64,000 bases of DNA from Qipengyuania flava. GTDB taxonomy: Bacteria > Pseudomonadota > Alphaproteobacteria > Sphingomonadales > Sphingomonadaceae. Made by a program: the position numbers and the translations under genes. Shown here piece by piece: positions 1 through 64,000 of this stretch; position 1 is the first letter of the stretch; every line of letters begins with the position of its first letter. The DNA lies in NCBI RefSeq assembly GCF_019448255.1, contig NZ_CP080410.1, forward strand, positions 1,984,001 through 2,048,000, written 5' to 3'. The notes beneath the pieces are model-generated. The model made no database searches, had not been told where the DNA came from, and saw only the letters and a program-made list of their open reading frames with translations.

Positions 1-782
1 GGGTAGTCATCGGCACTGGTCAGACTGGCAAAGCCGAACCCTTTCATCCCGGCGCGCTCGCAGCGCTGGGGCCAGCTGGCAGCCGCATCCGTCCCGAGAT
101 TGCGCCGCAAATGGATGCGCGTGAGATCGTTGAGCATCGCGCAACTGGGCGGAGGCGTCATGGCCTCGGCCGCCTGCATGCTCCGCGTAAGCGGACCGAT
201 GATATCCGGGAATTCTGCACTAATGGCCATCAGGCGGCGCTGAAGCGTCTCGTTCGGGCCGACATAGGCCGCCAGATCATCCTGCGCATCGTCGCGGCTC
301 GCAAGCTCGAGAAATGCGGCCCGGACGATTTCGTCCGAACGCTCGGTCCGCACGAGCGCCTCGAGGCGCTGCATCGCCGCTTCGTAGTCGCCGCTCGCGC
401 TGTAGGACCCGAGCACGGCGATCTGCGTATAGTCGTCGCGCCATCCCCGGCGCGCGCCGAGGCTCAACGCCGCGGAGGCGAGTTCCAGGTCACCGCTTTC
501 GGCAGCGGCAAGGCCAAGGAGCCCAAGATGCGAAGCCGATACCGGACGTGCTGCAACGATTCCCGCGGCCACGGGCAAGGCAAGCTCCGGATCTTCCAGT
601 ACGATCGTGCGCGCGCGGATCTCATCCGCGTTTCCGCCAAAGCCGGCCGGGACCAGCTCGACGAGCGAGCGATTGCTGCGCGACGATCGGTCCGCCTGCA
701 CCAGGAGGATGCAGGCGGAAAGGAGCCCAAAGAAAAGGAGACGGGCGATCCAGCCCCCAACCTTTCCCGCTTGCAATGCCAT
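1..782 (-). CDS. EPS-locus TPR-like membrane-anchored protein (partial)
   Basis: The reading frame stays open from the start at 782 to the window edge, so the C-terminus is missing; about 260 codons are visible. The start ATG overlaps the stop of the upstream tyrosine kinase gene by one base (TGATG), which fixes the start and implies translational coupling. Residues about 12-30 form one hydrophobic segment. The rest is Ala/Leu/Glu-rich helix resembling the TPR-like proteins that end sphingomonad exopolysaccharide loci. A periplasmic or envelope scaffold role in polysaccharide export is inferred from position only; no catalytic motif was found. Confidence 0.75.
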   Translation of the reverse strand, partial: MALQAGKVGGWIARLLFFGLLSACILLVQADRSSRSNRSLVELVPAGFGGNADEIRARTIVLEDPELALPVAAGIVAARPVSASHLGLLGLAAAESGDLELASAALSLGARRGWRDDYTQIAVLGSYSASGDYEAAMQRLEALVRTERSDEIVRAAFLELASRDDAQDDLAAYVGPNETLQRRLMAISAEFPDIIGPLTRSMQAAEAMTPPPSCAMLNDLTRIHLRRNLGTDAAASWPQRCERAGMKGFGFASLTSADDY

Positions 783-2977
783 CAGGCCTCTCGGCTCTCG
801 TACGTGTAGTAGTCAGAACCGTAGTAGGAATACGATCCGCCAGCGGCCTTAGCGTCGAAGCGCGTCAGCACGGCGCCGAGCACATTCGCGTGGACGAGGT
901 TCAGGCGGCGAAGGCCGGCCTTGACCACGCCGCGCGTACCGGACGAGGCGTCGATGACCATAACGATGGCTTCGACATTGGCCGAAAGCAGCGGCGTATC
1001 GGACAGGCCGAGGAGCGGCGGAGCGTCGATAATGACGCAGTCGTAACTCTCCTTGATCTGCGACAGCGTTTCCTCAAGGCGCGGCGAGCCGAGCAAGGCC
1101 GCCGGATCGGGCGGGATCGGAAGCGCGGTCATATACGAAAGGTTCGCAATGTCCGAAGGAACGATGACCTCTTCGATACGCTTTTCGCCAGCAAGAACCG
1201 AGGTAAGGCCCTCCACGCTGCTGCCGATGCGCTTGTGCAGCGTCGGGCGGCGAAGGTCGGCGTCGACCAGCAGCGTACGGCGGCCGAGCGAGGCGAACTG
1301 GCGTGCCAGTTCGTTCGCCGTCGTACTCTTGCCTTCGCTGGCCTTGCCGCTCGTGATCATGAGGCTGGCAGGCATGCCGTTGGCCGAGCTGTAGCGCAGG
1401 TTGGTTCCCAGCGACTGGTAGGCTTCGCTGACAGGAGACTTCGGATCCTGCAGGTCTTCCTGCAGGTTGTCCGCCTGCGGAATGAGCCCAAGCATCGACA
1501 GCTTCAGCTTGTTCTCCACATCGTCCGGCGAGCGGATGACATCGTCGAGCTGCTCGCGCAGGAAGACGAACGCACCTGCCGCGGCAAGGCCTGCAACCAA
1601 CGCCACGAGAACGTTGAGGGCCAGGTTCGGAGAAGACGGTTCGCGCGGAACTTCGGCGACATCGATGAGCGACAGATTGTTCGACGTCGCACCGGCAATA
1701 GCGTTGAGCTCGTTGTAGCGCGTCAGCAGCGTGTTGTAGAGCGCGCGGTCGGTTTCCGCGACACGCTTCAGAACGTTGTACTGAACGCCGCGATCCTGTT
1801 CGCCCAGAGCTTCGTCACGCAAGGTGGTGACCTGGCTGCGCAGCTGCTGCTCGCGCTCACGGGTGGATTCGTACTGGACCCGAAGCGAATCCTTGATGGC
1901 GGAGCCGACCGACTGGATCTGGTCGTTGATCCGCGCAAGCTGGGCTTCCAGTGCCTTCACATTGGGGTGATCATCAAGGTGACGCTGGCGTTCGTCGGCC
2001 AGTTCAGCCTCGATCTGGCTGCGCTGCGAGATCAGCGACTGCACGCCCGGGTTCTGGACAACCTGCGGCACCGAGAGCACCGGCTTGTTGATGACCGCCT
2101 GCCAGCGGTTCTCCGCATCAACGCGTTCTGCGGTTGCCGCGCTCGCCGCAGCGTTGAGCTGGACCAGCGTATCGTTGGTAACTGAGAGCGTCGTTTCACG
2201 ATCCGCGTTCTGACCCTGTCCGGAAACACGAATCAGACCCGCCTGGCGCGAATACTGGTTAAGGTCGCGTTCGCTGGTCTCGAGCTTTTCGCGGGCATCG
2301 GCCAGCTGTTGAGCGAGAAATTCGCGCGCGTAGGCCGAGCTCTCGAACTTGCGGACGAGGTTCCCGTTGATGAAGTTTTCCGACAGCGCGTTGGAGAGCC
2401 GGGCCGCGATGACCGGGTCAGCGCTCTCGAAGCTGATCGTCACGATCCGGCTGTCGAGCGGGAGACCCGCGTTCATGTTGTCTTGGACAAGGTCGATCGC
2501 GAGATCCTGCCGGAAGCCTGCAAGACCGCGCTGGTCGAGCGCGAGGCCTTCCACGTCCTCTTCCGTCGGAAGCTCCGCACCCTGCGCTTCGAAGAACTCG
2601 GCATCGCTGGCGAGGCCTTCAGCCTCGACGACCTGCTGAGCGAGAGTCCGGCTACGGATGATGTCGACCTGCGTTTGCAGGAAGCGGTCGGCGTCCTGGT
2701 AGGCTGCCGGCGAGGTCGCCGTATCGTTCTCGATGATCTGTTCGGCCTGCTGCTCGATCATCACGCGTGAGCTGGCGATATAGCGCGGAACCATCAGCAG
2801 GGTCGCGACGACCGCAAGGATCAGCGCCCCGACAACAATGGCAACAATCGGGATGATGTTGCGGCGGACCGCAGCCATGATCGCGTGGAGGTCGAAAACG
2901 CCTCCGGCGCCCGGATAGGTCTCGCCAAACGGCTGCACCGGCGCGTCGACAGGCTGCAAGTTAAGCTTCTCAACCAC
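782..2977 (-). CDS. polysaccharide biosynthesis tyrosine autokinase (Wzc/GumC-like)
   Basis: A 731-aa inner-membrane polysaccharide co-polymerase fused to a BY-kinase. It has an N-terminal Wzz-type domain with a transmembrane segment near residues 38-60, a long periplasmic coiled coil, a second membrane segment following a proline-rich motif (PREPSSP), then the cytoplasmic kinase. Walker A is GKASEGKST (about 544-552), Walker A' is LLVDADLRRP (about 570-579), and Walker B is CVIIDAPP near 648. The C-terminus has a tyrosine cluster (YSYYGSDYYTY) that would be the autophosphorylation site. It should control chain length and export with the lipoprotein encoded 3 bp upstream. Confidence 0.95.
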   Translation of the reverse strand: MVEKLNLQPVDAPVQPFGETYPGAGGVFDLHAIMAAVRRNIIPIVAIVVGALILAVVATLLMVPRYIASSRVMIEQQAEQIIENDTATSPAAYQDADRFLQTQVDIIRSRTLAQQVVEAEGLASDAEFFEAQGAELPTEEDVEGLALDQRGLAGFRQDLAIDLVQDNMNAGLPLDSRIVTISFESADPVIAARLSNALSENFINGNLVRKFESSAYAREFLAQQLADAREKLETSERDLNQYSRQAGLIRVSGQGQNADRETTLSVTNDTLVQLNAAASAATAERVDAENRWQAVINKPVLSVPQVVQNPGVQSLISQRSQIEAELADERQRHLDDHPNVKALEAQLARINDQIQSVGSAIKDSLRVQYESTREREQQLRSQVTTLRDEALGEQDRGVQYNVLKRVAETDRALYNTLLTRYNELNAIAGATSNNLSLIDVAEVPREPSSPNLALNVLVALVAGLAAAGAFVFLREQLDDVIRSPDDVENKLKLSMLGLIPQADNLQEDLQDPKSPVSEAYQSLGTNLRYSSANGMPASLMITSGKASEGKSTTANELARQFASLGRRTLLVDADLRRPTLHKRIGSSVEGLTSVLAGEKRIEEVIVPSDIANLSYMTALPIPPDPAALLGSPRLEETLSQIKESYDCVIIDAPPLLGLSDTPLLSANVEAIVMVIDASSGTRGVVKAGLRRLNLVHANVLGAVLTRFDAKAAGGSYSYYGSDYYTYESREA

Positions 2978-2980
2978 CAG

Positions 2981-3667
2981 TTAGAACCTTGTAAAAACGT
3001 TGAAGAGCGGCGCCGCGCGGAGGAAGTCGCGATACGCTGCACGGACGGCGGAGAAGCCGACGACAATTCGGTCACCACCCTTGATTTCGGGATCGGGCGC
3101 CCTGCCTTCGCGGATGTCCTTGAAATTGAACACCGCGCCGTAGCGCTCGCCGTCGATGAAGCGGAAAACGATGACTTCATCATCGACGGCCACATCGTTC
3201 AGGCCCTTGGCGCGCGCGATGGATTCGATGAGCGAGGAGGTCCCGGCGATCTCATAGACACCCGGTTCCACGACGCTCCCGTCGACGACGACCCTCTGCC
3301 CTGCCGACGCAACCACGCCGACCACGACCTGCGGATCGCGGATAAAGCGCGTGGCGAGGCCGTCCTCGATTGCGTTGCTCAGTTCGAGCGGAGTGCGTCC
3401 GGCGGCCGAAACCTCCCCAATCAGCGGGAAGTTGATCAGGCCCGCCGAATCCACCGCAACGGTTTCGAAGGTGAGTTCCGGCTCCTGGAACACGCGGATC
3501 GACAAGGTGTCGAGCACGCCGATACGGTATTCCGCAATCTGCCGGTTCGGATCGACCGGTGGCATGACGGAATACGCCGACTGCCCGCGCGGCAAGTCGC
3601 GTGCCGGTGAAAAACAACCTGAAAGCGCCAATGCTCCACAGCAAAGCGCTACTAGCTTAAGCCTCAT
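2981..3667 (-). CDS. polysaccharide export outer-membrane lipoprotein (Wza/GumB-like)
   Basis: A 228-aa lipoprotein. The signal peptide ends in the lipobox LSGC with the lipidated Cys at residue 18. A Poly_export domain follows, with the usual YRIGVLDTLSIRVFQEPEL pattern, then a SLBB-like segment. It would form the outer-membrane channel partner of the tyrosine kinase/co-polymerase encoded directly downstream. Its 5' end overlaps the 3' end of the O-antigen ligase-like gene by 11 bases, so the locus is probably one transcript. The length fits the short GumB-like export proteins of alphaproteobacteria. Confidence 0.93.
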   Translation of the reverse strand: MRLKLVALCCGALALSGCFSPARDLPRGQSAYSVMPPVDPNRQIAEYRIGVLDTLSIRVFQEPELTFETVAVDSAGLINFPLIGEVSAAGRTPLELSNAIEDGLATRFIRDPQVVVGVVASAGQRVVVDGSVVEPGVYEIAGTSSLIESIARAKGLNDVAVDDEVIVFRFIDGERYGAVFNFKDIREGRAPDPEIKGGDRIVVGFSAVRAAYRDFLRAAPLFNVFTRF

Positions 3668-5015
3668 AAAAATCGCGATCCCCAGTCCTGGAATAGGTTG
3701 GCGCTAACACGGCAATCAGGAGCGCGGCAAGGCTCAAGTGGATCTCGTTCCGCAACGGGTAATCCACGAGTGATTGCAGCGCAAAAATAAGAAGTCCCAT
3801 GGACGCGGCAAGAACGATTGGTGCGTCCGGTCCGCTCCTGCGCTTCCAATATTGCAGGACAAGGTAAACGGTCCAGGCGAGCAAGAGCAGCCAGCCAAGA
3901 ATTCCGGCCTCCACGCCAAGTTCGAGATAGTCGTTATGCGCTCGTCGCGCGAATCCCGGCAGCAAGGTCTCGAGAGATTCGTAGGTTTGGAACACCTCGT
4001 CGAACGACCCCATTCCGCTACCCATGGGCCACAAATCCTCAATGGCGAGTTTGCTGTCTTCCCAGATGTTTGGGCGCTGATCCTCGAGGTTTTCAAACCG
4101 CGATATCGTTGCCCCGACACGGTCGCTCGAAGCAACGGCCGCGAGGATACCGCCAACCAGGGCCAGCCCCAGGACCACCACCGGCCAACGCATAGCGCGC
4201 CCCTCGGACTTGCGCGCGAGGAGAAGTCGCAGCCCGAAGGCGCTAAAGGGAACCAGCAGGAGGGCAATACTCGAACGCGACTGCGTCAGAACCACCGCAA
4301 GAACGAGAACGGCAGCCAACGAGACAAGCAACGGCTTGGTCAGGACACCAGCGGGAGAACTCGACCAGAAGGGAATCAGGCAGCACTGCGCCAGGACGAA
4401 CATGAGCCCGCTCGAGTTGTGACTCGCGAACACTCCGTAGAGGCGACCAGGTTCGAGGATGGGATAAGGCAGCGGATTCGAACCGCCGGCAATCTGGATG
4501 AGCGCCACGAGCATGCTGACGAAAGCAAGCGCCACGACCAGCGCCATGATCGGATAGGCGACCGCCCCCAGCGAACGGGCGTACAACAGCAGGACGAGCG
4601 GCGGAATGAGCGCGAACGCGGCCAAAGCGGTGCGCGCAGGATCGAGGGACCAAGGGTACCAACCCGCCTCAGCTCCGACCAGCGCGCGAGCCGGAAGGGC
4701 AAGGTCTGCACTGGGCAACGCCTGCCATACGGCCGGCGGCAGCGGGACCAACTGGATCAGCGGCACCGCAAGGGTAGCCGCTATCAGCCCGCGCAGAACG
4801 AGCGGAAGCGATCGCCAGCCGGCAACCATCCTGTCGAAATAGAAGAGGCCAAATCCCAGGGCCGAAACCTGGAGGATGCCGTTTAGGATACCGTAGCGGC
4901 TACCACCCCCACCCAGGAGGAAGATCAAAACAATCAGCGCGCAAAACGGCCACGTAAGCGACGCCATTTCACCAAGGGAGAAGGCGCGAGCCGCCTTCCG
5001 TCCTGAAGCCCCCAT
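3657..5015 (-). CDS. O-antigen ligase/polymerase family protein
   Basis: A 452-aa polytopic membrane protein with about a dozen hydrophobic segments. The Wzy_C/O-antigen ligase signature is visible near residue 350 as a periplasmic loop with RRAHNDYLELGVEAG, including the characteristic His. In an EPS locus with Wzc- and Wza-like proteins, the most likely role is polymerization (Wzy) or ligation of undecaprenyl-linked repeat units at the periplasmic face. Sequence alone does not separate polymerase from ligase. The gene overlaps the export lipoprotein gene. Confidence 0.88.
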   Translation of the reverse strand: MGASGRKAARAFSLGEMASLTWPFCALIVLIFLLGGGGSRYGILNGILQVSALGFGLFYFDRMVAGWRSLPLVLRGLIAATLAVPLIQLVPLPPAVWQALPSADLALPARALVGAEAGWYPWSLDPARTALAAFALIPPLVLLLYARSLGAVAYPIMALVVALAFVSMLVALIQIAGGSNPLPYPILEPGRLYGVFASHNSSGLMFVLAQCCLIPFWSSSPAGVLTKPLLVSLAAVLVLAVVLTQSRSSIALLLVPFSAFGLRLLLARKSEGRAMRWPVVVLGLALVGGILAAVASSDRVGATISRFENLEDQRPNIWEDSKLAIEDLWPMGSGMGSFDEVFQTYESLETLLPGFARRAHNDYLELGVEAGILGWLLLLAWTVYLVLQYWKRRSGPDAPIVLAASMGLLIFALQSLVDYPLRNEIHLSLAALLIAVLAPTYSRTGDRDFYEA

Positions 5016-5052
5016 CGGACTCCCCCGCGTCTACGCCACAGGCGCTCAAATG

Positions 5053-5088
5053 AAAAATGGCCCACCGACCGAGGTCGGCGGGCCATTT
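5053..5088 (-). terminator. intrinsic terminator after the small EPS-locus gene
   Basis: A 16-bp inverted repeat (5055-5070 and 5073-5088) with one mismatch and a 2-base centre. Read on the minus strand it is followed by a T run. It lies 17 bases beyond the stop of the 94-aa gene and separates it from the O-antigen ligase gene, so the ligase-lipoprotein-kinase genes probably rely on read-through or their own promoter. Confidence 0.85.
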
Positions 5089-5104
5089 AAACTTTTACGG
5101 CGTC

Positions 5105-5389
5105 TTACGAGCCCGGCGACAGATCGTCGTCGTCGCTCGCAGCAGCAATGATGCCGACGATGACAGCGATACCACCGATGATTGCGATGATGATGCCACC
5201 ACCGCCGTTTTCGTTGGCCTTACGCTCGGTCAGGGTCGAACGAGCAGCTTCGCCGCTGACGGTCGAAAGCTTGACGGGCTGCACGTTGACGCCAGCAGCG
5301 TCAGCAGCACGAGTACCTGCAGTGGCCGAAACCGAGGTGGCTGCCATAGCGACAGCACCGAGGCCGGCAAGAAGGCGGCTGGTCTTCAT
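5105..5389 (-). CDS. small secreted/membrane protein of EPS locus, unknown function
   Basis: A 94-aa protein with a strong ribosome binding site (AGGAGA, 5397-5402) before the ATG. It has a signal-like N-terminus with a likely cleavage after SATAG (about residue 25), a short polar middle, a GGGG turn, and a C-terminal hydrophobic segment (about 65-85) followed by an acidic tail (DDDD). It is isolated on both sides, with a 163-bp gap to the sugar transferase gene and a strong terminator downstream, so it may be expressed independently. Similar tiny proteins accompany EPS loci in sphingomonads, but no function is assigned. Confidence 0.8.
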   Translation of the reverse strand: MKTSRLLAGLGAVAMAATSVSATAGTRAADAAGVNVQPVKLSTVSGEAARSTLTERKANENGGGGIIIAIIGGIAVIVGIIAAASDDDDLSPGS

Positions 5390-5552
5390 TTTTAGTCTCC
5401 TAGTGTTCTTCTTCGCGAGAATTCAATTCTGGGCTAGCAGTGATTCGAATACGAGGCAACCGGTTAATCCCTTGTTACGTCGCATTTTTACAACCACTCA
5501 CAGCACGTACCCGTCTTATGTGACAATCACCTTACGCCCTTGACCCAAGTCG

Positions 5553-6965
5553 TCAATATGCATTCGGATGCACGAGAACCCTGGCCGTAGCGAAGATGAT
5601 CTTGATATCCCGCAGGATCGACCAGTTGCGAATATACTCCAGATCCGCCTCCAGCCTGTCCTTCAGATGATTCTCCGTTTCGGTCGCACCGCGATAGCCG
5701 CGGACCTGCGCCAGACCCGTCAGGCCAGGCTTCAACGCGTGACGCTGCCAGTAATCGGCGTCGACTTCCCAGAACAGCTTCTCGCCGGCCAGTGAGCCCA
5801 GGGCATGCGGCCGGGGCCCCACAATGCTCATCTCCGAGCGCAGTACATTGAGGAGCTGCGGCAGCTCATCGATCGAGGTCTTGCGGATGAATCGTCCGAT
5901 CCGCGTGATGCGATCGTCATCGCGTGAGGTCGAGCGCGCGCCCTTGCTGTCCAGCTTCTCCACTCGCATCGAGCGGAACTTGAGCATGTCGAAGAGGCAG
6001 TTGTTTGCGCCCATCCGCTGCTGCACGAAAAAGACGGGGCCGCCGTCTTCCAGCTTGATCAGCAAGGCAACCAGCAGGAGAAGCGGGCTCAACACCAGCA
6101 CCGCCGGGACGGTTATGGCAAGATCCATGCCCCGCTTGAAGATGCGCGCGTGCAAGGCGAGCGGACCGGTCGAGACGACCAGGAACGACTGCCCACCCTC
6201 ACGCTCCAGCGCAATAGCGCCCAGCTCTTGCAGAGCGGTGGAGACCACCTCGCCGCGAACGCCCGCACCGCGCATCACGTTGGCCCATTTGGTCCTCTGG
6301 TCCACCGCACAGCTGACGACGACGCGGTCCATTCCGCGCATCAGGCGGCCGATCCGGTCAAGGCTGTTGGGAGAGGATTGCACGCCCGAAATGTCGAAGT
6401 CTTCGGCGTGAACAATCTGCGCGCCGCGAATGTCCACCTTGGGCCCGCCATCCATCACCACCAGCACCGAGCTCACGCTCGGGCCGTAGATCCGGCGCAG
6501 GACAAGATGCATGACCACGCGCACGAGCGCCATGCCGGCAAAGGCAGCCACCAGCGCCAGCGAGAGCATGACACGCGAGAACTCGGTAGCCGCCTTGGCG
6601 TAGAAGATCATGACCGTGCACAGCATCGCCGACAGGACCAGCGCAATGCCGGCCTGCCCGATCGCGTAGCGAACTTCATCGAGCGCGCGAATCGAGTAGC
6701 AGCGCTGGTAGACAGCAATGACGAGGAAGATCGGCAGGAAAGCCCAGCCCATCGCCATCGCGAATTCGTTGGGCCATTGGTCGCGGTACACACCGCCTGC
6801 CAAGACAAAGCTGCCCAACAGCACGGCGGTGTCGGCAAGCAGCATGAGCAGATACATCTGCACGCGGCGACTTTCCATCGCCGGCCTAGTAACCGCATGT
6901 GAGACGTTTTCTAGATACACGTTCTTCGCTCCGCCCTTCTTCAGCCGGGGGGTTTTGATGATCAT
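5553..6965 (-). CDS. exopolysaccharide biosynthesis polyprenyl glycosylphosphotransferase
   Basis: A WcaJ/PssY-type initiating sugar transferase of about 470 aa. It has several N-terminal transmembrane helices, a CoA-binding-like central region, and a C-terminal bacterial sugar transferase domain. That domain is marked by KRGMDLA followed by a hydrophobic hairpin, the FDMLKFRSM motif, and [13 protein letters not shown]...SIVGPRPH. It transfers a sugar-1-phosphate to undecaprenyl phosphate, the first step of EPS repeat-unit assembly. The ATG at 6965 was chosen; a GTG at 7004 would add 13 residues, and neither has a convincing Shine-Dalgarno sequence. The divergent neighbour is icd. Confidence 0.93.
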
Positions 6966-6979
6966 GCGACTATGTTCTT

Positions 6980-6992
6980 GTTGCAGTGCAAC
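6980..6992. promoter_or_regulatory. short palindrome in the leader of the EPS sugar transferase gene
   Basis: GTTGCA-G-TGCAAC is a perfect 6-bp inverted repeat. It lies 15 bases upstream of the chosen sugar transferase start, in the divergent EPS/icd intergenic region. It could be an operator, but it would be coding if the 7004 GTG start is used. Confidence 0.25.
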
Positions 6993-7198
6993 GTAGCACT
7001 TCACTGCCCATAGCTTTCGTTACCCCCTGGTGGCAATGTGTATTGTTAATTTGCGTCATTGCGGGACCTTCTTGCAACAATGCCCTGCTCGCGGCGCAAT
7101 CCGGCGCGGCCCCTGCGTCCATCGCCCAGCCCTCCCTTGCCCTTGCGCCGCGCTCTGCTATGGCGCGCGCAACACTTATCCGAACGAACAGGAAACCC

Positions 7199-8419
7199 AT
7201 GGCGAAGATCAAGGTTGCGAACCCGATCGTCGAACTCGACGGCGACGAAATGACGAAAATCATCTGGCAGTGGATCCGTGAGCGGCTGATCCTGCCGTAT
7301 CTCGACGTCGACCTTAAGTATTACGACCTCTCGATCGAGAAGCGCGACGAAACCGACGACCAGATCACTATCGACGCAGCCAACGCGATCAAGGAACACG
7401 GCGTCGGCGTGAAATGCGCCACCATCACGCCCGACGAAGCCCGCGTCGAAGAATTCGACCTCAAGAAGATGTGGGTTAGCCCGAACGGCACGATCCGCAA
7501 CATCCTGGGCGGCGTGGTCTTCCGCGAGCCGATCGTGATCGACAACGTGCCGCGCCTGGTGCCGGGCTGGACCGACCCGATCGTGGTCGGCCGTCACGCG
7601 TTCGGCGACCAGTACCGCGCCAAGGACACTCTGATCCCGGGCGCCGGCAAGCTGCGCCTCGTCTTCGAAGGCGAAGACGGCGAGAAGATCGACCTCGACG
7701 TCTACGAATTCCAGAGCTCGGGCGTCGCCATGGCGATGTACAATCTCGACGACAGCATCCGCGATTTCGCGCGTGCCTGTATGAACTACGGCCTCGACCG
7801 CGGCTGGCCGGTGTACCTGTCGACCAAGAACACCATCCTCAAGAAGTACGATGGCCGCTTCAAGGACCTGTTCCAGGAAGTGTTCGACGCCGAATTCGCC
7901 GACAAGTTCAAGGAAGCGAACATCACCTACGAGCACCGCCTGATCGACGACATGGTCGCCGCGGCTCTGAAGTGGAGCGGCAAGTTCGTCTGGGCCTGCA
8001 AGAACTACGACGGCGACGTGCAGTCGGACGTCGTGGCGCAGGGCTTCGGCTCGCTCGGCCTGATGACATCGGTCCTGATGACGCCGGACGGCAAGACCGT
8101 CGAAGCGGAAGCCGCCCACGGCACCGTGACGCGCCACTACCGCCAGCACCAGGAAGGCAAGGCGACCTCGACCAACCCGATTGCGTCGATCTTCGCCTGG
8201 ACCCGCGGCCTTATCTATCGCGGCCGTTTCGACAACACGCCCGACGTCGTGAAGTTCGCCGAAACGCTCGAGCGCGTCTGCATCAAGACCGTCGAAAGCG
8301 GCAAGATGACCAAGGACCTCGCGCTGCTGATCGGTCCGGAGCAGAGCTGGATGACCACCGAACAGTTCTTCGAAGCGATCGTCGAAAACCTCGAGAAGGA
8401 AATGCAGGCCTGGGGCTGA
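7199..8419 (+). CDS. icd: NADP-dependent isocitrate dehydrogenase
   Basis: A 406-aa enzyme, the usual length for the homodimeric alphaproteobacterial/eukaryote-like NADP-IDH. It oxidatively decarboxylates isocitrate to 2-oxoglutarate in the TCA cycle. Visible family motifs are the N-terminal [12 protein letters not shown], the substrate segment with [12 protein letters not shown], and [11 protein letters not shown] with [12 protein letters not shown] in the C-terminal half. The frame is open upstream to 6986, but the ATG at 7199 follows an AGGAAA site and begins with the conserved MAKIKV, so the longer form is rejected. Confidence 0.97.
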
Positions 8420-8461
8420 AACCTTCTCGCGACTTCGTCATTGCCTAGGCAGTGACGCGAC

Positions 8462-8494
8462 GGACCGGGATCGGCGCACTGCCGGTCCCGGTCC
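8462..8494 (+). terminator. probable icd terminator
   Basis: A perfect 9-bp inverted repeat (8462-8470 and 8486-8494) lies 43 bases after the icd stop. The inner bases can pair further (CGGC with GCCG). The following T-rich stretch is weak, so efficiency is uncertain. Confidence 0.6.
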
Positions 8495-8528
8495 TGTCGT
8501 TTGGGGCTCTTGAAGAACGGGAAACAGC

Positions 8529-10184
8529 ATGGCCAAGCCGCCGACGAAGAAACGCACTGCCAAACGCAAGGGCCCGGAGAAGTTTGGCCAGCGCCGGCTC
8601 GAAGTCCGCGGGGCGATGATCAAGGACATCCCCGGCATCGCGAACCTTGTGCGCCGTGTGTACGAGGACATGCCCGCCTACACCCACGGCGAAATCCGCG
8701 GGCAGATCAACAACTTCAAGGAAGGCTGCTTTGTCGCGCTGCTGGACGACGAGGTGGTCGGCTATTGCGCGACCATGCAGATCGCCGAAGCGCTGGCCTT
8801 CCAGGACCACGACTGGGACGAGATCACCGGCAATGGCTATGGCAGCCGCCATGATCCCACCGGCGACTGGCTCTACGGCTACGAGATGTGCGTCGATCCC
8901 AAGGTGCGCGGTGTGCGCATCGGACGGCGCCTGTATGAAGAGCGCCGCGCGCTGGCCGAAGAAAAAGACCTCACTGGCATCGTCTTTGCCGGCCGCATGC
9001 CCAACTATCGCCGCTTCCGCCGGCGTGTGGACGGCCCGCAGGACTATCTGGACAAGGTGGTCGAGAAAAAGCTGCACGATCCCGTCCTGCGCTTCCAGAT
9101 GGCCAACGGGTTCGAGCCCGAACGCATCCTCGAAGGCTACCTGCCCGAAGACAAGGCGAGCATGGCCAACGCCGTGATGATGGTCTGGCGCAACCCCTAT
9201 GTGGAGCGCGACCAGCCGGTGAAGAAGCGCCTGCCGCGCGGGGTGGAATCGGTGCGTGTGGCGACCTGCCAGCTGCAGGCACGCCAGCTTGCCGACTACG
9301 ACGAATTCATGCGCGCCATCGAATATTTCGTCGATGTTGCAAGCGATTACGAAAGCGACTTCATCGTCTTTCCCGAGCTGTTCACACTGATGCTGCTGAG
9401 CTTCGAGGAAAAGGAGCTCTCGCCGGTCGAGGCGATCGAGCGCCTGTCCGAATACACCCCCCGCCTGCGCAGCGACATTTCCGAGATGGCGATGCGCTAC
9501 AACATCAACATCATCGCCGGATCGCATCCCACGCGGATGGAGGACGGGGACATCCATAATGTCGCCTATGTCTGCCTGCGCGACGGGTCGGTCCATGCTC
9601 AGGAGAAGATCCACCCGACGCCCAACGAGCGCTACTGGTGGAACATCAAGGGCGGCGACAAGGTCGAGGTTATCCAGACCGACTGCGGGCCGATCGGCGT
9701 GCAGATCTGCTACGATAGCGAGTTCCCCGAACTCAGCCGCCGGCTCGCCGACGAAGGCGCGCGGATCATCTTCGTGCCCTTCTGCACCGATAGCCGCCAG
9801 GGCTATCTGCGCGTGCGCTATTGCGGCCAGGCGCGCGCGATCGAGAACCAGTGTTTCGTGGTCCTCTCGGGCAATGTCGGGAACCTGCCAAACGTCGCCA
9901 ATATGGACATCCAGTATGCGCAAAGCTGCATCCTGACGCCCTGCGACTTTCCCTTCGCGCGCGACGGGATCGCGGCCGAGGCCAGCGAGAACGTGGAGAC
10001 GCTGACCATCAGCGACATCAACCTTGCCGACCTGAGCTGGGCCCGCGCCGAAGGAACGGTCCGCAATCTCGCCGACCGGCGTTTCGATCTCTACCGCATC
10101 GAGTGGGACGAGGACGGCAAGCACCCCGGAAAGCCGCGCCCGCGCCGCGAACCGCTCGGCCCCTCGCACGCCGGTGGCGGCTGA
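8529..10184 (+). CDS. GNAT acetyltransferase-carbon-nitrogen hydrolase fusion
   Basis: A 551-aa bifunctional protein. Residues about 22-220 form a GNAT domain with an acetyl-CoA loop (RGVRIGRRL, about 127-135). Residues about 242-535 form a nitrilase-superfamily amidase with the complete catalytic triad: Glu283 (FPELF), Lys360 (QEKIHPTPNE) and Cys394 (QICYDSEFPE). The basic N-terminal extension (KPPTKKRTAKRK) is family-typical. The two domains are presumed to act on one substrate, but that substrate is unknown. The gene stands alone between icd and a xylanase. Confidence 0.92.
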   Translation: MAKPPTKKRTAKRKGPEKFGQRRLEVRGAMIKDIPGIANLVRRVYEDMPAYTHGEIRGQINNFKEGCFVALLDDEVVGYCATMQIAEALAFQDHDWDEITGNGYGSRHDPTGDWLYGYEMCVDPKVRGVRIGRRLYEERRALAEEKDLTGIVFAGRMPNYRRFRRRVDGPQDYLDKVVEKKLHDPVLRFQMANGFEPERILEGYLPEDKASMANAVMMVWRNPYVERDQPVKKRLPRGVESVRVATCQLQARQLADYDEFMRAIEYFVDVASDYESDFIVFPELFTLMLLSFEEKELSPVEAIERLSEYTPRLRSDISEMAMRYNINIIAGSHPTRMEDGDIHNVAYVCLRDGSVHAQEKIHPTPNERYWWNIKGGDKVEVIQTDCGPIGVQICYDSEFPELSRRLADEGARIIFVPFCTDSRQGYLRVRYCGQARAIENQCFVVLSGNVGNLPNVANMDIQYAQSCILTPCDFPFARDGIAAEASENVETLTISDINLADLSWARAEGTVRNLADRRFDLYRIEWDEDGKHPGKPRPRREPLGPSHAGGG

Positions 10185-10241
10185 CCGCCGCTTAACAGCC
10201 GTTTCACCCGCCATTCAGCGCGGCCTTGCGAAGGTCCTCCC

Positions 10242-11366
10242 ATGAAGACGACCAGACGAACGCTTTTGAAAGGCGCTGCGATCGGCGGGCTCGCCATGAT
10301 GGGTGGCGGCGCCCGTGCTGCGCTTGCCGGGCCTGCTGAGGGCCTGAAGGCATCCGCCAATGCCCGCGGCTTGCAATTTGGCATCGCCACCAACCGGATC
10401 GAAGTCGCCAACCCGGCCCTGGCCGAGCTGATCGCGCGCAACGCTTCGGTCACCCTCACCCGCAACGACATGAAGTGGGGCCGGGTCGAGGCCGAACGCG
10501 GGACGCGCGATTACACCCACGCCCGGACAGTGTCCGACTTTGCCGAGCGCAACGGGCTGGCCCTGCGCGGCCATAACGTCGTGTGGGCCATGGACGTGTT
10601 CATGCCCGACTGGTTCGTGGAAATGGAACGCCAGCCGCGCCGGCAGGCTCGCCGCGACATGAAGAGCGAGATGTGGCACCACGCCCATAGGCTCGAGGCC
10701 GCCTTCCCCCAGGTCCGGTCATGGGATGTCGTCAACGAGGCGGTGAACCCGCGCTCGGGCAAGCTGCGCAACTCCGTGCTCACCCGCACGCTGGGCGATC
10801 GCTATTTCGATCTCGCTTTCCAGATCATGCGCGCCAAGGCGCCCGGCGCGCAGCTCGTCTATAACGACGCGGTCGACTGGCGGCCCAACGGCGCCCATCG
10901 CGACGGCATCCTGCGCCTGCTCGAAGGCGCACTCAAACGCGACGTTCCGATCGATGCCGTAGGGATCGAAGGCCATCTCGGACCCTGGCTTGGGCGAGAG
11001 GCCGACTATCGCGGCTGGTCGGCGTTCCTCGACGAGCTTGCCGACCTTGGTCTTCCCGTGATCATCACCGAGCTCGATTGCGACGACCGCAACCTTGGCA
11101 GGGTCAGCCCCGCCCGCCGCGACCAGCTTTTCGCGGAGGAAACCGAGCGCTACCTCGACCTGACGCTCGACAACACCAATGTCCGGCAAGTCGTCGCCTG
11201 GACCGCGGTCGACACCGATATCGACGCCTTCTGGAAAGGCGCCACGCGCCCTCGCTGGATTCCCGCCAACAAGAGCTTCCTAGGCGGCGTGTTCGATACC
11301 GGGCTGCGCCGGACCCCCACCTACGCTGCCATTGATCGCGCGCTGAAAGCAGCGCCGCTGCGCTAG
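10242..11366 (+). CDS. endo-1,4-beta-xylanase, GH10 family, Tat-exported
   Basis: A 374-aa secreted glycoside hydrolase. The N-terminus carries a twin-arginine signal (TTRRTLLKGAAIGG) with an Ala-rich cleavage region near residue 28. The GH10 barrel retains the proton donor Glu166 (WDVVNEAV) and the nucleophile Glu277 (VIITELDCDD), plus the N-terminal KWGRVE motif. The usual RGHTLVWH-type loop reads RGHNVVWAMD, so the His and nearby subsite residues of classical xylanases are replaced and substrate specificity may differ. Tat export implies folding before export to the periplasm. Confidence 0.92.
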   Translation: MKTTRRTLLKGAAIGGLAMMGGGARAALAGPAEGLKASANARGLQFGIATNRIEVANPALAELIARNASVTLTRNDMKWGRVEAERGTRDYTHARTVSDFAERNGLALRGHNVVWAMDVFMPDWFVEMERQPRRQARRDMKSEMWHHAHRLEAAFPQVRSWDVVNEAVNPRSGKLRNSVLTRTLGDRYFDLAFQIMRAKAPGAQLVYNDAVDWRPNGAHRDGILRLLEGALKRDVPIDAVGIEGHLGPWLGREADYRGWSAFLDELADLGLPVIITELDCDDRNLGRVSPARRDQLFAEETERYLDLTLDNTNVRQVVAWTAVDTDIDAFWKGATRPRWIPANKSFLGGVFDTGLRRTPTYAAIDRALKAAPLR

Positions 11367-11438
11367 GTGCCCAAAAAGCCCGCCGGAACCCTGCGAACCA
11401 CAGGTGACAAGCACGCGAAGGTTCAATAGTCAGGGCGC

Positions 11439-13199
11439 ATGGCATCGGCTGAATTTGCAAGCCCGGCGGTCGCGGACGCGCTGGTGATCCTGGGGGCCGC
11501 AGGGCTCGTGATCCCTGTGTTCACCCGCTTCCGGGTTACCCCGATCATCGGTTTCATCCTGATCGGCGTTGCCGTGGGTCCTTACGGGCTCGGCCGGCTC
11601 GTCTTCGAGCATCCCTGGTTATCCTACATAACCATATCCGATCCCGAGACCCTCGAGCCATTTGCCGAGTTTGGGATCATCCTGCTGCTCTTCGCAATCG
11701 GTCTCGAACTCAGCTTCAACCGCTTGTGGCAAATGCGAAAACTCGTATTCGGCCTCGGGGCGATGGAGCTGATCGTGATCGGCAGCTGCCTTGCCATCGC
11801 GCTGTCGATGATGGGCCAGTTCTGGACCGGCGCGCTGGCGCTGGGCTTTGCCCTTGCCTTCTCCTCGACTGCCATCGTGCTGCCGATCGCAGGCACGCAT
11901 TCGCCGGTCGGGCGCGCGGCGCTCGCCATGCTGCTGTTCGAAGACATCATGATCGTCCCGATCATCTTCATCCTTGGCGCCATGGCTCCCAATGCGGCGG
12001 GCGAAGGCTGGGAAGGCATGCTGACCACGCTTTGGCAGGGCGGCCTCGTGATCGCCGCCATGATGATCCTTGGGCGTTTCGCCCTTCCCCGCCTGTTCGG
12101 CCAGGCAGCGCGCACAAAGAGCCCCGAGCTCTTCCTTGCCGCCTCCTTGCTCGTGGTGATCGGCGCAAGCCTCGCCACGGCGGCGGTTGGCCTGTCGCCC
12201 ATCGTCGGCGCGCTGATTGCAGGGCTGCTGATCGCCGAGACCGAGTATCACGGCGAGGTCGAGGCGATCATGGACCCCTTCAAGGGCCTCGCGCTCGGTA
12301 TCTTCCTGATTACCGTCGGCATGAGCATCGACCTGCAGACCATATGGGAGAATCTCGGCCTGATCGCGACGGCGGTCCTGCTGATCCTGCCCTTCAAGGC
12401 GCTGGTCACCGGCGTGCTGCTGCGCCTGATGGGCGCCCGACGCAGCACGGCGGCGGAAACCGGCATCCTGATGGCGAGCCCTTCGGAAACCAGCCTGATC
12501 ATCATTGCCGCGGCCAGCTCTGCCCTGCTCATCCAGCCCGGTACGGCGCAGTTCTGGCAGATCGTGACCGCCATCGGCCTCACCGTCACGCCCCTGCTCG
12601 CCCGCCTCGGGAGAGCGATCGCTCGGCGGGTTGAGCCGGTGCCCGAACTTCCCGAGGATGCGGAGGACGAACCGCGGGTCATCATCGTCGGTGCGGGCCG
12701 TGTCGGCCTGCTGATCGCGCAAATGCTGAGCGCGCATGACAAACCCTATGTCGCGCTCGATTCCGACCCGGACCTGATTGAGAGCGCCAAGCGCAAGGGC
12801 TTCAGGGCCACCTTCGGGGATGCAGCGCGCGGCGATGCAATGACCCGCCTCGGCATCGAGAAGGCCCTTGCCGTGGTCCTCACCATGGACGAACCCGTGC
12901 TGGTCCAGCGCCTCGTCTCGAAACTGCGCAAGGAGCACCCCGACCTCCTGATCGTGTGCCGTGCGCGCGATGTCGGGCATGCTGCCGCCCTGTACCGTGC
13001 TGGAGCCAGCCACGCAGTGCCCGAAACGCTCGAAAGCTCGCTGCAATTGTCCGAAGCCGTGCTGGTCGACATTGGCGTTGCCATGGGGCCGGTGATCGCC
13101 TCGATCCACGAAAAGCGCGACGAGTTCCGCGAGCAGATCGAGCAGGAAGGCGCGCTCGCCTACAAGCCCAAGCTGCGGACCAGCACGACCGAGGCCTGA
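11439..13199 (+). CDS. monovalent cation:proton antiporter-2 (KefB/CPA2) with TrkA-N domain
   Basis: A 586-aa inner-membrane transporter. About 12 hydrophobic helices (residues about 10-395) contain the CPA2 exchanger signatures, including GIILLLFAIGLELS and FSSTAIVLPIAG. A cytoplasmic RCK/TrkA-N nucleotide-binding domain follows, with the GAGRVG Rossmann loop near residue 415. It likely exchanges K+ or Na+ for protons under nucleotide control. The downstream Cys-rich gene starts 3 bp after the stop and is probably cotranscribed. Confidence 0.93.
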   Translation: MASAEFASPAVADALVILGAAGLVIPVFTRFRVTPIIGFILIGVAVGPYGLGRLVFEHPWLSYITISDPETLEPFAEFGIILLLFAIGLELSFNRLWQMRKLVFGLGAMELIVIGSCLAIALSMMGQFWTGALALGFALAFSSTAIVLPIAGTHSPVGRAALAMLLFEDIMIVPIIFILGAMAPNAAGEGWEGMLTTLWQGGLVIAAMMILGRFALPRLFGQAARTKSPELFLAASLLVVIGASLATAAVGLSPIVGALIAGLLIAETEYHGEVEAIMDPFKGLALGIFLITVGMSIDLQTIWENLGLIATAVLLILPFKALVTGVLLRLMGARRSTAAETGILMASPSETSLIIIAAASSALLIQPGTAQFWQIVTAIGLTVTPLLARLGRAIARRVEPVPELPEDAEDEPRVIIVGAGRVGLLIAQMLSAHDKPYVALDSDPDLIESAKRKGFRATFGDAARGDAMTRLGIEKALAVVLTMDEPVLVQRLVSKLRKEHPDLLIVCRARDVGHAAALYRAGASHAVPETLESSLQLSEAVLVDIGVAMGPVIASIHEKRDEFREQIEQEGALAYKPKLRTSTTEA

Positions 13200-13202
13200 G
13201 GC

Positions 13203-13721
13203 ATGCCGGCACTCGAAACGCGGTCGGACTGCGCGCGCTGCGCGGCGCTGTGCTGCATTGCCTACCCCTCTGACGAAATGCCCGGCTTTGCCGCAAGCAA
13301 GGCGCGCGGCGAGCCCTGCCCCAAGCTGAAGGTCGACGGTCTGTGTTCGATCTACGAGACACGGGCCGAGGATGGCTTTGGCGGGTGCATCCGTTTCGAA
13401 TGCTTCGGAGCCGGCCAGCACGTGGTCCAGACGCTGTTCGATGGACGGGACTGGCGCGGCGATCCCGCCTTGCTCGGGCCGATGGTCGATACCTTCCTCG
13501 CCATGCGACCGGTGAGCGATCTCGCCTATCTCGTTGAAAGCGCGCTGGCGGTGGAGCTCGACGATGCGCAGCGCAGCGCGCTTGCCAATGTCCAGACAGA
13601 GCTGGCCGACATTGCGAGCACGCGCGTGGGACTGTCCGATCAGGCCCGGATTGGTGCGGCGGAGCAAACGATCCGGCGCATCTACGCCTCGATCGATCGG
13701 GCCAAGCTGCTCAAATCCTGA
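13203..13721 (+). CDS. cysteine-rich protein, YkgJ-like N-terminus, unknown function
   Basis: A 172-aa protein with eight cysteines in its first 67 residues (10, 13, 17, 18, 39, 48, 62, 67). The CxxCxxxCC opening and later single cysteines resemble the metal-binding pattern of YkgJ-type proteins. The remainder is helical and has no recognised motif. It lies 3 bp after the antiporter and is probably translated with it. Metal or Fe-S binding is an inference from spacing only. Confidence 0.8.
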   Translation: MPALETRSDCARCAALCCIAYPSDEMPGFAASKARGEPCPKLKVDGLCSIYETRAEDGFGGCIRFECFGAGQHVVQTLFDGRDWRGDPALLGPMVDTFLAMRPVSDLAYLVESALAVELDDAQRSALANVQTELADIASTRVGLSDQARIGAAEQTIRRIYASIDRAKLLKS

Positions 13722-13764
13722 ACCTTTTCCTCACCCGGACATTGGCTGGGTGAAGGAGACAATC

Positions 13765-13941
13765 ATGAGCAATCCCGACCCGACAAAGCCGACGCCCAAC
13801 AGCGAGAAGTTCAAGCCGCAAAATGTGCAGGACCCGGTGAGCACCACCGAGCCGCCGACGGCCAATGCCGACAAGCCCGCCGACACGGGCGGTCAGGACA
13901 TTCCGCGCGGGAGCGAACCCGAAGTCTCGCGCCAGGGCTAG
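13765..13941 (+). CDS. small hydrophilic, disorder-prone hypothetical protein
   Basis: A 58-aa protein rich in Pro, Thr, Asp and Lys with no hydrophobic segment, likely intrinsically disordered. A strong ribosome binding site (GAAGGAGA, 13753-13760) fixes the ATG at 13765. Its stop codon lies inside a strong terminator hairpin shared with alaS, which supports it as a real transcription unit. No function is recognised. Confidence 0.7.
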   Translation: MSNPDPTKPTPNSEKFKPQNVQDPVSTTEPPTANADKPADTGGQDIPRGSEPEVSRQG

Positions 13942-13955
13942 GCGGGCCTAGCCCT
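13934..13955 (+). terminator. terminator embedding both convergent stop codons
   Basis: A perfect 9-bp stem (13934-13942 with 13947-13955) and a CGGG loop, followed on the plus strand by TTTAT. The plus-strand stop (13939-13941) and the alaS stop (13948-13950) both lie in the stem. It is best for plus-strand transcripts because the minus side lacks a T run. Confidence 0.8.
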
Positions 13956-16602
13956 TTATCGCGCTCCGCACCGCGTCGAGCGCGTCACCAGCCTTGCTGC
14001 CGTCCGGACCACCGCCCTGCGCCATGTCCGGGCGGCCGCCGCCGCCCTTCCCGCCCAGCGCTTCTACGCCCGCGCGCACCAGATCGACCGCGCTGAAGCG
14101 GTCGGTAAGGTCATCGGTTACGGCGACGGCAAAGGCACCCTTGCCCTCGTTGACCGCGCAGATCGCTGCGATGCCCGAGCCCATGCGGGTCTTGGCTTCG
14201 TCGAGCAGCGGGCGCAGTTCCTTGGGGCTAAGCCCTTCGATGACCTGGCCCGAGAAGGTGACACCGCCGATATCCTCGTCGGCCGGACCGGCATCGCTGC
14301 CGCCACCGCCGCCAAGCGCCAGGGCGCGTTTCGCATCTGCCAGTTCCTTTTCGAGCTTCTTGCGCTCGTCCACCAGCGCTGCGACGCGGGCCGGAGCCTC
14401 GTCGGGCGAGGTTTTCAGTGCGCTGGCAATAGCCTTGACCGCCTGGTCACGCGCGACCAGCCACTGGCGCGCCGCTTCACCGGTCAGCGCCTCGATGCGC
14501 CTCACGCCGGAGCTGACCGCGCTTTCCGAGACGATCTTGAAAACGCCAATATCGCCGGTCGCCTTGACGTGGGTACCGCCGCACAGCTCGACCGAGTAGT
14601 TGCGACCTTCGCCGCCCTTGCGGCCCATCGAGAGCACACGGACTTCGTCGCCGTACTTTTCGCCGAACAGCGCCAGCGCGCCTGCCTCGACCGCATCTTC
14701 GGGCGTCATCAAGCGCGTGCCGACCTGTTCGTTGGCACGGATTTCCTCGTTCACCTCGGCCTCGATCGCAGCGATATCCGCGTCGTCGAGCGGCTTGGGG
14801 TGCGAGAAGTCGAAGCGGAAGCGGTCGTCCGAGACCAGCGAGCCCTTCTGGGTCACATGCCCGCCAAGGCGGTTGCGCAGCGCTGCGTGCACGAGGTGCG
14901 TTGCCGAGTGGTTGGCGCGAATGCGGTCGCGGCGATCCGCATCGACTTCGAGGTGGACCGCATCGCCCACCGAAACCGTACCCTTTGTAACCTTGGCCAC
15001 ATGGGTGTGCAGGCGGCCGAGCGGCTTGTTGGTCGTCTCGACCGCGATCTCGAGGCCTTCGGGCGTCCAGATGCGTCCGGCATCGCCCGTCTGGCCGCCG
15101 CTTTCGCCATAGAAGGGCGTCTGGTTGACCAGCAGGATAACCTCTTCACCTTCGGAAGCCGACTGCACTTCGCTGCCGTCCTTGACGATGGCCACCACGG
15201 CAGCTTCGCCCGTGGTCGAGCTATAGCCGGTGAATTCGGTCGAGCCTTCGCGTTCGGCGATATCGAACCAGACTTCCTCGCTGGCCGCTTCGCCCGAACC
15301 CTTCCAGGCAGCGCGCGCGGCAGCCTTCTGCTGCTCCATGGCCGCATCGAAGCCCTCCTTGTCGACCCCGATGCCGCGGCTGCGCAGCGCGTCTTCGGTA
15401 AGGTCGTAGGGGAAGCCGTAGGTGTCGTAGAGCTTGAAGGCGGTCTCGCCGTCGAGCGTGCCGCCCTCGCCCATGTCGCCGGTTGCATCGTCGAGCAGCT
15501 TCAGGCCCTTGTCGAGCGTGCGGCGGAACTGCGTTTCTTCGCGCTCGAGCACTTCCTGGATAAGCGCCTGCCCTCGAACGAGCTCGGGATAGGCAGCGCC
15601 CATCTCGGTAACGAGCGCGGGCACGAGACGATGCATCAGCGGCTTGCTCGCACCCAGCAGGTGAGCGTGGCGCATGGCGCGGCGCATGATGCGGCGAAGC
15701 ACGTAACCGCGGCCCTCGTTCGACGGCAGAACCCCGTCGGCCATCAGGAAACTGGTCGAGCGCAGGTGATCGGCGATCACGCGGTGGCTGGCGGTCCGGT
15801 CGCCTTCGGCCTTCACGCCCGTCAGGCTTTCACTTGCCGCGATCAGGTTCTTGAAGGTGTCGGTATCGTAATTGTCGTGGACTCCCTGCATGACGGCGGC
15901 CACGCGCTCGATCCCCATGCCGGTATCGATGCTCGGCTTGGGCAGATCGCCGACGATCTCGTCCGCTTCCTGCGTGAACTGCATGAAAACGAGGTTCCAG
16001 ATCTCGACGAAGCGGTCGCCGTCCTCTTCCGGCGATCCTGGAGGGCCGCCCCAGATGTGATCGCCATGGTCGTAGAAGATTTCCGAGCACGGCCCGCAAG
16101 GCCCGTCCGAGCCCATGGCCCAGAAATTGTCCTTAGTCGGGATGCGGATGATGCGGTCATCGGCAAAGCCGGTCAGCTTCTTCCAAAGATCGAAGGCCTC
16201 GTCGTCCGTGTGGTAGACGGTGACCAGAAGGCGGTCCTTGTCGAGACCCCATTCCTTCGTGAGCAGCGTCCACGCGTGCTCGATCGCCTGCTCCTTGAAA
16301 TAGTCGCCGAACGAGAAATTGCCGAGCATCTCGAAGAAAGTGTGGTGGCGCGCGGTGTAGCCGACGTTGTCGAGATCGTTGTGCTTGCCGCCTGCGCGCA
16401 CGCATTTCTGCGCGCTGGTGGCGCGCGGCGCGGGCGGGGTCTCGAGCCCAGTGAAGGCGTTCTTGAACGGCACCATGCCCGCGTTGACGAACATCAGCGT
16501 GGGATCGCTGAAGGGAACGAGCGGCGCGCTGGCGACTTCGGCGTGCTCGTTGCGCGCGAAATAGTCGAGGAAGCTGCGGCGAATATCGTTGGTCGAAGTC
16601 AT
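13948..16602 (-). CDS. alaS: alanyl-tRNA synthetase
   Basis: An 884-aa class II synthetase charging tRNA-Ala. Visible are the N-terminal [10 protein letters not shown] and [10 protein letters not shown] motifs and the aminoacylation core. The editing domain has the HxxxH zinc motif ([13 protein letters not shown]) and the distal CGGTH motif, and a C-terminal C-Ala region ends [16 protein letters not shown]. Length is normal. An upstream in-frame start exists at 16626, but [11 protein letters not shown] at 16602 matches the family start. Confidence 0.98.
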
Positions 16603-16674
16603 GCCTGCGCAGTTAGGCAATCGCACTCGGTGCTACAAGCGCGAATGACCCGTCAGACTGTGCAGGAATGGCGA

Positions 16675-17505
16675 TCAGCCGGGTGCGCGGGCAGTGACGA
16701 TCCAGCAGGCGGCGGGCAGCGATACCCGTCCGTGCTCGTGATGGCGCTCGATTACCCTACGCAAGCGGTCGAGCGCGGCTTCCCGATCATCCCCTTCGAG
16801 CGCCGCTACGGCGCGCGCGGCGGGTCCGATGCGGAGGAAATAGGACAGCGCGTCCTCCACCGCGTCCGGCCCCTCGCCCGCTACCATGCCATAGTCGATC
16901 GCCTCGAACCCGATGTCGCGCCATCCCGCTTCCGATAGGATCCGCTCGACCTTGTCGCGGCGGCCGAAAGCGAAGGGGCCGGGAGCATCGCGATCGGGCG
17001 GCGGGCCGTCGCTTTTCGGGAGCGCCGACATCAGCTCGCGAACCCATGCGTTTTCGGACGGTTCGCGAAAGCAGGAGAAGACGAGCCGCGCTGCAGGAGA
17101 GGCCTCGCTCGCGATATGCGTGAAGGCAGCGACAGGATCGCCGAAGAACATGACACCGTGGCGCGATACAATGAGATCGGCCCGCTCGCCCTCTACGGCA
17201 GCCCATTCCGTCGCGTCCCCGTGTTCGAAGCGAAGATTGGCATGGTCCGAAGCGCGAAAGCGTGCGGCGTCCAGCAGCTCCTCGCTTACATCGACGCCTA
17301 TGACGCGGGAGGATGGATGTCCCTCGGCAAGGCGCAGGGAGAGCTCACCCGCGCCGCACCCGATGTCGAGCGCCTGCGCGAACTGGGATGCCGTAGCGAC
17401 TTCGAGAAGGCGATCGGTCAGCGGACCGAAGCTGCGGTCGGTGCGCTGCCATTCCGCTGCCCAGACATGACCCACACGCCCGACCCATTCGGATTGATCG
17501 GTCAT
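16675..17505 (-). CDS. class I SAM-dependent methyltransferase
   Basis: A 276-aa protein with a standard Rossmann methyltransferase core: motif I ALDIGCGAGELSLRL (about 41-55), an acidic residue after strand 2 (VIGVDVS), and post-motif strands with ADLIVSRHGVMFF. It starts 6 bp after the epimerase gene and probably belongs to the same minus-strand operon. Its substrate, possibly a sugar, lipid or small molecule, cannot be read from the sequence. Confidence 0.87.
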   Translation of the reverse strand: MTDQSEWVGRVGHVWAAEWQRTDRSFGPLTDRLLEVATASQFAQALDIGCGAGELSLRLAEGHPSSRVIGVDVSEELLDAARFRASDHANLRFEHGDATEWAAVEGERADLIVSRHGVMFFGDPVAAFTHIASEASPAARLVFSCFREPSENAWVRELMSALPKSDGPPPDRDAPGPFAFGRRDKVERILSEAGWRDIGFEAIDYGMVAGEGPDAVEDALSYFLRIGPAARAVAALEGDDREAALDRLRRVIERHHEHGRVSLPAACWIVTARAPG

Positions 17506-17511
17506 CCTGCC

Positions 17512-18534
17512 TCACACATCGTAGTAATCGCGGTACCAGTCCACGAAGCGCTTCACACCGTCCCGAATGCCGGTTTGCGGCACATAGCCTGTGAGCGACT
17601 TCAGCAGTTCGGCATCGGCCCATGTTGCCGGCACGTCGCCCGGCTGCATCGGCATGAGGTTGCGCTGCGCCTCGATCCCTAGCGCCTCTTCGATTGCCGC
17701 GATCATCTCGCCCAGCTGCTCGGGCTGGGAGTTGCCGATGTTGACGATACGCCAGGGTGCAACCGGGGAGAGGCTGTCGCCCGGCGCGATATCCTCCGGC
17801 GTTTCCGGCCGCACGGGCGGCGTATCGATCAGGCGGCGGATGGCTTCGACGAGATCGTCCACATAGGTGAAGTCCCGCATCATCTTGCCGTGGTTGTAAA
17901 CGTCGATCGGCTCGCCTGCGAGCATGGCGCGGGTGAACTTGAACAGCGCCATGTCCGGCCGCCCCCACGGGCCATAGACCGTGAAGAAGCGGAACATCGT
18001 CACCGGCAGCCCGAAGAGGTGCGCGTAGGAATGCGCCATCGCCTCGGTCGCCTTCTTGGTCGCCGCGTAGAAGGACATCTGGTGGTCGGCCTTCATGGTC
18101 TCGCGGTACGGCATCTCGGTGTTCGCGCCGTAGGCGGAAGAGGTCGAGGCCAGCAGCATGTGCTGCGGCGGATGCGCGCGGGCGGCCTCGAGCAGTTCGA
18201 ACGTGCCGACGAGATTGCTTTCCAGATAGCTGCGCGGATTGTCGATCGAATAGCGCACGCCCGCCTGCGCGGCGAGATGGACCACGACATCCGGCGTGTG
18301 TTCGGCAAACAGGCCGGCGAGCAGTTCGGGCGTTTCGATCGCCTCGTTCACGGCCGTAAAGCCAGGGCTCTGCAGCAGCCCCGCCTGGCGCCGGCGCTTC
18401 AGCTCGGGATCGTAATAGTCCGACAGCGAATCCACGCCGATTACCCGGAAGCCCTCGGCCAGCAGGCGCTGGCACAGGAAGTAGCCGATGAACCCGGCGG
18501 CCCCGGTGACCAGTGCGGTCCGCGCCTGCGCCAT
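17512..18534 (-). CDS. NAD-dependent epimerase, UDP-glucuronate 4-epimerase-like
   Basis: A 340-aa extended SDR. The NAD loop is TGAAGFIG (about 10-17) and the catalytic pair is Tyr156/Lys160 (SFYAATKK). RYSIDNPRSYLESNLVG and FRFFTVYGPWGRPDMA are typical of UDP-glucuronate 4-epimerases. The start ATG overlaps the UDP-glucose dehydrogenase stop by one base (TGATG). The pair would convert UDP-glucose to UDP-glucuronate and then UDP-galacturonate for surface polysaccharide. Confidence 0.93.
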   Translation of the reverse strand: MAQARTALVTGAAGFIGYFLCQRLLAEGFRVIGVDSLSDYYDPELKRRRQAGLLQSPGFTAVNEAIETPELLAGLFAEHTPDVVVHLAAQAGVRYSIDNPRSYLESNLVGTFELLEAARAHPPQHMLLASTSSAYGANTEMPYRETMKADHQMSFYAATKKATEAMAHSYAHLFGLPVTMFRFFTVYGPWGRPDMALFKFTRAMLAGEPIDVYNHGKMMRDFTYVDDLVEAIRRLIDTPPVRPETPEDIAPGDSLSPVAPWRIVNIGNSQPEQLGEMIAAIEEALGIEAQRNLMPMQPGDVPATWADAELLKSLTGYVPQTGIRDGVKRFVDWYRDYYDV

Positions 18535-19700
18535 CAGTCGGCGCCGAACAGGTCGCGGGTGAAGACCTTTTCGCGCACATCTGCGATATCCGGATCGAGG
18601 CGGTTGGCGACGATGACGTCGGCCTCGGCCTTGAACGCCTCGAGGTCGCGTTCGACCCGGCTGCCGAAGAAGCTGTTTTCTTCCATCACCGGCTCGTAGA
18701 CGATGACCTCGATACCTTTGGCCTTCACCCGCTTCATGATGCCCTGGATGGAGGACTGGCGGAAATTATCCGATCCCGCCTTCATCACCAGGCGGAAGAT
18801 GCCGACCGTCTTCGGCTCCTTCGCGATGATCCGATCGGCAAGGTAATCCTTGCGGGTCCGGTTCGCGTCCACGATCGCGCGGATCAGGTTCTGCGGGACT
18901 TCGGAATAGTTCGCCAGCAGCTGCTTGGTGTCCTTGGGCAGGCAATAGCCGCCATAGCCGAAGGAGGGGTTGTTGTAGTGGCTGCCGATGCGCGGATCGA
19001 GACCGACGCCTTCGATGATCTGGCGCGTGTCGATCCCGTGTGAGAGCGCGTAACTGTCGAGCTCGTTGAAGAAGGCGACACGCATTGCGAGGTAGGTGTT
19101 GGCGAAGAGTTTGATCGCCTCGGCCTCATCCGCATCGGTCAGCAGAACCGGAACGTCCTCCTCGAGCGCGGGCTCCAGCAGCAGGTCGGCGAAGCGTTGC
19201 GCCCGCTCGGACCGTTCGCCCACGATGATGCGCGAAGGGTGAAGGTTGTCGTAAAGCGCCTTGCCTTCGCGCAGGAATTCGGGGCTGAAGATGATCCGGT
19301 CGGTCGCGAAGCGCTCGCGCGCCTGGGTCACATAGCCCACGGGCACGGTCGACTTGATGACCACGACCGTGGTGTCGTTCGCGGCAAGGACCTGCTCGAT
19401 CACGGCATCCACAGCCGAAGTGTCGAAGAAGTTCGTCTCGACATCGTAATTGGTCGGAACGGCCGCAATCGCGAACTCGGCCCCGTCGATCGCTGCGGCG
19501 CTATCGGTCGTGAATCTGAGGTCGAGCGTATCGCGCAGGAGGTATTCCTCGACAAGGTCGTCCTGGATCGGCGAGCGCCGTTCCTGCAGCATGGCCACGC
19601 GATCGGCGGAAATATCGCAGCCCACCACGGTGTTGTGCTGCGAGAGCATGATGGCGTTGGAAAGGCCGACATAGCCAAGGCCGAAAACGGCGATCTTCAT
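18534..19700 (-). CDS. UDP-glucose/nucleotide sugar 6-dehydrogenase
   Basis: A 388-aa enzyme of the UDP-glucose/GDP-mannose dehydrogenase family. The N-terminal NAD site is [11 protein letters not shown] (6-16) and the catalytic Cys253 lies in [15 protein letters not shown]. It oxidises UDP-glucose to UDP-glucuronate. The frame is open upstream to 19868, but [12 protein letters not shown] at 19700 is the family start. It is the first gene of the dehydrogenase-epimerase-methyltransferase cluster; its product would supply acidic sugars. Confidence 0.93.
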
Positions 19701-19797
19701 CGAATAGTCCGTATCTCTTTGCCGGATCGCAGGCGCGCAATCCGGCTCGCCTTCTGTGGGCAGGCCCGCGCGATTGCAAGCCTGCCCCGTCCGCCGC

Positions 19798-20424
19798 TCA
19801 CCAGATGAAGTAGGGACCGCCGCGCTCGCGCGCGCGCTGCCAGGCCGGACGGGCGTGGATGGCCGCAACGAAGGCGGCCAGCTTGGGCGCTTTCTCGGCG
19901 TAACCCTGCATGACCGCGATTTCGGCCGGGAAGCTCATCATGACGTCCGCCGCCGACCAGTCCGACCCGACGAAATGGAGGTCATCCGAGATATTGTCCT
20001 CGGAAAACTGCACATGGGCGGCAAATTGCTCCTCGACGCGGGGCATCAGCGGGGCGGCGGCTTCGCCAAGGCGGTCGGCGTAGATCTTGAGCATGACCGG
20101 AACGAAGAAGCTGCTTTCGCCGAACTGCATCCACTCAAGATGGCGAACGCGCTCTTCGCTGCCCGCTTCCGGTAGCCAGGCTTCGCCGCCATGGCGTTCG
20201 CACAGATATTCGATGATCGCACCGCTTTCGGACACCATCAGGCCATCGTCCTCGATCACCGGTGACTTGCCGAGCGGATGGGCGTTCTTGAGTTCGGGCG
20301 GAGCAAGGTTGGTTTCCGCGTCGCGCTGATAGTGCGCGATCTCGTACTCGGCGCCGAGTTCTTCCAGCAGCCAAAGAATGCGCTGCGAGCGGCTATTGTT
20401 GAGATGGTGGACGGTGATGGTCAT
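19798..20424 (-). CDS. glutathione S-transferase
   Basis: A 208-aa two-domain GST. The thioredoxin-fold N-terminus begins [24 protein letters not shown], with the catalytic Ser/Arg region, followed by the cis-Pro motif region (KSPVIEDDG) and the glutathione-contacting SESGAII. The C-terminal helical domain includes SAADVMMSF. It is separated from neighbours by gaps of about 97 and 245 bp and is probably monocistronic. A physiological substrate cannot be inferred. Confidence 0.92.
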
Positions 20425-20536
20425 TCGGCTCTCCCCTGTCCCGAAGCGAATGGCCGGGACGATTCGCAGGCGACCCTAGGCAAGCGGGCTGCGCTTCGCC
20501 AGCCCTCGCCACAATCCTGCCAAGCGCCTGCCATAC

Positions 20537-20587
20537 AAACGGAAAAGCCGGTGCGGCCCTAAAGCGGCGCGCACCGGCTTTCCGTTT
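20537..20587 (-). terminator. probable recA terminator
   Basis: Inverted repeat arms at 20537-20555 and 20570-20587 with one bulged A and a 14-base loop. On the minus strand the hairpin runs into TTTTCCGTTTG. It sits about 83 bases after the recA stop. Confidence 0.75.
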
Positions 20588-20669
20588 CTTCGGGAGCGCC
20601 GGGGGACAGTCCGGCTGAGGCGCGAGCCCTGGGGGAGTAGGGTCGGGCGCGCTCCCGCTTGAAGAGATA

Positions 20670-21734
20670 TCAGTCCTCGTCCGCGTCCGGGCCGGTCATC
20701 ATCTCTTCGGCGACCTCGTCGGTGCGGCCGCGGATGGCGGCTTCCAACTTGGCACACATCTCTTCGTTCTCGGCGAGGAACTTCTTCGCGTTTTCTCGGC
20801 CTTGGCCGATGCGGACGCTGTCATAGCTGAACCAGCTGCCCGACTTTTCGACCACGCCGGCCTTCACGCCGAGGTCGAGGATTTCACCGATCTTCGAAAT
20901 GCCCTGGCCGTACATGATGTCGAACTCGACCTGCTTGAACGGCGGGGCCACCTTGTTCTTGACCACCTTGACGCGGGTGGTGTTGCCGATGACTTCGTCG
21001 CGGTCCTTGATCTGGCCGGTACGGCGAATGTCGAGGCGGACCGAGGCGTAGAACTTCAGGGCATTGCCGCCGGTGGTGGTTTCGGGGTTACCGTACATCA
21101 CACCGATCTTCATGCGCAGCTGGTTGATGAAGATCACCATGCACTTCGAACGGTTGATCGAACCGGTGAGCTTGCGCAGCGACTGGCTCATCAAGCGGGC
21201 CTGGAGGCCGACGTGGCTGTCACCCATCTCGCCTTCGATTTCGGCGCGCGGCACCAGCGCGGCGACCGAGTCGACGACGAGCACGTCGATCGCGTTCGAG
21301 CGGACCAGCGTGTCGGTGATTTCGAGCGCCTGTTCGCCGGTGTCGGGCTGCGACACGATCAGCTCGTCGATATCGACGCCGAGCTTCTTTGCGTAAACCG
21401 GATCGAGCGCGTGTTCCGCGTCAACGAAGGCGACCGTACCACCGGCCTTCTGCGCTTCGGCCAGCACATGCAGCGCCAGCGTAGTCTTGCCCGAGCTTTC
21501 CGGACCGTAGACTTCGATCACGCGGCCCTTGGGCAGGCCGCCGACGCCGAGCGCGATATCGAGGCCCAGCGAACCGGTGGAGATCGCCTCCACCTGCATG
21601 GTTTCCTTCTGGCCCAGCTTCATTGCCGAACCCTTGCCGAACGCGCGATCGATCTGCGCGAGCGCGGCGTCCAATGCCTTCTGACGGTCTGCGTCCACTT
21701 TCTTGTCCTCTACGAGCTTCAGACTTGCCGCCAT
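20670..21734 (-). CDS. recA: recombinase RecA
   Basis: A 354-aa homologous recombination and SOS coprotease ATPase. Walker A is GPESSGKT (77-84). Also visible are [19 protein letters not shown], the Walker B region [18 protein letters not shown], and the L2 loop region [19 protein letters not shown]. The acidic tail GPDADED is family-typical. A strong AGGAGGTG site precedes the ATG. The promoter region contains an alphaproteobacterial SOS box, so LexA control is expected. Confidence 0.99.
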
Positions 21735-21811
21735 GACATCACCTCCTGCGCTTGGCCAGAGCCGCTATCGACTCTTCAACTGGCAATTGGTGTATCCATT
21801 TTGTTCTCTTG

Positions 21812-21826
21812 GAACAAGGGGGGAAC
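21812..21826 (-). promoter_or_regulatory. SOS (LexA) box upstream of recA
   Basis: On the minus strand this is GTTC-N7-GTTC, the alphaproteobacterial LexA operator. Its second GTTC overlaps a possible -35 hexamer (TTGTTC), with a weak -10 (TACACC) 17 bases on. It lies about 78 bp before the recA start. Confidence 0.85.
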
Positions 21827-21881
21827 GGAAATTATTTTCCTGTTTTGTTCCAGAACGGAGGAAACCGCGGAATTCCGCGCT

Positions 21882-24353
21882 TCAGCCGCGCTGTTCGCTC
21901 AGCACTTCGGCGACCTTGGCGTTGATTTGCTGCACGCTGAAGGGCTTGGGAATGAAGTGCATGTTCTCGATATCGATATCGTTGCGCAGCTGTTCCTCGG
22001 CATAGCCCGACATGAACAGGATCGGGATATCGGGCTTCACCCGGCGGATTGCGCGCGCCATGGCCGGGCCGTCCATCGCAGGCATGACCACGTCCGACAC
22101 GATGAGGTCAAACTCGGTGTTGCCATTGGCAATGGCGGCAAGGCCTTCTTCGCCGTCTGACGCCGTGGTGACGGTGTAGCCCGCGCGCACGAGGGCGCGT
22201 TCGGCCACGGCACGGACCATGTCCTCGTCCTCAACCAGCAGCAGCTTGCCGCCGGCCGACCATTCGGTGGCCTTGGGCTCTTCCGTCTCCTCGCTGCGCA
22301 TGGCGGCGGGCAACTCGCCCTTGTGCACCGGAAGGTAGACGGTGAAACGCGCGCCCATGGGCGTGCCGTCGGGGCCTTGCACGTTGTCGGCGAAGATGAA
22401 GCCGTTCGACTGCTTGACGATACCGTAGACGGTCGAGAGGCCGAGGCCGGTGCCCTTCCCCTGCTCCTTGGTGGTGAAGAAGGGTTCGAAGATCTTGTTG
22501 AGATGCTCTTCCGGGATACCGCCGCCGGTGTCCTGCACGATCAGCACCGTGTAATCGTCGGCGGGCATGATATCGATGCCCATCTTGCGCACATCGCGGG
22601 CCGAAACGCGGCGTGTGGCGAGCGTGAGGCGGCCCTTCCAGTCCTGCTTTCCGGCGCGCATCGCATTCGCCTGCATCGCGTCGCGCGCGTTGACGGCAAG
22701 GTTGATGATGACCTGTTCGAGCTGCTGCGGGTCGGCCCGCACAGAACCAAGTTCCCGGTCATGCCGCACGAGGAACTCGATCTTCTCGCCCATCAGGCGC
22801 TTCAGCAGCTGGCTGACCTCGCTCACCACGTCGGGCAGCTGGAGCACGACCGGCCGTAGCGTCTGCTGGCGGCTGAAGGCGAGCAGCTGGCGCGTCAGCG
22901 ATGCGGCGCGGTTCGAGTTCGCCTTGATCTGCTGGATGTCGTCATAGTCGCTGTCGCCCGGCGTGTGGCGCAGCAGCATGAGGTCGCAGTAGCCGATGAT
23001 CGCGGTCAGCACGTTGTTGAAGTCGTGCGCCACGCCGCCCGCCAGCTGGCCGACCGCCTGCATCTTGGTGGCCTGCGCAACCTGGCGGCGCAGGCGCTTT
23101 TCCTCGGTGCTGTCGCTGATCGAGAGCAGGACCGCTGCCTCGCCCAGCCCCCGAATCCCGGCTAGGCCGATCGAGACCGGCTCTTCCTTGTCGTTGGCAA
23201 GGCGCACCGCCATGTCGCCGCTGGCCGTCGCGCCCTTGGCAAAGCGGCGCACCGTATCAGCCATGGCGGCCTTGTCTTCGCGCACCACGAGGTCCGAAGG
23301 GAATTGCGGTAGGCCAAGGTTTTCGCGCTCCACTGCGCGCAGGAAAGCCTTGTTGGCGAACAGGAAGCGGCCGTCGCGGTCAGTCAGTGCCAGCCCCAAG
23401 GGCAAGGCCGACAACAGCGCTTCGAGCTGGGGGATCGCGGCTTTCCCGCTGCCTTCCCAGCCGCCGCCAATACCAACCGTGCTGTCCACCAGCAGCATGA
23501 GTGAAGGCGCCTCGTCCGCATCGCTCATCCGCCCGCCCCCGGCCGTATCGAGCGGCACGTGGACCAGCGTTTGCGGCGAGCCCTGCTGGCCTTCGCGCGC
23601 AAAGAAGATGCGGTCGCGATCGTCGGAGCGCAGCAGCTGGACGAATTCCAGACCGTTCAGCCCCGTCTCCCGGCTGCCGGTAGCGCGCTCCACAAGTCCG
23701 GGCGTCGTGGTCTGCACGATGCCGTCGGGTGCGACCAGTGCAAGCTCCAGCCCCGCCCGCGACATGACTTCGCCAAAGCGGCCTTCAAGGCGTTCGGACA
23801 GGCCGTCGTAGCTGCGCTCTTCGCGGATTTCGGCAAAACTCCACACGAGATAGGCCTCGCCCCGGCCCGTGCGCTGGATCGAGAGCCTGTAGGCAGCCTT
23901 GGTCGCGTTGAGGTAGAGCGTATCGATCTTGGCCGATCCGTCGCGCCAGGCTTCGCGCGCGGCCTCGATCATCGCCTGACGCGATTCGTCGTCGAACGGC
24001 AGGTCGAAGGGCGCGGCTTCGCTTTGGAACCAGCCCTCATAGCTCGAATTGGCGCACACGAGCCGGTTCGCCCGGTCGATGATCGCAATTGCGCGGCGGC
24101 GGTTCTCGATCGCGGCGGTGGTCACCGACCAGTCGGGTGCGACCGCTTCGGCTTGCGCGGGCGGCGAACGCAGCCGGGCGCCAAGCAGCAGCATCAGCAG
24201 CACCGCCACCAGCGCGCCGCCATAGGCAAAGGCAACGACCGATTGTTCGCCCACCAGCCAGACCAGCCCTACCGAAATCACGCTGGCAGCCGCAACGGCC
24301 ACCATCAACGGAATGGGAGGAAGGCGCGTCACCTCGTTGGTGTCGTCGACCAT
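21882..24353 (-). CDS. cckA: hybrid sensor histidine kinase/response regulator CckA
   Basis: An 823-aa membrane hybrid kinase that heads the CckA-ChpT-CtrA phosphorelay in alphaproteobacteria. There are two N-terminal membrane helices (about 17-55), PAS-like sensor domains, a HisKA domain with phospho-acceptor His443 ([11 protein letters not shown]), an HATPase ([30 protein letters not shown]), and a receiver domain with phospho-acceptor Asp754 (IVSDVVMP). The ATG at 24353 overlaps the DUF2062 gene stop by one base; the frame extends further upstream but only as a shadow of that gene. Confidence 0.96.
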
Positions 24354-24961
24354 CACGCCTCGGCGTCCTTGGTCAGGCGTTCGTCCAGCCGCCGCTCCAT
24401 CGCGCGCAGCCGGCGCTGGCGTTTGCGCGCAACGACGAAGCGCCACACGACGCCGGCGAAGAGGTAGCCGATCGCCGCGCCCACTACGGCCAGGACTGTG
24501 AAGCCGAAGATCGTCACCAGCACCGTCACGCCGACGCCTTCGAACATCTCGACAAGCCAGGCCCAGCGCCCGCTGTTGATCTCTTCCTGCGCCGCACCGC
24601 CTGTTGTGGCGAGGTCGATCTTCAGGATGAACGCACCGAGCCGGTTGGCGACCACGGCCCAGAAGGGGAAAGTGAACGGGTTGGTGATGAAGGTCACCAG
24701 CGCCGACAGCGGCACATTGGCGCGCGCCGGCAGGGCCATGAAGGCGGCAAGGAAAATCTGGCCGACCGGGATAATGAAGCCGGCAAAAATGCCGAGCGCC
24801 ACGCCGCGCGGCACGCTGCGGCGGGTAAAGCGCCACAGCTCGGGCGTCAGGAAGCGGTGGGCAATCGGGCGCAAGTACTTGTTGCGCGCCATTTCCTCAC
24901 GCGAAGGCATGCGCATGCGGATCCAGTCCGCCAGCCAGGTCTTGGAGGTGCGCTTGTTCAT
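24353..24961 (-). CDS. DUF2062 domain-containing membrane protein
   Basis: A 202-aa protein with a basic N-terminus and three to four hydrophobic segments. The DUF2062 signature is visible as RRSVPRGVALGIFAGFIIPVG and FITNPFTFPFWAVVANRLGA. The family has no established function. It is translationally coupled to cckA by a TGATG overlap. A GTG at 24967 is an alternative start two codons upstream. Confidence 0.88.
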   Translation of the reverse strand: MNKRTSKTWLADWIRMRMPSREEMARNKYLRPIAHRFLTPELWRFTRRSVPRGVALGIFAGFIIPVGQIFLAAFMALPARANVPLSALVTFITNPFTFPFWAVVANRLGAFILKIDLATTGGAAQEEINSGRWAWLVEMFEGVGVTVLVTIFGFTVLAVVGAAIGYLFAGVVWRFVVARKRQRRLRAMERRLDERLTKDAEA

Positions 24962-25102
24962 TCCCACGGCTCCGCCATGCTCTGCCTGATGGGCGAGTTC
25001 AAGGGGGCGCGGAAAGGGAAAAGCGACAGACGCGGCATGAGCATCGATGTGGTTACCGCCCGGCAGCTTTGTAAGGGATGAATGGGCTAGCGGGCAGAAG
25101 GT

Positions 25103-25585
25103 TTAGCCGCGATCGCGCATCAGGCGCGCCTTGTCCCGCTTCCAGTCGCGATCCTTGATCGTCGCGCGCTTGTCGTGCGCCTGCTTGCCCTTGGCCAGCG
25201 CGAGTTCGACCTTGGCCCGACCGGTTGCGTTGAAATAGACCGACAGCGGCACCAGCGTCATGCCCTTGCGCTCGACCGCGCCGAACAGCTTCTCGATTTC
25301 GCGGGCATGGAGCAGCAGCTTGCGCGGCCGGCGCGGTTCGTGGTTCAGGCGGTTGCCGTGCGAATATTCGGGGATGTTGGCGTTGATGAGCCAGACCTGC
25401 CCGTCACGCACCTCGGCGTAACTTTCCTTGATGCTCGCCTCGCCCGCCCGCAGCGCCTTCACCTCGGTCCCCTGCAGGGCAAGGCCGGCCTCGAATGTGT
25501 CCTCGACATGATAATCGAAGCGCGCGCGACGGTTGTCGGCGACGACTTTCTGCTTGTCGAATGTGGCGGGTTTGGGTCGGGCCAT
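25103..25585 (-). CDS. smpB: SsrA-binding protein SmpB
   Basis: A 160-aa trans-translation factor that binds tmRNA and carries it to stalled ribosomes. It has the OB-fold signature [18 protein letters not shown], the loop [17 protein letters not shown], and the basic C-terminal tail [17 protein letters not shown] needed inside the ribosome. It lies 40 bp downstream of dapA on the same strand. The partner tmRNA gene is not in this window. Confidence 0.97.
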
Positions 25586-25625
25586 AAGGTGGGCGCATGT
25601 AGGCGTTCATGCGCCCCCTGCCAAG

Positions 25626-26507
25626 TCAGAGCAGTCCGGCGTGGACCAGGGCCTCGTCGACCGCCTTTCGGCTGGCCTCGCTGGCCTCGCACAGCGGCAG
25701 GCGCACGCCGTATTCGACCCAGTCGTGGACGCGGCTGAGGGCGTATTTCACCGGCGCGGGGCTCGCATCGGAGAACATGGCGTAGTGCAGCGGGAAGAGG
25801 CGGTCGTTGATCTCGCGCGCCTTGACCAGATCGTTGGCGGCAATGGCCTCATGAAATTCCGCGCACAGCGCCGGGGCGACATTGGCCGTGACCGAGATGC
25901 ACCCTGCGCCGCCGGCCGCAGAGTGCGGCAACCACAGCTCGTCATTGCCCGACAGCTGGCAAAACTCGTGGCCGATGCCCATGCGGTGATCGGCGACGCG
26001 CGAGAGGTCACCGCTCGCATCCTTGATCGCCACGATGCGGTCGGGATACTTGCGAACCAGCTCGACCACAGTTTCGTCCTCGATATCGGTCACCGTGCGG
26101 CTGGGCACATTGTAGAGCACGATCGGCAGGTCGCTGTTTTCCGCAAGGTGGCTGAAATGCGCGATCAGGCCCGACTGGCTCGGACGGTTGTAATAGGGCG
26201 CAACGCACAGGCCCGCAGCCGCGCCGGCCTTCTTCGAAAACTGCATATGCAAGAGCGCGTTGCGTGTATCGTTCGACCCGCATCCGGCAATTACCGGGAC
26301 CCGGCCGGCCGCCTGTTCGATGCACACTTCGATGACGCGGTGGTGTTCCGCGTTCGACAGTGTCGAGGCCTCGCCCGTCGTGCCGCAGGGCACCAGCGCC
26401 TTGCTGCCGCTTTCGATCTGCCAGTCGACGAGGCGGCGAAAAGCGGTCTCATCGAACGATCCATCGCGAAAAGGAGTCACCAGAGCCGGAATTGAGCCAG
26501 AGAACAT
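25626..26507 (-). CDS. dapA: 4-hydroxy-tetrahydrodipicolinate synthase
   Basis: A 293-aa class I aldolase of lysine/diaminopimelate synthesis, condensing pyruvate with aspartate semialdehyde. The pyruvate-binding GTTGE is at 42-46, catalytic Tyr132 in VLYNVPSRT, and the Schiff-base Lys162 in VAIKDASGD. Length is normal. It is probably cotranscribed with smpB and divergent from the lytic transglycosylase gene. Confidence 0.97.
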   Translation of the reverse strand: MFSGSIPALVTPFRDGSFDETAFRRLVDWQIESGSKALVPCGTTGEASTLSNAEHHRVIEVCIEQAAGRVPVIAGCGSNDTRNALLHMQFSKKAGAAAGLCVAPYYNRPSQSGLIAHFSHLAENSDLPIVLYNVPSRTVTDIEDETVVELVRKYPDRIVAIKDASGDLSRVADHRMGIGHEFCQLSGNDELWLPHSAAGGAGCISVTANVAPALCAEFHEAIAANDLVKAREINDRLFPLHYAMFSDASPAPVKYALSRVHDWVEYGVRLPLCEASEASRKAVDEALVHAGLL

Positions 26508-26602
26508 TTACCGCTGTCCTGCGTTAGGGGTATGAAACAAGGCAGGTTTTGGCCTGCCGCGCCATAATTCATTCAGCGCCTGATAAGGAGGGGCCGGGCA
26601 GT

Positions 26603-28534
26603 ATGTCCAGCATGGGCTCAAAAACTATTTTCTCGCTTGCACTTATGGTCGGTTCTTCGCTGGCCTTCCCCACAATGGCGCAGGCGCAGACCCAGATGGT
26701 CGCCCAGCAACCGGCCCGGATGGACCAGGCTGTCGGCCAGTGGGAATATCTGACGCGGGAAGACGACCTGCCGTTCGCCTCTTACGCAAACTTCCTCGTC
26801 ACCTATCCGGATTTCCCCAAGGAAGCGCTGCTGCGCTCCCGCGCGGAAGCGGCTCTGGATAATGACGCACCTACGCCGCAGGCATTGGTGGCCTATTTCG
26901 ACAAATATCCGCCGCTCACCAACAGCGGCCGTGCGCGCTACGCCCTGGCGCTGGCCTCGCTCCAGCGTCCCGAAGCCTTCGACAACGCCCGCCAGGCCTG
27001 GCGCGGCGGCACGATGAGCGGTCCGGCCGAGCTTTACATGCAGGGCCTCTTCGGCAGCCGCTTCGTTCCTGAAGATCACGATGCCCGCATGGACGCGCTG
27101 CTGTGGCAGGGCGATTTCGAAGCCGCCTCGCGCCATGCCTTGCGCGTTTCGCCTGCCTATCGCGACATGGCGCAGGCGCGGCTTGCTTTGCTTCAGGGCA
27201 GCCTGCCCGCAAACTCTGGCGTGACTGTGCCCGAGGACGCGATGTCCGACGCTGGGTATGTCTACAACCTCACGCGGCATTACCGCACTTCGGGCCAGCC
27301 CTACCAGGCGGTGAACCTGCTGGCCTCGCGCGCTGACTTCGCCGCACCGGCCTTCGACGGGACCGAATTCGTTGCCGAAGCCCTTGCCGTGGCGAAGGGC
27401 GCTGGAGCGAGCCAGGCAGTCGCCATCGCATCCAAGGTTGACGATCTCTTCGCGCCCGGCACCGATATTTCCGAAGGCAGCTTCCGCTTGCGCGACAAGT
27501 ACACCGATCTCATGTGGCTGGGCGGCACCAAGGCGCTCTGGTCGCTGGGCGACGGCGAGCGCGCCGCGCCCCTGTTCTATCGCTATGGCACCGCGGCCAA
27601 GACCCCGCTGACCCGTTCCAAGGGCTTCTACTGGGCGGGCCGCGCCGCTGCGCAATCCGGTAACCGGGCCGAGGCCGAACGCTATTGGGACATGGCTGCC
27701 CAGTTTCCCGACTGGTATTACGGACAGCTGGCGCTGAGCGAACTCGGCCGCCCGATGCCGGCCTTTGCCTCTGTCCCGCAGCCGAGCGAGGCGGACCGCG
27801 CTGCGTTCGACGCCGACCCGCTGACCGGCGCGCTGCAGGCCATCGCCCGCAACCGCCGCGACTGGCGCACCGAGCGCGCCTTCTTCGAAGCGATCGCGGA
27901 CAAGGCGGACACGCCGCAGGAGATGGCGCTCGTTGCGCAGCTTGCGCGCGACACCGGGCTTGAGGAAATGGCGGTCGTCGCCGGTCTCGTTGCCGGTGAG
28001 CATGGCCTGCAAGGTTTCGAGCGCATCGGCTATCCAACGGTTCCGACCCATTCGGGCGCCAACTGGACCATGGTTCATGCCATCGCCCGGCAGGAAAGCG
28101 AGTTCGACCGCAACCGCGTCAGCCACGCCGGCGCGCGCGGTATGATGCAGCTGATGCCGGGCACCGCGCGCGAAGAAGCGGGCAAGATCGGCGTCCAGTA
28201 CATGTCCGCCAGCCTGACCGAGAGCCCGAGCTACAACATTCGCCTTGGCGACGCGCACTTTGCGCGGCTGATGGACCGCTATGAAGGCGCCTATCCGCTG
28301 GCCATCGCTGCTTATAACGCAGGCCCCGGACGGGTCAGCCAGTGGCTGCGCCTCAACGGCGATCCACGCACCGGCGCAGTCGACTGGGTCACCTGGATCG
28401 AGCAAATCCCCGCCAATTTCGAGACGCGCTATTATGTCATGCGCGTGATCGGGAACGCGGTCAGCTACGCCAACATGCACCCGGACAAGTCCGCCAGCTA
28501 CGAACGCGATATCCGCAATTACCTTCGCCGCTGA
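26603..28534 (+). CDS. soluble lytic murein transglycosylase
   Basis: A 643-aa periplasmic Slt-type enzyme. It has a signal peptide (hydrophobic core then PTMAQAQ), a long helical U/L superhelical domain, and a C-terminal SLT domain with catalytic Glu498 (ARQESEFD), GARGMMQLMPGTA and AYNAGPGRV. It cleaves peptidoglycan with 1,6-anhydro product formation. AAGGAGG at 26585-26591 supports the start at 26603; a start at 26612 is possible. The convergence of greB behind it is same-strand with a 23-bp gap. Confidence 0.95.
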   Translation: MSSMGSKTIFSLALMVGSSLAFPTMAQAQTQMVAQQPARMDQAVGQWEYLTREDDLPFASYANFLVTYPDFPKEALLRSRAEAALDNDAPTPQALVAYFDKYPPLTNSGRARYALALASLQRPEAFDNARQAWRGGTMSGPAELYMQGLFGSRFVPEDHDARMDALLWQGDFEAASRHALRVSPAYRDMAQARLALLQGSLPANSGVTVPEDAMSDAGYVYNLTRHYRTSGQPYQAVNLLASRADFAAPAFDGTEFVAEALAVAKGAGASQAVAIASKVDDLFAPGTDISEGSFRLRDKYTDLMWLGGTKALWSLGDGERAAPLFYRYGTAAKTPLTRSKGFYWAGRAAAQSGNRAEAERYWDMAAQFPDWYYGQLALSELGRPMPAFASVPQPSEADRAAFDADPLTGALQAIARNRRDWRTERAFFEAIADKADTPQEMALVAQLARDTGLEEMAVVAGLVAGEHGLQGFERIGYPTVPTHSGANWTMVHAIARQESEFDRNRVSHAGARGMMQLMPGTAREEAGKIGVQYMSASLTESPSYNIRLGDAHFARLMDRYEGAYPLAIAAYNAGPGRVSQWLRLNGDPRTGAVDWVTWIEQIPANFETRYYVMRVIGNAVSYANMHPDKSASYERDIRNYLRR

Positions 28535-28557
28535 CATGCGCTAGGGCCGCCGGCCTG

Positions 28558-29037
28558 ATGCAAGGCAAGACCAACCCCGTGACGCCCGCCGGCTACGCCG
28601 CGATGAAGGCGCGCTACGACCATTTGCTCGGCACCGAGCGGCCGGAGATCGTGGAGATCGTCAGCTGGGCGGCGGGCAATGGCGATCGCAGCGAGAACGG
28701 CGACTATCTCTACGGCCGCAAGCGCATGCGCGAGATCGACCGCGAGCTCGCGCATCTCTCGCGCCGGATGAAGGCGGCGCGCGTGATCGAGCCGTCCGAA
28801 CAGCCGGACAAGTCCCGCGCCTTTTTCGGCGCCCGGGTGACGCTGGCCGACGAGGACGACAACGAGAAGGTCGTGACGCTGGTCGGCGACGACGAGCAGG
28901 ACGCAAGCGCAGGCCGGATCGGTTGGTCCTCCCCCCTCGCCCGTGCATTGAAAGGTGCATCAATCGGGGATTTGCGCAGCGTAAGGCTTCCCGGCGGGCT
29001 CAAGGAGTGGGAGATCACGGGCATAGACTATGACTAG
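28558..29037 (+). CDS. greB: transcription elongation factor GreB
   Basis: A 159-aa GreA/GreB-family factor that rescues backtracked RNA polymerase. The N-terminal coiled coil has the acidic tip GDRSENGDYLYGRKRMREID, diagnostic of GreB. The C-terminal FKBP-like half contains FFGARVTL and IGWSSPLARALKG. The ATG at 28558 matches the family start; the frame is open further upstream only inside the slt gene. The end overlaps the next gene by 8 bases. Confidence 0.95.
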   Translation: MQGKTNPVTPAGYAAMKARYDHLLGTERPEIVEIVSWAAGNGDRSENGDYLYGRKRMREIDRELAHLSRRMKAARVIEPSEQPDKSRAFFGARVTLADEDDNEKVVTLVGDDEQDASAGRIGWSSPLARALKGASIGDLRSVRLPGGLKEWEITGIDYD

Positions 29038-29512
29038 GCTTGCCGCCCTCCTCGCCCTTCTGCTCGCCGCACCGCTCGCGGCCAAGGACAGCCTCGGCGT
29101 GTTTTCCGACTGGGGCGCGTTTCGCGATCCGTCCGTTCCGCGCTGCTACGCCATCGCCATGCCCGCCCCCAGCCGGTTGCAGCGCGATTTCGAGCCCTTT
29201 GCGACGATCGGCACCTGGCCGCGCCAGAACCTGCGCGGGCAGGTCCACTTCCGCCTTTCACGCCAGCTTTCGCAGCGCGGCACCATCACTTTGGCGATCG
29301 GCAGTCGGAGCTTTCGCCTCACCGGTGGCGGCGGCGACGCCTGGGCGGAAGACCGCACCATGGACGCCGCCATCGTGGCCGCCATGCGTTCGGCCAGCCG
29401 CATGACGATCCGCGCCACCGACAGCCGCGGGCGGCGCTTCTCCAACACCTATTCGCTGGCCGGCGCTGCAACTGCGATGGACGCTGCCACGCTCGCCTGT
29501 TCTCGGCGCTAG
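29030..29512 (+). CDS. IalB-like secreted protein
   Basis: A 160-aa protein with a signal peptide (LLALLLAAPLAA, cleavage near residue 18). The mature part begins GVFSDWGAFRDPSVPRCYA, which resembles the opening of invasion associated locus B (IalB) family proteins common in alphaproteobacteria. It is probably periplasmic. It overlaps greB by 8 bases, so the two are likely cotranscribed, although a functional link is not evident. Confidence 0.78.
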   Translation: MTRLAALLALLLAAPLAAKDSLGVFSDWGAFRDPSVPRCYAIAMPAPSRLQRDFEPFATIGTWPRQNLRGQVHFRLSRQLSQRGTITLAIGSRSFRLTGGGGDAWAEDRTMDAAIVAAMRSASRMTIRATDSRGRRFSNTYSLAGAATAMDAATLACSRR

Positions 29513-29548
29513 CCAAACGCACGCAGCGGCACTATATGCGCCGCTCCC

Positions 29549-30796
29549 ATGGCCGATACGAACCTCATGAGCATCCCCGGGCAGGTGGACCCGGTCCCCG
29601 TGGCGCGTGACATCACGCCGCGCGAAGACGGCCGCATCGATCTGATCGGCCTGCCGAAAGAGCGCATTCGCGAACTGTTCGCCGAGGCGGGCCTCGACGC
29701 GAAACAGGCCAAGCTGCGCTCGAAGCAGGTGTTCCACTGGCTCTACCACCGCGGCGTCACCGATTTCGAAGCGATGACCGACATCGCCAAGACGATGCGC
29801 CCTTGGCTCGCCGAACGCTTCGTGATCGGCCGACCCGAAGTGGTCGAAGCCCAGCATTCGACCGACGGCACGCGCAAGTGGCTGCTGAAGACTGCCGACG
29901 GGCACGAGTTCGAGATGGTCTTCATCCCCGATGCCGACCGCGGCACTCTGTGCGTCTCTTCGCAGGTCGGCTGCACATTGAATTGCCGTTTCTGCCACAC
30001 CGGCACGATGAAGCTGGTGCGTAACCTGACGCCGGGCGAAATTGTCGGCCAGGTCATGCTCGCGCGCGATGCGCTGGGCGAATGGCCCAAGGGTTCGATG
30101 GCCGGCCTCGACGATGCCGAGGATGAGGGCCACTACACCTCGGACGGGCGCCTCCTCACCAACATCGTCATGATGGGCATGGGCGAGCCGCTCTACAATT
30201 TCGACAACGTCAAGGGCGCGCTGAAGCTGGTCATGGACGGCGACGGCCTTGCCCTGTCGAAGCGCCGCATCACGCTCTCGACCAGCGGCGTCGTTCCGAT
30301 GATGGACCGCTGCGGCGAGGAAATCGGCGTGAACTTGGCCGTCTCGCTCCACGCGGTGACCAAGGAAATCCGCGACGAAATCGTCCCGCTCAACAAGAAA
30401 TACGGCATCGAGGAACTGCTCGAAGCCTGCGCCGCCTATCCCGGCGCCAGCAACGCGCGCCGCATCACCTTTGAGTATGTCATGCTCAAGGACAAGAACG
30501 ATACCGACGAGCACGCGCGCGAGCTGGTCCGCCTGCTCAAGCACTACAAGCTGCCCGCCAAGGTGAACCTCATCCCGTTCAACCCCTGGCCCGGCGCTGC
30601 CTATGACACCTCGACGCCGGAACGTGTGAAGCGCTTCTCCGACATCGTGTTCGAAGGCGGCATTTCCGCCCCCGTGCGCACCCCGCGTGGGCGAGACATC
30701 GATGCGGCCTGCGGCCAGCTGAAGACGGCAGCTGAAAAGAAAAGCCGCGCCCAACGCGACCGGGAAGCGGCAGAAGCCGCAGCCGCCGAAGCGTGA
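29549..30796 (+). CDS. rlmN: dual-specificity 23S rRNA/tRNA adenine-C2 methyltransferase RlmN
   Basis: A 415-aa radical SAM enzyme that methylates 23S rRNA A2503 and certain tRNAs. The 4Fe-4S motif is Cys142-x3-Cys146-x2-Cys149 ([12 protein letters not shown]). The conserved [12 protein letters not shown] and STSGVVP motifs are present, and the C-terminal resolving Cys is about residue 388 (DIDAACGQL). The Ala/Glu-rich tail after it is a non-conserved extension. Its stop overlaps the following methyltransferase start by four bases (GTGA). Confidence 0.97.
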
Positions 30797-31392
30797 GCGC
30801 CGATCTGGCGACGATTGCCTATTACGAGGCAAACGCGCCGCGCTACACGCTGAGCTTCGGGCAAGCGCCCAGTCGCCATCTCGATGCCTTCCTCGACCGG
30901 CTGGAACCGGGCGCGCGCGTCCTCGAGATCGGCTGCGGCGGGGGACGCGATTCAGCCCGCATCCTCGAACGCGGCTTCGACCTCGATGCCACCGATGGCA
31001 CGCCGGCGATGGTGCGCAAGGCGAACGAGCGCTTCGATGTGGGAGCGCGTGTGATGCGTTTTGACGAGATCGAAGCGGTCGAGGCCTACGACGCGATCTG
31101 GGCCCACGCCTGCCTGTTGCACGCCGCACGCGCGGACCTGCCGGGCATTCTGGACAGCCTCCTGACAGCGCTGCGCCCGGGTGGCTGGCACTTTGCGAAC
31201 TACAAGCTCGGCACGGGCGAAGGGCGCGATCCGCTCGGCCGCCTGACCAACCTGCCGGACGAGGCCTGGCTGGAGCGCGCCTATCGCACTGCGGGCTTCA
31301 CCGTGGTCGAGACGGAGCGCTATGCCGGCAAGGGCGCCGACGGCGTCCAGCGCGACTGGCTCGCCCTCACCTGCCGAAAGGACCAGCCTTGA
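30793..31392 (+). CDS. class I SAM-dependent methyltransferase
   Basis: A 199-aa small methyltransferase with motif [18 protein letters not shown] (about 38-54) and a following acidic strand ([17 protein letters not shown]). It starts with GTG in a GTGA overlap with rlmN and ends in a TTGA overlap with the MOSC gene, giving a tight three-gene operon. The substrate is unknown. Confidence 0.87.
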
Positions 31393-32036
31393 CCATCCGT
31401 GTGACCGCCCTGTCCGTTGGCCTGCCCAAGCCGTTCAACGGCGTTGAACTCAGCGCGATCGACAAGCATCCGGTCGAGGGACCGGTCATGATCCGCAGCT
31501 TCGGTCTCGAAGGCGACATGGTGGCCGATACCAAGCACCATGGCGGTCCCGACTTGGCCGTGCACCACTATTCGCACGATCACTACGCGGGCTGGAATGA
31601 CTGGCTGGGTGGCCATGAACTGCTCGCCCGCCCATCGGCCTTCGGGGAGAATATCAACGCCGGCGGATTGGCCGAAACGCAGGTCTTCATCGGAGATCGC
31701 TTTCGTCTGGGCGGCGCACTGCTGGCAGTCAGCCAGCCGCGCCAGCCCTGCTGGAAGATCGAGCACCGTTTTGATCGCAAGGGCATGGTGGCGCGTATCG
31801 TCAAGGAGCACATCTGCGGCTGGTACTACCGCGTGCTCGAAGAAGGCGAGGCCGAGGCCGGCGATACGCTGGAACGAGTAGAGGCCGGTGCTTCCGAGTG
31901 GAGCGTCGCCCGCCTGTTTGCCAAGCTCTACGACCCCGCGCACAAACCGACTCGCGACGAGTTGGAGGCCATCGCACAGCTCGAGCCCCTGTCGGCTTAC
32001 CTGCGCGAACGGGCACAGCAGGCGCTCGACCGGTAA
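31389..32036 (+). CDS. MOSC domain-containing protein (YiiM-like)
   Basis: A 215-aa protein with the MOSC fold seen in molybdenum cofactor sulfurase C-termini and YiiM. Family landmarks are GDMVADTKHHGGPDLAVHHY, FGENI, and the conserved Cys in QPRQPCWKIEHRF that would carry sulfur or coordinate molybdenum. The likely role is reduction of N-hydroxylated compounds or sulfur transfer, inferred from family. The start is TTG in a four-base overlap with the methyltransferase. Confidence 0.9.
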   Translation: MTIRVTALSVGLPKPFNGVELSAIDKHPVEGPVMIRSFGLEGDMVADTKHHGGPDLAVHHYSHDHYAGWNDWLGGHELLARPSAFGENINAGGLAETQVFIGDRFRLGGALLAVSQPRQPCWKIEHRFDRKGMVARIVKEHICGWYYRVLEEGEAEAGDTLERVEAGASEWSVARLFAKLYDPAHKPTRDELEAIAQLEPLSAYLRERAQQALDR

Positions 32037-32168
32037 CGGTTCATCGCCTCAGCCGGGTCGGCTCGGCGCGAAATACGGATTAACGCTGCGTGTTCATCTG
32101 AGGTTGTGGACCTGCAGCCAAAGCTCGCCGTTGTTGAGCCAGACACTTCCGAAAACAAGGCAAATACA

Positions 32169-32555
32169 ATGAAGAAACTCAGCCTCGCCATCGCCGCCGG
32201 AACGCTTGCGATCACCGGCATTGGCACCTCTGCCCCGGCCGCAGCCGATCCGCCAAGCTGGGCCCCTGCCCACGGCAAGCGAGCCAAGGACCGCGCGGTC
32301 TATGACAGCCGCGGCTATTATGTGAACCCGCGCCGGATCACCCGTGCTGACCGCATGTGGCGCGGAAATGACGGACGCTACTACTGCCGCCGCGACAACG
32401 GCACGACCGGCCTCGTGATCGGCGCGGGAGTCGGCGCGCTGGCAGGCCATGAGCTGGCCGGTCGCGGCGACAAGACGCTTGGCGCCATCCTCGGCGGAGC
32501 AGTGGGCGCGATTGTCGGCCGCGAGATCGACCGTGGCAGCCTGAGCTGCCGCTAA
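32169..32555 (+). CDS. glycine-zipper 2TM-domain envelope protein
   Basis: A 128-aa protein with a signal peptide (LAIAAGTLAITGIGTSAPAAA). A basic Tyr/Arg-rich middle (RYYCRRDNG) follows, then a C-terminal glycine zipper (GLVIGAGVGALAGHELAGRG, GAILGGAVGAIVGREID) typical of outer-membrane 2TM proteins. It probably associates with the cell envelope; function unknown. It ends 31 bp before a strong terminator, so it is likely monocistronic. Confidence 0.85.
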   Translation: MKKLSLAIAAGTLAITGIGTSAPAAADPPSWAPAHGKRAKDRAVYDSRGYYVNPRRITRADRMWRGNDGRYYCRRDNGTTGLVIGAGVGALAGHELAGRGDKTLGAILGGAVGAIVGREIDRGSLSCR

Positions 32556-32585
32556 TCCCTTCCCGACCCTCGAAGTCGGATACCA

Positions 32586-32622
32586 GGCGCGTCGTCACCC
32601 TCCCCTCAGGTGACGGCGCGCC
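32586..32622 (+). terminator. intrinsic terminator after glycine-zipper gene
   Basis: A 14-bp stem (32586-32599 with 32609-32622) with one wobble pair and a 9-base loop, followed by TTTCCATT. Confidence 0.85.
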
Positions 32623-32658
32623 TTTCCATTGGCGGCGCGCGCGTTATGGTCGCGGTCC

Positions 32659-33429
32659 ATGACCGCCGATCTCCCAGCCGTGCTCGTGACAGGCGGTGCC
32701 AAACGCCTCGGGGCAGCCATCACCCGCCGGTTCGCCGAAGCCGGCTGGCATGTTGTCATCCATTACCGTACCTCGTCCGATGCAGCCGAGCGCCTTGCCG
32801 CCGAACTGCCCTCGGCCGAGCTTTACCAATGCGACCTGGCGGACGAAGACGCCGCGATCGCGATGGTCGAAACGCTCGCATCGCGGCTCGGCAACTGGCA
32901 GGCCTTGATCAACTGCGCCGCCATATTCGACCCGGACGATGTAACCGGACTCGATCCCGTTACGAACAAACGGGCAATGCAGATCAACGCCCGTACTCCT
33001 ACGCGCATGGCGCAAACCTATCTCGCCAAGGCAAAGGCCGTCGGCGGGCGGCGCGTGATCCATTTCACGGACCAGAAGCTCGCCAATCCCAATCCGGACT
33101 TCTTCAGCTACACGATGAGCAAGCACGCGCTGGCCTCGACGGTGGAGATGCTGGCAATGGGAGCCGCGAAGGCGGACGACCGCGTCTACGCCCTCGCCCC
33201 GGGAGCGATCCTCGCAAGCCACGACCAGAGCGAGGAAGAGACCGAGGTGTCACACCGCCTCAACCTCCTCGGCCGCAAGACCGGGCCCGATGAGATCGCC
33301 GAGGCCGCGCTGTTCCTCGCGCAGGGGCACCTTGCGAGCGGACAGACGCTCTTCGTCGACAGCGGCCAGCACCTGCTGGATCAGCCGCGCGACGTGATCT
33401 ACCTTGCGCGAGAGGGGGAAACCGCATGA
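32659..33429 (+). CDS. SDR family oxidoreductase (pteridine reductase/FolM-like)
   Basis: A 256-aa classical short-chain dehydrogenase. The cofactor loop is TGGAKRLGAAI (about 11-21), with an Arg in IHYRTS suggesting NADPH preference. The catalytic YxxxK is in FFSYTMSKHA. The TGGAKRLG variant of the glycine loop is common in FolM and pteridine reductases. It overlaps the next gene by four bases (ATGA), forming an operon with a cytochrome b and a molybdoenzyme. Pterin involvement would fit that context but is inference. Confidence 0.87.
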   Translation: MTADLPAVLVTGGAKRLGAAITRRFAEAGWHVVIHYRTSSDAAERLAAELPSAELYQCDLADEDAAIAMVETLASRLGNWQALINCAAIFDPDDVTGLDPVTNKRAMQINARTPTRMAQTYLAKAKAVGGRRVIHFTDQKLANPNPDFFSYTMSKHALASTVEMLAMGAAKADDRVYALAPGAILASHDQSEEETEVSHRLNLLGRKTGPDEIAEAALFLAQGHLASGQTLFVDSGQHLLDQPRDVIYLAREGETA

Positions 33430-34091
33430 AACGTCACGCCCTGACCACGCGTCTCTGGCACTGGATCAACCTAGTCTGCGTCGTCGTTCTGTTCATGTCG
33501 GGGCTGACCATCTCCAACGCGCACCGCCTCCTGTACTGGGGCGATTGGGGTTTCTCTCGGGCGCAGGCGTGGCTGGAAGTGCCGCGCTTTCCCGATTGGA
33601 TGACGATTCCCGGCTACTACAGCCTCGCCGTAGCGCGCGACTGGCACATCCTGATGGCCTGGCCCTTCGCGCTCGGCCTCCTTTTCATGTGGGTCGCCAT
33701 GCTCGCCAACCGCCACTTCAAGCGCGACATCGCGACCAGCGGTTCCGAATGGCGCCCCGCCGCAATCTGGAACGACATCGTCCAGCACCTCAAGCTCAAT
33801 TTCGAGCACGAAGGCAGCAAGTACAATTTCCTGCAGAAGCTCGCCTATGGCCTTGTCCTTGGCGTCTTCCTCCCGATGATGGTTTTCACCGGCATCGCCA
33901 TCAGTCCCGGGATGGAGCCGACCTTCAGCTGGCTGGTCGAGATCCTCGGCGGCAGGCAATCGGCGCGCAGCCTGCATTTCATCTTCGCGTTCCTGATCGC
34001 CGGCTTCTTCGTGGTGCACCTGGCGCTCGTTATTCTGGCAGGGCCCATCCACCAGATCCGCGACATGATCACGGGAGGAAAGCAGCCATGA
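33426..34091 (+). CDS. cytochrome b/b6-type membrane subunit
   Basis: A 221-aa integral membrane protein with four to five helices of the Ni-hydrogenase/thiosulfate reductase cytochrome b family. Candidate haem-ligand histidines include His12 (RLWHWIN) and the His residues of ARDWHIL and FFVVHLAL. It sits between the SDR and Mo-enzyme genes with ATGA overlaps on both sides, so it probably passes electrons between the quinone pool and the periplasmic molybdoenzyme. Confidence 0.9.
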   Translation: MKRHALTTRLWHWINLVCVVVLFMSGLTISNAHRLLYWGDWGFSRAQAWLEVPRFPDWMTIPGYYSLAVARDWHILMAWPFALGLLFMWVAMLANRHFKRDIATSGSEWRPAAIWNDIVQHLKLNFEHEGSKYNFLQKLAYGLVLGVFLPMMVFTGIAISPGMEPTFSWLVEILGGRQSARSLHFIFAFLIAGFFVVHLALVILAGPIHQIRDMITGGKQP

Positions 34092-34828
34092 AACGCCGGA
34101 ATTTCCTGGTCGCCGCAGGCGCGGCCTTCGTCGCCGGATGCAACCGCATTGCCGAAACCGATGCCGGCAAATCGCTGCTCGGTGCGGCCGAAGGCTGGCA
34201 CAAGAGCGCGCACCGCCTGCTGACAAATCGCGAGGCGCTTGCCCCGGAGTATCCGCGCAGCGCAATCTCGCCCTTCTTCCGCGGCAACGGATCGACTGAC
34301 CCGCAGAACGGCGACTACCCGCGCCATGTCGAGGAAGGCTTCGCCAACTGGCGTCTTGAAGTCGGCGGACTCGTCGAAACGCCGCTCAGCCTGACACTCG
34401 ACAACCTGAAGGCCTTGCCACAGCGCACCCAGATCACGCGCCACGACTGCGTGGAAGGATGGAGCGCGATCGGCGAATGGACCGGCCCGCAGCTCTCGCT
34501 CCTGCTCGAAGCGGCGGGCCTGCGCGAGGATGCTAAGTTCATCGTCTTCCGCTGCGCCGACAATCTCAACGGCCAGGACTATTACGAAAGTGTCGACCTG
34601 ATCGATGCCTTCCATCCGCAGACGATCATCGCCCACAGCCTCAACGGCGAGCCCCTGCCCGTGCGCAATGGCGCGCCGCTGCGCATGCGGATCGAGCGCC
34701 AGCTCGGCTACAAGCAAGCGAAGTACCTGACCGCGATCGAGGCCGTGGCGAGCCTTGAGGACATCGCCGGGGGCCAGGGCGGCTATTGGGAGGATCGGGC
34801 CGGATACCAGTGGTACGCCGGCATCTGA
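34088..34828 (+). CDS. molybdopterin-dependent oxidoreductase, sulfite oxidase/YedY type
   Basis: A 246-aa protein with an Oxidored_molyb domain. The Mo-ligand is Cys121 in ITRHDCVEGWSAIGEWTG. The N-terminus has both a twin-arginine-like KRRNFL and a lipobox ending at Cys18 (FVAGC), suggesting Tat export and lipid anchoring. It is shorter than MsrP/YedY and paired with a b-type cytochrome rather than MsrQ, so it is probably a different sulfite- or sulfoxide-type enzyme. The start overlaps the cytochrome gene by four bases. Confidence 0.9.
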   Translation: MKRRNFLVAAGAAFVAGCNRIAETDAGKSLLGAAEGWHKSAHRLLTNREALAPEYPRSAISPFFRGNGSTDPQNGDYPRHVEEGFANWRLEVGGLVETPLSLTLDNLKALPQRTQITRHDCVEGWSAIGEWTGPQLSLLLEAAGLREDAKFIVFRCADNLNGQDYYESVDLIDAFHPQTIIAHSLNGEPLPVRNGAPLRMRIERQLGYKQAKYLTAIEAVASLEDIAGGQGGYWEDRAGYQWYAGI

Positions 34829-35266
34829 TCATTCCGGATAGCGCCGGTTCATTTCGTCCCAGTCGTTGCGGAGCATCTCTTCGAGCACTTCGAGGTCGAT
34901 GTCCGCCAGCTTGTTGACGTAGACGCAGCTCTTGCCGCGCGAATGCTTGCCGAGGCGTTCCAGCATGGCGGCGTGTTTCTCGCCCGTTTCCGGGTCGCAA
35001 TAGCCGCCCATCAGGTAGAGCGAATGCTTGGCCTTGCGCGGACTGAAGCCGGTCCGCATCCAGTGAACGTCGCGCCCGCTTGCATAGGTGGTGCGATAGG
35101 ATCCGTAGCCGATGATGCTCGGCCCCCACATCCGCGGCATTTCCCCGGTCACCTTGCGAAAGAGCGCGTCGAGCACCTTGGCCTCCTCGCGCTTGCGCTC
35201 CGGTTCGACCGCCGCAAGGAAATCCGCCGGATCGACATCGGTCACCTGGGTTTTCGCTTCGGCCAC
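34829..35266 (-). CDS. DUF1801 domain-containing protein
   Basis: A 145-aa cytoplasmic protein with the DUF1801 pattern: GPSIIGYGSYRTTYASGR, HSLYLMGGY, and GKSCVYVNKLADIDLEVL. No function is established for the family. Its stop is immediately next to the stop of the molybdoenzyme gene (TGATCA junction), so the two genes are convergent with no spacer. Confidence 0.88.
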   Translation of the reverse strand: MAEAKTQVTDVDPADFLAAVEPERKREEAKVLDALFRKVTGEMPRMWGPSIIGYGSYRTTYASGRDVHWMRTGFSPRKAKHSLYLMGGYCDPETGEKHAAMLERLGKHSRGKSCVYVNKLADIDLEVLEEMLRNDWDEMNRRYPE

Positions 35267-35350
35267 AACGCGTTGCCTCCCACCATTTGACTTGCGCTGC
35301 AGTGTGCCACACTCTGCACATCAGGGGAAATCCAGGGGAGAGAAGCGCCG

Positions 35351-36646
35351 ATGTGGCTGCTCGACAAATTTCTGAAAACCGCAATCAAGCGCGGCCATAT
35401 GAAGGTCACCGACTACGACGGGAAGGCCTATGAATACGGCGCGCCGGAGGACGGGCAGGCGCCCCTGCATATCCGCCTGACGAACAAGAAGGCCGCCAAG
35501 CATATCGCACGCTATCCGCAGGTCGGTGCGGGCGAGGCCTATATGTGGGGCTGGCTGGAAGTCGACGAGCCGCACGACATCCGCGACCTCATCCTATTCG
35601 TGACCATGAACGCCAAGCGCGAGGCCGGTGCATCGCTGAAAGCCAAGGGTCCGCTGCGCAAGGCAGCCCAGAAGCTTCTGGCGAAGGCCGACAGCGTGAA
35701 CCTGAGGACCAAGGCGCGCAAGAACGCCGAGCACACCTACAACCTCACTCGCGAGCTGTACGAACGCTTCCTCGACGAGGATCGCCAGTACACCATGGCC
35801 TATTACCGCGAGGATCCGGACAACACCTCGCTCGAGAAGGCGCAGCTCGACAAGAAGGCGCATCTTGCCGCCAAGATGTTTATCCAGCCCGGGCAGCGCA
35901 TCCTCGATATCGGCTGCGGCTGGGGTGGTTTCGCGCTCTACCTTGCGCGCCATTACGATGTCGAAGTGATGGGTGTCGCCCTCGCCCCCGACCAGATCGC
36001 CTTCTGCAAGGAACGCGCCGAGGAAGCAGGGGTCGCCGACAAGGTGACTTTCGAGCTGATGGATTACCGGGACGTGCAAGGGTCTTTCGACCGCATCAGT
36101 TCGGTCGGCCTGCTCGAACATGTCGGCACTCCGCACTACCCCCAGTTCTACGAACACACCGCGCGGCTGCTGACGCCCAAGGGCGTGATGATCAGCCACT
36201 GCTGCGGCCGCGCAAAGGGCCCGGGGATGACCGACGCCTGGACCCGCAAGTACATTTTCCCGGGCGGCTACATTCCCGCCCTGTCCGAGCTTGTGACGCA
36301 GAGCGAGAAGTTCGGCTGGCAGGTGATGGACGTCGAAGCCATGCGCTTCCACTACAGCCACACGCTGGAGGAATGGTACAAGCGCACCGTCCTCCACCGC
36401 GAGAAGATCGTCGAGCTTTATGACGAGCGCTTCTATCGCATGTGGCTCTACTACCTCGCCGGCGCGGAGCAGAGCTTCCGCCACGGGAACATGGTCAACT
36501 GGCAAATCCAGTATGTGAAGGACCGCGAGGCAATCCCCATGACGCGCGAATACATGGAGGCCGAAAGCGCCCGCCTGCGCGCGGCGGACGAGGGCAACGT
36601 TCCGACCTGGCATCTCGACCCGGCGCTGAAGGAAGCCGCGGAGTAG
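35351..36646 (+). CDS. cyclopropane-fatty-acyl-phospholipid synthase family protein
   Basis: A 431-aa SAM enzyme. An N-terminal lipid-binding region is followed by a methyltransferase core with motif I LDIGCGWGGFALYLA (185-199) and the family motifs VGLLEHVG and KYIFPGGYIPAL. It would methylenate unsaturated phospholipid acyl chains, or methylate a related lipid, at the inner membrane. The C-terminal HYSHTLEEWYKR motif is also typical. Confidence 0.93.
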   Translation: MWLLDKFLKTAIKRGHMKVTDYDGKAYEYGAPEDGQAPLHIRLTNKKAAKHIARYPQVGAGEAYMWGWLEVDEPHDIRDLILFVTMNAKREAGASLKAKGPLRKAAQKLLAKADSVNLRTKARKNAEHTYNLTRELYERFLDEDRQYTMAYYREDPDNTSLEKAQLDKKAHLAAKMFIQPGQRILDIGCGWGGFALYLARHYDVEVMGVALAPDQIAFCKERAEEAGVADKVTFELMDYRDVQGSFDRISSVGLLEHVGTPHYPQFYEHTARLLTPKGVMISHCCGRAKGPGMTDAWTRKYIFPGGYIPALSELVTQSEKFGWQVMDVEAMRFHYSHTLEEWYKRTVLHREKIVELYDERFYRMWLYYLAGAEQSFRHGNMVNWQIQYVKDREAIPMTREYMEAESARLRAADEGNVPTWHLDPALKEAAE

Positions 36647-36724
36647 GGCCGCGCCGACCTCTGTCCGATCGGATTGAAAATCGGGCGTTTCACCCCATAT
36701 TCCGGGATGAAAGGAAGGTTGGAA

Positions 36725-36988
36725 ATGGCCGGTGGATGGGCGCGCGATGGCGCGGTTCAGGATCAGATCGACGACACCGTGTCCGACGCGGTCAGCGCGG
36801 CTCGCGCCCGCCTTCCCATGGGCGAAAGCGAGACCTGGTGCGTGGAGTGCGGCGAGGAAATTCCCGAGAAACGCCGCGCGGCGCTCCCAGGGGTGAAGCG
36901 CTGCGTCGAATGCCAGTCCGGCCAGGATTCTGCCGTCCGCAGCGCCGGCATCAACCGGCGCGGGAGTAAGGACAGCCAGCTCCGCTAA
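36725..36988 (+). CDS. DksA/TraR family C4 zinc-finger protein
   Basis: An 87-aa small regulator with a C4 zinc finger (CVECGEEIP...CVECQ) of the DksA/TraR type. It lacks the long coiled coil of full-length DksA, so it matches the short YbiI-like group. AAGGAAGG at 36711-36718 supports the ATG at 36725. It may bind the RNA polymerase secondary channel, but that is inferred from family. Confidence 0.88.
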   Translation: MAGGWARDGAVQDQIDDTVSDAVSAARARLPMGESETWCVECGEEIPEKRRAALPGVKRCVECQSGQDSAVRSAGINRRGSKDSQLR

Positions 36989-37102
36989 CAGCTGCGAAGC
37001 CATCCCGGCGCGAGCGAAACTTCGCTCACGCCAAGCGTGAATCGATTGCAAGCCAACCCCCTCCCCTGCTAGCGGCGCGCCCGTAACAGCAAGGTGCTCC
37101 CA

Positions 37103-38317
37103 ATGTCCGATATCAAACGCGTCGTCCTCGCCTATTCCGGCGGTCTCGATACTTCCGTCATTGCGAAATGGCTGGAAGTCGAGCGAGGGCTCGAGGTGGT
37201 GACTTTCACCGCCGATCTCGGACAGGGCGAGGAAATCGAACCGGCGCGCGAGAAGGCCCGCGCCATGGGCATTCCCGACAAGCACATCTTCATCGAAGAT
37301 TTGCGCGAGGAATTCGTGCGCGATTTCGTGTTCCCGATGATGCGCGCCAACGCCCGTTATGAAGGCGACTATTTGCTCGGCACCAGCATCGCGCGCCCGC
37401 TGATCTCCAAGCGCCTCGTCGAAATCGCGCACGAAACCGGCGCCGACGCCATCGCCCATGGCGCGACCGGCAAGGGCAACGACCAGGTGCGTTTTGAGCT
37501 GTCGGCCTACGCGCTCGATCCGGACATCAAGGTCATCGCCCCCTGGCGCGAATGGGACCTCACCAGCCGCACCGCGCTGATCGCCTGGGCCGAGGCGCAC
37601 CAGATCGCGGTGCCAAAGGACAAGCGCGGCGAGAGCCCCTTCTCGACCGATGCGAACCTCCTCCACACCTCGTCCGAGGGCAAGGTGCTCGAGGACCCGT
37701 GGGAAGAGACGCCGGACTACGTCTATTCGCGCACGGACCATCCGGAAGACGCGCCCGACACGCCCGAATACATCACGATCGATTTCGAGAAGGGTGACGG
37801 CGTCGCGCTCAATGGCGAAGCGATGAGCCCGGCTACGCTGCTGACCGCGCTCAACGATCTCGGCCGCAAGCACGGCATCGGCCGGCTCGACCTGGTCGAG
37901 AACCGTTTCGTCGGCATGAAGAGCCGTGGCATGTACGAGACGCCCGGCGGCGAGATCTATGCGCGCGCCCACCGCGGCATCGAGCAGATCACGCTTGATC
38001 GCGGCGCGGCACACCTCAAAGACGAGCTCATGCCGCGCTACGCCGAACTGGTGTACAACGGCCTGTGGTTCAGCCCCGAGCGCGAGATGCTGCAGGCTGC
38101 AATCGACCTCAGCCAGGAAAAAGTGGCCGGGACCGTCCGGCTCAAGCTCTACAAGGGCAACGCGATGGTCGTTGGCCGCAAGTCGGACGCCTCGCTCTAC
38201 TCCGAAGCGCATGTGACCTTCGAAGATGACGCCGGGGCTTACGACCAGAAGGACGCGGAAGGCTTTATCAAGCTGAACGCGCTGCGCCTGCGCCTGCTCG
38301 CCAAGCGCGACCGTTAG
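37103..38317 (+). CDS. argG: argininosuccinate synthase
   Basis: A 404-aa enzyme of arginine synthesis that joins citrulline and aspartate using ATP. The PP-loop is [10 protein letters not shown] (about 10-19). Further landmarks are [17 protein letters not shown] and [19 protein letters not shown] three codons upstream (37094) is an alternative start, but [14 protein letters not shown] is the family start. Confidence 0.98.
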
Positions 38318-38346
38318 TTGCGCTGCAACACGGTTGTGCGGCGCAA
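38318..38346 (+). terminator. hairpin directly after argG stop
   Basis: A 10-bp stem (38318-38327 with 38337-38346, one wobble) and a 9-base loop begin at the base after the argG stop. It is followed by TATTG rather than a T run, so it may be a weak terminator or an mRNA 3'-end stabiliser. Confidence 0.45.
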
Positions 38347-38569
38347 TATTGCGTCGCCGGCGTGACGATCGTTACAAATTTGCGACGAGCGGTTGAGTTA
38401 TCCACCGCACTCCACAAGCGATTCTGCGGAAAGTGGATAACTGCGGCCTTGCCAGCTTGCCGAATCGTCCGATCAGGGGCAGCTTCAAGTCATCGGAACG
38501 GCGAAGGACTTCCACCGGATCGACGGCTTAACGGCCTGAAATCTAGGAGAAATTCCAGACCGGAAAGAC

Positions 38570-38656
38570 ATGGAAGAAGCTGTCCATGTGTTTCTTGAGA
38601 CCGAGATGCGGGAGGCTTCGGCCAAGCGCAAGGAGGTCGATGACGGGAACGCTTAG
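38570..38656 (+). CDS. possible 28-codon small ORF
   Basis: An ATG-to-TAG frame encoding a charged 28-aa peptide (MEEAVHVFLETEMREA...). A weak GGAAAG lies 3-8 bases upstream. The start codon sits inside a perfect 7-bp hairpin (38568-38589), so the frame may be incidental to an RNA structure or a regulated leader peptide. Confidence 0.15.
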   Translation: MEEAVHVFLETEMREASAKRKEVDDGNA

Positions 38657-38985
38657 GTCTTCATTCATGGATCGAGCCAACCCGGCTCGGATGCCGAAGG
38701 AGGCGTCGAAGGAAGGTCTTCGGACCGGACAGCGATGCAACCGCTTGAGGCAACCGGCCACTAACGGAAGGCACGATCGCGGAGCCGCCTGTTGAAGGTT
38801 GGTCTGGGACAGAAGCGAGGGTTTCACGACCTGGCGCACTTGACCGGATCAGGTGGAGGGCGGAGCCGGATGCCGGTGCGAGCGCCGGTGACAGACCCGG
38901 ACGCGGTGTCTTCGGACGCAGCGAAAGGGAAAAGCATCGGATGCCAAGTTCCTGCCTTCGGGCAAGACCACGCATCGGTGAGAGT

Positions 38986-39009
38986 GGGGTCGGCAGCGAT
39001 GCCGGCCCC
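38986..39009 (+). terminator. terminator-like hairpin closing the argG-rlpA gap
   Basis: A 9-bp stem GGGGTCGGC/GCCGGCCCC (one wobble) with loop AGCGAT, followed by ATTTGCTTTGG. It points to a plus-strand transcript ending here, 165 bp before rlpA. Confidence 0.6.
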
Positions 39010-39173
39010 ATTTGCTTTGGAACACCCCCGCCCCCGCAAATTGGCCCGGACAGCGCGTTTTCGCGGTGAAACCGCGACGAACTGTGGCGGGAACGGGGCA
39101 GTTTTTGTCCACATTAGGGACTTCCCATTCTTCCTCCCGTATAGACGCGGGAGCTGAACGGGAGGTCCGCATC

Positions 39174-39689
39174 ATGGCCAAACGCGCGTTTCACAGCCTG
39201 CTTTTCCTGGCGGCCCTGACCCTGCCTGCCTCGGCAGCGCTGCCCGAAGAGCATTCGCATGCCATCGGCCCCGAGATCGATTTCGAAACCAGCTTTGCAC
39301 GCTTCGAAGCGCTGCCGCCCGCGCCCGAACCCGCCGGCATCGCGGTCGATCTCGACACGTTCGAGCCGCCGATCGAGCAGCCACCCGCCGCTCGCTCCAT
39401 CGGCTCGGGCGTAGCGTCCTACTACGGCCGCCGCTTCCACGGCCGCCGCACCGCCAGTGGCGAGCGGTTCGACATGCACGCCATGACTGCGGCCCACAAA
39501 ACACTGCCTTTCGGCACGCTTGTCGAGGTCACCAATCCTCGCAACGGGCGTTCGGTCACCGTGCGCATCAACGATCGCGGGCCCTTCACCCCGGGCCGCA
39601 CCATCGACCTCAGCCGCGCCGCCGCGACCCAGATCGGCCTGGTCCAGCGGGGCCACGGCACGGTCGAGCTCGCCCTCGTCGAGGGCTGA
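39174..39689 (+). CDS. rlpA: septal ring lytic transglycosylase RlpA family protein
   Basis: A 171-aa exported protein with a signal peptide (FLAALTLPASA). The double-psi beta-barrel domain contains GVASYYGRRFHGRRTASGERFD, MTAAHKTLPFGTLVEVTN and RINDRGPF, covering the conserved catalytic region of RlpA. It lacks a lipobox and a SPOR domain, so it is a short periplasmic form. It would act on denuded glycan strands of peptidoglycan. An upstream in-frame start at 39012 is rejected because the signal peptide begins at 39174. Confidence 0.92.
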   Translation: MAKRAFHSLLFLAALTLPASAALPEEHSHAIGPEIDFETSFARFEALPPAPEPAGIAVDLDTFEPPIEQPPAARSIGSGVASYYGRRFHGRRTASGERFDMHAMTAAHKTLPFGTLVEVTNPRNGRSVTVRINDRGPFTPGRTIDLSRAAATQIGLVQRGHGTVELALVEG

Positions 39690-39752
39690 GCCGCCCCCCT
39701 TTCGCCACCAGCGCCCCCGCGCTAGCCTTGGCGCATCACAGGGGGCCGGGAC

Positions 39753-40367
39753 GTGAGCGAATTCAGCATAACCTTCGAGCTTTTCCTGCTCATCCTGGGC
39801 CTGGCCATGGCCGAGGTGCTGCAGGGCTTCGCCCGCGCCTACAAGCTCCAAAGCCGCATCCGCCACGGCCGTGAACCCGGTCTCGAGCCGGTGCGCATCG
39901 GCTGGCTCGTCCCGCTCTCCGCGCTGGTCCTGCTGTGCCACCAGGCAACCTTCTGGCTCTACCTTTACGAAGTGCGCGGGAACGTGCCGCTCAACTTCCT
40001 CTCGATCCTCGCGCTGCTTGCCCTCATCGGCTGGTACTACCTCATCAGCGCCGCGATCTGGCCCGAGGAGCCCGAGGCCTGGCCCGATTTCGACGCCTTC
40101 TACATGGCCCACCGCCGCTTCGTGTGGTTCGGCGTGATCGCCATCGCCCTGCTCGGCCAGCTGGCCCGTGCGACCTACTCGATCGAGACCGAGACGCAGG
40201 ACCCGGCCTGGATGTTCCGCCTCGCCGACGGGGCGGACACGGTCGGCTCGCTGGCGCTGATTGCCCTCCCCTTCGTGAGCCACGCGCGCTTAGCGCTCGC
40301 CCTGCTCGTCCTCGTCCTCGCCCATTTCGCGGTCATCGCCGCCGTGTCGCCCTGGATCCCGGTCTAG
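39753..40367 (+). CDS. multi-pass membrane protein of unknown function
   Basis: A 204-aa protein with a GTG start and about five to six hydrophobic segments starting at residues 7-22 (FELFLLILGLAMAEVL). A short basic cytoplasmic loop (YKLQSRIRHGREPG) follows. No enzymatic motif was recognised. It lies 63 bp after rlpA and is followed by a terminator shared with the convergent secreted-protein gene. Confidence 0.8.
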   Translation: MSEFSITFELFLLILGLAMAEVLQGFARAYKLQSRIRHGREPGLEPVRIGWLVPLSALVLLCHQATFWLYLYEVRGNVPLNFLSILALLALIGWYYLISAAIWPEEPEAWPDFDAFYMAHRRFVWFGVIAIALLGQLARATYSIETETQDPAWMFRLADGADTVGSLALIALPFVSHARLALALLVLVLAHFAVIAAVSPWIPV

Positions 40368-40416
40368 GCGCCCGACAACGGCTCAACCCCGCCAAGTGAA
40401 GCCGGCTGCACGAAAA

Positions 40417-40440
40417 AGGGGCCCGCCGTAGCGAGCCCCT
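40417..40440 (-). terminator. terminator between convergent genes
   Basis: Stem AGGGGC/GCCCCT plus CGC/GCG with a C-A mismatch and a CGTA loop. On the minus strand it is followed by TTTTT, so it best serves the minus-strand secreted-protein gene, though it may act in both directions. Confidence 0.8.
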
Positions 40441-40464
40441 CTCATGCCGAGTTGCTACCCTCGC

Positions 40465-40815
40465 TCAGTCCTTGGCGAAGTGGCAGCTGACCGTGAACTG
40501 GCCGCTCGGCATCAGCTTCACGCGCGAGCGGGTGGTTACCTTGCCGAAGGCGAAGCAGTTGTAGCCGCGGAATTCGATCGGGCGCTGGATGTCCGGATCG
40601 CCATCGGCCACGCCGTTGCAGGTGAGGCTGGCATTGCCGTTCTTGGTCTCGGTGTAGCGATAGTCGCTGACGAGCAGAAAGCCGGCAAAGCCGGTCGTGC
40701 AATTGTCGCCCTTCAGGACCGTGGCCGCGTTGTCGGACTTGGCCGCGACGGGCACGGCCGGAACGGTGGATGCGATCACGAGAGCCGCGACGGCGGCTGC
40801 GCTGATGGTTTTCAT
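40465..40815 (-). CDS. small secreted hypothetical protein
   Basis: A 116-aa protein with a signal peptide (ISAAAVAALVIASTVPAVPVAA, cleavage near residue 25). The mature part has four cysteines, NCTTGF, LTCNG, YNCFAFG and VSCHFAKD, that could form two disulfides. No family was recognised; a periplasmic or extracellular location is likely. The frame is open upstream to 40917 but the signal peptide fixes the ATG at 40815. Confidence 0.75.
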   Translation of the reverse strand: MKTISAAAVAALVIASTVPAVPVAAKSDNAATVLKGDNCTTGFAGFLLVSDYRYTETKNGNASLTCNGVADGDPDIQRPIEFRGYNCFAFGKVTTRSRVKLMPSGQFTVSCHFAKD

Positions 40816-40959
40816 GGTGTGAGTTCCTCTCGCAAGTTTTACGCCGGGCGGTGTTCCATCTCCGGCAGGACTTGCGACCCCGAGCCGGAGCCTACGCCTG
40901 CCCGCCGAAAACGCCAAATCGTGGTGAGGACGGGGTTAAGGCGACGCGCCAAGCCCCTG

Positions 40960-41458
40960 TTATCGCGCCGCTTCTCCTTGGCGAGCGAGCTTCCGAGCGT
41001 GGCGCGCTCCCTTACCGCCAACACAACCGACTCGAACGAGCCGCGCCAGGTGCGCGAGCAGCAGGCGGCTGTCAGGGGCCCCATCGAAGTATGACTTCAA
41101 TGGGAACCCATTGCGCCTGCGCCGCGCGACCTCCTCCCCGTGATAGAACACCGCCTCCTCCACCCCGCCCAACGCCCGGTCGGCGAGCCTCGCCTCGGCA
41201 TGCGCCCGCGCCGCGAGCAGCGCCGCATCCCACGCCTGCGCAAGCGCCGGAGAGGCCCGCCGCTGGCGGAAGCGAAGCTCACCAAAGGTGATCGGCCGTC
41301 TGCGCCGAGATGCGCGTGGCACGGCAGGCGAGCCGGACATTGCCGAACAGCTGGAGGTTCTGGAGGAACTCGGCCGGCGCCTTGGGGCCGAAAATGGTGT
41401 GCCCCTCGCCGTGAGGTCCGGTGGTGGGGGCGGATTCGATGGTGACGAGAGCGTTCAT
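40960..41458 (-). pseudogene. frameshifted conserved sphingomonad hypothetical protein
   Basis: A minus-strand gene starts at ATG 41458 with a GAGGTGA site. It reads MNALVTIESAPTTGPH...FGNVRLACRATRISAQTA, then hits a stop after DHLW. The next part continues in another frame as RQRRASPALAQAWDAALLAARAHAEARLADRALGGVEEAVFYHGEEVARRRR and DSRLLLAHLARL, ending at 40960. The join matches a conserved protein family remembered from sphingomonads, in which QTA is followed directly by a Y/F-R-x-R-R stretch. A 22-bp palindromic insert (41272-41293) accounts for the frameshift. A second, in-frame 39-bp insert (41074-41112) adds 13 residues. The C-terminus after LARL also looks eroded. Confidence 0.65.
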
Positions 41459-41485
41459 GGTTCACCTCATGGGTTCGAGTGAACC
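41459..41485. promoter_or_regulatory. operator-like inverted repeat upstream of the broken gene
   Basis: GGTTCAC (41459-41465) and GTGAACC (41479-41485) form a perfect 7-bp inverted repeat with a 13-base spacer, overlapping the ribosome binding site of the minus-strand pseudogene. It could be an operator or an mRNA hairpin hiding the site. A minus-strand TATAAC near 41490-41495 is a possible -10. Confidence 0.35.
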
Positions 41486-41535
41486 GGGTTAGTTATACGC
41501 GTGCGTGGGAGTAGGACAGTGATTGACGCGCCCTA

Positions 41536-41544
41536 ACTCCGCAG
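41536..41544. repeat. left copy of 9-bp direct repeat around AT-rich island
   Basis: ACTCCGCAG here recurs at 43593-43601, just outside the AT-rich island. It may be a target-site duplication or coincidence. Confidence 0.3.
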
Positions 41545-41585
41545 GACCATATCTGTGGAAAAGACCATCCATCCTGGATACGTCT

Positions 41586-42890
41586 ATGTCGAGCACTCCA
41601 ATCGACAAGAACTTCGCTATAAGGGCTAAGATACAGCAAACTTACAGGGCAATTGAACAAATGTTCGGAAAAAGGCTTACACCGCGTGACGTATTCACCC
41701 CAAGGGCGCACGAACTAAATCAAAGAACTTACGCAAGACGAGATGAACTGGAAACAGCGCTTAAGGACGCGATGCTAGGTCACAAATACATCATCGTACA
41801 TGGCGAAAGCGGAAATGGTAAAACTTGGCTTTATAAAAAGGTTTTTGAAGAACTCAGCACCCCATGCACGGTAATAAATCTCGCCAAATTGATTACTGAA
41901 AAATCATTGAATGCTGTCATTTCATCGAAACTCGGCGAACTTGGCTATGAGGAACAAACCTCTCAAACACAAGAACTCGATGCAGGGGCAAAACCTGGTG
42001 GAATTGGTGCAAACTATAAGCACAAGTACACTTACGAGGGACGTCAAATCGGCGCAATCGAGGCGCTAGCCTTACATTTAAAGAAACTTCACGGAAAGCC
42101 AGGCGTAGTCGTCCTCGATAACTTTGAACAGATTATATCGAAGGATAATTACGTTGAAGAAATTGCTGCGCTTATTATCTCCGCAGATGAGGATGTGATT
42201 GCTAGTACGGGCATAAAATTTCTAATTGTGGGCACTCCAACGAACATTATGGAGATGCTTTCAAAAGTCTCGGACGCCTCTACGATCGCGAATAGGTTCG
42301 TAGAAATACCCGAGGTAGCCCGCCTTGGCTTGGCAGAGTCTCGCTACATCATGAGCCAAGGGTTCGAAAAGCACCTCGATACGACGTTCATCATCGATAA
42401 GAACAAACTGTACCGCGAAATCAGTTACAAAACCGATGGCATAGCCCAACAGGTTCAAGAACTCTGCCTTCAGATCGCAATCAATGCCAGCAAGGAAGGC
42501 GGAAAAATAACTGAGAAGACTCTCATTCAATCGGAAAAACAGTGGCTTAACGCAACCCTCTCGGCGGATAGAAATGCCGTTATTGGACACATGAATTCGC
42601 AAGAGACGAAAGTTGGGAGGAAAGACCAAACCATTTATTGCCTTGGTCACATGCCTAAAGAAGAGTTCAAATTGACCGATGTGGAAAACGAAGTGAGGAG
42701 GACTTTTTCCGTTCCACATACAAAGAGTTTGAACATTCCACAGATCTTAGCGGATTTTCAGAAAGGATCCCATCCGATAATTAGAAAATCACCTCGCAAT
42801 AGTCACTACAGCTTCCGCTCTCCAAAATATAAAATGGTCATTCGCTCTATGCTATATCTGGACGAAGACCAAAAGGTGCGGATCCGTTAA
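41586..42890 (+). CDS. stand-alone P-loop ATPase with possible C-terminal winged helix
   Basis: A 434-aa protein, visibly AT-rich compared with its neighbours, indicating horizontal acquisition. It has Walker A GESGNGKT (73-80), Walker B VVVLDNFE (174-181), a sensor-1-like LIVGTPTN (about 213-220) and an arginine in STIANRFVE (about 237). This arrangement resembles AAA/ORC- or STAND-type ATPases. The C-terminus (SFRSPKYKMVIRSML) resembles the last strand-helix of an ORC-type winged helix. No nuclease, TIR or transmembrane domain was seen. The frame is open from a TTG at 41523, but the ATG at 41586 is preferred. The role is unknown; defence or mobile-element biology is inference from context. 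Confidence 0.8.
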   Translation: MSSTPIDKNFAIRAKIQQTYRAIEQMFGKRLTPRDVFTPRAHELNQRTYARRDELETALKDAMLGHKYIIVHGESGNGKTWLYKKVFEELSTPCTVINLAKLITEKSLNAVISSKLGELGYEEQTSQTQELDAGAKPGGIGANYKHKYTYEGRQIGAIEALALHLKKLHGKPGVVVLDNFEQIISKDNYVEEIAALIISADEDVIASTGIKFLIVGTPTNIMEMLSKVSDASTIANRFVEIPEVARLGLAESRYIMSQGFEKHLDTTFIIDKNKLYREISYKTDGIAQQVQELCLQIAINASKEGGKITEKTLIQSEKQWLNATLSADRNAVIGHMNSQETKVGRKDQTIYCLGHMPKEEFKLTDVENEVRRTFSVPHTKSLNIPQILADFQKGSHPIIRKSPRNSHYSFRSPKYKMVIRSMLYLDEDQKVRIR

Positions 42891-42980
42891 ATTCGTTTCT
42901 TTACGCTGGCGATATAACGCCTTTTCGGAGAATTGTTGGCGGGGAATTTAGAGATCTTTTTGTACTTTGATTCGCGGGGC

Positions 42981-43003
42981 CTGTGCAGGACATCACTGCA
43001 CAG
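42981..43003. terminator. hairpin between the two convergent island genes
   Basis: A perfect 8-bp stem CTGTGCAG/CTGCACAG with a 7-base loop and flanking GGC/GCC pairing. There is no T run on either side. A second, smaller hairpin with TTTT (GGCG/CGCC, 42908-42925) lies nearer the ATPase stop and is the better terminator candidate. Confidence 0.4.
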
Positions 43004-43036
43004 AGCCGCCGCCATGGGAAACGCTCTGACGCGCGC

Positions 43037-43534
43037 TTAGAGCTTCTTTTCACCAAGAAGCCTTTTGACCTCTCGGACGTATTTTGAAATCTCTGAGATT
43101 TTTGAGAGGGAGTTGAAATGGACCGTCAAACCATTGCACCCAACTGCAAACATCATGCTCCCGCGCTCGTTGTTAAACACGATGAAGGATAAGCCGCTTA
43201 TCTCGAATTCCACTTCCGAGAACTGAAAACGTTCGGTGGTTATATTGGTTGTAGCCAACCTATCCAATGCGGGTATCAACGCGTCGAGATCGCTAAGTTT
43301 GACTAAAGTAGCTGCGGTTTGAGGGTAATCGTCGCCGGTGCTGAGTTCGAATCGAGCGAAGTATGAAGCAGAATTGGTATCGGTTATGATGGCTTCACGA
43401 GCTTCAACTTGGAGCATGCCATAGCTGAGGCCAGAGACGGAACCCACAGGTGTGTAGCTGCGAATAACGATGCCCTTGACGTCGTCTTCTTCGTCGAACT
43501 CAGTAATTACTGGCGCTGTTCGGGCAAGTGTCAT
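43037..43534 (-). CDS. AT-rich hypothetical protein, island partner
   Basis: A 165-aa soluble protein with no signal peptide, membrane segment or known motif. It has mixed alpha/beta composition and a basic C-terminus (YVREVKRLLGEKKL). GGAG about 8 bases before the ATG at 43534 supports the start; longer readings of the frame run into uvrA and are shadows. Composition is less GC-rich than uvrA. It is convergent with the ATPase gene and lies 56 bp after uvrA on the same strand. Confidence 0.7.
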   Translation of the reverse strand: MTLARTAPVITEFDEEDDVKGIVIRSYTPVGSVSGLSYGMLQVEAREAIITDTNSASYFARFELSTGDDYPQTAATLVKLSDLDALIPALDRLATTNITTERFQFSEVEFEISGLSFIVFNNERGSMMFAVGCNGLTVHFNSLSKISEISKYVREVKRLLGEKKL

Positions 43535-43590
43535 TGTTGTCTCCAAGTAGTGTATGCCAGCTACCGCTACACTCCTTTTGCTGAGATAGT

Positions 43591-46506
43591 CTACTCCGCA
43601 GCCTCCCGCTGCCGTTCCAGCATCGGCTTGAGATACTGCCCAGTATAACTCTCCGGCACCTCGGCCACATCCTCCGGCGTACCCTGCGCAACGACCTCGC
43701 CGCCCCGCACGCCGCCGCCGGGGCCGAGGTCGAGGATGTGGTCGGCGGTCTTGATGACGTCGAGATTGTGCTCGATCACCACCACCGAATTGCCCTGGTC
43801 CACCAGCCGGTGGAGCACTTCGAGGAGCTTCCTCACATCCTCGAAATGGAGGCCCGTGGTGGGCTCGTCGAGGATGTAGAGCGTCTGGCCGGTGCTGCGC
43901 TTCGACAGTTCCTTGGCCAGCTTCACGCGCTGCGCCTCGCCGCCTGACAGCGTGGTCGCCTGCTGGCCGACCTTGACGTAGCCCAGCCCCACCTCGTTCA
44001 GCATGTGCATCTTGTCGCGGATCGGGGGGACGGCCTTGAAGAAATCCTCCGCATCCTCGATCGTCATGTCGAGCACGTCGGCGATGGAGTGGCCCTTGAA
44101 CTTCACCTCCAGCGTTTCGCGGTTGTAGCGCTTGCCGCCGCATTCCTCACAGGTGACATAGACGTCGGGCAGGAAGTGCATCTCGATCTTGATCAGGCCG
44201 TCGCCCTGGCATGCCTCGCAGCGGCCGCCCTTGACGTTGAAGCTGAAGCGGCCGGGCTTGTAGCCGCGCGCCTGCGCTTCGGGGAGGCCGGCGAACCAGT
44301 CGCGGATCTGGGTGAAGGCGCCGGTGTAGGTCGCCGGGTTGGAGCGCGGGGTGCGGCCGATGGGCGACTGGTCGATCTCGATCACCTTGTCGCAATATTC
44401 GAGGCCGGTGACCTTGTCGTGCGCGCCCGCCACGATGCGTGCGCCGTTCAGCTGGCGCGCGGCGGAGGCGTAGAGCGTGTCGATGGTGAAGGACGACTTG
44501 CCCGAGCCCGAGACGCCGGTGATGCAGGTAAAGGTACCGAGCGGGATGGAGGCGGTGACGTCGTTCAAATTGTTCGCCCGCGCGCCGTGGACGGTGAGCG
44601 CGTGCCCGTTGCCCTTGCGGCGCGTCTGCGGGACGGAAATCTCGCGCCGGCCGGTAAGGTAGTCCGCGGTGAGCGACTTCTTCGACTTGAGCACCTGTTT
44701 GAGCGTGCCCTGCGCCACCACCTCGCCCCCGCGCACGCCCGCGCCCGGGCCGAGATCGACCACATGGTCCGCCTGGCGGATCGCGTCCTCATCGTGCTCG
44801 ACCACGATTACCGTGTTGCCGAGATCGCGCAGGCGCTTCAATGTTTCGAGCAGCCGGTCGTTGTCGCGCTGGTGGAGGCCGATGCTGGGCTCGTCGAGCA
44901 CGTAGAGCACGCCCGAAAGGCCCGAGCCGATCTGCGAGGCGAGGCGGATGCGCTGGCTTTCACCACCCGACAGCGTACCGCTGGTCCGGTCGAGGTTGAG
45001 GTAATCGAGCCCGACATTGTCGAGGAAGCCCAGCCGCTCGTTGATTTCCTTCAGGATGGCCTTGGCGATCTGGCTTTGCGTGTCGTTCAGCGCCTCGGGC
45101 AGCTTCAGGAAGTACTCCTTCGCATCGGCGACGCTCATCTTGGTGGGCGTGGCGATGTCCGTGCCCGCGATCTTCACCGCCAGCGCCTTCTCGTTGAGGC
45201 GCTTGCCGTGGCAGGTCTCGCACGGCTGGCTGGTCTGGAACTTCGACAGCTCCTCGCGCATCCACGCGCTTTCGGTCTGGAGCATGCGGCGGTTGAGGTT
45301 GCCGATGACGCCCTCGAACGGCTTCTTGACCGTGTACTCCTTGCGCCCGTCCTTGAAGGTGAGCGGGATGGCGCGGCCCTTGGTGCCGTAGAGGATGATC
45401 TCGCGGATCTCGCGGTCGAACTCCTCCCACGGGGTTTCGAGGCTGAACTCGTATTCCTTCGCGAGGGAGGCGAGGACCTGCATGTAATAGGGCGAAGGCG
45501 GGTTGCTCTTCGCCCAGGGCACCACCGCGCCCTTCTTGAGGCTGAGCGCCTCGTTCGGCACGACCAGCTGCGGGTCGAACAGCTGCTTCTCGCCGATGCC
45601 GTCACAGGTCGGGCACGCCCCCTGCGGCGCGTTGAAGGAGAACAGGCGCGGTTCGACTTCCTCGATTGTGAAACCGGAGACGGGGCAGGAGAACTTCTCC
45701 GAAAAGACGATGCGGTTGGCGGGAATGCCCGCCCCCTTCATCGCGCCGCCCGCTGCGCCTTCATCCTCGCGCCCCGGCACCACGCCATCGGCAAGGTCGA
45801 CATAGGCGAGACCGTCGGCCAACTTCAGCGCCGTCTCGAAACTGTCGGCGAGGCGCGTTTCCAGCCCCTCCTTCACCGCGAGGCGATCGACCACTACCTC
45901 GATGTCGTGCTTGAACTTCTTGTCGAGCGCAGGAGCTTCTTCGATCGGATACATCTCGCCGTCGATGCGCACGCGGGTGAAGCCCGCCTTCTGCCACTCG
46001 GCCAGTTCCTTGCGGTATTCGCCCTTGCGCCCGCGCACCACGGGCGCGAGCAGATAGAGCCGCGTGCCCTCGGGCAGCGCCATCACGCGGTCAACCATGT
46101 TGGAGACGGTCTGCGCCTCGATCGGCAGGCCGGTGGCCGGCGAATACGGCACACCCACCCTCGCCCACAACAGGCGCATGTAGTCGTAAATCTCGGTCAC
46201 CGTCGCCACCGTCGAGCGCGGGTTGCGGCTCGTCGTCTTCTGCTCGATCGAGATCGCGGGAGAGAGCCCGTCGATGTGCTCGACATCGGGCTTCTGCATC
46301 ATTTCGAGGAACTGGCGCGCATAGGCCGACAGGCTCTCGACATAACGCCGCTGCCCTTCGGCATAGATCGTGTCGAACGCGAGGCTCGACTTACCCGAGC
46401 CGGAAAGACCCGTGATCACGATCAGGCTATCGCGCGGAAGGTCGATATCGACCCCCTTGAGGTTGTGCTCCCGCGCGCCGCGGACGGATATCTTGGTAAG
46501 AGCCAT
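43591..46506 (-). CDS. uvrA: excinuclease ABC subunit A
   Basis: A 971-aa nucleotide excision repair ATPase that recognises DNA damage with UvrB. It has two ABC ATPase modules (Walker [12 protein letters not shown] near residue 32 and [11 protein letters not shown] in the second half), duplicated LSGGE signatures, and zinc motifs including [21 protein letters not shown] and CEECGGK. The ATG at 46506 begins the family [17 protein letters not shown]. An SOS box lies immediately upstream, so it is expected to be LexA-controlled. Confidence 0.98.
43593..43601. repeat. right copy of 9-bp direct repeat around AT-rich island
   Basis: ACTCCGCAG at the very 3' end of uvrA, overlapping its stop codon, matches 41536-41544 on the other side of the AT-rich genes. 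Confidence 0.3.
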
Positions 46507-46517
46507 GTGGCTAGCGT

Positions 46518-46532
46518 GTTCCCGAATTGTTC
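46518..46532. promoter_or_regulatory. SOS (LexA) box upstream of uvrA
   Basis: GTTC-N7-GTTC, the same operator form as at recA, lies 11 bp upstream of the uvrA ATG in the divergent uvrA/GGDEF gene region. Confidence 0.8.
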
Positions 46533-46730
46533 GCATGGGTCAAGGGGCGGTATGAAAGGAGCGCGCCGCGCGCCTCGACGTTCCGCAAATGTGGGGTCGG
46601 GCGCAGCTATTGCAACGCCGCACCGTTCGAGAAGGCTCTACGAACCCGTAAACAAAAGTGGGCGATTCGTTTACACTTTCGATGTAGCGCCGATTTTTCA
46701 ATCGGAGAGAGAGTCTTAGGGTCGCCATCG

Positions 46731-47909
46731 GTGTCGAACGAACGTCCATTTGACGGCGAGCTCGCCGGCGTGACGTCGCGCGTTCCGGTCGACGACTACG
46801 AGATCGAGCGCGAAGCGGTCATCGCCATGCTCGAACGCGAGCGGCGCTCGCTTACCGCAAGCCTGGTCGCCCTCAGCCTGCTGGCCATTGGCGTTGCTAT
46901 GCTGCCCAACCCGGGGCTCATGGTGGTTCTTCTGGCCCTGCGAGTCGTATCCTTCCTGTTCACCCGCACCGCCGCGTCGCGGCTCGAGAAGAAGGTCCGC
47001 GCGCGCGATCCGCTGCGCCGATCACGCTGGATCCTGTTTGGCGCCATGCTGCTGACCGGCGTGACCCTGGCGCTGATGCTCTGGCCGCAGCCGCAGGCGG
47101 CGCCGCCTGTCGCGGTAGCCCTCATACAAATCGTCATTATCGTCGCGATCACCCTGATTTCGGTCACGCTGGCTGCGCTGCCCGCTTCGCGCGACGCCAT
47201 GCTCTTTGCCTTCTGGGGAACGGCCAGCGCGCTGATCCTCTTGCACCCTGCCGATATTGACCCGATGCTGATCGCCGTCATCACGCTGGGCGTAACCGGC
47301 GTCCGCATCTACAGCGCCAACACCGGCCAACACATGCGCTCCTCGGCCCGCATCCTGGTCGAGAACCGCGAACTGTCGGAAGACCTTGCGGATGCGCTGG
47401 CGCACGCCGAGTTCCTGAGCTGGCGCGATCCGCTGACCGGGCTGTTCAACCGCCGCATGCTCTTCGAGGAAACCCGCAAGGAACGCAGCGCGAGGGCGCG
47501 GCACCTGCTGACCATCGATCTTGATCGGTTCAAGGCAATCAACGACACATTCGGTCACGGCGTCGGCGACCATGTCCTCATCGCCGCTGCCGATGCGATA
47601 CGCGACTGGAGCGCATCGCTTGGCGATCCCGACGAGCATCCTGCCTTCCGGCTCGGCGGAGAGGAGTTCCTGGTTATCCTGCGCGGATTGGATGACACAG
47701 CGGCGCTCGACCAGGCAGAGCGCTTGCGGATGCAGATTTCCGCGCTGGAAGACCAGTTTACCGACCATCCGGGCATTGCGATTTCCGCCTCGATCGGCCT
47801 CTCGGCCTGGCGCTTTGGCGAAAGCCTCGACGATGCGCTCATGCGCGCCGACATCGCCTGCTACGAGGCCAAGAACACCGGTCGCAACAAGGTCCGCCGC
47901 GCGGCCTGA
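46731..47909 (+). CDS. membrane diguanylate cyclase (GGDEF)
   Basis: A 392-aa protein with five to six membrane helices (about 40-195), a short coiled linker (ENRELSEDLADALAHAEFL), and a GGDEF domain. The active-site motif is intact as GGEEF (309-313), with LTGLFNRRML and IDLDRFKAINDTFGH. It would make cyclic di-GMP. There is no RxxD inhibitory site five residues before the motif. The GTG at 46731 with AGGG upstream is the chosen start; the open frame reaches 46527. A paralogue lies at 49038. Confidence 0.9.
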   Translation: MSNERPFDGELAGVTSRVPVDDYEIEREAVIAMLERERRSLTASLVALSLLAIGVAMLPNPGLMVVLLALRVVSFLFTRTAASRLEKKVRARDPLRRSRWILFGAMLLTGVTLALMLWPQPQAAPPVAVALIQIVIIVAITLISVTLAALPASRDAMLFAFWGTASALILLHPADIDPMLIAVITLGVTGVRIYSANTGQHMRSSARILVENRELSEDLADALAHAEFLSWRDPLTGLFNRRMLFEETRKERSARARHLLTIDLDRFKAINDTFGHGVGDHVLIAAADAIRDWSASLGDPDEHPAFRLGGEEFLVILRGLDDTAALDQAERLRMQISALEDQFTDHPGIAISASIGLSAWRFGESLDDALMRADIACYEAKNTGRNKVRRAA

Positions 47910-48073
47910 ACGCCGGGGACGGGTCCGGCCCGGGCGTGGCTCGACCACGACGAAGCGCGGACCAAAAGCACGCTGCCAACCGTTCTCATAGCAAGACCAA
48001 CGCCCCCGCAGGGATCTGCCCGGCAGACCGCGGCGCGCAGCATGAGAACACACAGCAGAAAGGTGCCTTCCTC

Positions 48074-48967
48074 ATGGAATCGGACACCCCGACAAAACAA
48101 GAACCCGGCCGCCTGCCGCAAAGCAACGCTAAGCTGGAAGCGCTCCTTAAGGAGCTTGACCGCCCTCTTGACGACATCAACTGGTCGCATACGTCCTTGC
48201 GGCCGGAAAAAGGGAAGACTCCGAAGAATTTCGTCCAGCGCCTCAGGCGCGAACGTCAGCATCGCCGCGAACTGCGCCGCGCGCGCCGCGCCGCGGCCAA
48301 GGCTTTCGGCGTGCGTCCCCGGATGTCCACGCGCAAGCGCGCCACTTTGATGCTGGGCGCCGGCGCCCTGGGCGTTGCCGCCTTTACCGGTCCGCCCAAG
48401 CCGCGCTCGGCCACGATGCCAGGCTCGGTCGCAGCGGCCACCGTCAACCCGGGCGAGGAAATCCGTCAGCCGGCCGCGCTCTTGCGCGCCAGCGACGATT
48501 TCAAACAGGCGCTCCTAGAGGAGGAGGGCGTGCGCTTTTCCGTCTACCGCGACGTGGCTGGCTATCCCACCGTGGGCGTGGGCCATCTGGTCGAGCCGGG
48601 CGACAATTTACGCGTTGGTGATCGCATTAGCGAAGAACGGGTATTGCAGTTCCTCGACGCCGACCTGGTAGAAGCCGAAGAGGGCGTACGGCAACTGGTG
48701 GGCGACCTGCCCCTCTACCAGCACGAATTCGACGCGCTGGTCGACCTCGTTTTCAACGTCGGGATCGGCAACGTGTCGCCTTCCGAAAGCCCGCGCCTCA
48801 ACGCTGCCATCGATGCTGGCGACTACGAGGCGATTGCGAGCGAACTGGACTACACCCACGCCGCCGGACGTGTCGCGCGCGGCCTGCAGTACCGCAGCGA
48901 ACGCCGAGCGCAGATCTTCATGGACGCCATGTATGAAGACCCACGCGACCTGAGCGCGAACGCATAG
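48074..48967 (+). CDS. GH24 phage-type lysozyme, membrane-anchored
   Basis: A 297-aa protein with a long, very basic cytoplasmic N-terminus (RLRRERQHRRELRRARRAAAKAF) and one membrane segment (LMLGAGALGVAAF, about 95-108). The C-terminal lysozyme domain has the T4-type catalytic pattern EEEGVRFSVYRDVAGYPTVGVGH and a second half NVGIGN...RLNAAI. It cleaves peptidoglycan. No phage genes are nearby, so a cellular cell-wall role is likely. It is flanked by two GGDEF paralogues on the same strand. Confidence 0.85.
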   Translation: MESDTPTKQEPGRLPQSNAKLEALLKELDRPLDDINWSHTSLRPEKGKTPKNFVQRLRRERQHRRELRRARRAAAKAFGVRPRMSTRKRATLMLGAGALGVAAFTGPPKPRSATMPGSVAAATVNPGEEIRQPAALLRASDDFKQALLEEEGVRFSVYRDVAGYPTVGVGHLVEPGDNLRVGDRISEERVLQFLDADLVEAEEGVRQLVGDLPLYQHEFDALVDLVFNVGIGNVSPSESPRLNAAIDAGDYEAIASELDYTHAAGRVARGLQYRSERRAQIFMDAMYEDPRDLSANA

Positions 48968-49037
48968 GGCCCAAACCCGCCGATACCCTTGCGTTTCGGC
49001 GGAATTTCAGCGAAACGCGGCCAAAGGGGAAATACCG

Positions 49038-50195
49038 CTGACGGTCGCACGAACTCCACATTCGCAGGATGAAAGAGACCGCGAGCGCCTGCTCGTCCTG
49101 GTCCGATCGACTGCGGAGATCGAGCGCAGGACGCTGATCGCGAACATCCTCGGCACGTTGCTGATCGTTGGCTTTGCACAATGGCTGCCGAACGCTGCCG
49201 ACTTCTACCTGCCCATGCTGCTGCGCTTCATTGCGCTTTTCGGCACTGCAATGCTCTACGAGACGATCCGGCGCAGGCTTGCGGAGAACGCAAGCGTGCT
49301 TGTGCCCCTGCGGCTCGCTGTTGCCATCGCGGCGTTTGCCGGGGCGAGCTGGGCATCGCTGGTGATACCGGTATTCCTTGAACCCGCGCTCCATCCCGCA
49401 TCCTACATCGTGACTGCCGGGGTGTTCATTTCGGTCGCCCTGGTGATCACGAGCACCGCGGCGATCAAGCGCATTTCAGTGCCCTTCGCCCTCGGCTTTC
49501 TCGGGACATTCCTTTCCGCTCTCTTTTTTACCACGCTGGAAATGGCGCTCTGGTTGGGTATCGGTCTCACATTCGTCATGGGTGCGATCGGGGTATTCGC
49601 CATCGGCGCCGCGCGTCAGCGGCGTGAAGCGGCCGACTTGCTGATCGAGAACCAGTTGCTGACCGAAGACCTTGAGGAAGCGCTCGCAAACGCCGAGTTC
49701 CTCGCCGTACGCGATCCTCTGACCGGGCTCTACAACCGCCGGGCCCTGTTCGAGGACAGGCTCTATGAAGGCGCCCCGGGTGATCGCCATCATGTGATGA
49801 TCGTCGATCTCGACAACTTCAAGCAGGTCAACGACCGGTACGGCCACGATATGGGAGACAAGGTTCTCATCAGAGTAGCCGATGTATTTCGGGAGGTCCT
49901 CCGGGACCTTCCTGGTGAAGCCCACTTCGCGGCCCGGCTCGGCGGTGAGGAATTCGCTGTGTTCCTTGGGATGGACAACGATGCTGCCGCCGACCGGACG
50001 GCCGCCGCCTTGAAGGGCAGGATTGCCGACGCAGCGGCCGGCCTTGGTCTATCGGATGGCCTCGCCACCGCCTCGATCGGTCTCACGCATATGAACCGCG
50101 GGGAAGGAATCGGCGATGCTCTCCAGCGGGCCGACAACGCCTTGTATGGAGCGAAGCAAGGCGGCCGGAACCGGGTGCGCCGCGAGACCGCGTAA
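49038..50195 (+). CDS. membrane diguanylate cyclase (GGDEF), proposed CTG start
   Basis: A paralogue of the 46731 gene: about five membrane helices, the same linker (ENQLLTEDLEEALANAEFLAVRDPLTGLYNRR), and an intact GGEEF (302-306). No in-frame ATG or GTG precedes the first membrane helix. The frame continues upstream through TVARTPHSQDERDRERLLVLVRS, resembling the paralogue's N-terminus, to a CTG at 49038 placed 8 bases after AGGGG. The conventional alternative is TTG at 49158, which would cut into the first helix and lacks this N-terminus. Confidence 0.85.
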   Translation: MTVARTPHSQDERDRERLLVLVRSTAEIERRTLIANILGTLLIVGFAQWLPNAADFYLPMLLRFIALFGTAMLYETIRRRLAENASVLVPLRLAVAIAAFAGASWASLVIPVFLEPALHPASYIVTAGVFISVALVITSTAAIKRISVPFALGFLGTFLSALFFTTLEMALWLGIGLTFVMGAIGVFAIGAARQRREAADLLIENQLLTEDLEEALANAEFLAVRDPLTGLYNRRALFEDRLYEGAPGDRHHVMIVDLDNFKQVNDRYGHDMGDKVLIRVADVFREVLRDLPGEAHFAARLGGEEFAVFLGMDNDAAADRTAAALKGRIADAAAGLGLSDGLATASIGLTHMNRGEGIGDALQRADNALYGAKQGGRNRVRRETA

Positions 50196-50212
50196 CAGGT
50201 GAACCTGACTGC

Positions 50213-50749
50213 ATGACCCATCGTCTGTTCGTCGGCATCCGTCCGCCAGAAACTATCCGCGACGCTCTGCTCGACCTGATGGAGGGTGTCGACCATGCGC
50301 GCTGGCAAGACGACGACCAGCTCCACCTTACCCTGCGCTACATTGGCGAGGTCGACACTCACCAGGGCGACGAGCTGGCCGAGCGCCTGCGTCTCACCGA
50401 CACCGATCCTTTCGAGCTGACCGTCGCGGGCACCGGCGTGTTCGAGAAGAAAGGGCACGCGCACACGCTGTGGGTCGGGATCGAGCCGAACAAGGAACTC
50501 GTCGCCCTTCAGCGCCGCATCGAGCGCGCCTGTGTAACGTTCGGCCTCGAGCCGGAGCACCGCAAGTACCACCCGCACATCACGCTCGCACGGCTGAACC
50601 GTTCGGTGGGACCGATTGCGCCGTTCCTAGCGCGCACCGCGTCTTTCAGGCTCCCGCCATTCCCGGTCGAAGCCTACCTGCTCTATGAAAGCACGCTGCG
50701 ACCCGAAGGCTCACTATACGAACCCGTGGTGCGCTACGCACTCGCCTGA
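50213..50749 (+). CDS. thpR: RNA 2',3'-cyclic phosphodiesterase
   Basis: A 178-aa 2H phosphoesterase with both catalytic HxTx motifs: HLTLRYIG (about 43-50) and HITLARLN (about 123-130). The opening RLFVGIRPPETIRDAL is typical of ThpR/LigT. It hydrolyses 2',3'-cyclic phosphate RNA ends. It begins 17 bp after the diguanylate cyclase gene and may be cotranscribed with it. Confidence 0.93.
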   Translation: MTHRLFVGIRPPETIRDALLDLMEGVDHARWQDDDQLHLTLRYIGEVDTHQGDELAERLRLTDTDPFELTVAGTGVFEKKGHAHTLWVGIEPNKELVALQRRIERACVTFGLEPEHRKYHPHITLARLNRSVGPIAPFLARTASFRLPPFPVEAYLLYESTLRPEGSLYEPVVRYALA

Positions 50750-50793
50750 TCCGAAGCGCTTGACCTTCAAGACGGATTGGCCAAACTCGCCCC

Positions 50794-51573
50794 ATGACCG
50801 CCCGCAGCCTGCCCTTTCGCATCGCCCTGGGCCTGCTTGCTGTCGCTGCCGCGCTCTATTTCGTGCTTTTCGCCATCGTCCAGTCCTCGCCCCTTGCAAC
50901 GGCGCTGACCGCGACGCTGGCCAATGTGCTGACGTTGGCGCTGCTCGGATTGGGCGTGCGCTGGCTGGTCCGACTGCTTGGCACGCGGCTTTCCCCTCTC
51001 GCGCTGCTCGCTCTGCATGGCGGCGGCGCCTTCGTGTTCGCGCTGCTATGGTTCTGGCTTCTCATGGTAGCGCTCGGCGTGCTGGGAGGGGACAACGCCG
51101 TCACCTTCTCGGTCAGCCCCTTCACCGGTGCAGCGGCCGCCTGGCAGCTCAAGCAAGGCTTTGCCTATTATGCCGTCTTCGCCGTGCTCGCGCATTGGGA
51201 GCTGGCCCTGCCAACGCTGCGCGCACGGGAGGTGACCTCGGCCGAAGCCAGCCCCGCCCGGCAATTCGTGAAGGACGGTGACGAGACCGTCCCCCTCGAT
51301 CCGCAGCGGGTGTTCTATTTCTCCGGCGCAGGCGACTATGCCGAGATGCATGCGTTGGGTGGTTCGCGCTTGCTTCGCACTTCACTTTCCGAGCTGGAGG
51401 AGACCCTGGGGGATCGGTTCATGCGGGTCCACCGCTCGCTGCTCGTCAATCTCGACAAGGTGGAACGGATGGAACCGGCTGGCAGCGGCCGGCTGGCCCT
51501 GCACATGGCCAATGGCGATACGGTCACCGCCTCGCGCACCGGATCGAAAGCAATCCGCACCCGCACGCTCTAG
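50794..51573 (+). CDS. membrane-anchored LytTR transcription regulator
   Basis: A 259-aa protein with four hydrophobic helices (about 8-140) followed by a LytTR DNA-binding domain (about 165-255): RVFYFSGAGDYAEMHALGG, FMRVHRSLLVNLDKVERME and the terminal ANGDTVTASRTGSKAIR. There is no receiver domain, so it probably senses a membrane or small-molecule signal directly. Its targets are unknown. Confidence 0.9.
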   Translation: MTARSLPFRIALGLLAVAAALYFVLFAIVQSSPLATALTATLANVLTLALLGLGVRWLVRLLGTRLSPLALLALHGGGAFVFALLWFWLLMVALGVLGGDNAVTFSVSPFTGAAAAWQLKQGFAYYAVFAVLAHWELALPTLRAREVTSAEASPARQFVKDGDETVPLDPQRVFYFSGAGDYAEMHALGGSRLLRTSLSELEETLGDRFMRVHRSLLVNLDKVERMEPAGSGRLALHMANGDTVTASRTGSKAIRTRTL

Positions 51574-51672
51574 CGACCGTTCACCGACAGGCGCGACCGT
51601 TCACCGACGCGCGGTCGCATTCCGCGGAAAATCGCGCCGCTAGCTGGTGTCGCGCACTCATACCTCCCGGCC

Positions 51673-53079
51673 ATGAAGAACCCCGTCCACCGGCTCGCCG
51701 CCGCCTTCGCCCTCCTCGCACTGCCCATGCAGGCTACTGCTTCCCACGCGCGCACGGTCATCGCCAACACGACCGTGATCCCGATCAGCAGTGAGGGTGC
51801 CCTTCCCGGACACGACATCGTCATCGAGGACGGTCGCATCACGGCGGTGGTCCCGCACGACCGGGCCCGCCCCCTTGAGGGCGACACGGTCTACGACGGC
51901 ACGGACCTGTTCGCTATCCCGGGCCTCTGGGATGGCCACACGCACATCGCCTCGCGCGATGGCCCCAACCGCGATGGCGAAGAAGCGTCCGTCCATCTCG
52001 AAGGCCCCGAAGCCCGCGATACACTGACCCGCCGCCTCGACGCTTATCTCGCTTGGGGCGTCACTTCCGTGCGCGATACCGGCATGCGGCTCGACCTCGT
52101 GCCTGTTGTGCGCGCGATCGAGGGCGAACGGCCCACCCCGCGCGTCGCGCTTTCCGGCCCACTACTCGAAGGTCCGCGTCACCAGTGGAGCAAGGACGTC
52201 GAGCTTAATCTCGAAGGCCCCGAAGACGCAGAACCGGCGGTCGCAAGGCTTTCGGGCGCAGGTGTCGATTTCCTCAAGGTCTACGGCGGACTCAACCCGG
52301 AAACGCTTGCCGCCGTGAAGACCGCCGCCGACGCGCGCGGCCTTGCGCTGGCAGGGCACATCCCCTTCACCGTCACCACGCGCGAGGCTGTACGCGGCGG
52401 GCTCACCGACATCGAGCACACCTATGTGAACCTCATCAAGGATTGCACAGAAGCGGGCAATGGCGCCTTCGGCTCTGTGCTCGGCGCGTGGATGCGCGAA
52501 GGCTATACGGGCCGCTATACGCGGTTTCTCGAACTCTACGACGGGCATGACCGCGCCCAGTGCGATGCTCTGTTCGCCGAGCTGGGAGAGCGCGGAACCT
52601 TCGTGACCATCACGCCGCAGCTCGACTTGCCGCTGCGACTGGTGATGGACGAAGAGGCCCTCGCCGCACTCTCGCCTGCCGCGCGCGGCGGCTGCCGCAA
52701 CACGCTGGAGGCGCAGGAGAGTGTCGCTCCCGAACTGGAAGCGCGCATGATGGCCGCCCTACGCGATCATTACGCGCGACTCGCCGGCGCCGGCGTGACG
52801 CTGGTTGCCGGGAGCGATGCACCGACCGATTGCCAAGGCTTTGGCCGGGCGCTGCACAAGGTGCTCGAACTGCATGTTGCGCTAGGCCTCAGCGAGCAGG
52901 ACGCGCTCGCCTCGGCAACCCTGAACGCGGCCCGCCTCGTCGGGGTAGCGGACGCCGGATACCTTGCCGAAGGAGCGCAGGCGGACATGGTCCTGCTGAC
53001 CGCCAATCCGCTGGAGGATATCACCGCAACCCGCGCAATCGCGGCTGTCATGCGCCAGGGCGCATTTATCACGCGGTGA
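51673..53079 (+). CDS. exported metal-dependent amidohydrolase
   Basis: A 468-aa amidohydrolase-family protein with a signal peptide (AAAFALLALPMQATASHA). Metal-binding motifs are WDGHTHIAS near residue 93, a catalytic-type Lys in FLKVYGG, His in LAGHIPF and IEHTYVN, and Asp in LVAGSDAPTDC. It resembles imidazolonepropionase-like or prolidase-like periplasmic hydrolases; the substrate is not determined. The secreted M3 peptidase is the next gene downstream, 180 bp away. Confidence 0.9.
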   Translation: MKNPVHRLAAAFALLALPMQATASHARTVIANTTVIPISSEGALPGHDIVIEDGRITAVVPHDRARPLEGDTVYDGTDLFAIPGLWDGHTHIASRDGPNRDGEEASVHLEGPEARDTLTRRLDAYLAWGVTSVRDTGMRLDLVPVVRAIEGERPTPRVALSGPLLEGPRHQWSKDVELNLEGPEDAEPAVARLSGAGVDFLKVYGGLNPETLAAVKTAADARGLALAGHIPFTVTTREAVRGGLTDIEHTYVNLIKDCTEAGNGAFGSVLGAWMREGYTGRYTRFLELYDGHDRAQCDALFAELGERGTFVTITPQLDLPLRLVMDEEALAALSPAARGGCRNTLEAQESVAPELEARMMAALRDHYARLAGAGVTLVAGSDAPTDCQGFGRALHKVLELHVALGLSEQDALASATLNAARLVGVADAGYLAEGAQADMVLLTANPLEDITATRAIAAVMRQGAFITR

Positions 53080-53259
53080 GCCCGCAAACCCGCAGGAACC
53101 GGCGGCAAGGCCCGCGCGTTCGACCAATGTAGCAAAACCGCCGACCGGCGACGTGCGCGCGCTTGCGCGCGTGCTTGATCGCCCTCTATCGGGTTTTGCA
53201 TTGTCGCATTACCCGCGCCCGGCGTCCGCCCGGCGCGTCCATCCTTTGAGGGGAACACC

Positions 53260-55491
53260 ATGAAGGCCCGCATTCTGGCTACCACTGCCGTAGCCGCCCT
53301 TTCCATCGCCGCAGCAACGGGAACACCCGCCATGGCGCAAGACAGCTCTTCCGAGCAGTCGGCCTCCTGGGCCGCTGCCTATTTCGCCAACGACAGCACG
53401 CTGCCGTTCCACGCGCCGGCGTTCGACAAGATTTCGGAAGACGCCTACCTGCCCGCCTTCGAGACGAGCATGGCGATCCACATGGGCGAGATCGAGGCGA
53501 TCAAGAACAATCCCGAAGCGCCCACCTTCGAAAACACCATCGTCGCGCTGGAAACTTCCGGCGACATGCTGACCCGCGTGGCGCGCGTGTTCTTCGCGCT
53601 GACCGGTTCGAACACGACCGACACGCTCGATGCCATCAACACTGAAATCAGCCCTAAGCTGACCGCGCACGGCGATGCCATCACCCTCGACCCGGTGCTC
53701 TTCGCGCGCGTCAAGGCGGTCTACGACGCCCGCGAGACGCTCGGCCTTGAAGGCGAAGACCTGACGCTGCTCGAAAACACCTATGACGGCATGGTCCAGG
53801 CCGGCGCGCTGCTGACCGATGCCGAGCGCGAGCAGGTGAAGGAGATCAACTCCAAGCTGTCCACGCTGACCACCGAATTCGGCCAGGCCGCCCGTTCGGC
53901 AATGAGCGACAACCCGGTTTTCTTCGACAGCCGCGACGACCTTGCCGGCCTGTCGGACGCCGACATCCAGTCGGCCGCAGACCTCGCAGCCGAAAACGGC
54001 CAGCCGGGCAAGTTCGCCATCGCGCTGCAGAACACCACCCAGCAGCCGCTCCTTCCGACCATGGAAAACCGCGCGGCTCGCGAAAAGCTGTTCAAGGCCA
54101 GCTACCACCGTGCCGATGGCCAGATGGATGTCGACACGCGCATGCTGATCGCGCAGATCGCCACGCTGCGCGCCGAAAAGGCCGCGCTGTTCGGCAAGCC
54201 CGATTGGGCGACCTACGCCATGTGGAACCGCATGGCCGAAAAGCCCAAGACCGCGCTCGACTTCATGGAACAGATGGTCCCGGCCCTCGCTGCAACGCAG
54301 CGCCGCGAGGCTGAAATGCTGAACGAAGCGATTGCTGCCGATGGCGGCGATTACGAGGTCAAGCCGTGGGACTGGTACCGCTACGCCAACAAGATCAAGG
54401 CCGAGCGCTACGATCTCGATGAAGACGCGGTGATGGAATATTTCGTGCTCGACAAGGTGCTCGAGGACGGCGTGTTCTTCATGGCCGAGAAGCTCTACGG
54501 CCTCACCTTCCAGCGTCGCACCGACCTGCCGGTCTACCACCCCGATGTATGGACCTACACCGTCTTTGACCGTGACGGGTCGGAGCTTGGCCTGTTCTAC
54601 TTCGACCCGTTCCAGCGCGCATCGAAGCGCGGCGGTGCGTGGATGAGCAACTTCGTCTCGCAGAGCCACCTCTCGGGCAACAAGCCGGTCATCTACAACG
54701 TCCTCAACATCCCGAAGGCGCCCGAAGGCGAAACGCAGCTGGTCAGCTTCGACTGGGTGAACACCACCTTCCACGAATTCGGCCACGCGCTGCACGGCTT
54801 CTTCGCCGACCAGAAGTTCGAAAGCCTTTCGGGCACGGCCACGGCGCGCGACTTCGTCGAATACCCGAGCCAGGTCCACGAGATGTGGGCCACCTGGCCG
54901 AGCGTGCTGTCGAACTATGCCAAGCACTACGAAACGGGCGAAACCATCCCCGACGAGATGATCGCCAAGATCGAGGAAGCGGCCAAGTTCAATCAGGGCT
55001 ACGATTTCGGTGAAGTCGTTGAAGCCGCGCTGCTCGATATGAAGTGGAGCGCGCTGTCGCCCGAAGAAGCGGCTGCGATCGACATGCCGGAGAAGGTCGA
55101 CGCCTTCGAACGCAAGGCGCTGGAAGAGCTCGGTCTCGAGATCGGCCTCGTCCCGCCGCGCTACCGCAGCACTTACTTCAACCACATCTTCAGCTCGCCC
55201 TCGGGCTACTCGGCCGGCTACTACAGCTACCTGTGGACCGAGATGCTGGACCGTGACAGCCGCAAGTGGTTCATCGAAAACGGCGGCATGACCCGCGAAA
55301 ACGGCGATCACTACCGCGCCACCGTGCTCAGCCGCGGCGGCACGATGGACTATTTCGACATGTTCGAAAACTTCGCCGGCCGGGCGCCCGATGTGGGCCC
55401 GATGCTAGCCGCGCGCGGCCTCACCTCGGGTGAGGAAGCGGTCGACAGCGAAGTGTCCGACGGCGCTCTGCCCGCCGACAAGGTGGACTGA
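53260..55491 (+). CDS. M3 family metallopeptidase (Dcp-like peptidyl-dipeptidase)
   Basis: A 743-aa zinc peptidase with a signal peptide (AALSIAAATGTPAMAQ), so probably periplasmic. The zinc site is HEFGH at 505-509 (TTFHEFGHALHGFF), with the downstream Glu helix (EYPSQVHEMWA) and the C-terminal GYSAGYYSYLWTEML typical of Dcp/oligopeptidase A. It would release dipeptides from oligopeptide C-termini. Its stop abuts the convergent ABC ATPase stop. Confidence 0.95.
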   Translation: MKARILATTAVAALSIAAATGTPAMAQDSSSEQSASWAAAYFANDSTLPFHAPAFDKISEDAYLPAFETSMAIHMGEIEAIKNNPEAPTFENTIVALETSGDMLTRVARVFFALTGSNTTDTLDAINTEISPKLTAHGDAITLDPVLFARVKAVYDARETLGLEGEDLTLLENTYDGMVQAGALLTDAEREQVKEINSKLSTLTTEFGQAARSAMSDNPVFFDSRDDLAGLSDADIQSAADLAAENGQPGKFAIALQNTTQQPLLPTMENRAAREKLFKASYHRADGQMDVDTRMLIAQIATLRAEKAALFGKPDWATYAMWNRMAEKPKTALDFMEQMVPALAATQRREAEMLNEAIAADGGDYEVKPWDWYRYANKIKAERYDLDEDAVMEYFVLDKVLEDGVFFMAEKLYGLTFQRRTDLPVYHPDVWTYTVFDRDGSELGLFYFDPFQRASKRGGAWMSNFVSQSHLSGNKPVIYNVLNIPKAPEGETQLVSFDWVNTTFHEFGHALHGFFADQKFESLSGTATARDFVEYPSQVHEMWATWPSVLSNYAKHYETGETIPDEMIAKIEEAAKFNQGYDFGEVVEAALLDMKWSALSPEEAAAIDMPEKVDAFERKALEELGLEIGLVPPRYRSTYFNHIFSSPSGYSAGYYSYLWTEMLDRDSRKWFIENGGMTRENGDHYRATVLSRGGTMDYFDMFENFAGRAPDVGPMLAARGLTSGEEAVDSEVSDGALPADKVD

Positions 55492-55506
55492 TCAGCCGCT
55501 GATCAG
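55488..55506. terminator. hairpin spanning abutting convergent stop codons
   Basis: CTGATCAG-CCG-CTGATCAG: two copies of a self-palindromic octamer form a perfect 8-bp stem with a 3-base loop. Both stop codons (TGATCA) lie in the left arm. There is no T run, so terminator activity is uncertain. Confidence 0.4.
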
Positions 55507-56220
55507 GGCCCGGTGGCCCGGCTCGCCGATCCACCGGACCGGAACTTTCCAGACGCGCTCGATCACCCGGTGGTCGAGCGCGTCTTCGCATGCGCCGTCG
55601 GCGGCCACGCGGCCCTCTTCGAGTACGATGACGCGGTCGGCATGGTTCATGGCGTGGGCGAGATCGTGGAGGACAAGGACCACGCCAGCCCCTGCTTCGG
55701 CCGCGCGGCGCAGGTGGCGCAGGAGTGCAAGCTGGTGGCCGATATCGAGCGCGGCGAGCGGTTCATCGGCGAGGATCCATTCGGGCTCGCCGGCCAGCAC
55801 GCGGGCCAGCAGCACCCGCGCAGTCTCGCCGCCAGAGAGCGACTGCGCGCGGCGGCCCGCGAGGTGCGCAATGTCGAGCGCTTCGAGCGCCGCTTCGACC
55901 GGCTCAGCCCGCCGGTCGCCATGCGGCATGCGGCCCAGCTCGACGAGGCTCCGGACGGGCACATCCCAGGCAATTTCATGCGCTTGCGGGAGATAGCCGA
56001 GACGCTTTGCACGCTCTTTCGGCTCCAGCGCGGCCAGCGCCTCGCCCGTGAGCAAAACCGATCCCGAAGCGGGAGGCAGCAGGCCGGCCAGCGCTTCGAG
56101 CAGCGTCGACTTGCCCGCCCCGTTGGGGCCGCAGATGGCGGTGATCCGGCCCGGCTCAAGCGACAGTGAGACGCCCGAGAGGCGCTCAGCGACCGTCAGT
56201 CTGTCGGTCGAAAGGGTCAT
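55492..56220 (-). CDS. btuD: cobalamin ABC transporter ATP-binding protein
   Basis: A 242-aa ABC ATPase. Walker A is GPNGAGKSTLLEAL (about 33-46), the signature LSGGETARVLLARVL, and Walker B ILADEPLAALD. By itself the protein could serve haem or siderophore uptake. It overlaps the permease gene by four bases in an operon headed by a cobalamin riboswitch, so vitamin B12 is the expected substrate. Confidence 0.9.
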   Translation of the reverse strand: MTLSTDRLTVAERLSGVSLSLEPGRITAICGPNGAGKSTLLEALAGLLPPASGSVLLTGEALAALEPKERAKRLGYLPQAHEIAWDVPVRSLVELGRMPHGDRRAEPVEAALEALDIAHLAGRRAQSLSGGETARVLLARVLAGEPEWILADEPLAALDIGHQLALLRHLRRAAEAGAGVVLVLHDLAHAMNHADRVIVLEEGRVAADGACEDALDHRVIERVWKVPVRWIGEPGHRALISG

Positions 56221-57170
56221 ACCAGCCCCCTCCTCATCCGCAGCAGGAGCCAGAGGAAGAACGGCGCGCCGAGCAGGCTCAGGGCAATGCCCAGGCGCAG
56301 TTCGGTGACGAAGGGCAGCACGCGCACCGCGCTGTCGGCCAGCAGCACAAGCAAGGCGCCGGCAAGCGCGCTCGGCACGATCAGTTGCGATGGCCGACGG
56401 TCGGTCAGCGGGCGCACAAGGTGCGGCACGATCAGACCAACGAAGCCGATAATGCCCGCCACCGCAACGCTCGCGCCCACGGTCAGGCCGATCCCGGCGA
56501 TCAGCAGCCAGAGAAGCTTGCGCGTATCAACGCCGAGCGAGCGGGCCACCAGTTCGCCCAGCGTCAGCGCATCAAGCGAGCGGCCACTACGCCACAGCAG
56601 CAGCACGCCCAGCGCAACCAGCGGCGCGGCCAGCGTGACTTCGCGCCAACTGCGGTCGGTCAGCGCGCCGTTGAGCCACAGCACGATCTCGCTCATGGCA
56701 AAGGCGTTGGGCGCCATGCTGATGGCGAGCGCGGTCAGCGCGCCGGCAAGGCTCGCCACCATCAGGCCGGCCAAAGTGAACAGCGCAATGCCCCCCGTTC
56801 GCCCGGCAATCGCAGCGAGCAGCGCCATCGCCCCGCCCGCGCCGATAAGCGCGAAAGCCGGGAGCAGCCATGGTGAGACCGCATAGCCGAACCACAGCGC
56901 GGCGACTGCGCCCAGCGCTGCGCCGGGGGCAATACCGAAGAGGCCCGGATCGGCCAACGGATTGCGCAGGTAGCCCTGCATCGCCGCCCCGCTCGCCCCC
57001 AGCCCTGCGCCCACGATGATCGCGAGGAGCGCGCGGGGAAGGCGCAGTTCGGACAGGATAAGCGCCGCATTGGGGGTCGCGGAAGGATCGAGCCAGACGC
57101 GGCCCGCCAGCAGCGAGAGCGGCAGGGCCAGCGCGAGCAGCCCCGCGAAGATCCACGCGGCGCGGTTCAC
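56217..57170 (-). CDS. btuC: cobalamin ABC transporter permease (FecCD family)
   Basis: A 317-aa permease with about ten helices and the FecCD/BtuC pattern: LRLPRALLAIIVGAGLGASG and GAMQGYLRNPLADPGLFGI region, then GIIGFVGLIVPHLVRPL. The GTG at 57170 overlaps the stop of the binding protein gene (GTGA). A longer frame starting at 57233 is a shadow of that gene. Confidence 0.92.
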   Translation of the reverse strand: MNRAAWIFAGLLALALPLSLLAGRVWLDPSATPNAALILSELRLPRALLAIIVGAGLGASGAAMQGYLRNPLADPGLFGIAPGAALGAVAALWFGYAVSPWLLPAFALIGAGGAMALLAAIAGRTGGIALFTLAGLMVASLAGALTALAISMAPNAFAMSEIVLWLNGALTDRSWREVTLAAPLVALGVLLLWRSGRSLDALTLGELVARSLGVDTRKLLWLLIAGIGLTVGASVAVAGIIGFVGLIVPHLVRPLTDRRPSQLIVPSALAGALLVLLADSAVRVLPFVTELRLGIALSLLGAPFFLWLLLRMRRGLV

Positions 57171-57982
57171 AGCGCCGCCTCCCGGATTGCGGCCAGTCGC
57201 TCGGCGGCGCGGATGATCGTCGGTCCGCCGCAATAGAGCAGCTGCGTGTCGAATGCGGCGCGGTGCATGCCGGGCAGGCGATCGAGCGCCGGGTGCTGCT
57301 GGCTGCGCTCGCCGCCAGCGACAAGCAGCACCTTCGGCGGGTTGGCCACCACATCCTCAAGCGCAACGAAGTCCGCTTGCGACAACCCGCGCGCGGGCGC
57401 GGCGTTGCGAAAACCGGTGCGCGCGAGGAGGTCGCTCACCAACTCCTGCTCGCCCGCGACGATGCCGCCGGGCTGCCACAGCAGCGCCTCCACCCTTTCG
57501 CCGCTTTCCGGTTCGGCAGCGGCAAGCGCGCGCTCGATGCGCGCCGCCAGCGCTTCTCCGGCCCCGGCGTTGCCCGCGAGCGCCGCGAGTTCGCGCACTT
57601 GCGCGAGGCTGCTCTCGACATCGGCGATCATGCCGAATGTGACGACCTCGATGCCGAGGTCGCCCAGCGCTGCGCGGGTCGCGGGCGCAAGGAAAGTGCT
57701 GGCCACAACCACATCGGGATCGAGTGCGAGGATTTCCTCTACCGTTCCTCCGGTGGCGGCAAAGCCCGCGGCGTCCTCGGGTGCCATGGAGCTGGCGCGC
57801 GGATCCTTGCTGTAGTGCGAAATCGCCAGCAGCTGGCCCGGCGCGGCTACCTCGGCAAGGATCGCGTCCGTGCAGGGGTTGAGGCTGACGATCGTCGGCC
57901 CCTCGCCCCCGGGCGCCCGCGCCGGCCCGCTGCCCGCGCAGGACGCGAGCAGGAGGCACAGCGCGGGCAGGAAACGCGTCAC
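57167..57982 (-). CDS. btuF: cobalamin ABC transporter substrate-binding lipoprotein
   Basis: A 271-aa class III periplasmic binding protein with a lipoprotein signal (PALCLLLASCAGSG, Cys15 in LASC). It contains the opening IVSLNPCTDAILAEVA and the LDPDVVVAST segment typical of BtuF/FhuD-like proteins. Four-base overlaps on both sides place it in the riboswitch-controlled operon. Lipid anchoring of the binding protein is unusual compared with soluble enterobacterial BtuF. Confidence 0.9.
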   Translation of the reverse strand: MTRFLPALCLLLASCAGSGPARAPGGEGPTIVSLNPCTDAILAEVAAPGQLLAISHYSKDPRASSMAPEDAAGFAATGGTVEEILALDPDVVVASTFLAPATRAALGDLGIEVVTFGMIADVESSLAQVRELAALAGNAGAGEALAARIERALAAAEPESGERVEALLWQPGGIVAGEQELVSDLLARTGFRNAAPARGLSQADFVALEDVVANPPKVLLVAGGERSQQHPALDRLPGMHRAAFDTQLLYCGGPTIIRAAERLAAIREAAL

Positions 57983-60000
57983 ATCCGCGCCCTCACTCCG
58001 ATGAACCCGCTGCGCCCGGCGGTGTTGTAGCCCGCCACTGTCTGGTAATCGGCGCCAAACAGGTTCTCGATCCGGCCATAGACTTCAAGCGTTTCGCCCA
58101 GTGGCAATGCGGCACGCAGGTCCACGACCTCATAGCCTTCGAGACGAACGGTGTTGGCCGCGTTGTCGAAGCTTTCGCCGACAAAGCGCACATCGGCACC
58201 CAGCTTCAGGCCGGTCGTCGACGGACGCGCCAGGAGCCCCGTCTCCCAATCGGCGAACAATGTGCCGGACACCTGCGGCCGGCGTGCAAGCTCGAGACCC
58301 GTGGTGCGATCTTCGGCATCGAGCAGGGTGAACACGCCTGCGACGCGCAAGGTGCCGGTAACGTCGAAACCCGCCTCTGCCTCGAACCCCTGCGCGCGCG
58401 CCTGTGCGACATTGTCATAGGTGCCGAAGGGGCGACCGGTGCAAATCGTTGAGGCTACACCAAAGCAGGACACGAAGCTGATGAGGTCCTCGCTATCGCG
58501 GCGGAAAGCGGTGAGCGCGACATGCGTGCCCCGGCCGCGTGTGCCTTTCTCGACGCCGAGGTCGAAGCTGGTGCTTTCTTCCGGCTGCAGCGCTGCATTG
58601 CCGAAATTGGACAGGAGCTGGAACAGCGTCGGGGCCTTGAAGCCTTCGCCAAGGCTCGCCCGAACACGCCAGTCGTCGCCAAAGCCGTAGGACACATCCG
58701 CACCGTAGCTCGCGTTGCTGCCGAACAGCGAATGGTCGTCCACGCGCGAGCCGACATGCGCGGCAAAGCGGCCCATCACGAAGCCCAGCTGGACATAGGC
58801 GCCAAAGATGTCCGCCTCGCCATCGGGGCTGAAGCTGGCCGAATAGTCGGTCCACTCCTTCTCCGCGCCGAAGGCCACGGTGACCGGGCCGATCGCCCGG
58901 TACTCTCCGCGCAGGGACACGCGCTGGGATTCGCCATCGGAGGCAAAGGTGGTCGTGCCCGCCGCGTCGCGGTTGTCGCGTTCGGTATTCGAGAGCGAGA
59001 ACGCGCCGCGCAGGGTCAGGTCGCCGCCGTAATAGGCAAAGCCGACATCGCCCCAGTGGCGGCGCGTTTCCTGCGTTTCCAGCGTGTCGGAAAAGGCGAA
59101 TGTCGGCGGCGGGAAGCCGTCGAGATCGAGATCGCCCTCGCTCCAGTTGGCGTGGGCGAAGACCTCCAGATTGTCGGTCACGTCAACGAAGACCTGCCCG
59201 CCCAGCGCCAGCTGCTCGAAGCCGTCCTTCTCGGTGCCGCTGGCCGCGGTCGAGAAGCCGTCGGTGCGGTAGAAGGAGCCGGTCAGCCCGGCATAGAAGC
59301 CCTGGCCATCCACGCCGGCCGCCGCGCTGGCGAACAGCGTGTCGCGCGATCCGTACTCGATATTTCCGCTCGCGCCAGTCTCGCCGCGGGTCGAGATGTC
59401 AACGACCCCGCCGATCGCCTCAGATCCCCAGATCGTGCTGTTTGACCCGCGCAGGATGTCGAACTTGGAGGCCGTGCCGAGGAGCAGGTTGCTGAAGTCG
59501 AAGCCTCCACCGGGCGAGGCCGGATCGGCGACGCGAACACCATCGACCAACACCAGAAGTTGCTCAGAATTCGCGCCGCGCAAGTTGACGCCGGTAAAGC
59601 CGCCCACCCCGCCATTGCGGCTGAGAGTCACGCCGGGTGTGCGCTGCAGCACGCGGGTCGCGTCGGCGCCCTGGATACTCTCGATCTCCTCGCGATCGAT
59701 CACGGTAACGGCCTGTCCGGTCGAGGCGACCGGGGTGGCAAGGCCGTTCGCCGTCACGGTAATCGTGGGCCGCACCATGTCACCAAACACAATGCTGTCG
59801 TCGACGCTCACCGGGACCGGCTCACCAAGGTCATCCGCACTTCGGCGCGGATGCGGAACGAAGAGCGCGCCATCCGGGGTGACGCACACTTCGGTCAGCG
59901 GAGTGACCTCGGCGGGCGGGCACGGCTCGTGCTCGGCCTCCTGCGCCTGAACGGCAACCGGAAATGCAGATATACTTAGAAGAAACAGAAATTTACGCAC
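57979..60000 (-). CDS. btuB: TonB-dependent vitamin B12 receptor (BtuB-like)
   Basis: A 673-aa outer-membrane receptor. A signal peptide (FLFLLSISAFPVAVQAQ) is followed by an extended linker and a TonB-box-like segment (PTITVTANG). The plug domain has VTVIDREEIESIQGADATRVLQRTPGVTLSRN and the beta-barrel ends in the canonical aromatic C-terminus region (RSGFIGVRARM). The GTG at 60000 follows AGGAGG with ideal spacing; the longer frame from 60081 is not needed. It lies about 105 bp after the cobalamin riboswitch. Confidence 0.93.
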   Translation of the reverse strand: MRKFLFLLSISAFPVAVQAQEAEHEPCPPAEVTPLTEVCVTPDGALFVPHPRRSADDLGEPVPVSVDDSIVFGDMVRPTITVTANGLATPVASTGQAVTVIDREEIESIQGADATRVLQRTPGVTLSRNGGVGGFTGVNLRGANSEQLLVLVDGVRVADPASPGGGFDFSNLLLGTASKFDILRGSNSTIWGSEAIGGVVDISTRGETGASGNIEYGSRDTLFASAAAGVDGQGFYAGLTGSFYRTDGFSTAASGTEKDGFEQLALGGQVFVDVTDNLEVFAHANWSEGDLDLDGFPPPTFAFSDTLETQETRRHWGDVGFAYYGGDLTLRGAFSLSNTERDNRDAAGTTTFASDGESQRVSLRGEYRAIGPVTVAFGAEKEWTDYSASFSPDGEADIFGAYVQLGFVMGRFAAHVGSRVDDHSLFGSNASYGADVSYGFGDDWRVRASLGEGFKAPTLFQLLSNFGNAALQPEESTSFDLGVEKGTRGRGTHVALTAFRRDSEDLISFVSCFGVASTICTGRPFGTYDNVAQARAQGFEAEAGFDVTGTLRVAGVFTLLDAEDRTTGLELARRPQVSGTLFADWETGLLARPSTTGLKLGADVRFVGESFDNAANTVRLEGYEVVDLRAALPLGETLEVYGRIENLFGADYQTVAGYNTAGRSGFIGVRARM

Positions 60001-60104
60001 AATACCTCCTATCACAGACGAATGCCGTCCATGACGGGAGGGAGCGCTCATTCGCCCCATCCACGTTTGCCATCGGTACACCCCGCCCGCGGCCGAACGA
60101 CGCG

Positions 60105-60265
60105 CACAGGCAGGTCTCCTGGCTCCCGGATCGCTGGTTCCGCTTCGCCTTCCCGCTTGCGCAGTGGCGTAATGAAGCGAACCTCCCCGGTCACAGTTGC
60201 GGGGGCAGCGGAGGTCTTGAACCTCCTTCCCTCTTAGGGCCTGCGTCGGCAGGCCAACCTATGAC
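60105..60265 (-). promoter_or_regulatory. cobalamin riboswitch
   Basis: Read on the minus strand, the element contains all the hallmark conserved blocks of the AdoCbl riboswitch in order: AAGAGGGAA, GCTGCCCCCGCAACTGTGA, GCCACTG, GGGAAGG, and the B12 box AGCCAGGAGACCTGCC near its 3' end. It should repress the downstream btuB-F-C-D operon when cobalamin is plentiful. The rest of the 60001-60440 gap holds only the btuB leader and the opposite-strand hydrolase promoter. Confidence 0.97.
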
Positions 60266-60440
60266 GCAATCGCGCCCCTATCGCGCGATTTTGCGATGCA
60301 CAAGAGCCGGGCTTCGTTAAGCTTTGCTGTGGTAAGGGCCTGAAGGCCGATCGTCCCTTAGCGGGATGGGCGCAAGCCGCCGCCTGTCGCATGGGCGGCA
60401 ACTCGGCTATGATTGGACGCAATCCAGGGAAGGACCCGCA

Positions 60441-61520
60441 GTGGACGAGACGATGGCCCCGGCCGGACGGACCCCGCGCACGCCGCGCGAACCGTCGCCG
60501 CGCGCGCGCCGTCTCGACCAGCGCCGCAAGAGCCGGCGCCGGCTGCTGGGGCGCGGCGCGATCCTGGGCGCGGCCATCGCCCTGCCCACCGTTGCCGCGC
60601 AGGGCGAATGGACCGATCTGAAACAGGCGATGGGCCTTGGCGAAGAAACCGTAGCCTTTGCGCCCATGCCCTTCGAAACCGCCGGCGAAAGCTTCCCGGG
60701 CTCCGCCTTCTACTATCTTGAGGACGCCCCGCGCCTTGCTGTCGAAGTGCCCGAGCTGCGCGATGAAGAGATTGGCGCAGAGACGGTCGAGTTCGCGGAA
60801 AGCCACGGTGCAGGCGCGGCAGCAGCGGCCTTCCGCACAGCCGGCAGCGGTCTCGACAAGGCGCGCGCGCTGCAATGCCTTTCCACCGCGGTGTACTACG
60901 AAGCCGCGAGCGAGAGCTACGCCGGACAGCAAGCGGTCGCGCAGGTCGTTCTCAACCGCGTGGCGCACCCGGCCTATCCGGCGAGCGTGTGCGGAGTGGT
61001 TTTCCAGGGATCGGAACGCAAGACCGGCTGCCAGTTCAGCTTTACCTGCGACGGGTCGATGGCGCGGCGACCCTCGCGCCAGGCCTGGGCCGTCGCCCAG
61101 TCGGTCGCGCTCGCAGCGCTGGCGGGTGAGGTTTACAAGCCCATCGGCCTCGCAACGCATTACCACACCAATTACGTGAACCCCTATTGGGCGGCGAGCC
61201 TCGACTTCGTCGGCACCATCGGCGCGCACCGTTTCTACCGCTGGAAAGGCGGCGCCGGGACCGCACGCGCCTTTACGGATCGCTACGCCGGAAGCGAACC
61301 GCTGGCAGCGCCCAACCGCCGCACCCAAACCACGGCGGCAGCCGCAATCACGCCGCCTCCCAACGATCGGCTGACCTCGGCCCCCGTGACGGCGAATCCG
61401 GCGGCAACTTCTTCTGCGCAGGCCCAACCGAGCGCCAACGACGCGCTGCCCCAGTCTGGCCGCGTGCGCGAGGAATATGCGAATTCGGGCAAGTGGATTA
61501 ACGAACCCGGCAAGCGCTAA
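60441..61520 (+). CDS. cell wall hydrolase, SleB-like (Hydrolase_2)
   Basis: A 359-aa protein with a basic cytoplasmic N-terminus (RARRLDQRRKSRRRLLGRG), one membrane segment (AILGAAIALPTVAA), and a C-terminal SleB-type domain. The catalytic Glu lies in ALQCLSTAVYYEAASES, followed by QAVAQVVLNRVAHP and ATHYHTNYVNPYW. It would cleave peptidoglycan glycan strands in the periplasm. GGGAAGGA at 60427-60434 supports the GTG start at 60441; ATG at 60453 is the alternative. The tail is Pro/Ala/Thr-rich. Confidence 0.92.
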   Translation: MDETMAPAGRTPRTPREPSPRARRLDQRRKSRRRLLGRGAILGAAIALPTVAAQGEWTDLKQAMGLGEETVAFAPMPFETAGESFPGSAFYYLEDAPRLAVEVPELRDEEIGAETVEFAESHGAGAAAAAFRTAGSGLDKARALQCLSTAVYYEAASESYAGQQAVAQVVLNRVAHPAYPASVCGVVFQGSERKTGCQFSFTCDGSMARRPSRQAWAVAQSVALAALAGEVYKPIGLATHYHTNYVNPYWAASLDFVGTIGAHRFYRWKGGAGTARAFTDRYAGSEPLAAPNRRTQTTAAAAITPPPNDRLTSAPVTANPAATSSAQAQPSANDALPQSGRVREEYANSGKWINEPGKR

Positions 61521-61644
61521 GCCCGCCTGCGCGCTGTTCTGCGCTGCGCCTTTACCTCTTCACAACCATGTCACGGAACCGAAGCTTAGCGCGAGGGTGC
61601 CTAGAGAGGGTGTGTTCGCAACGCCGCTTCACAAGGATGTAGGC

Positions 61645-61989
61645 ATGCCCGTCCATTTCGCCGCCGCCCGCTCGACTGCTCATTCGCCGATTGCCCGCGC
61701 GCTGGCGAAGAAGGCGCTGGCCCGTGCGGCCAACGACAACGGCGATGCGGCGCAGATGCAGGCTGAAGCCTCCAGCTTCGATGCCATGATGCGTGCCGCG
61801 CTCAAGCATTTTGCCGAACACGGCCTCGGCGCTGCTGAAGCCGCTCGCCAACAGGCGGAACAGGCCTATTTCACCGGCGACCATGACGCCTACGCCTGGT
61901 GGCTTGGCGTGTGTCGCACGCTCGATCGCCGCCTGGCCGAGCGGTGCGAGCGCCGGCTCGAAGGCGACGACGCGCAGCTCGTCTACTGA
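61645..61989 (+). CDS. hypothetical helical protein
   Basis: A 114-aa protein, Ala/Gln/His-rich and predicted all-helical, with no signal peptide or membrane segment (KHFAEHGLGAAEAARQQAEQAYFTGD). AAGGA about 8 bases upstream supports the ATG at 61645. The frame is open upstream to 61477 inside the preceding gene. No family was recognised. The next gene starts 73 bp downstream. Confidence 0.75.
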   Translation: MPVHFAAARSTAHSPIARALAKKALARAANDNGDAAQMQAEASSFDAMMRAALKHFAEHGLGAAEAARQQAEQAYFTGDHDAYAWWLGVCRTLDRRLAERCERRLEGDDAQLVY

Positions 61990-62062
61990 CCATCGAACGG
62001 TGCGTGTCAGGGTGACCCTCGCGTTAACCGAAACATGACGGTTTTCCCGTAGGTCAGTCGCA

Positions 62063-64000
62063 ATGGGGAAGCAGCACATAAACACCGCCTGGGCACGTAT
62101 CCAGGACCTTAGAGAGGGCGCCGACCCGCTCACCGATCAGGCGCGCGGTGCTCTGGTGCGCTCGCTTTACGAAAGGCGCACGGCGCTTGCGATGGGCGCG
62201 ATTTGCGGCGCCATGGCCAGCACCGTCGTTGCCTTCCTGTCCGACAATTCACTGCTCTACTCGCTGGCTTTCCTGCTCTCCAGCATCGCCATCCTGCGCA
62301 TCGTCAACGCGCGGCACCTGGCAAGAAACCCGGACGACATCGACGCGGATTATCTTGAGCTCACCTACAAGTTCGGAGCTTTCAGCTATGCTCTGGTCCT
62401 TGGGCTGGTCGCGGCAGCGACCGTCGCGCTCGATACTGGGGCCATGGCGCAAGTGCTGATGATCACCAACGCCGTGGGCTATGGGATCGGTATATGCGCG
62501 CACAACGCGGCCCGGCCCACGATCGCGCTGGGCCAGCTCACCCTGGTCTCGGTGCCGGTGGTCTGGGCTGTGCTGGCGGAAGGATCTGTTGCCGGCGCAT
62601 TCCTTGCGCTCACCATCGCGCTGCTCTTTCCGGCCATGTTCTCGATCGTCTTTTCGATCTTCGGAACCTTGCGCGATTCGCTCGATGCGGCCGACCGCAG
62701 CGCGGAACTGGCCGCGCAGATGGAAACGATTGCCCTGACCGATCCGGTCACGGGCCTCGCCAACCGGTCGGGCCTCGACCGTGATCTTCCGGGCGTACTC
62801 GAACGCGCAGCCGATAGCGGGAATGCCGCCGTCCTGTGGATCGATCTCGACCGCTTCAAGGAGGTCAACGAGCTCAAGGGACACCAGGCGGGCGACCAGG
62901 TCCTGCGCGAGATCGGTAGCCGGCTTTCCGCACTGGTCGAAGATGGCGGTATCGTCGCGCGCTTTGCCGGTGACGAGTTTGTCGTGACCACACGGATCGA
63001 CAGCCGCAACGCCGCCTCCATGCTCGCAAGCCAGATCCTTGGCGAGGTCCGCCGCCCCATGCGTATCGACGGCGAGCGCATCGAGATGGGTGCGTCTATC
63101 GGTATTGCCTTGATGCCTGAAGACGGATGCACGGCGGAGGAGCTGATGCGCCACGCCGACCTTGCGCTGTACGAAGCGAAAATCGCCGGCCGTTCGCAGG
63201 TGCGTTTCTTCACAACGGACATGACCCGCGATCTGGCCCATCGGCGCGAAATCGAGACCGAGCTGCGCCTCGCCCTCTCGCGCGACGAGCTATCGGTCTA
63301 CTTCCAGCCGATCGTGGACCTGGAAACGGGCCGCGTGCGGTGTTTCGAGGCGCTGGTGCGCTGGTTCCACCCGGAAAAGGGCGAGATCCGGCCCGACGAG
63401 TTTATTCCGGTTGCCGAAGACAGCGGCGCCATAGTCACACTGGGCAACTGGCTGACCGGCGAAGCGGCGCGGGTTGCCGCGCAATGGCCCGAAGACGTGC
63501 ACGTTGCCGTCAACCTCTCGCCGCTGCAGCTCAAGGCGCCGGGCGCTGCGCTCGGCATCCTCAACGCGCTGCGCGAGGCAGGCCTCCCGCCCGAGCGACT
63601 TGAGCTGGAAGTAACCGAGAACCTATTTCTCGAGGACAGTCCCAGCATCGCACTGTTCATCAAGGAGCTTTCCCGCGCCGGCGTGCGCTTTGCGCTCGAC
63701 GACTTCGGCACCGGCTATTCCTCGCTGGCTTATATCAACCAGTGGCCGTTCTCGAAGATCAAGGTCGACCGCAGCTTCGTCTCGGGCGCGCAGGCGGGCC
63801 GCAAGAGCGATGCGATCATTCGCGCGGTTTCGCAAATGGGTCACACGCTGGGCATGGAAATCGTTGCCGAAGGGCTCGAGACGGTCGAGCAGGTGAAAGC
63901 CGTGCGCTCGGCGGGCTGTACGCTGGGCCAGGGCTATCACTTCAGCCGCGCCATTCCGGACTACAAGGCCGCCCTGTTGCTGGCCGAGGAAACCGATTCC
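62063..64000 (+). CDS. membrane GGDEF-EAL cyclic-di-GMP protein (partial)
   Basis: The frame is open to the window edge; 646 codons are seen. It has about five N-terminal helices, then a GGDEF domain whose motif is AGDEF rather than GGDEF, with LTDPVTGLANRSG. The EAL domain is complete: FEALVRW, NLSPLQL, LEVTEN, DDFGTGYSSL, IKVDRSF and VAEGLET. The EAL residues needed for phosphodiesterase activity look intact; cyclase activity is less certain because of the Ala. Only the extreme C-terminus is missing. Confidence 0.93.
   Translation, partial: MGKQHINTAWARIQDLREGADPLTDQARGALVRSLYERRTALAMGAICGAMASTVVAFLSDNSLLYSLAFLLSSIAILRIVNARHLARNPDDIDADYLELTYKFGAFSYALVLGLVAAATVALDTGAMAQVLMITNAVGYGIGICAHNAARPTIALGQLTLVSVPVVWAVLAEGSVAGAFLALTIALLFPAMFSIVFSIFGTLRDSLDAADRSAELAAQMETIALTDPVTGLANRSGLDRDLPGVLERAADSGNAAVLWIDLDRFKEVNELKGHQAGDQVLREIGSRLSALVEDGGIVARFAGDEFVVTTRIDSRNAASMLASQILGEVRRPMRIDGERIEMGASIGIALMPEDGCTAEELMRHADLALYEAKIAGRSQVRFFTTDMTRDLAHRREIETELRLALSRDELSVYFQPIVDLETGRVRCFEALVRWFHPEKGEIRPDEFIPVAEDSGAIVTLGNWLTGEAARVAAQWPEDVHVAVNLSPLQLKAPGAALGILNALREAGLPPERLELEVTENLFLEDSPSIALFIKELSRAGVRFALDDFGTGYSSLAYINQWPFSKIKVDRSFVSGAQAGRKSDAIIRAVSQMGHTLGMEIVAEGLETVEQVKAVRSAGCTLGQGYHFSRAIPDYKAALLLAEETDS

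Follow-up and report, generated by a model that had tools for sequence, protein, structure and literature searches.

Large structured RNAs are few in bacteria, and several of the best-known ones are without a clear function. Another kind of element, of the datA type, is a cluster of DnaA boxes outside the replication origin. The accessible portions of the literature present GOLLD, ROOL and OLE as large ornate bacterial ncRNAs (PMC12286853), give the Soda Lake RNA, or smtA motif, as restricted to Thioalkalivibrio (PMC11109978), and place CcnA of Caulobacter within the replication origin, with CtrA as its presumed activator (PMC8959179). No description of an RNA such as the one reported below was found in the literature searched, which was covered through titles and abstract openings, and an earlier mention may exist. 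In the text available for two surveys of GC-IGRs, none of the sphingomonad names looked for appeared in the one of 50 genomes, and Sphingomonas was named once, for an odc1 uORF motif, in the one of 26 genomes.

The window (the whole stretch of DNA analysed, 64,000 nt) comprises positions 1984001–2048000 of a 2.85-Mb single-contig genome. An earlier note, made from the sequence alone, had proposed that the gap of about 860 nt between argG and rlpA contains an undescribed structured RNA, and the hairpin sequences on which it relied are present where it placed them. The segment 38380–39020 occurs once in the window's genome. We are highly confident that it contains the RNA gene of a real large structured RNA family, new as far as searched. 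The RNA, which probably extends from about 38492 to about 39013, and its neighbours are as follows.

37103–38317, plus strand: argG (argininosuccinate synthase; Pfam PF00764/PF20979), upstream neighbour of the RNA
38492–39013, plus strand: predicted structured RNA of about 520 nt, from comparative models, both ends inferred
39174–39689, plus strand: rlpA (DPBB_1 lytic transglycosylase; PF03330), downstream neighbour of the RNA

Elsewhere in the window, G+C was 0.504 at 42001–44000, compared with about 0.64 around it, perhaps reflecting a foreign insert.

Comparative fold of the predicted RNA

Homologous sequences were available from 203 loci, equivalent to 167 distinct sequences, some genomes being represented twice. 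A recognisable box pair (described below) was present in 166 of these, L207 being dropped, and 145 non-redundant sequences (<92 % identity) were aligned after box 3; L206, with no motif, and 13 loci without a visible argG were left out of the covariation set. Covariation was assessed by a G-test with product correction and tree-based null alignments, an implementation of our own of the idea behind R-scape and not R-scape itself.

The RNAalifold consensus of the 145 sequences contained 133 pairs. A test of all 161,596 column pairs identified five significant pairs with 25 nulls and four with 30, and all five pairs of the 25-null test fell within predicted helices. When only predicted pairs were tested, 32 of 133 covaried significantly (of these, 24 were standard pairs in 70 % or more of the sequences, the other eight in 56–68 %), while eight identically folded null alignments yielded 0, 0, 0, 0, 1, 0, 0 and 0 significant pairs. 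Wide conservation and strong covariation among relatives had both been set as tests beforehand, and the structured RNA candidate passed each. The plus-strand orientation that had been proposed is favoured by fold energy (consensus stability of −153, compared with −119 for the reverse complement), and the conserved helices, when read on the plus strand, contain many G-U pairs. For the window's own sequence, 38492–39012 was more stable on the plus strand than all 100 dinucleotide shuffles (z −3.96), and 2 of 100 shuffles were equally stable for the minus strand (z −2.38). The significant pairs were spread over four 5′ domains and the 3′ domain. The 5′ domains, all on the plus strand, are as follows.

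38493–38568, plus strand: 5′ helical domain, with 38493–38501/38560–38568 (three significant pairs) and 38505–38507/38554–38556 (one)
within 38493–38568, plus strand: inner helices of the 5′ helical domain, no significant pairs
38570–38668, plus strand: second domain, outer helices 38570–38579/38659–38668 (six significant pairs) and 38587–38596/38644–38653 (four)
38570–38668, plus strand: second domain, inner helices 38599–38609/38628–38638 (two significant pairs) and 38614–38616/38621–38623 (one)
38684–38759, plus strand: third domain, 38684–38695/38749–38759, three significant pairs
38670–38675/38773–38778 and 38681–38683/38766–38768, plus strand: helices around the third domain, no significant pairs
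38779–38869, plus strand: fourth domain, 38779–38786/38862–38869 (two significant pairs) and a hairpin, 38820–38823/38828–38831 (two)

The individual hairpins of the earlier note fared unevenly in the comparison. Comparative pairing agreed with those closed by UUCG, where the loop is UUCG or variable, with the CGAG tetraloop hairpin at 38873–38888 (P1 with its flank, below), and with the terminator-like hairpin at 38986–39009, which was extended to 38982–39013. The stem drawn at 38568–38589 occurs in the single-sequence fold and was replaced in the consensus by the 10-bp helix 38570–38579/38659–38668, with its six significant pairs, and the stem at 38673–38689 was absent from the family-level consensus. 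A terminator scan returned 38568–38589 as its sole match, with shuffles averaging 1.1.

The 3′ domain consists of a junction followed by a terminal hairpin.

38871–38980, plus strand: four-way junction, P0 38871–38873/38978–38980 and P1 38874–38878/38883–38887 with a CGAG loop
the same junction, plus strand: P2 38888–38890/38935–38937, and P3 38938–38944/38972–38977 with its arm
38982–39013, plus strand: near-invariant 3′ hairpin with a GNRA loop and a T-rich tail, 99.4 % of cells paired

In the junction, termed fold C, the helices adjoin without unpaired bases, apart from one base that is optionally inserted. Over the 34 pairs of fold C and the 3′ hairpin combined, 95.2 % of cells were paired; 18 of these pairs showed two-sided changes, and the set exceeded all 500 shuffles and every slid register. 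It gave 99 two-sided cells, compared with an average of 29.8 in shuffles and 7–26 in slid registers; the weak spots of fold C were P3 (85.9 % paired) and the three pairs of P0, which change on one side only. An alternative 3′ pairing (fold A) had 82 cells with two-sided changes, and a long-range pairing after RNAalifold (fold B) had 95.1 % of cells paired and 60 two-sided cells, also above all its shuffles. Judged from the alignment, fold B is disfavoured relative to fold C; its GUG/CAU part is retained in fold C as P2, with one pair two-sided in 18 sequences, and a possible exchange of the RNA between folds B and C may be envisaged.

The 3′ hairpin comprises 14 bp, GAGTGGGGTCGGCA-GCRA-TGCCGGCCCCATTT, with two-sided changes in 7 of the 14 pairs. 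It is probably an intrinsic terminator, and was not listed by the terminator scan, its tail being T-rich but interrupted. In locus L025 (genome G009), an unrelated hairpin at about 1500–1540 of GGGGTCGG...CCGGCCCCATTTTCTTT make-up has a better T tail than that of the RNA. This similarity of make-up suggests that the 3′ hairpin would act as an intrinsic terminator, and the GGGGTCGG...CCGGCCCCATTTTCTTT form is perhaps preferred for terminators in the lineage.

Coding potential and known RNA families

The absence of a recognised gene from the gap, as claimed previously, was borne out by Pfam searches, in which six of its open frames had no match. A coding gene was also rejected on the basis of flat codon-position identities (0.656, 0.649 and 0.652 on the minus strand; 0.619, 0.600 and 0.648 on the plus strand) and of gaps that did not fall in threes (8483 of 9578 gap runs were not multiples of three, a count inflated by alignment fragmentation). 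On the minus strand, open-frame codons were common to up to 77 % of sequences; we attribute the open minus-strand frames to the T-poor composition of the plus strand. A long covarying secondary structure without a coding signal, by which a large structured bacterial ncRNA is recognised, was found at this locus. A CsrA sponge of the CsrB/RsmY type was considered and rejected, as an excess of GGA motifs over dinucleotide shuffles was inconsistent among five sequences (L001 had 27 compared with 20.3, or 2.2 sd; L205 and L189 exceeded the shuffles by about 1 sd; L037 and L061 had no excess).

Rfam families include GOLLD, ROOL, OLE, HEARO and raiA. Covariance searches with Rfam 15 (4227 families) gave no match at cut-off for the RNA in the window, for 10 genus-level loci or for 13 family-level loci, in keeping with the earlier suggestion of an undescribed family. 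Lenient searches of the 23 loci produced three sub-threshold matches, the best of which over a homologue was BjrC68 on the opposite strand of L208 (25.4 bits against a cut-off of 39, E 0.023). The sole Rfam match in the window was a cobalamin riboswitch at 60092–60276 on the minus strand (120.5 bits). The size and elaborate fold of the RNA would suit a diverged member of a known family such as RNase P, tmRNA, 6S, SRP or another. However, neither RNase P RNA (RF00010) nor alpha tmRNA (RF01849) matched at the locus, as the earlier note had judged by eye, and both are encoded elsewhere in the genome (890478–890878, 304 bits, and 2276444–2276788, 231 bits, respectively). With no Rfam cut-off reached, and three matches below threshold, membership of a known family is very improbable.

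Upstream boxes and promoter-like pair

Between argG and the folded part of the RNA lie three short sites resembling DnaA boxes and, in register with them, a promoter-like pair.

38398–38405, plus strand: box 1, TTATCCAC, DnaA-box-like, conserved in sequence and register
38411–38415, plus strand: box 2 core, TCCAC, at a constant distance from box 1
38433–38440, minus strand: box 3, inverted TTATCCAC (TTTTCCAC in other sequences), in a 43-nt register
38457–38462, plus strand: −35-like element TTGCCG, from a gapless stack of homologues, TTG at 1.6–1.7 bits
38480–38485, plus strand: −10-like element CAGCTT after a 17-nt spacer, hexamer A2 at 1.8 and T6 at 1.7 bits

The arrangement TT.TCCAC-5-TCCAC-17-GTGGA.AA was maintained in its exact 43-nt register in 152 of 166 trimmed sequences. 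Among these 166, box 1 was TTATCCAC in 135, TTGTCCAC in 16 and TTTTCCAC in eight, and box 3, read inverted, was TTATCCAC in at least 103 and TTTTCCAC in at least 56. The earlier note had interpreted 38397–38441 as a 9+4-bp RNA stem. This was rejected, as the spacing is fixed and the third bases of boxes 1 and 3 do not covary (A,A 80; A,T 50; G,A 13; T,T 4; T,A 4; G,T 2; n=153 with both cores). The independent variation of the two arms indicates DNA sites and not a conserved stem. A scan of 21 genomes, allowing up to two mismatches, detected the triple element once per genome in 10, all of the same genus, and not in three same-genus genomes without the RNA. A TTGCGACGAACCGTTGAC-like segment directly before box 1 (38380–38397) was conserved in many homologues and is possibly a further protein site.

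The usual DnaA-box consensus is TT(A/T)TNCACA. The sites at the promoter-like pair, TT(A/G/T)TCCAC in fixed register, are candidate DnaA boxes, mostly without the full TTATCCACA: the ninth base was A in only three copies of box 1 and four of box 3 among the 166 sequences, the full motif occurred in none of the window's boxes, and box 2 is without the TTA. An identity of the locus with oriC was rejected, there being no clear skew switch there and hemE lying at 169655–170656 of the genome, about 1.0 Mb away by the shorter way round. Sphingomonad origins are predicted near hemE (PMC4741004). A putative oriC was observed in L273 at about 8650–9050 (genome about 170650–171050), between hemE and a PSRP-like gene named by eye. 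It contains TTATCCTC-4-TCCCC, in a layout like that of boxes 1 and 2, together with two half-matching boxes; these are degenerate and lack TTATCCACA, and a strict TT(A/T)TNCAC scan had no match in this putative origin. Consequently, the specificity of DnaA in the lineage is uncertain.

When the sequences with the exact box element (131 of 145) were stacked without gaps, CTTG was conserved at 1.1–1.7 bits, with CAnnnT located 17 nt beyond the TTGnnn hexamer. The A and T at those −10 positions are the most critical in a sigma-70 −10 element. A strict consensus promoter scan found no promoter at the locus, so the promoter proposal derives from conservation. We infer a transcription start near 38492, immediately before the first conserved helix.

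The fixed register of the three boxes, and the rarity of TTATCCAC in the genome (15 sites, two of them in the array, compared with 37 for a reversed control), are features that a chromosomal DNA element would share, such as a datA-like site of DnaA titration or hydrolysis whose hairpins have no function as RNA. However, covarying structure with a preference for one strand extends over about 520 nt after the boxes, and a titration site needs no RNA fold; we regard this explanation as quite unlikely. In the mechanism that we propose for an RNA gene, RNA polymerase would start near 38492 and stop at the 3′ hairpin near 39013, and the three boxes would be bound by DnaA or by another protein that shares its specificity. 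When bound there, this protein would raise or lower transcription of the RNA along the replication cycle. Control by DnaA is put forward tentatively, as a possibility suggested by the form and register of the boxes.

Distribution and neighbouring genes

A blastn search of 41 genomes (25 of the genus, including the window's own, and 16 of the order) detected the locus in 21, all of the same genus, with homologues 61–80 % identical to the window within the genus; G001, G008, G010 and G024 had no match to the locus. A covariance model built on the 3′ domain from 18 sequences (R1) scored at least 46 bits in 123 of 397 family genomes, with the next match at 40.9 bits, and its total of 218 at E≤0.001 takes in weak matches. 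Among 289 class genomes, four outside the family reached 30–38.5 bits, and R1 scores below about 45 bits were therefore counted as background. A second model (R2, built from the 46 sequences that were left when the nine longest of a selected 55 were omitted) scored at least 65.7 bits in 114 of 396 order genomes and peaked at 41.6 bits or less in 13 more. All 127 belong to the window's family, f1; as the 396 order genomes were counted without division by family, they set only a loose outer bound on the distribution of the RNA. The 3′-hairpin pattern was present in at least 119 stretches of species-level genomes. Records named to genus among the matches listed were Qipengyuania, Erythrobacter, Altererythrobacter, Porphyrobacter, Aurantiacibacter, Croceibacterium, Citromicrobium and others, which we take to be Erythrobacteraceae-type names, and the remaining records of the pattern among those listed were named only to a higher rank. 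In all, the RNA is present in more than 100 related species, including named cultured strains.

An RNA-poor sample was drawn from 44 further genomes, with argG matched in 43 and 30 loci examined, all of the family and with R1 absent or weak. In five of these (L223, L224, L227, L228 and L229) argG lies near rlpA and the RNA is missing. L223 retains a TTTGCGACGAACCG remnant of the segment preceding box 1, and its RNA-less state looks like a deletion. L225 and L230 have a similar box element and may hold diverged copies missed by R1.

The gene neighbourhood was nearly constant. Among the 216 loci that carry the 3′ motif, 203 have a co-oriented argG directly upstream of the RNA, and the remaining 13 comprise L044, chance matches in L025 and L177, and ten loci whose left end is only 68–812 nt before the motif. 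This arrangement would fit a structured 3′UTR of argG, excised from the argG mRNA or stabilising it, with one clear exception. In L044, which keeps the RNA, boxes and promoter-like pair, argG is replaced upstream by other genes; positions 1–1100 carry histidine kinase/hprK-like genes (named by eye) ahead of the RNA–rlpA segment, a rearrangement. The RNA thus occurs with its boxes behind an hprK-like gene and, where argG is present, the conserved boxes and promoter-like pair separate it from the folded part, which makes a 3′UTR an improbable reading.

Downstream, 206 of the 216 loci have rlpA in the same orientation as the RNA and one (L211) has it reversed; it was not seen in nine, namely L062, L209, two chance matches and five loci ending within 730 nt. 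With a co-oriented rlpA so regularly downstream and a 3′ hairpin that is nearly invariant, the RNA could be a giant cis-acting leader of rlpA, with the hairpin serving as a ligand- or protein-controlled attenuator. For such a leader the downstream gene would be constant and co-oriented. However, L062 and L209 have the RNA with no rlpA in 5.6 and 2.1 kb, respectively, of available downstream sequence, rlpA is reversed in L211, and the estimated distance from RNA to rlpA ranges from 115 to 842 nt (175 alignments). The RNA is also far longer than usual riboswitches, which are much shorter than about 520 nt. A leader is an unlikely explanation, if slightly less so than a 3′UTR. The exceptions in L044, L062, L209 and L211 indicate that the RNA gene requires neither argG nor rlpA.

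The reading that we favour, and consider probable, is an independent gene for a structured ncRNA of about 520 nt, with a fixed chromosomal place in Erythrobacteraceae-type sphingomonads, transcription responsive to DnaA and a role in trans or in an RNP. The last element, taken by itself, is rather likely. Acting in trans, the RNA would serve as a folded scaffold or as the partner of a protein, and not as a simple base-pairing sRNA, as helices are conserved over most of its length; a cis role would also fit the near-constant linkage to argG and rlpA. A more ambitious and doubtful proposal is that it represents a new class of large ncRNA with a four-way junction, switched by DnaA through an origin-like array of three boxes, that couples replication to another process in Erythrobacteraceae. 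If DnaA does control the RNA, the replication cycle would have in it a direct output in the form of RNA. A comparative model of the RNA is now at hand, some relatives have lost it naturally, and its promoter-like element suggests a regulator that can be tested.

Large structured ncRNAs of obscure function are already known as a kind, and the present family matches none in Rfam. As far as the available accounts describe them, GOLLD, ROOL and OLE resemble this RNA in their hundreds of nucleotides, many covarying helices and poorly understood function, whereas the present RNA has no Rfam match and belongs to another lineage; unlike the phage-borne GOLLD, it is chromosomally fixed and single in the window's genome. 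The Soda Lake RNA, or smtA motif, is similarly large (>350 nt), found in a narrow lineage, backed by covariation and of unknown function, but that RNA is given as restricted to Thioalkalivibrio (a comparison made by description and by the Rfam searches). CcnA, on the partial account available, is likewise an alphaproteobacterial ncRNA tied to the replication cycle, a tie that for the present RNA is a proposal only; unlike CcnA, the present locus lies about 1.0 Mb from hemE, with DnaA-box-like sites. Its cluster of DnaA-box-like sites away from the origin recalls datA, but a promoter-like pair and a structured RNA come after the present cluster.
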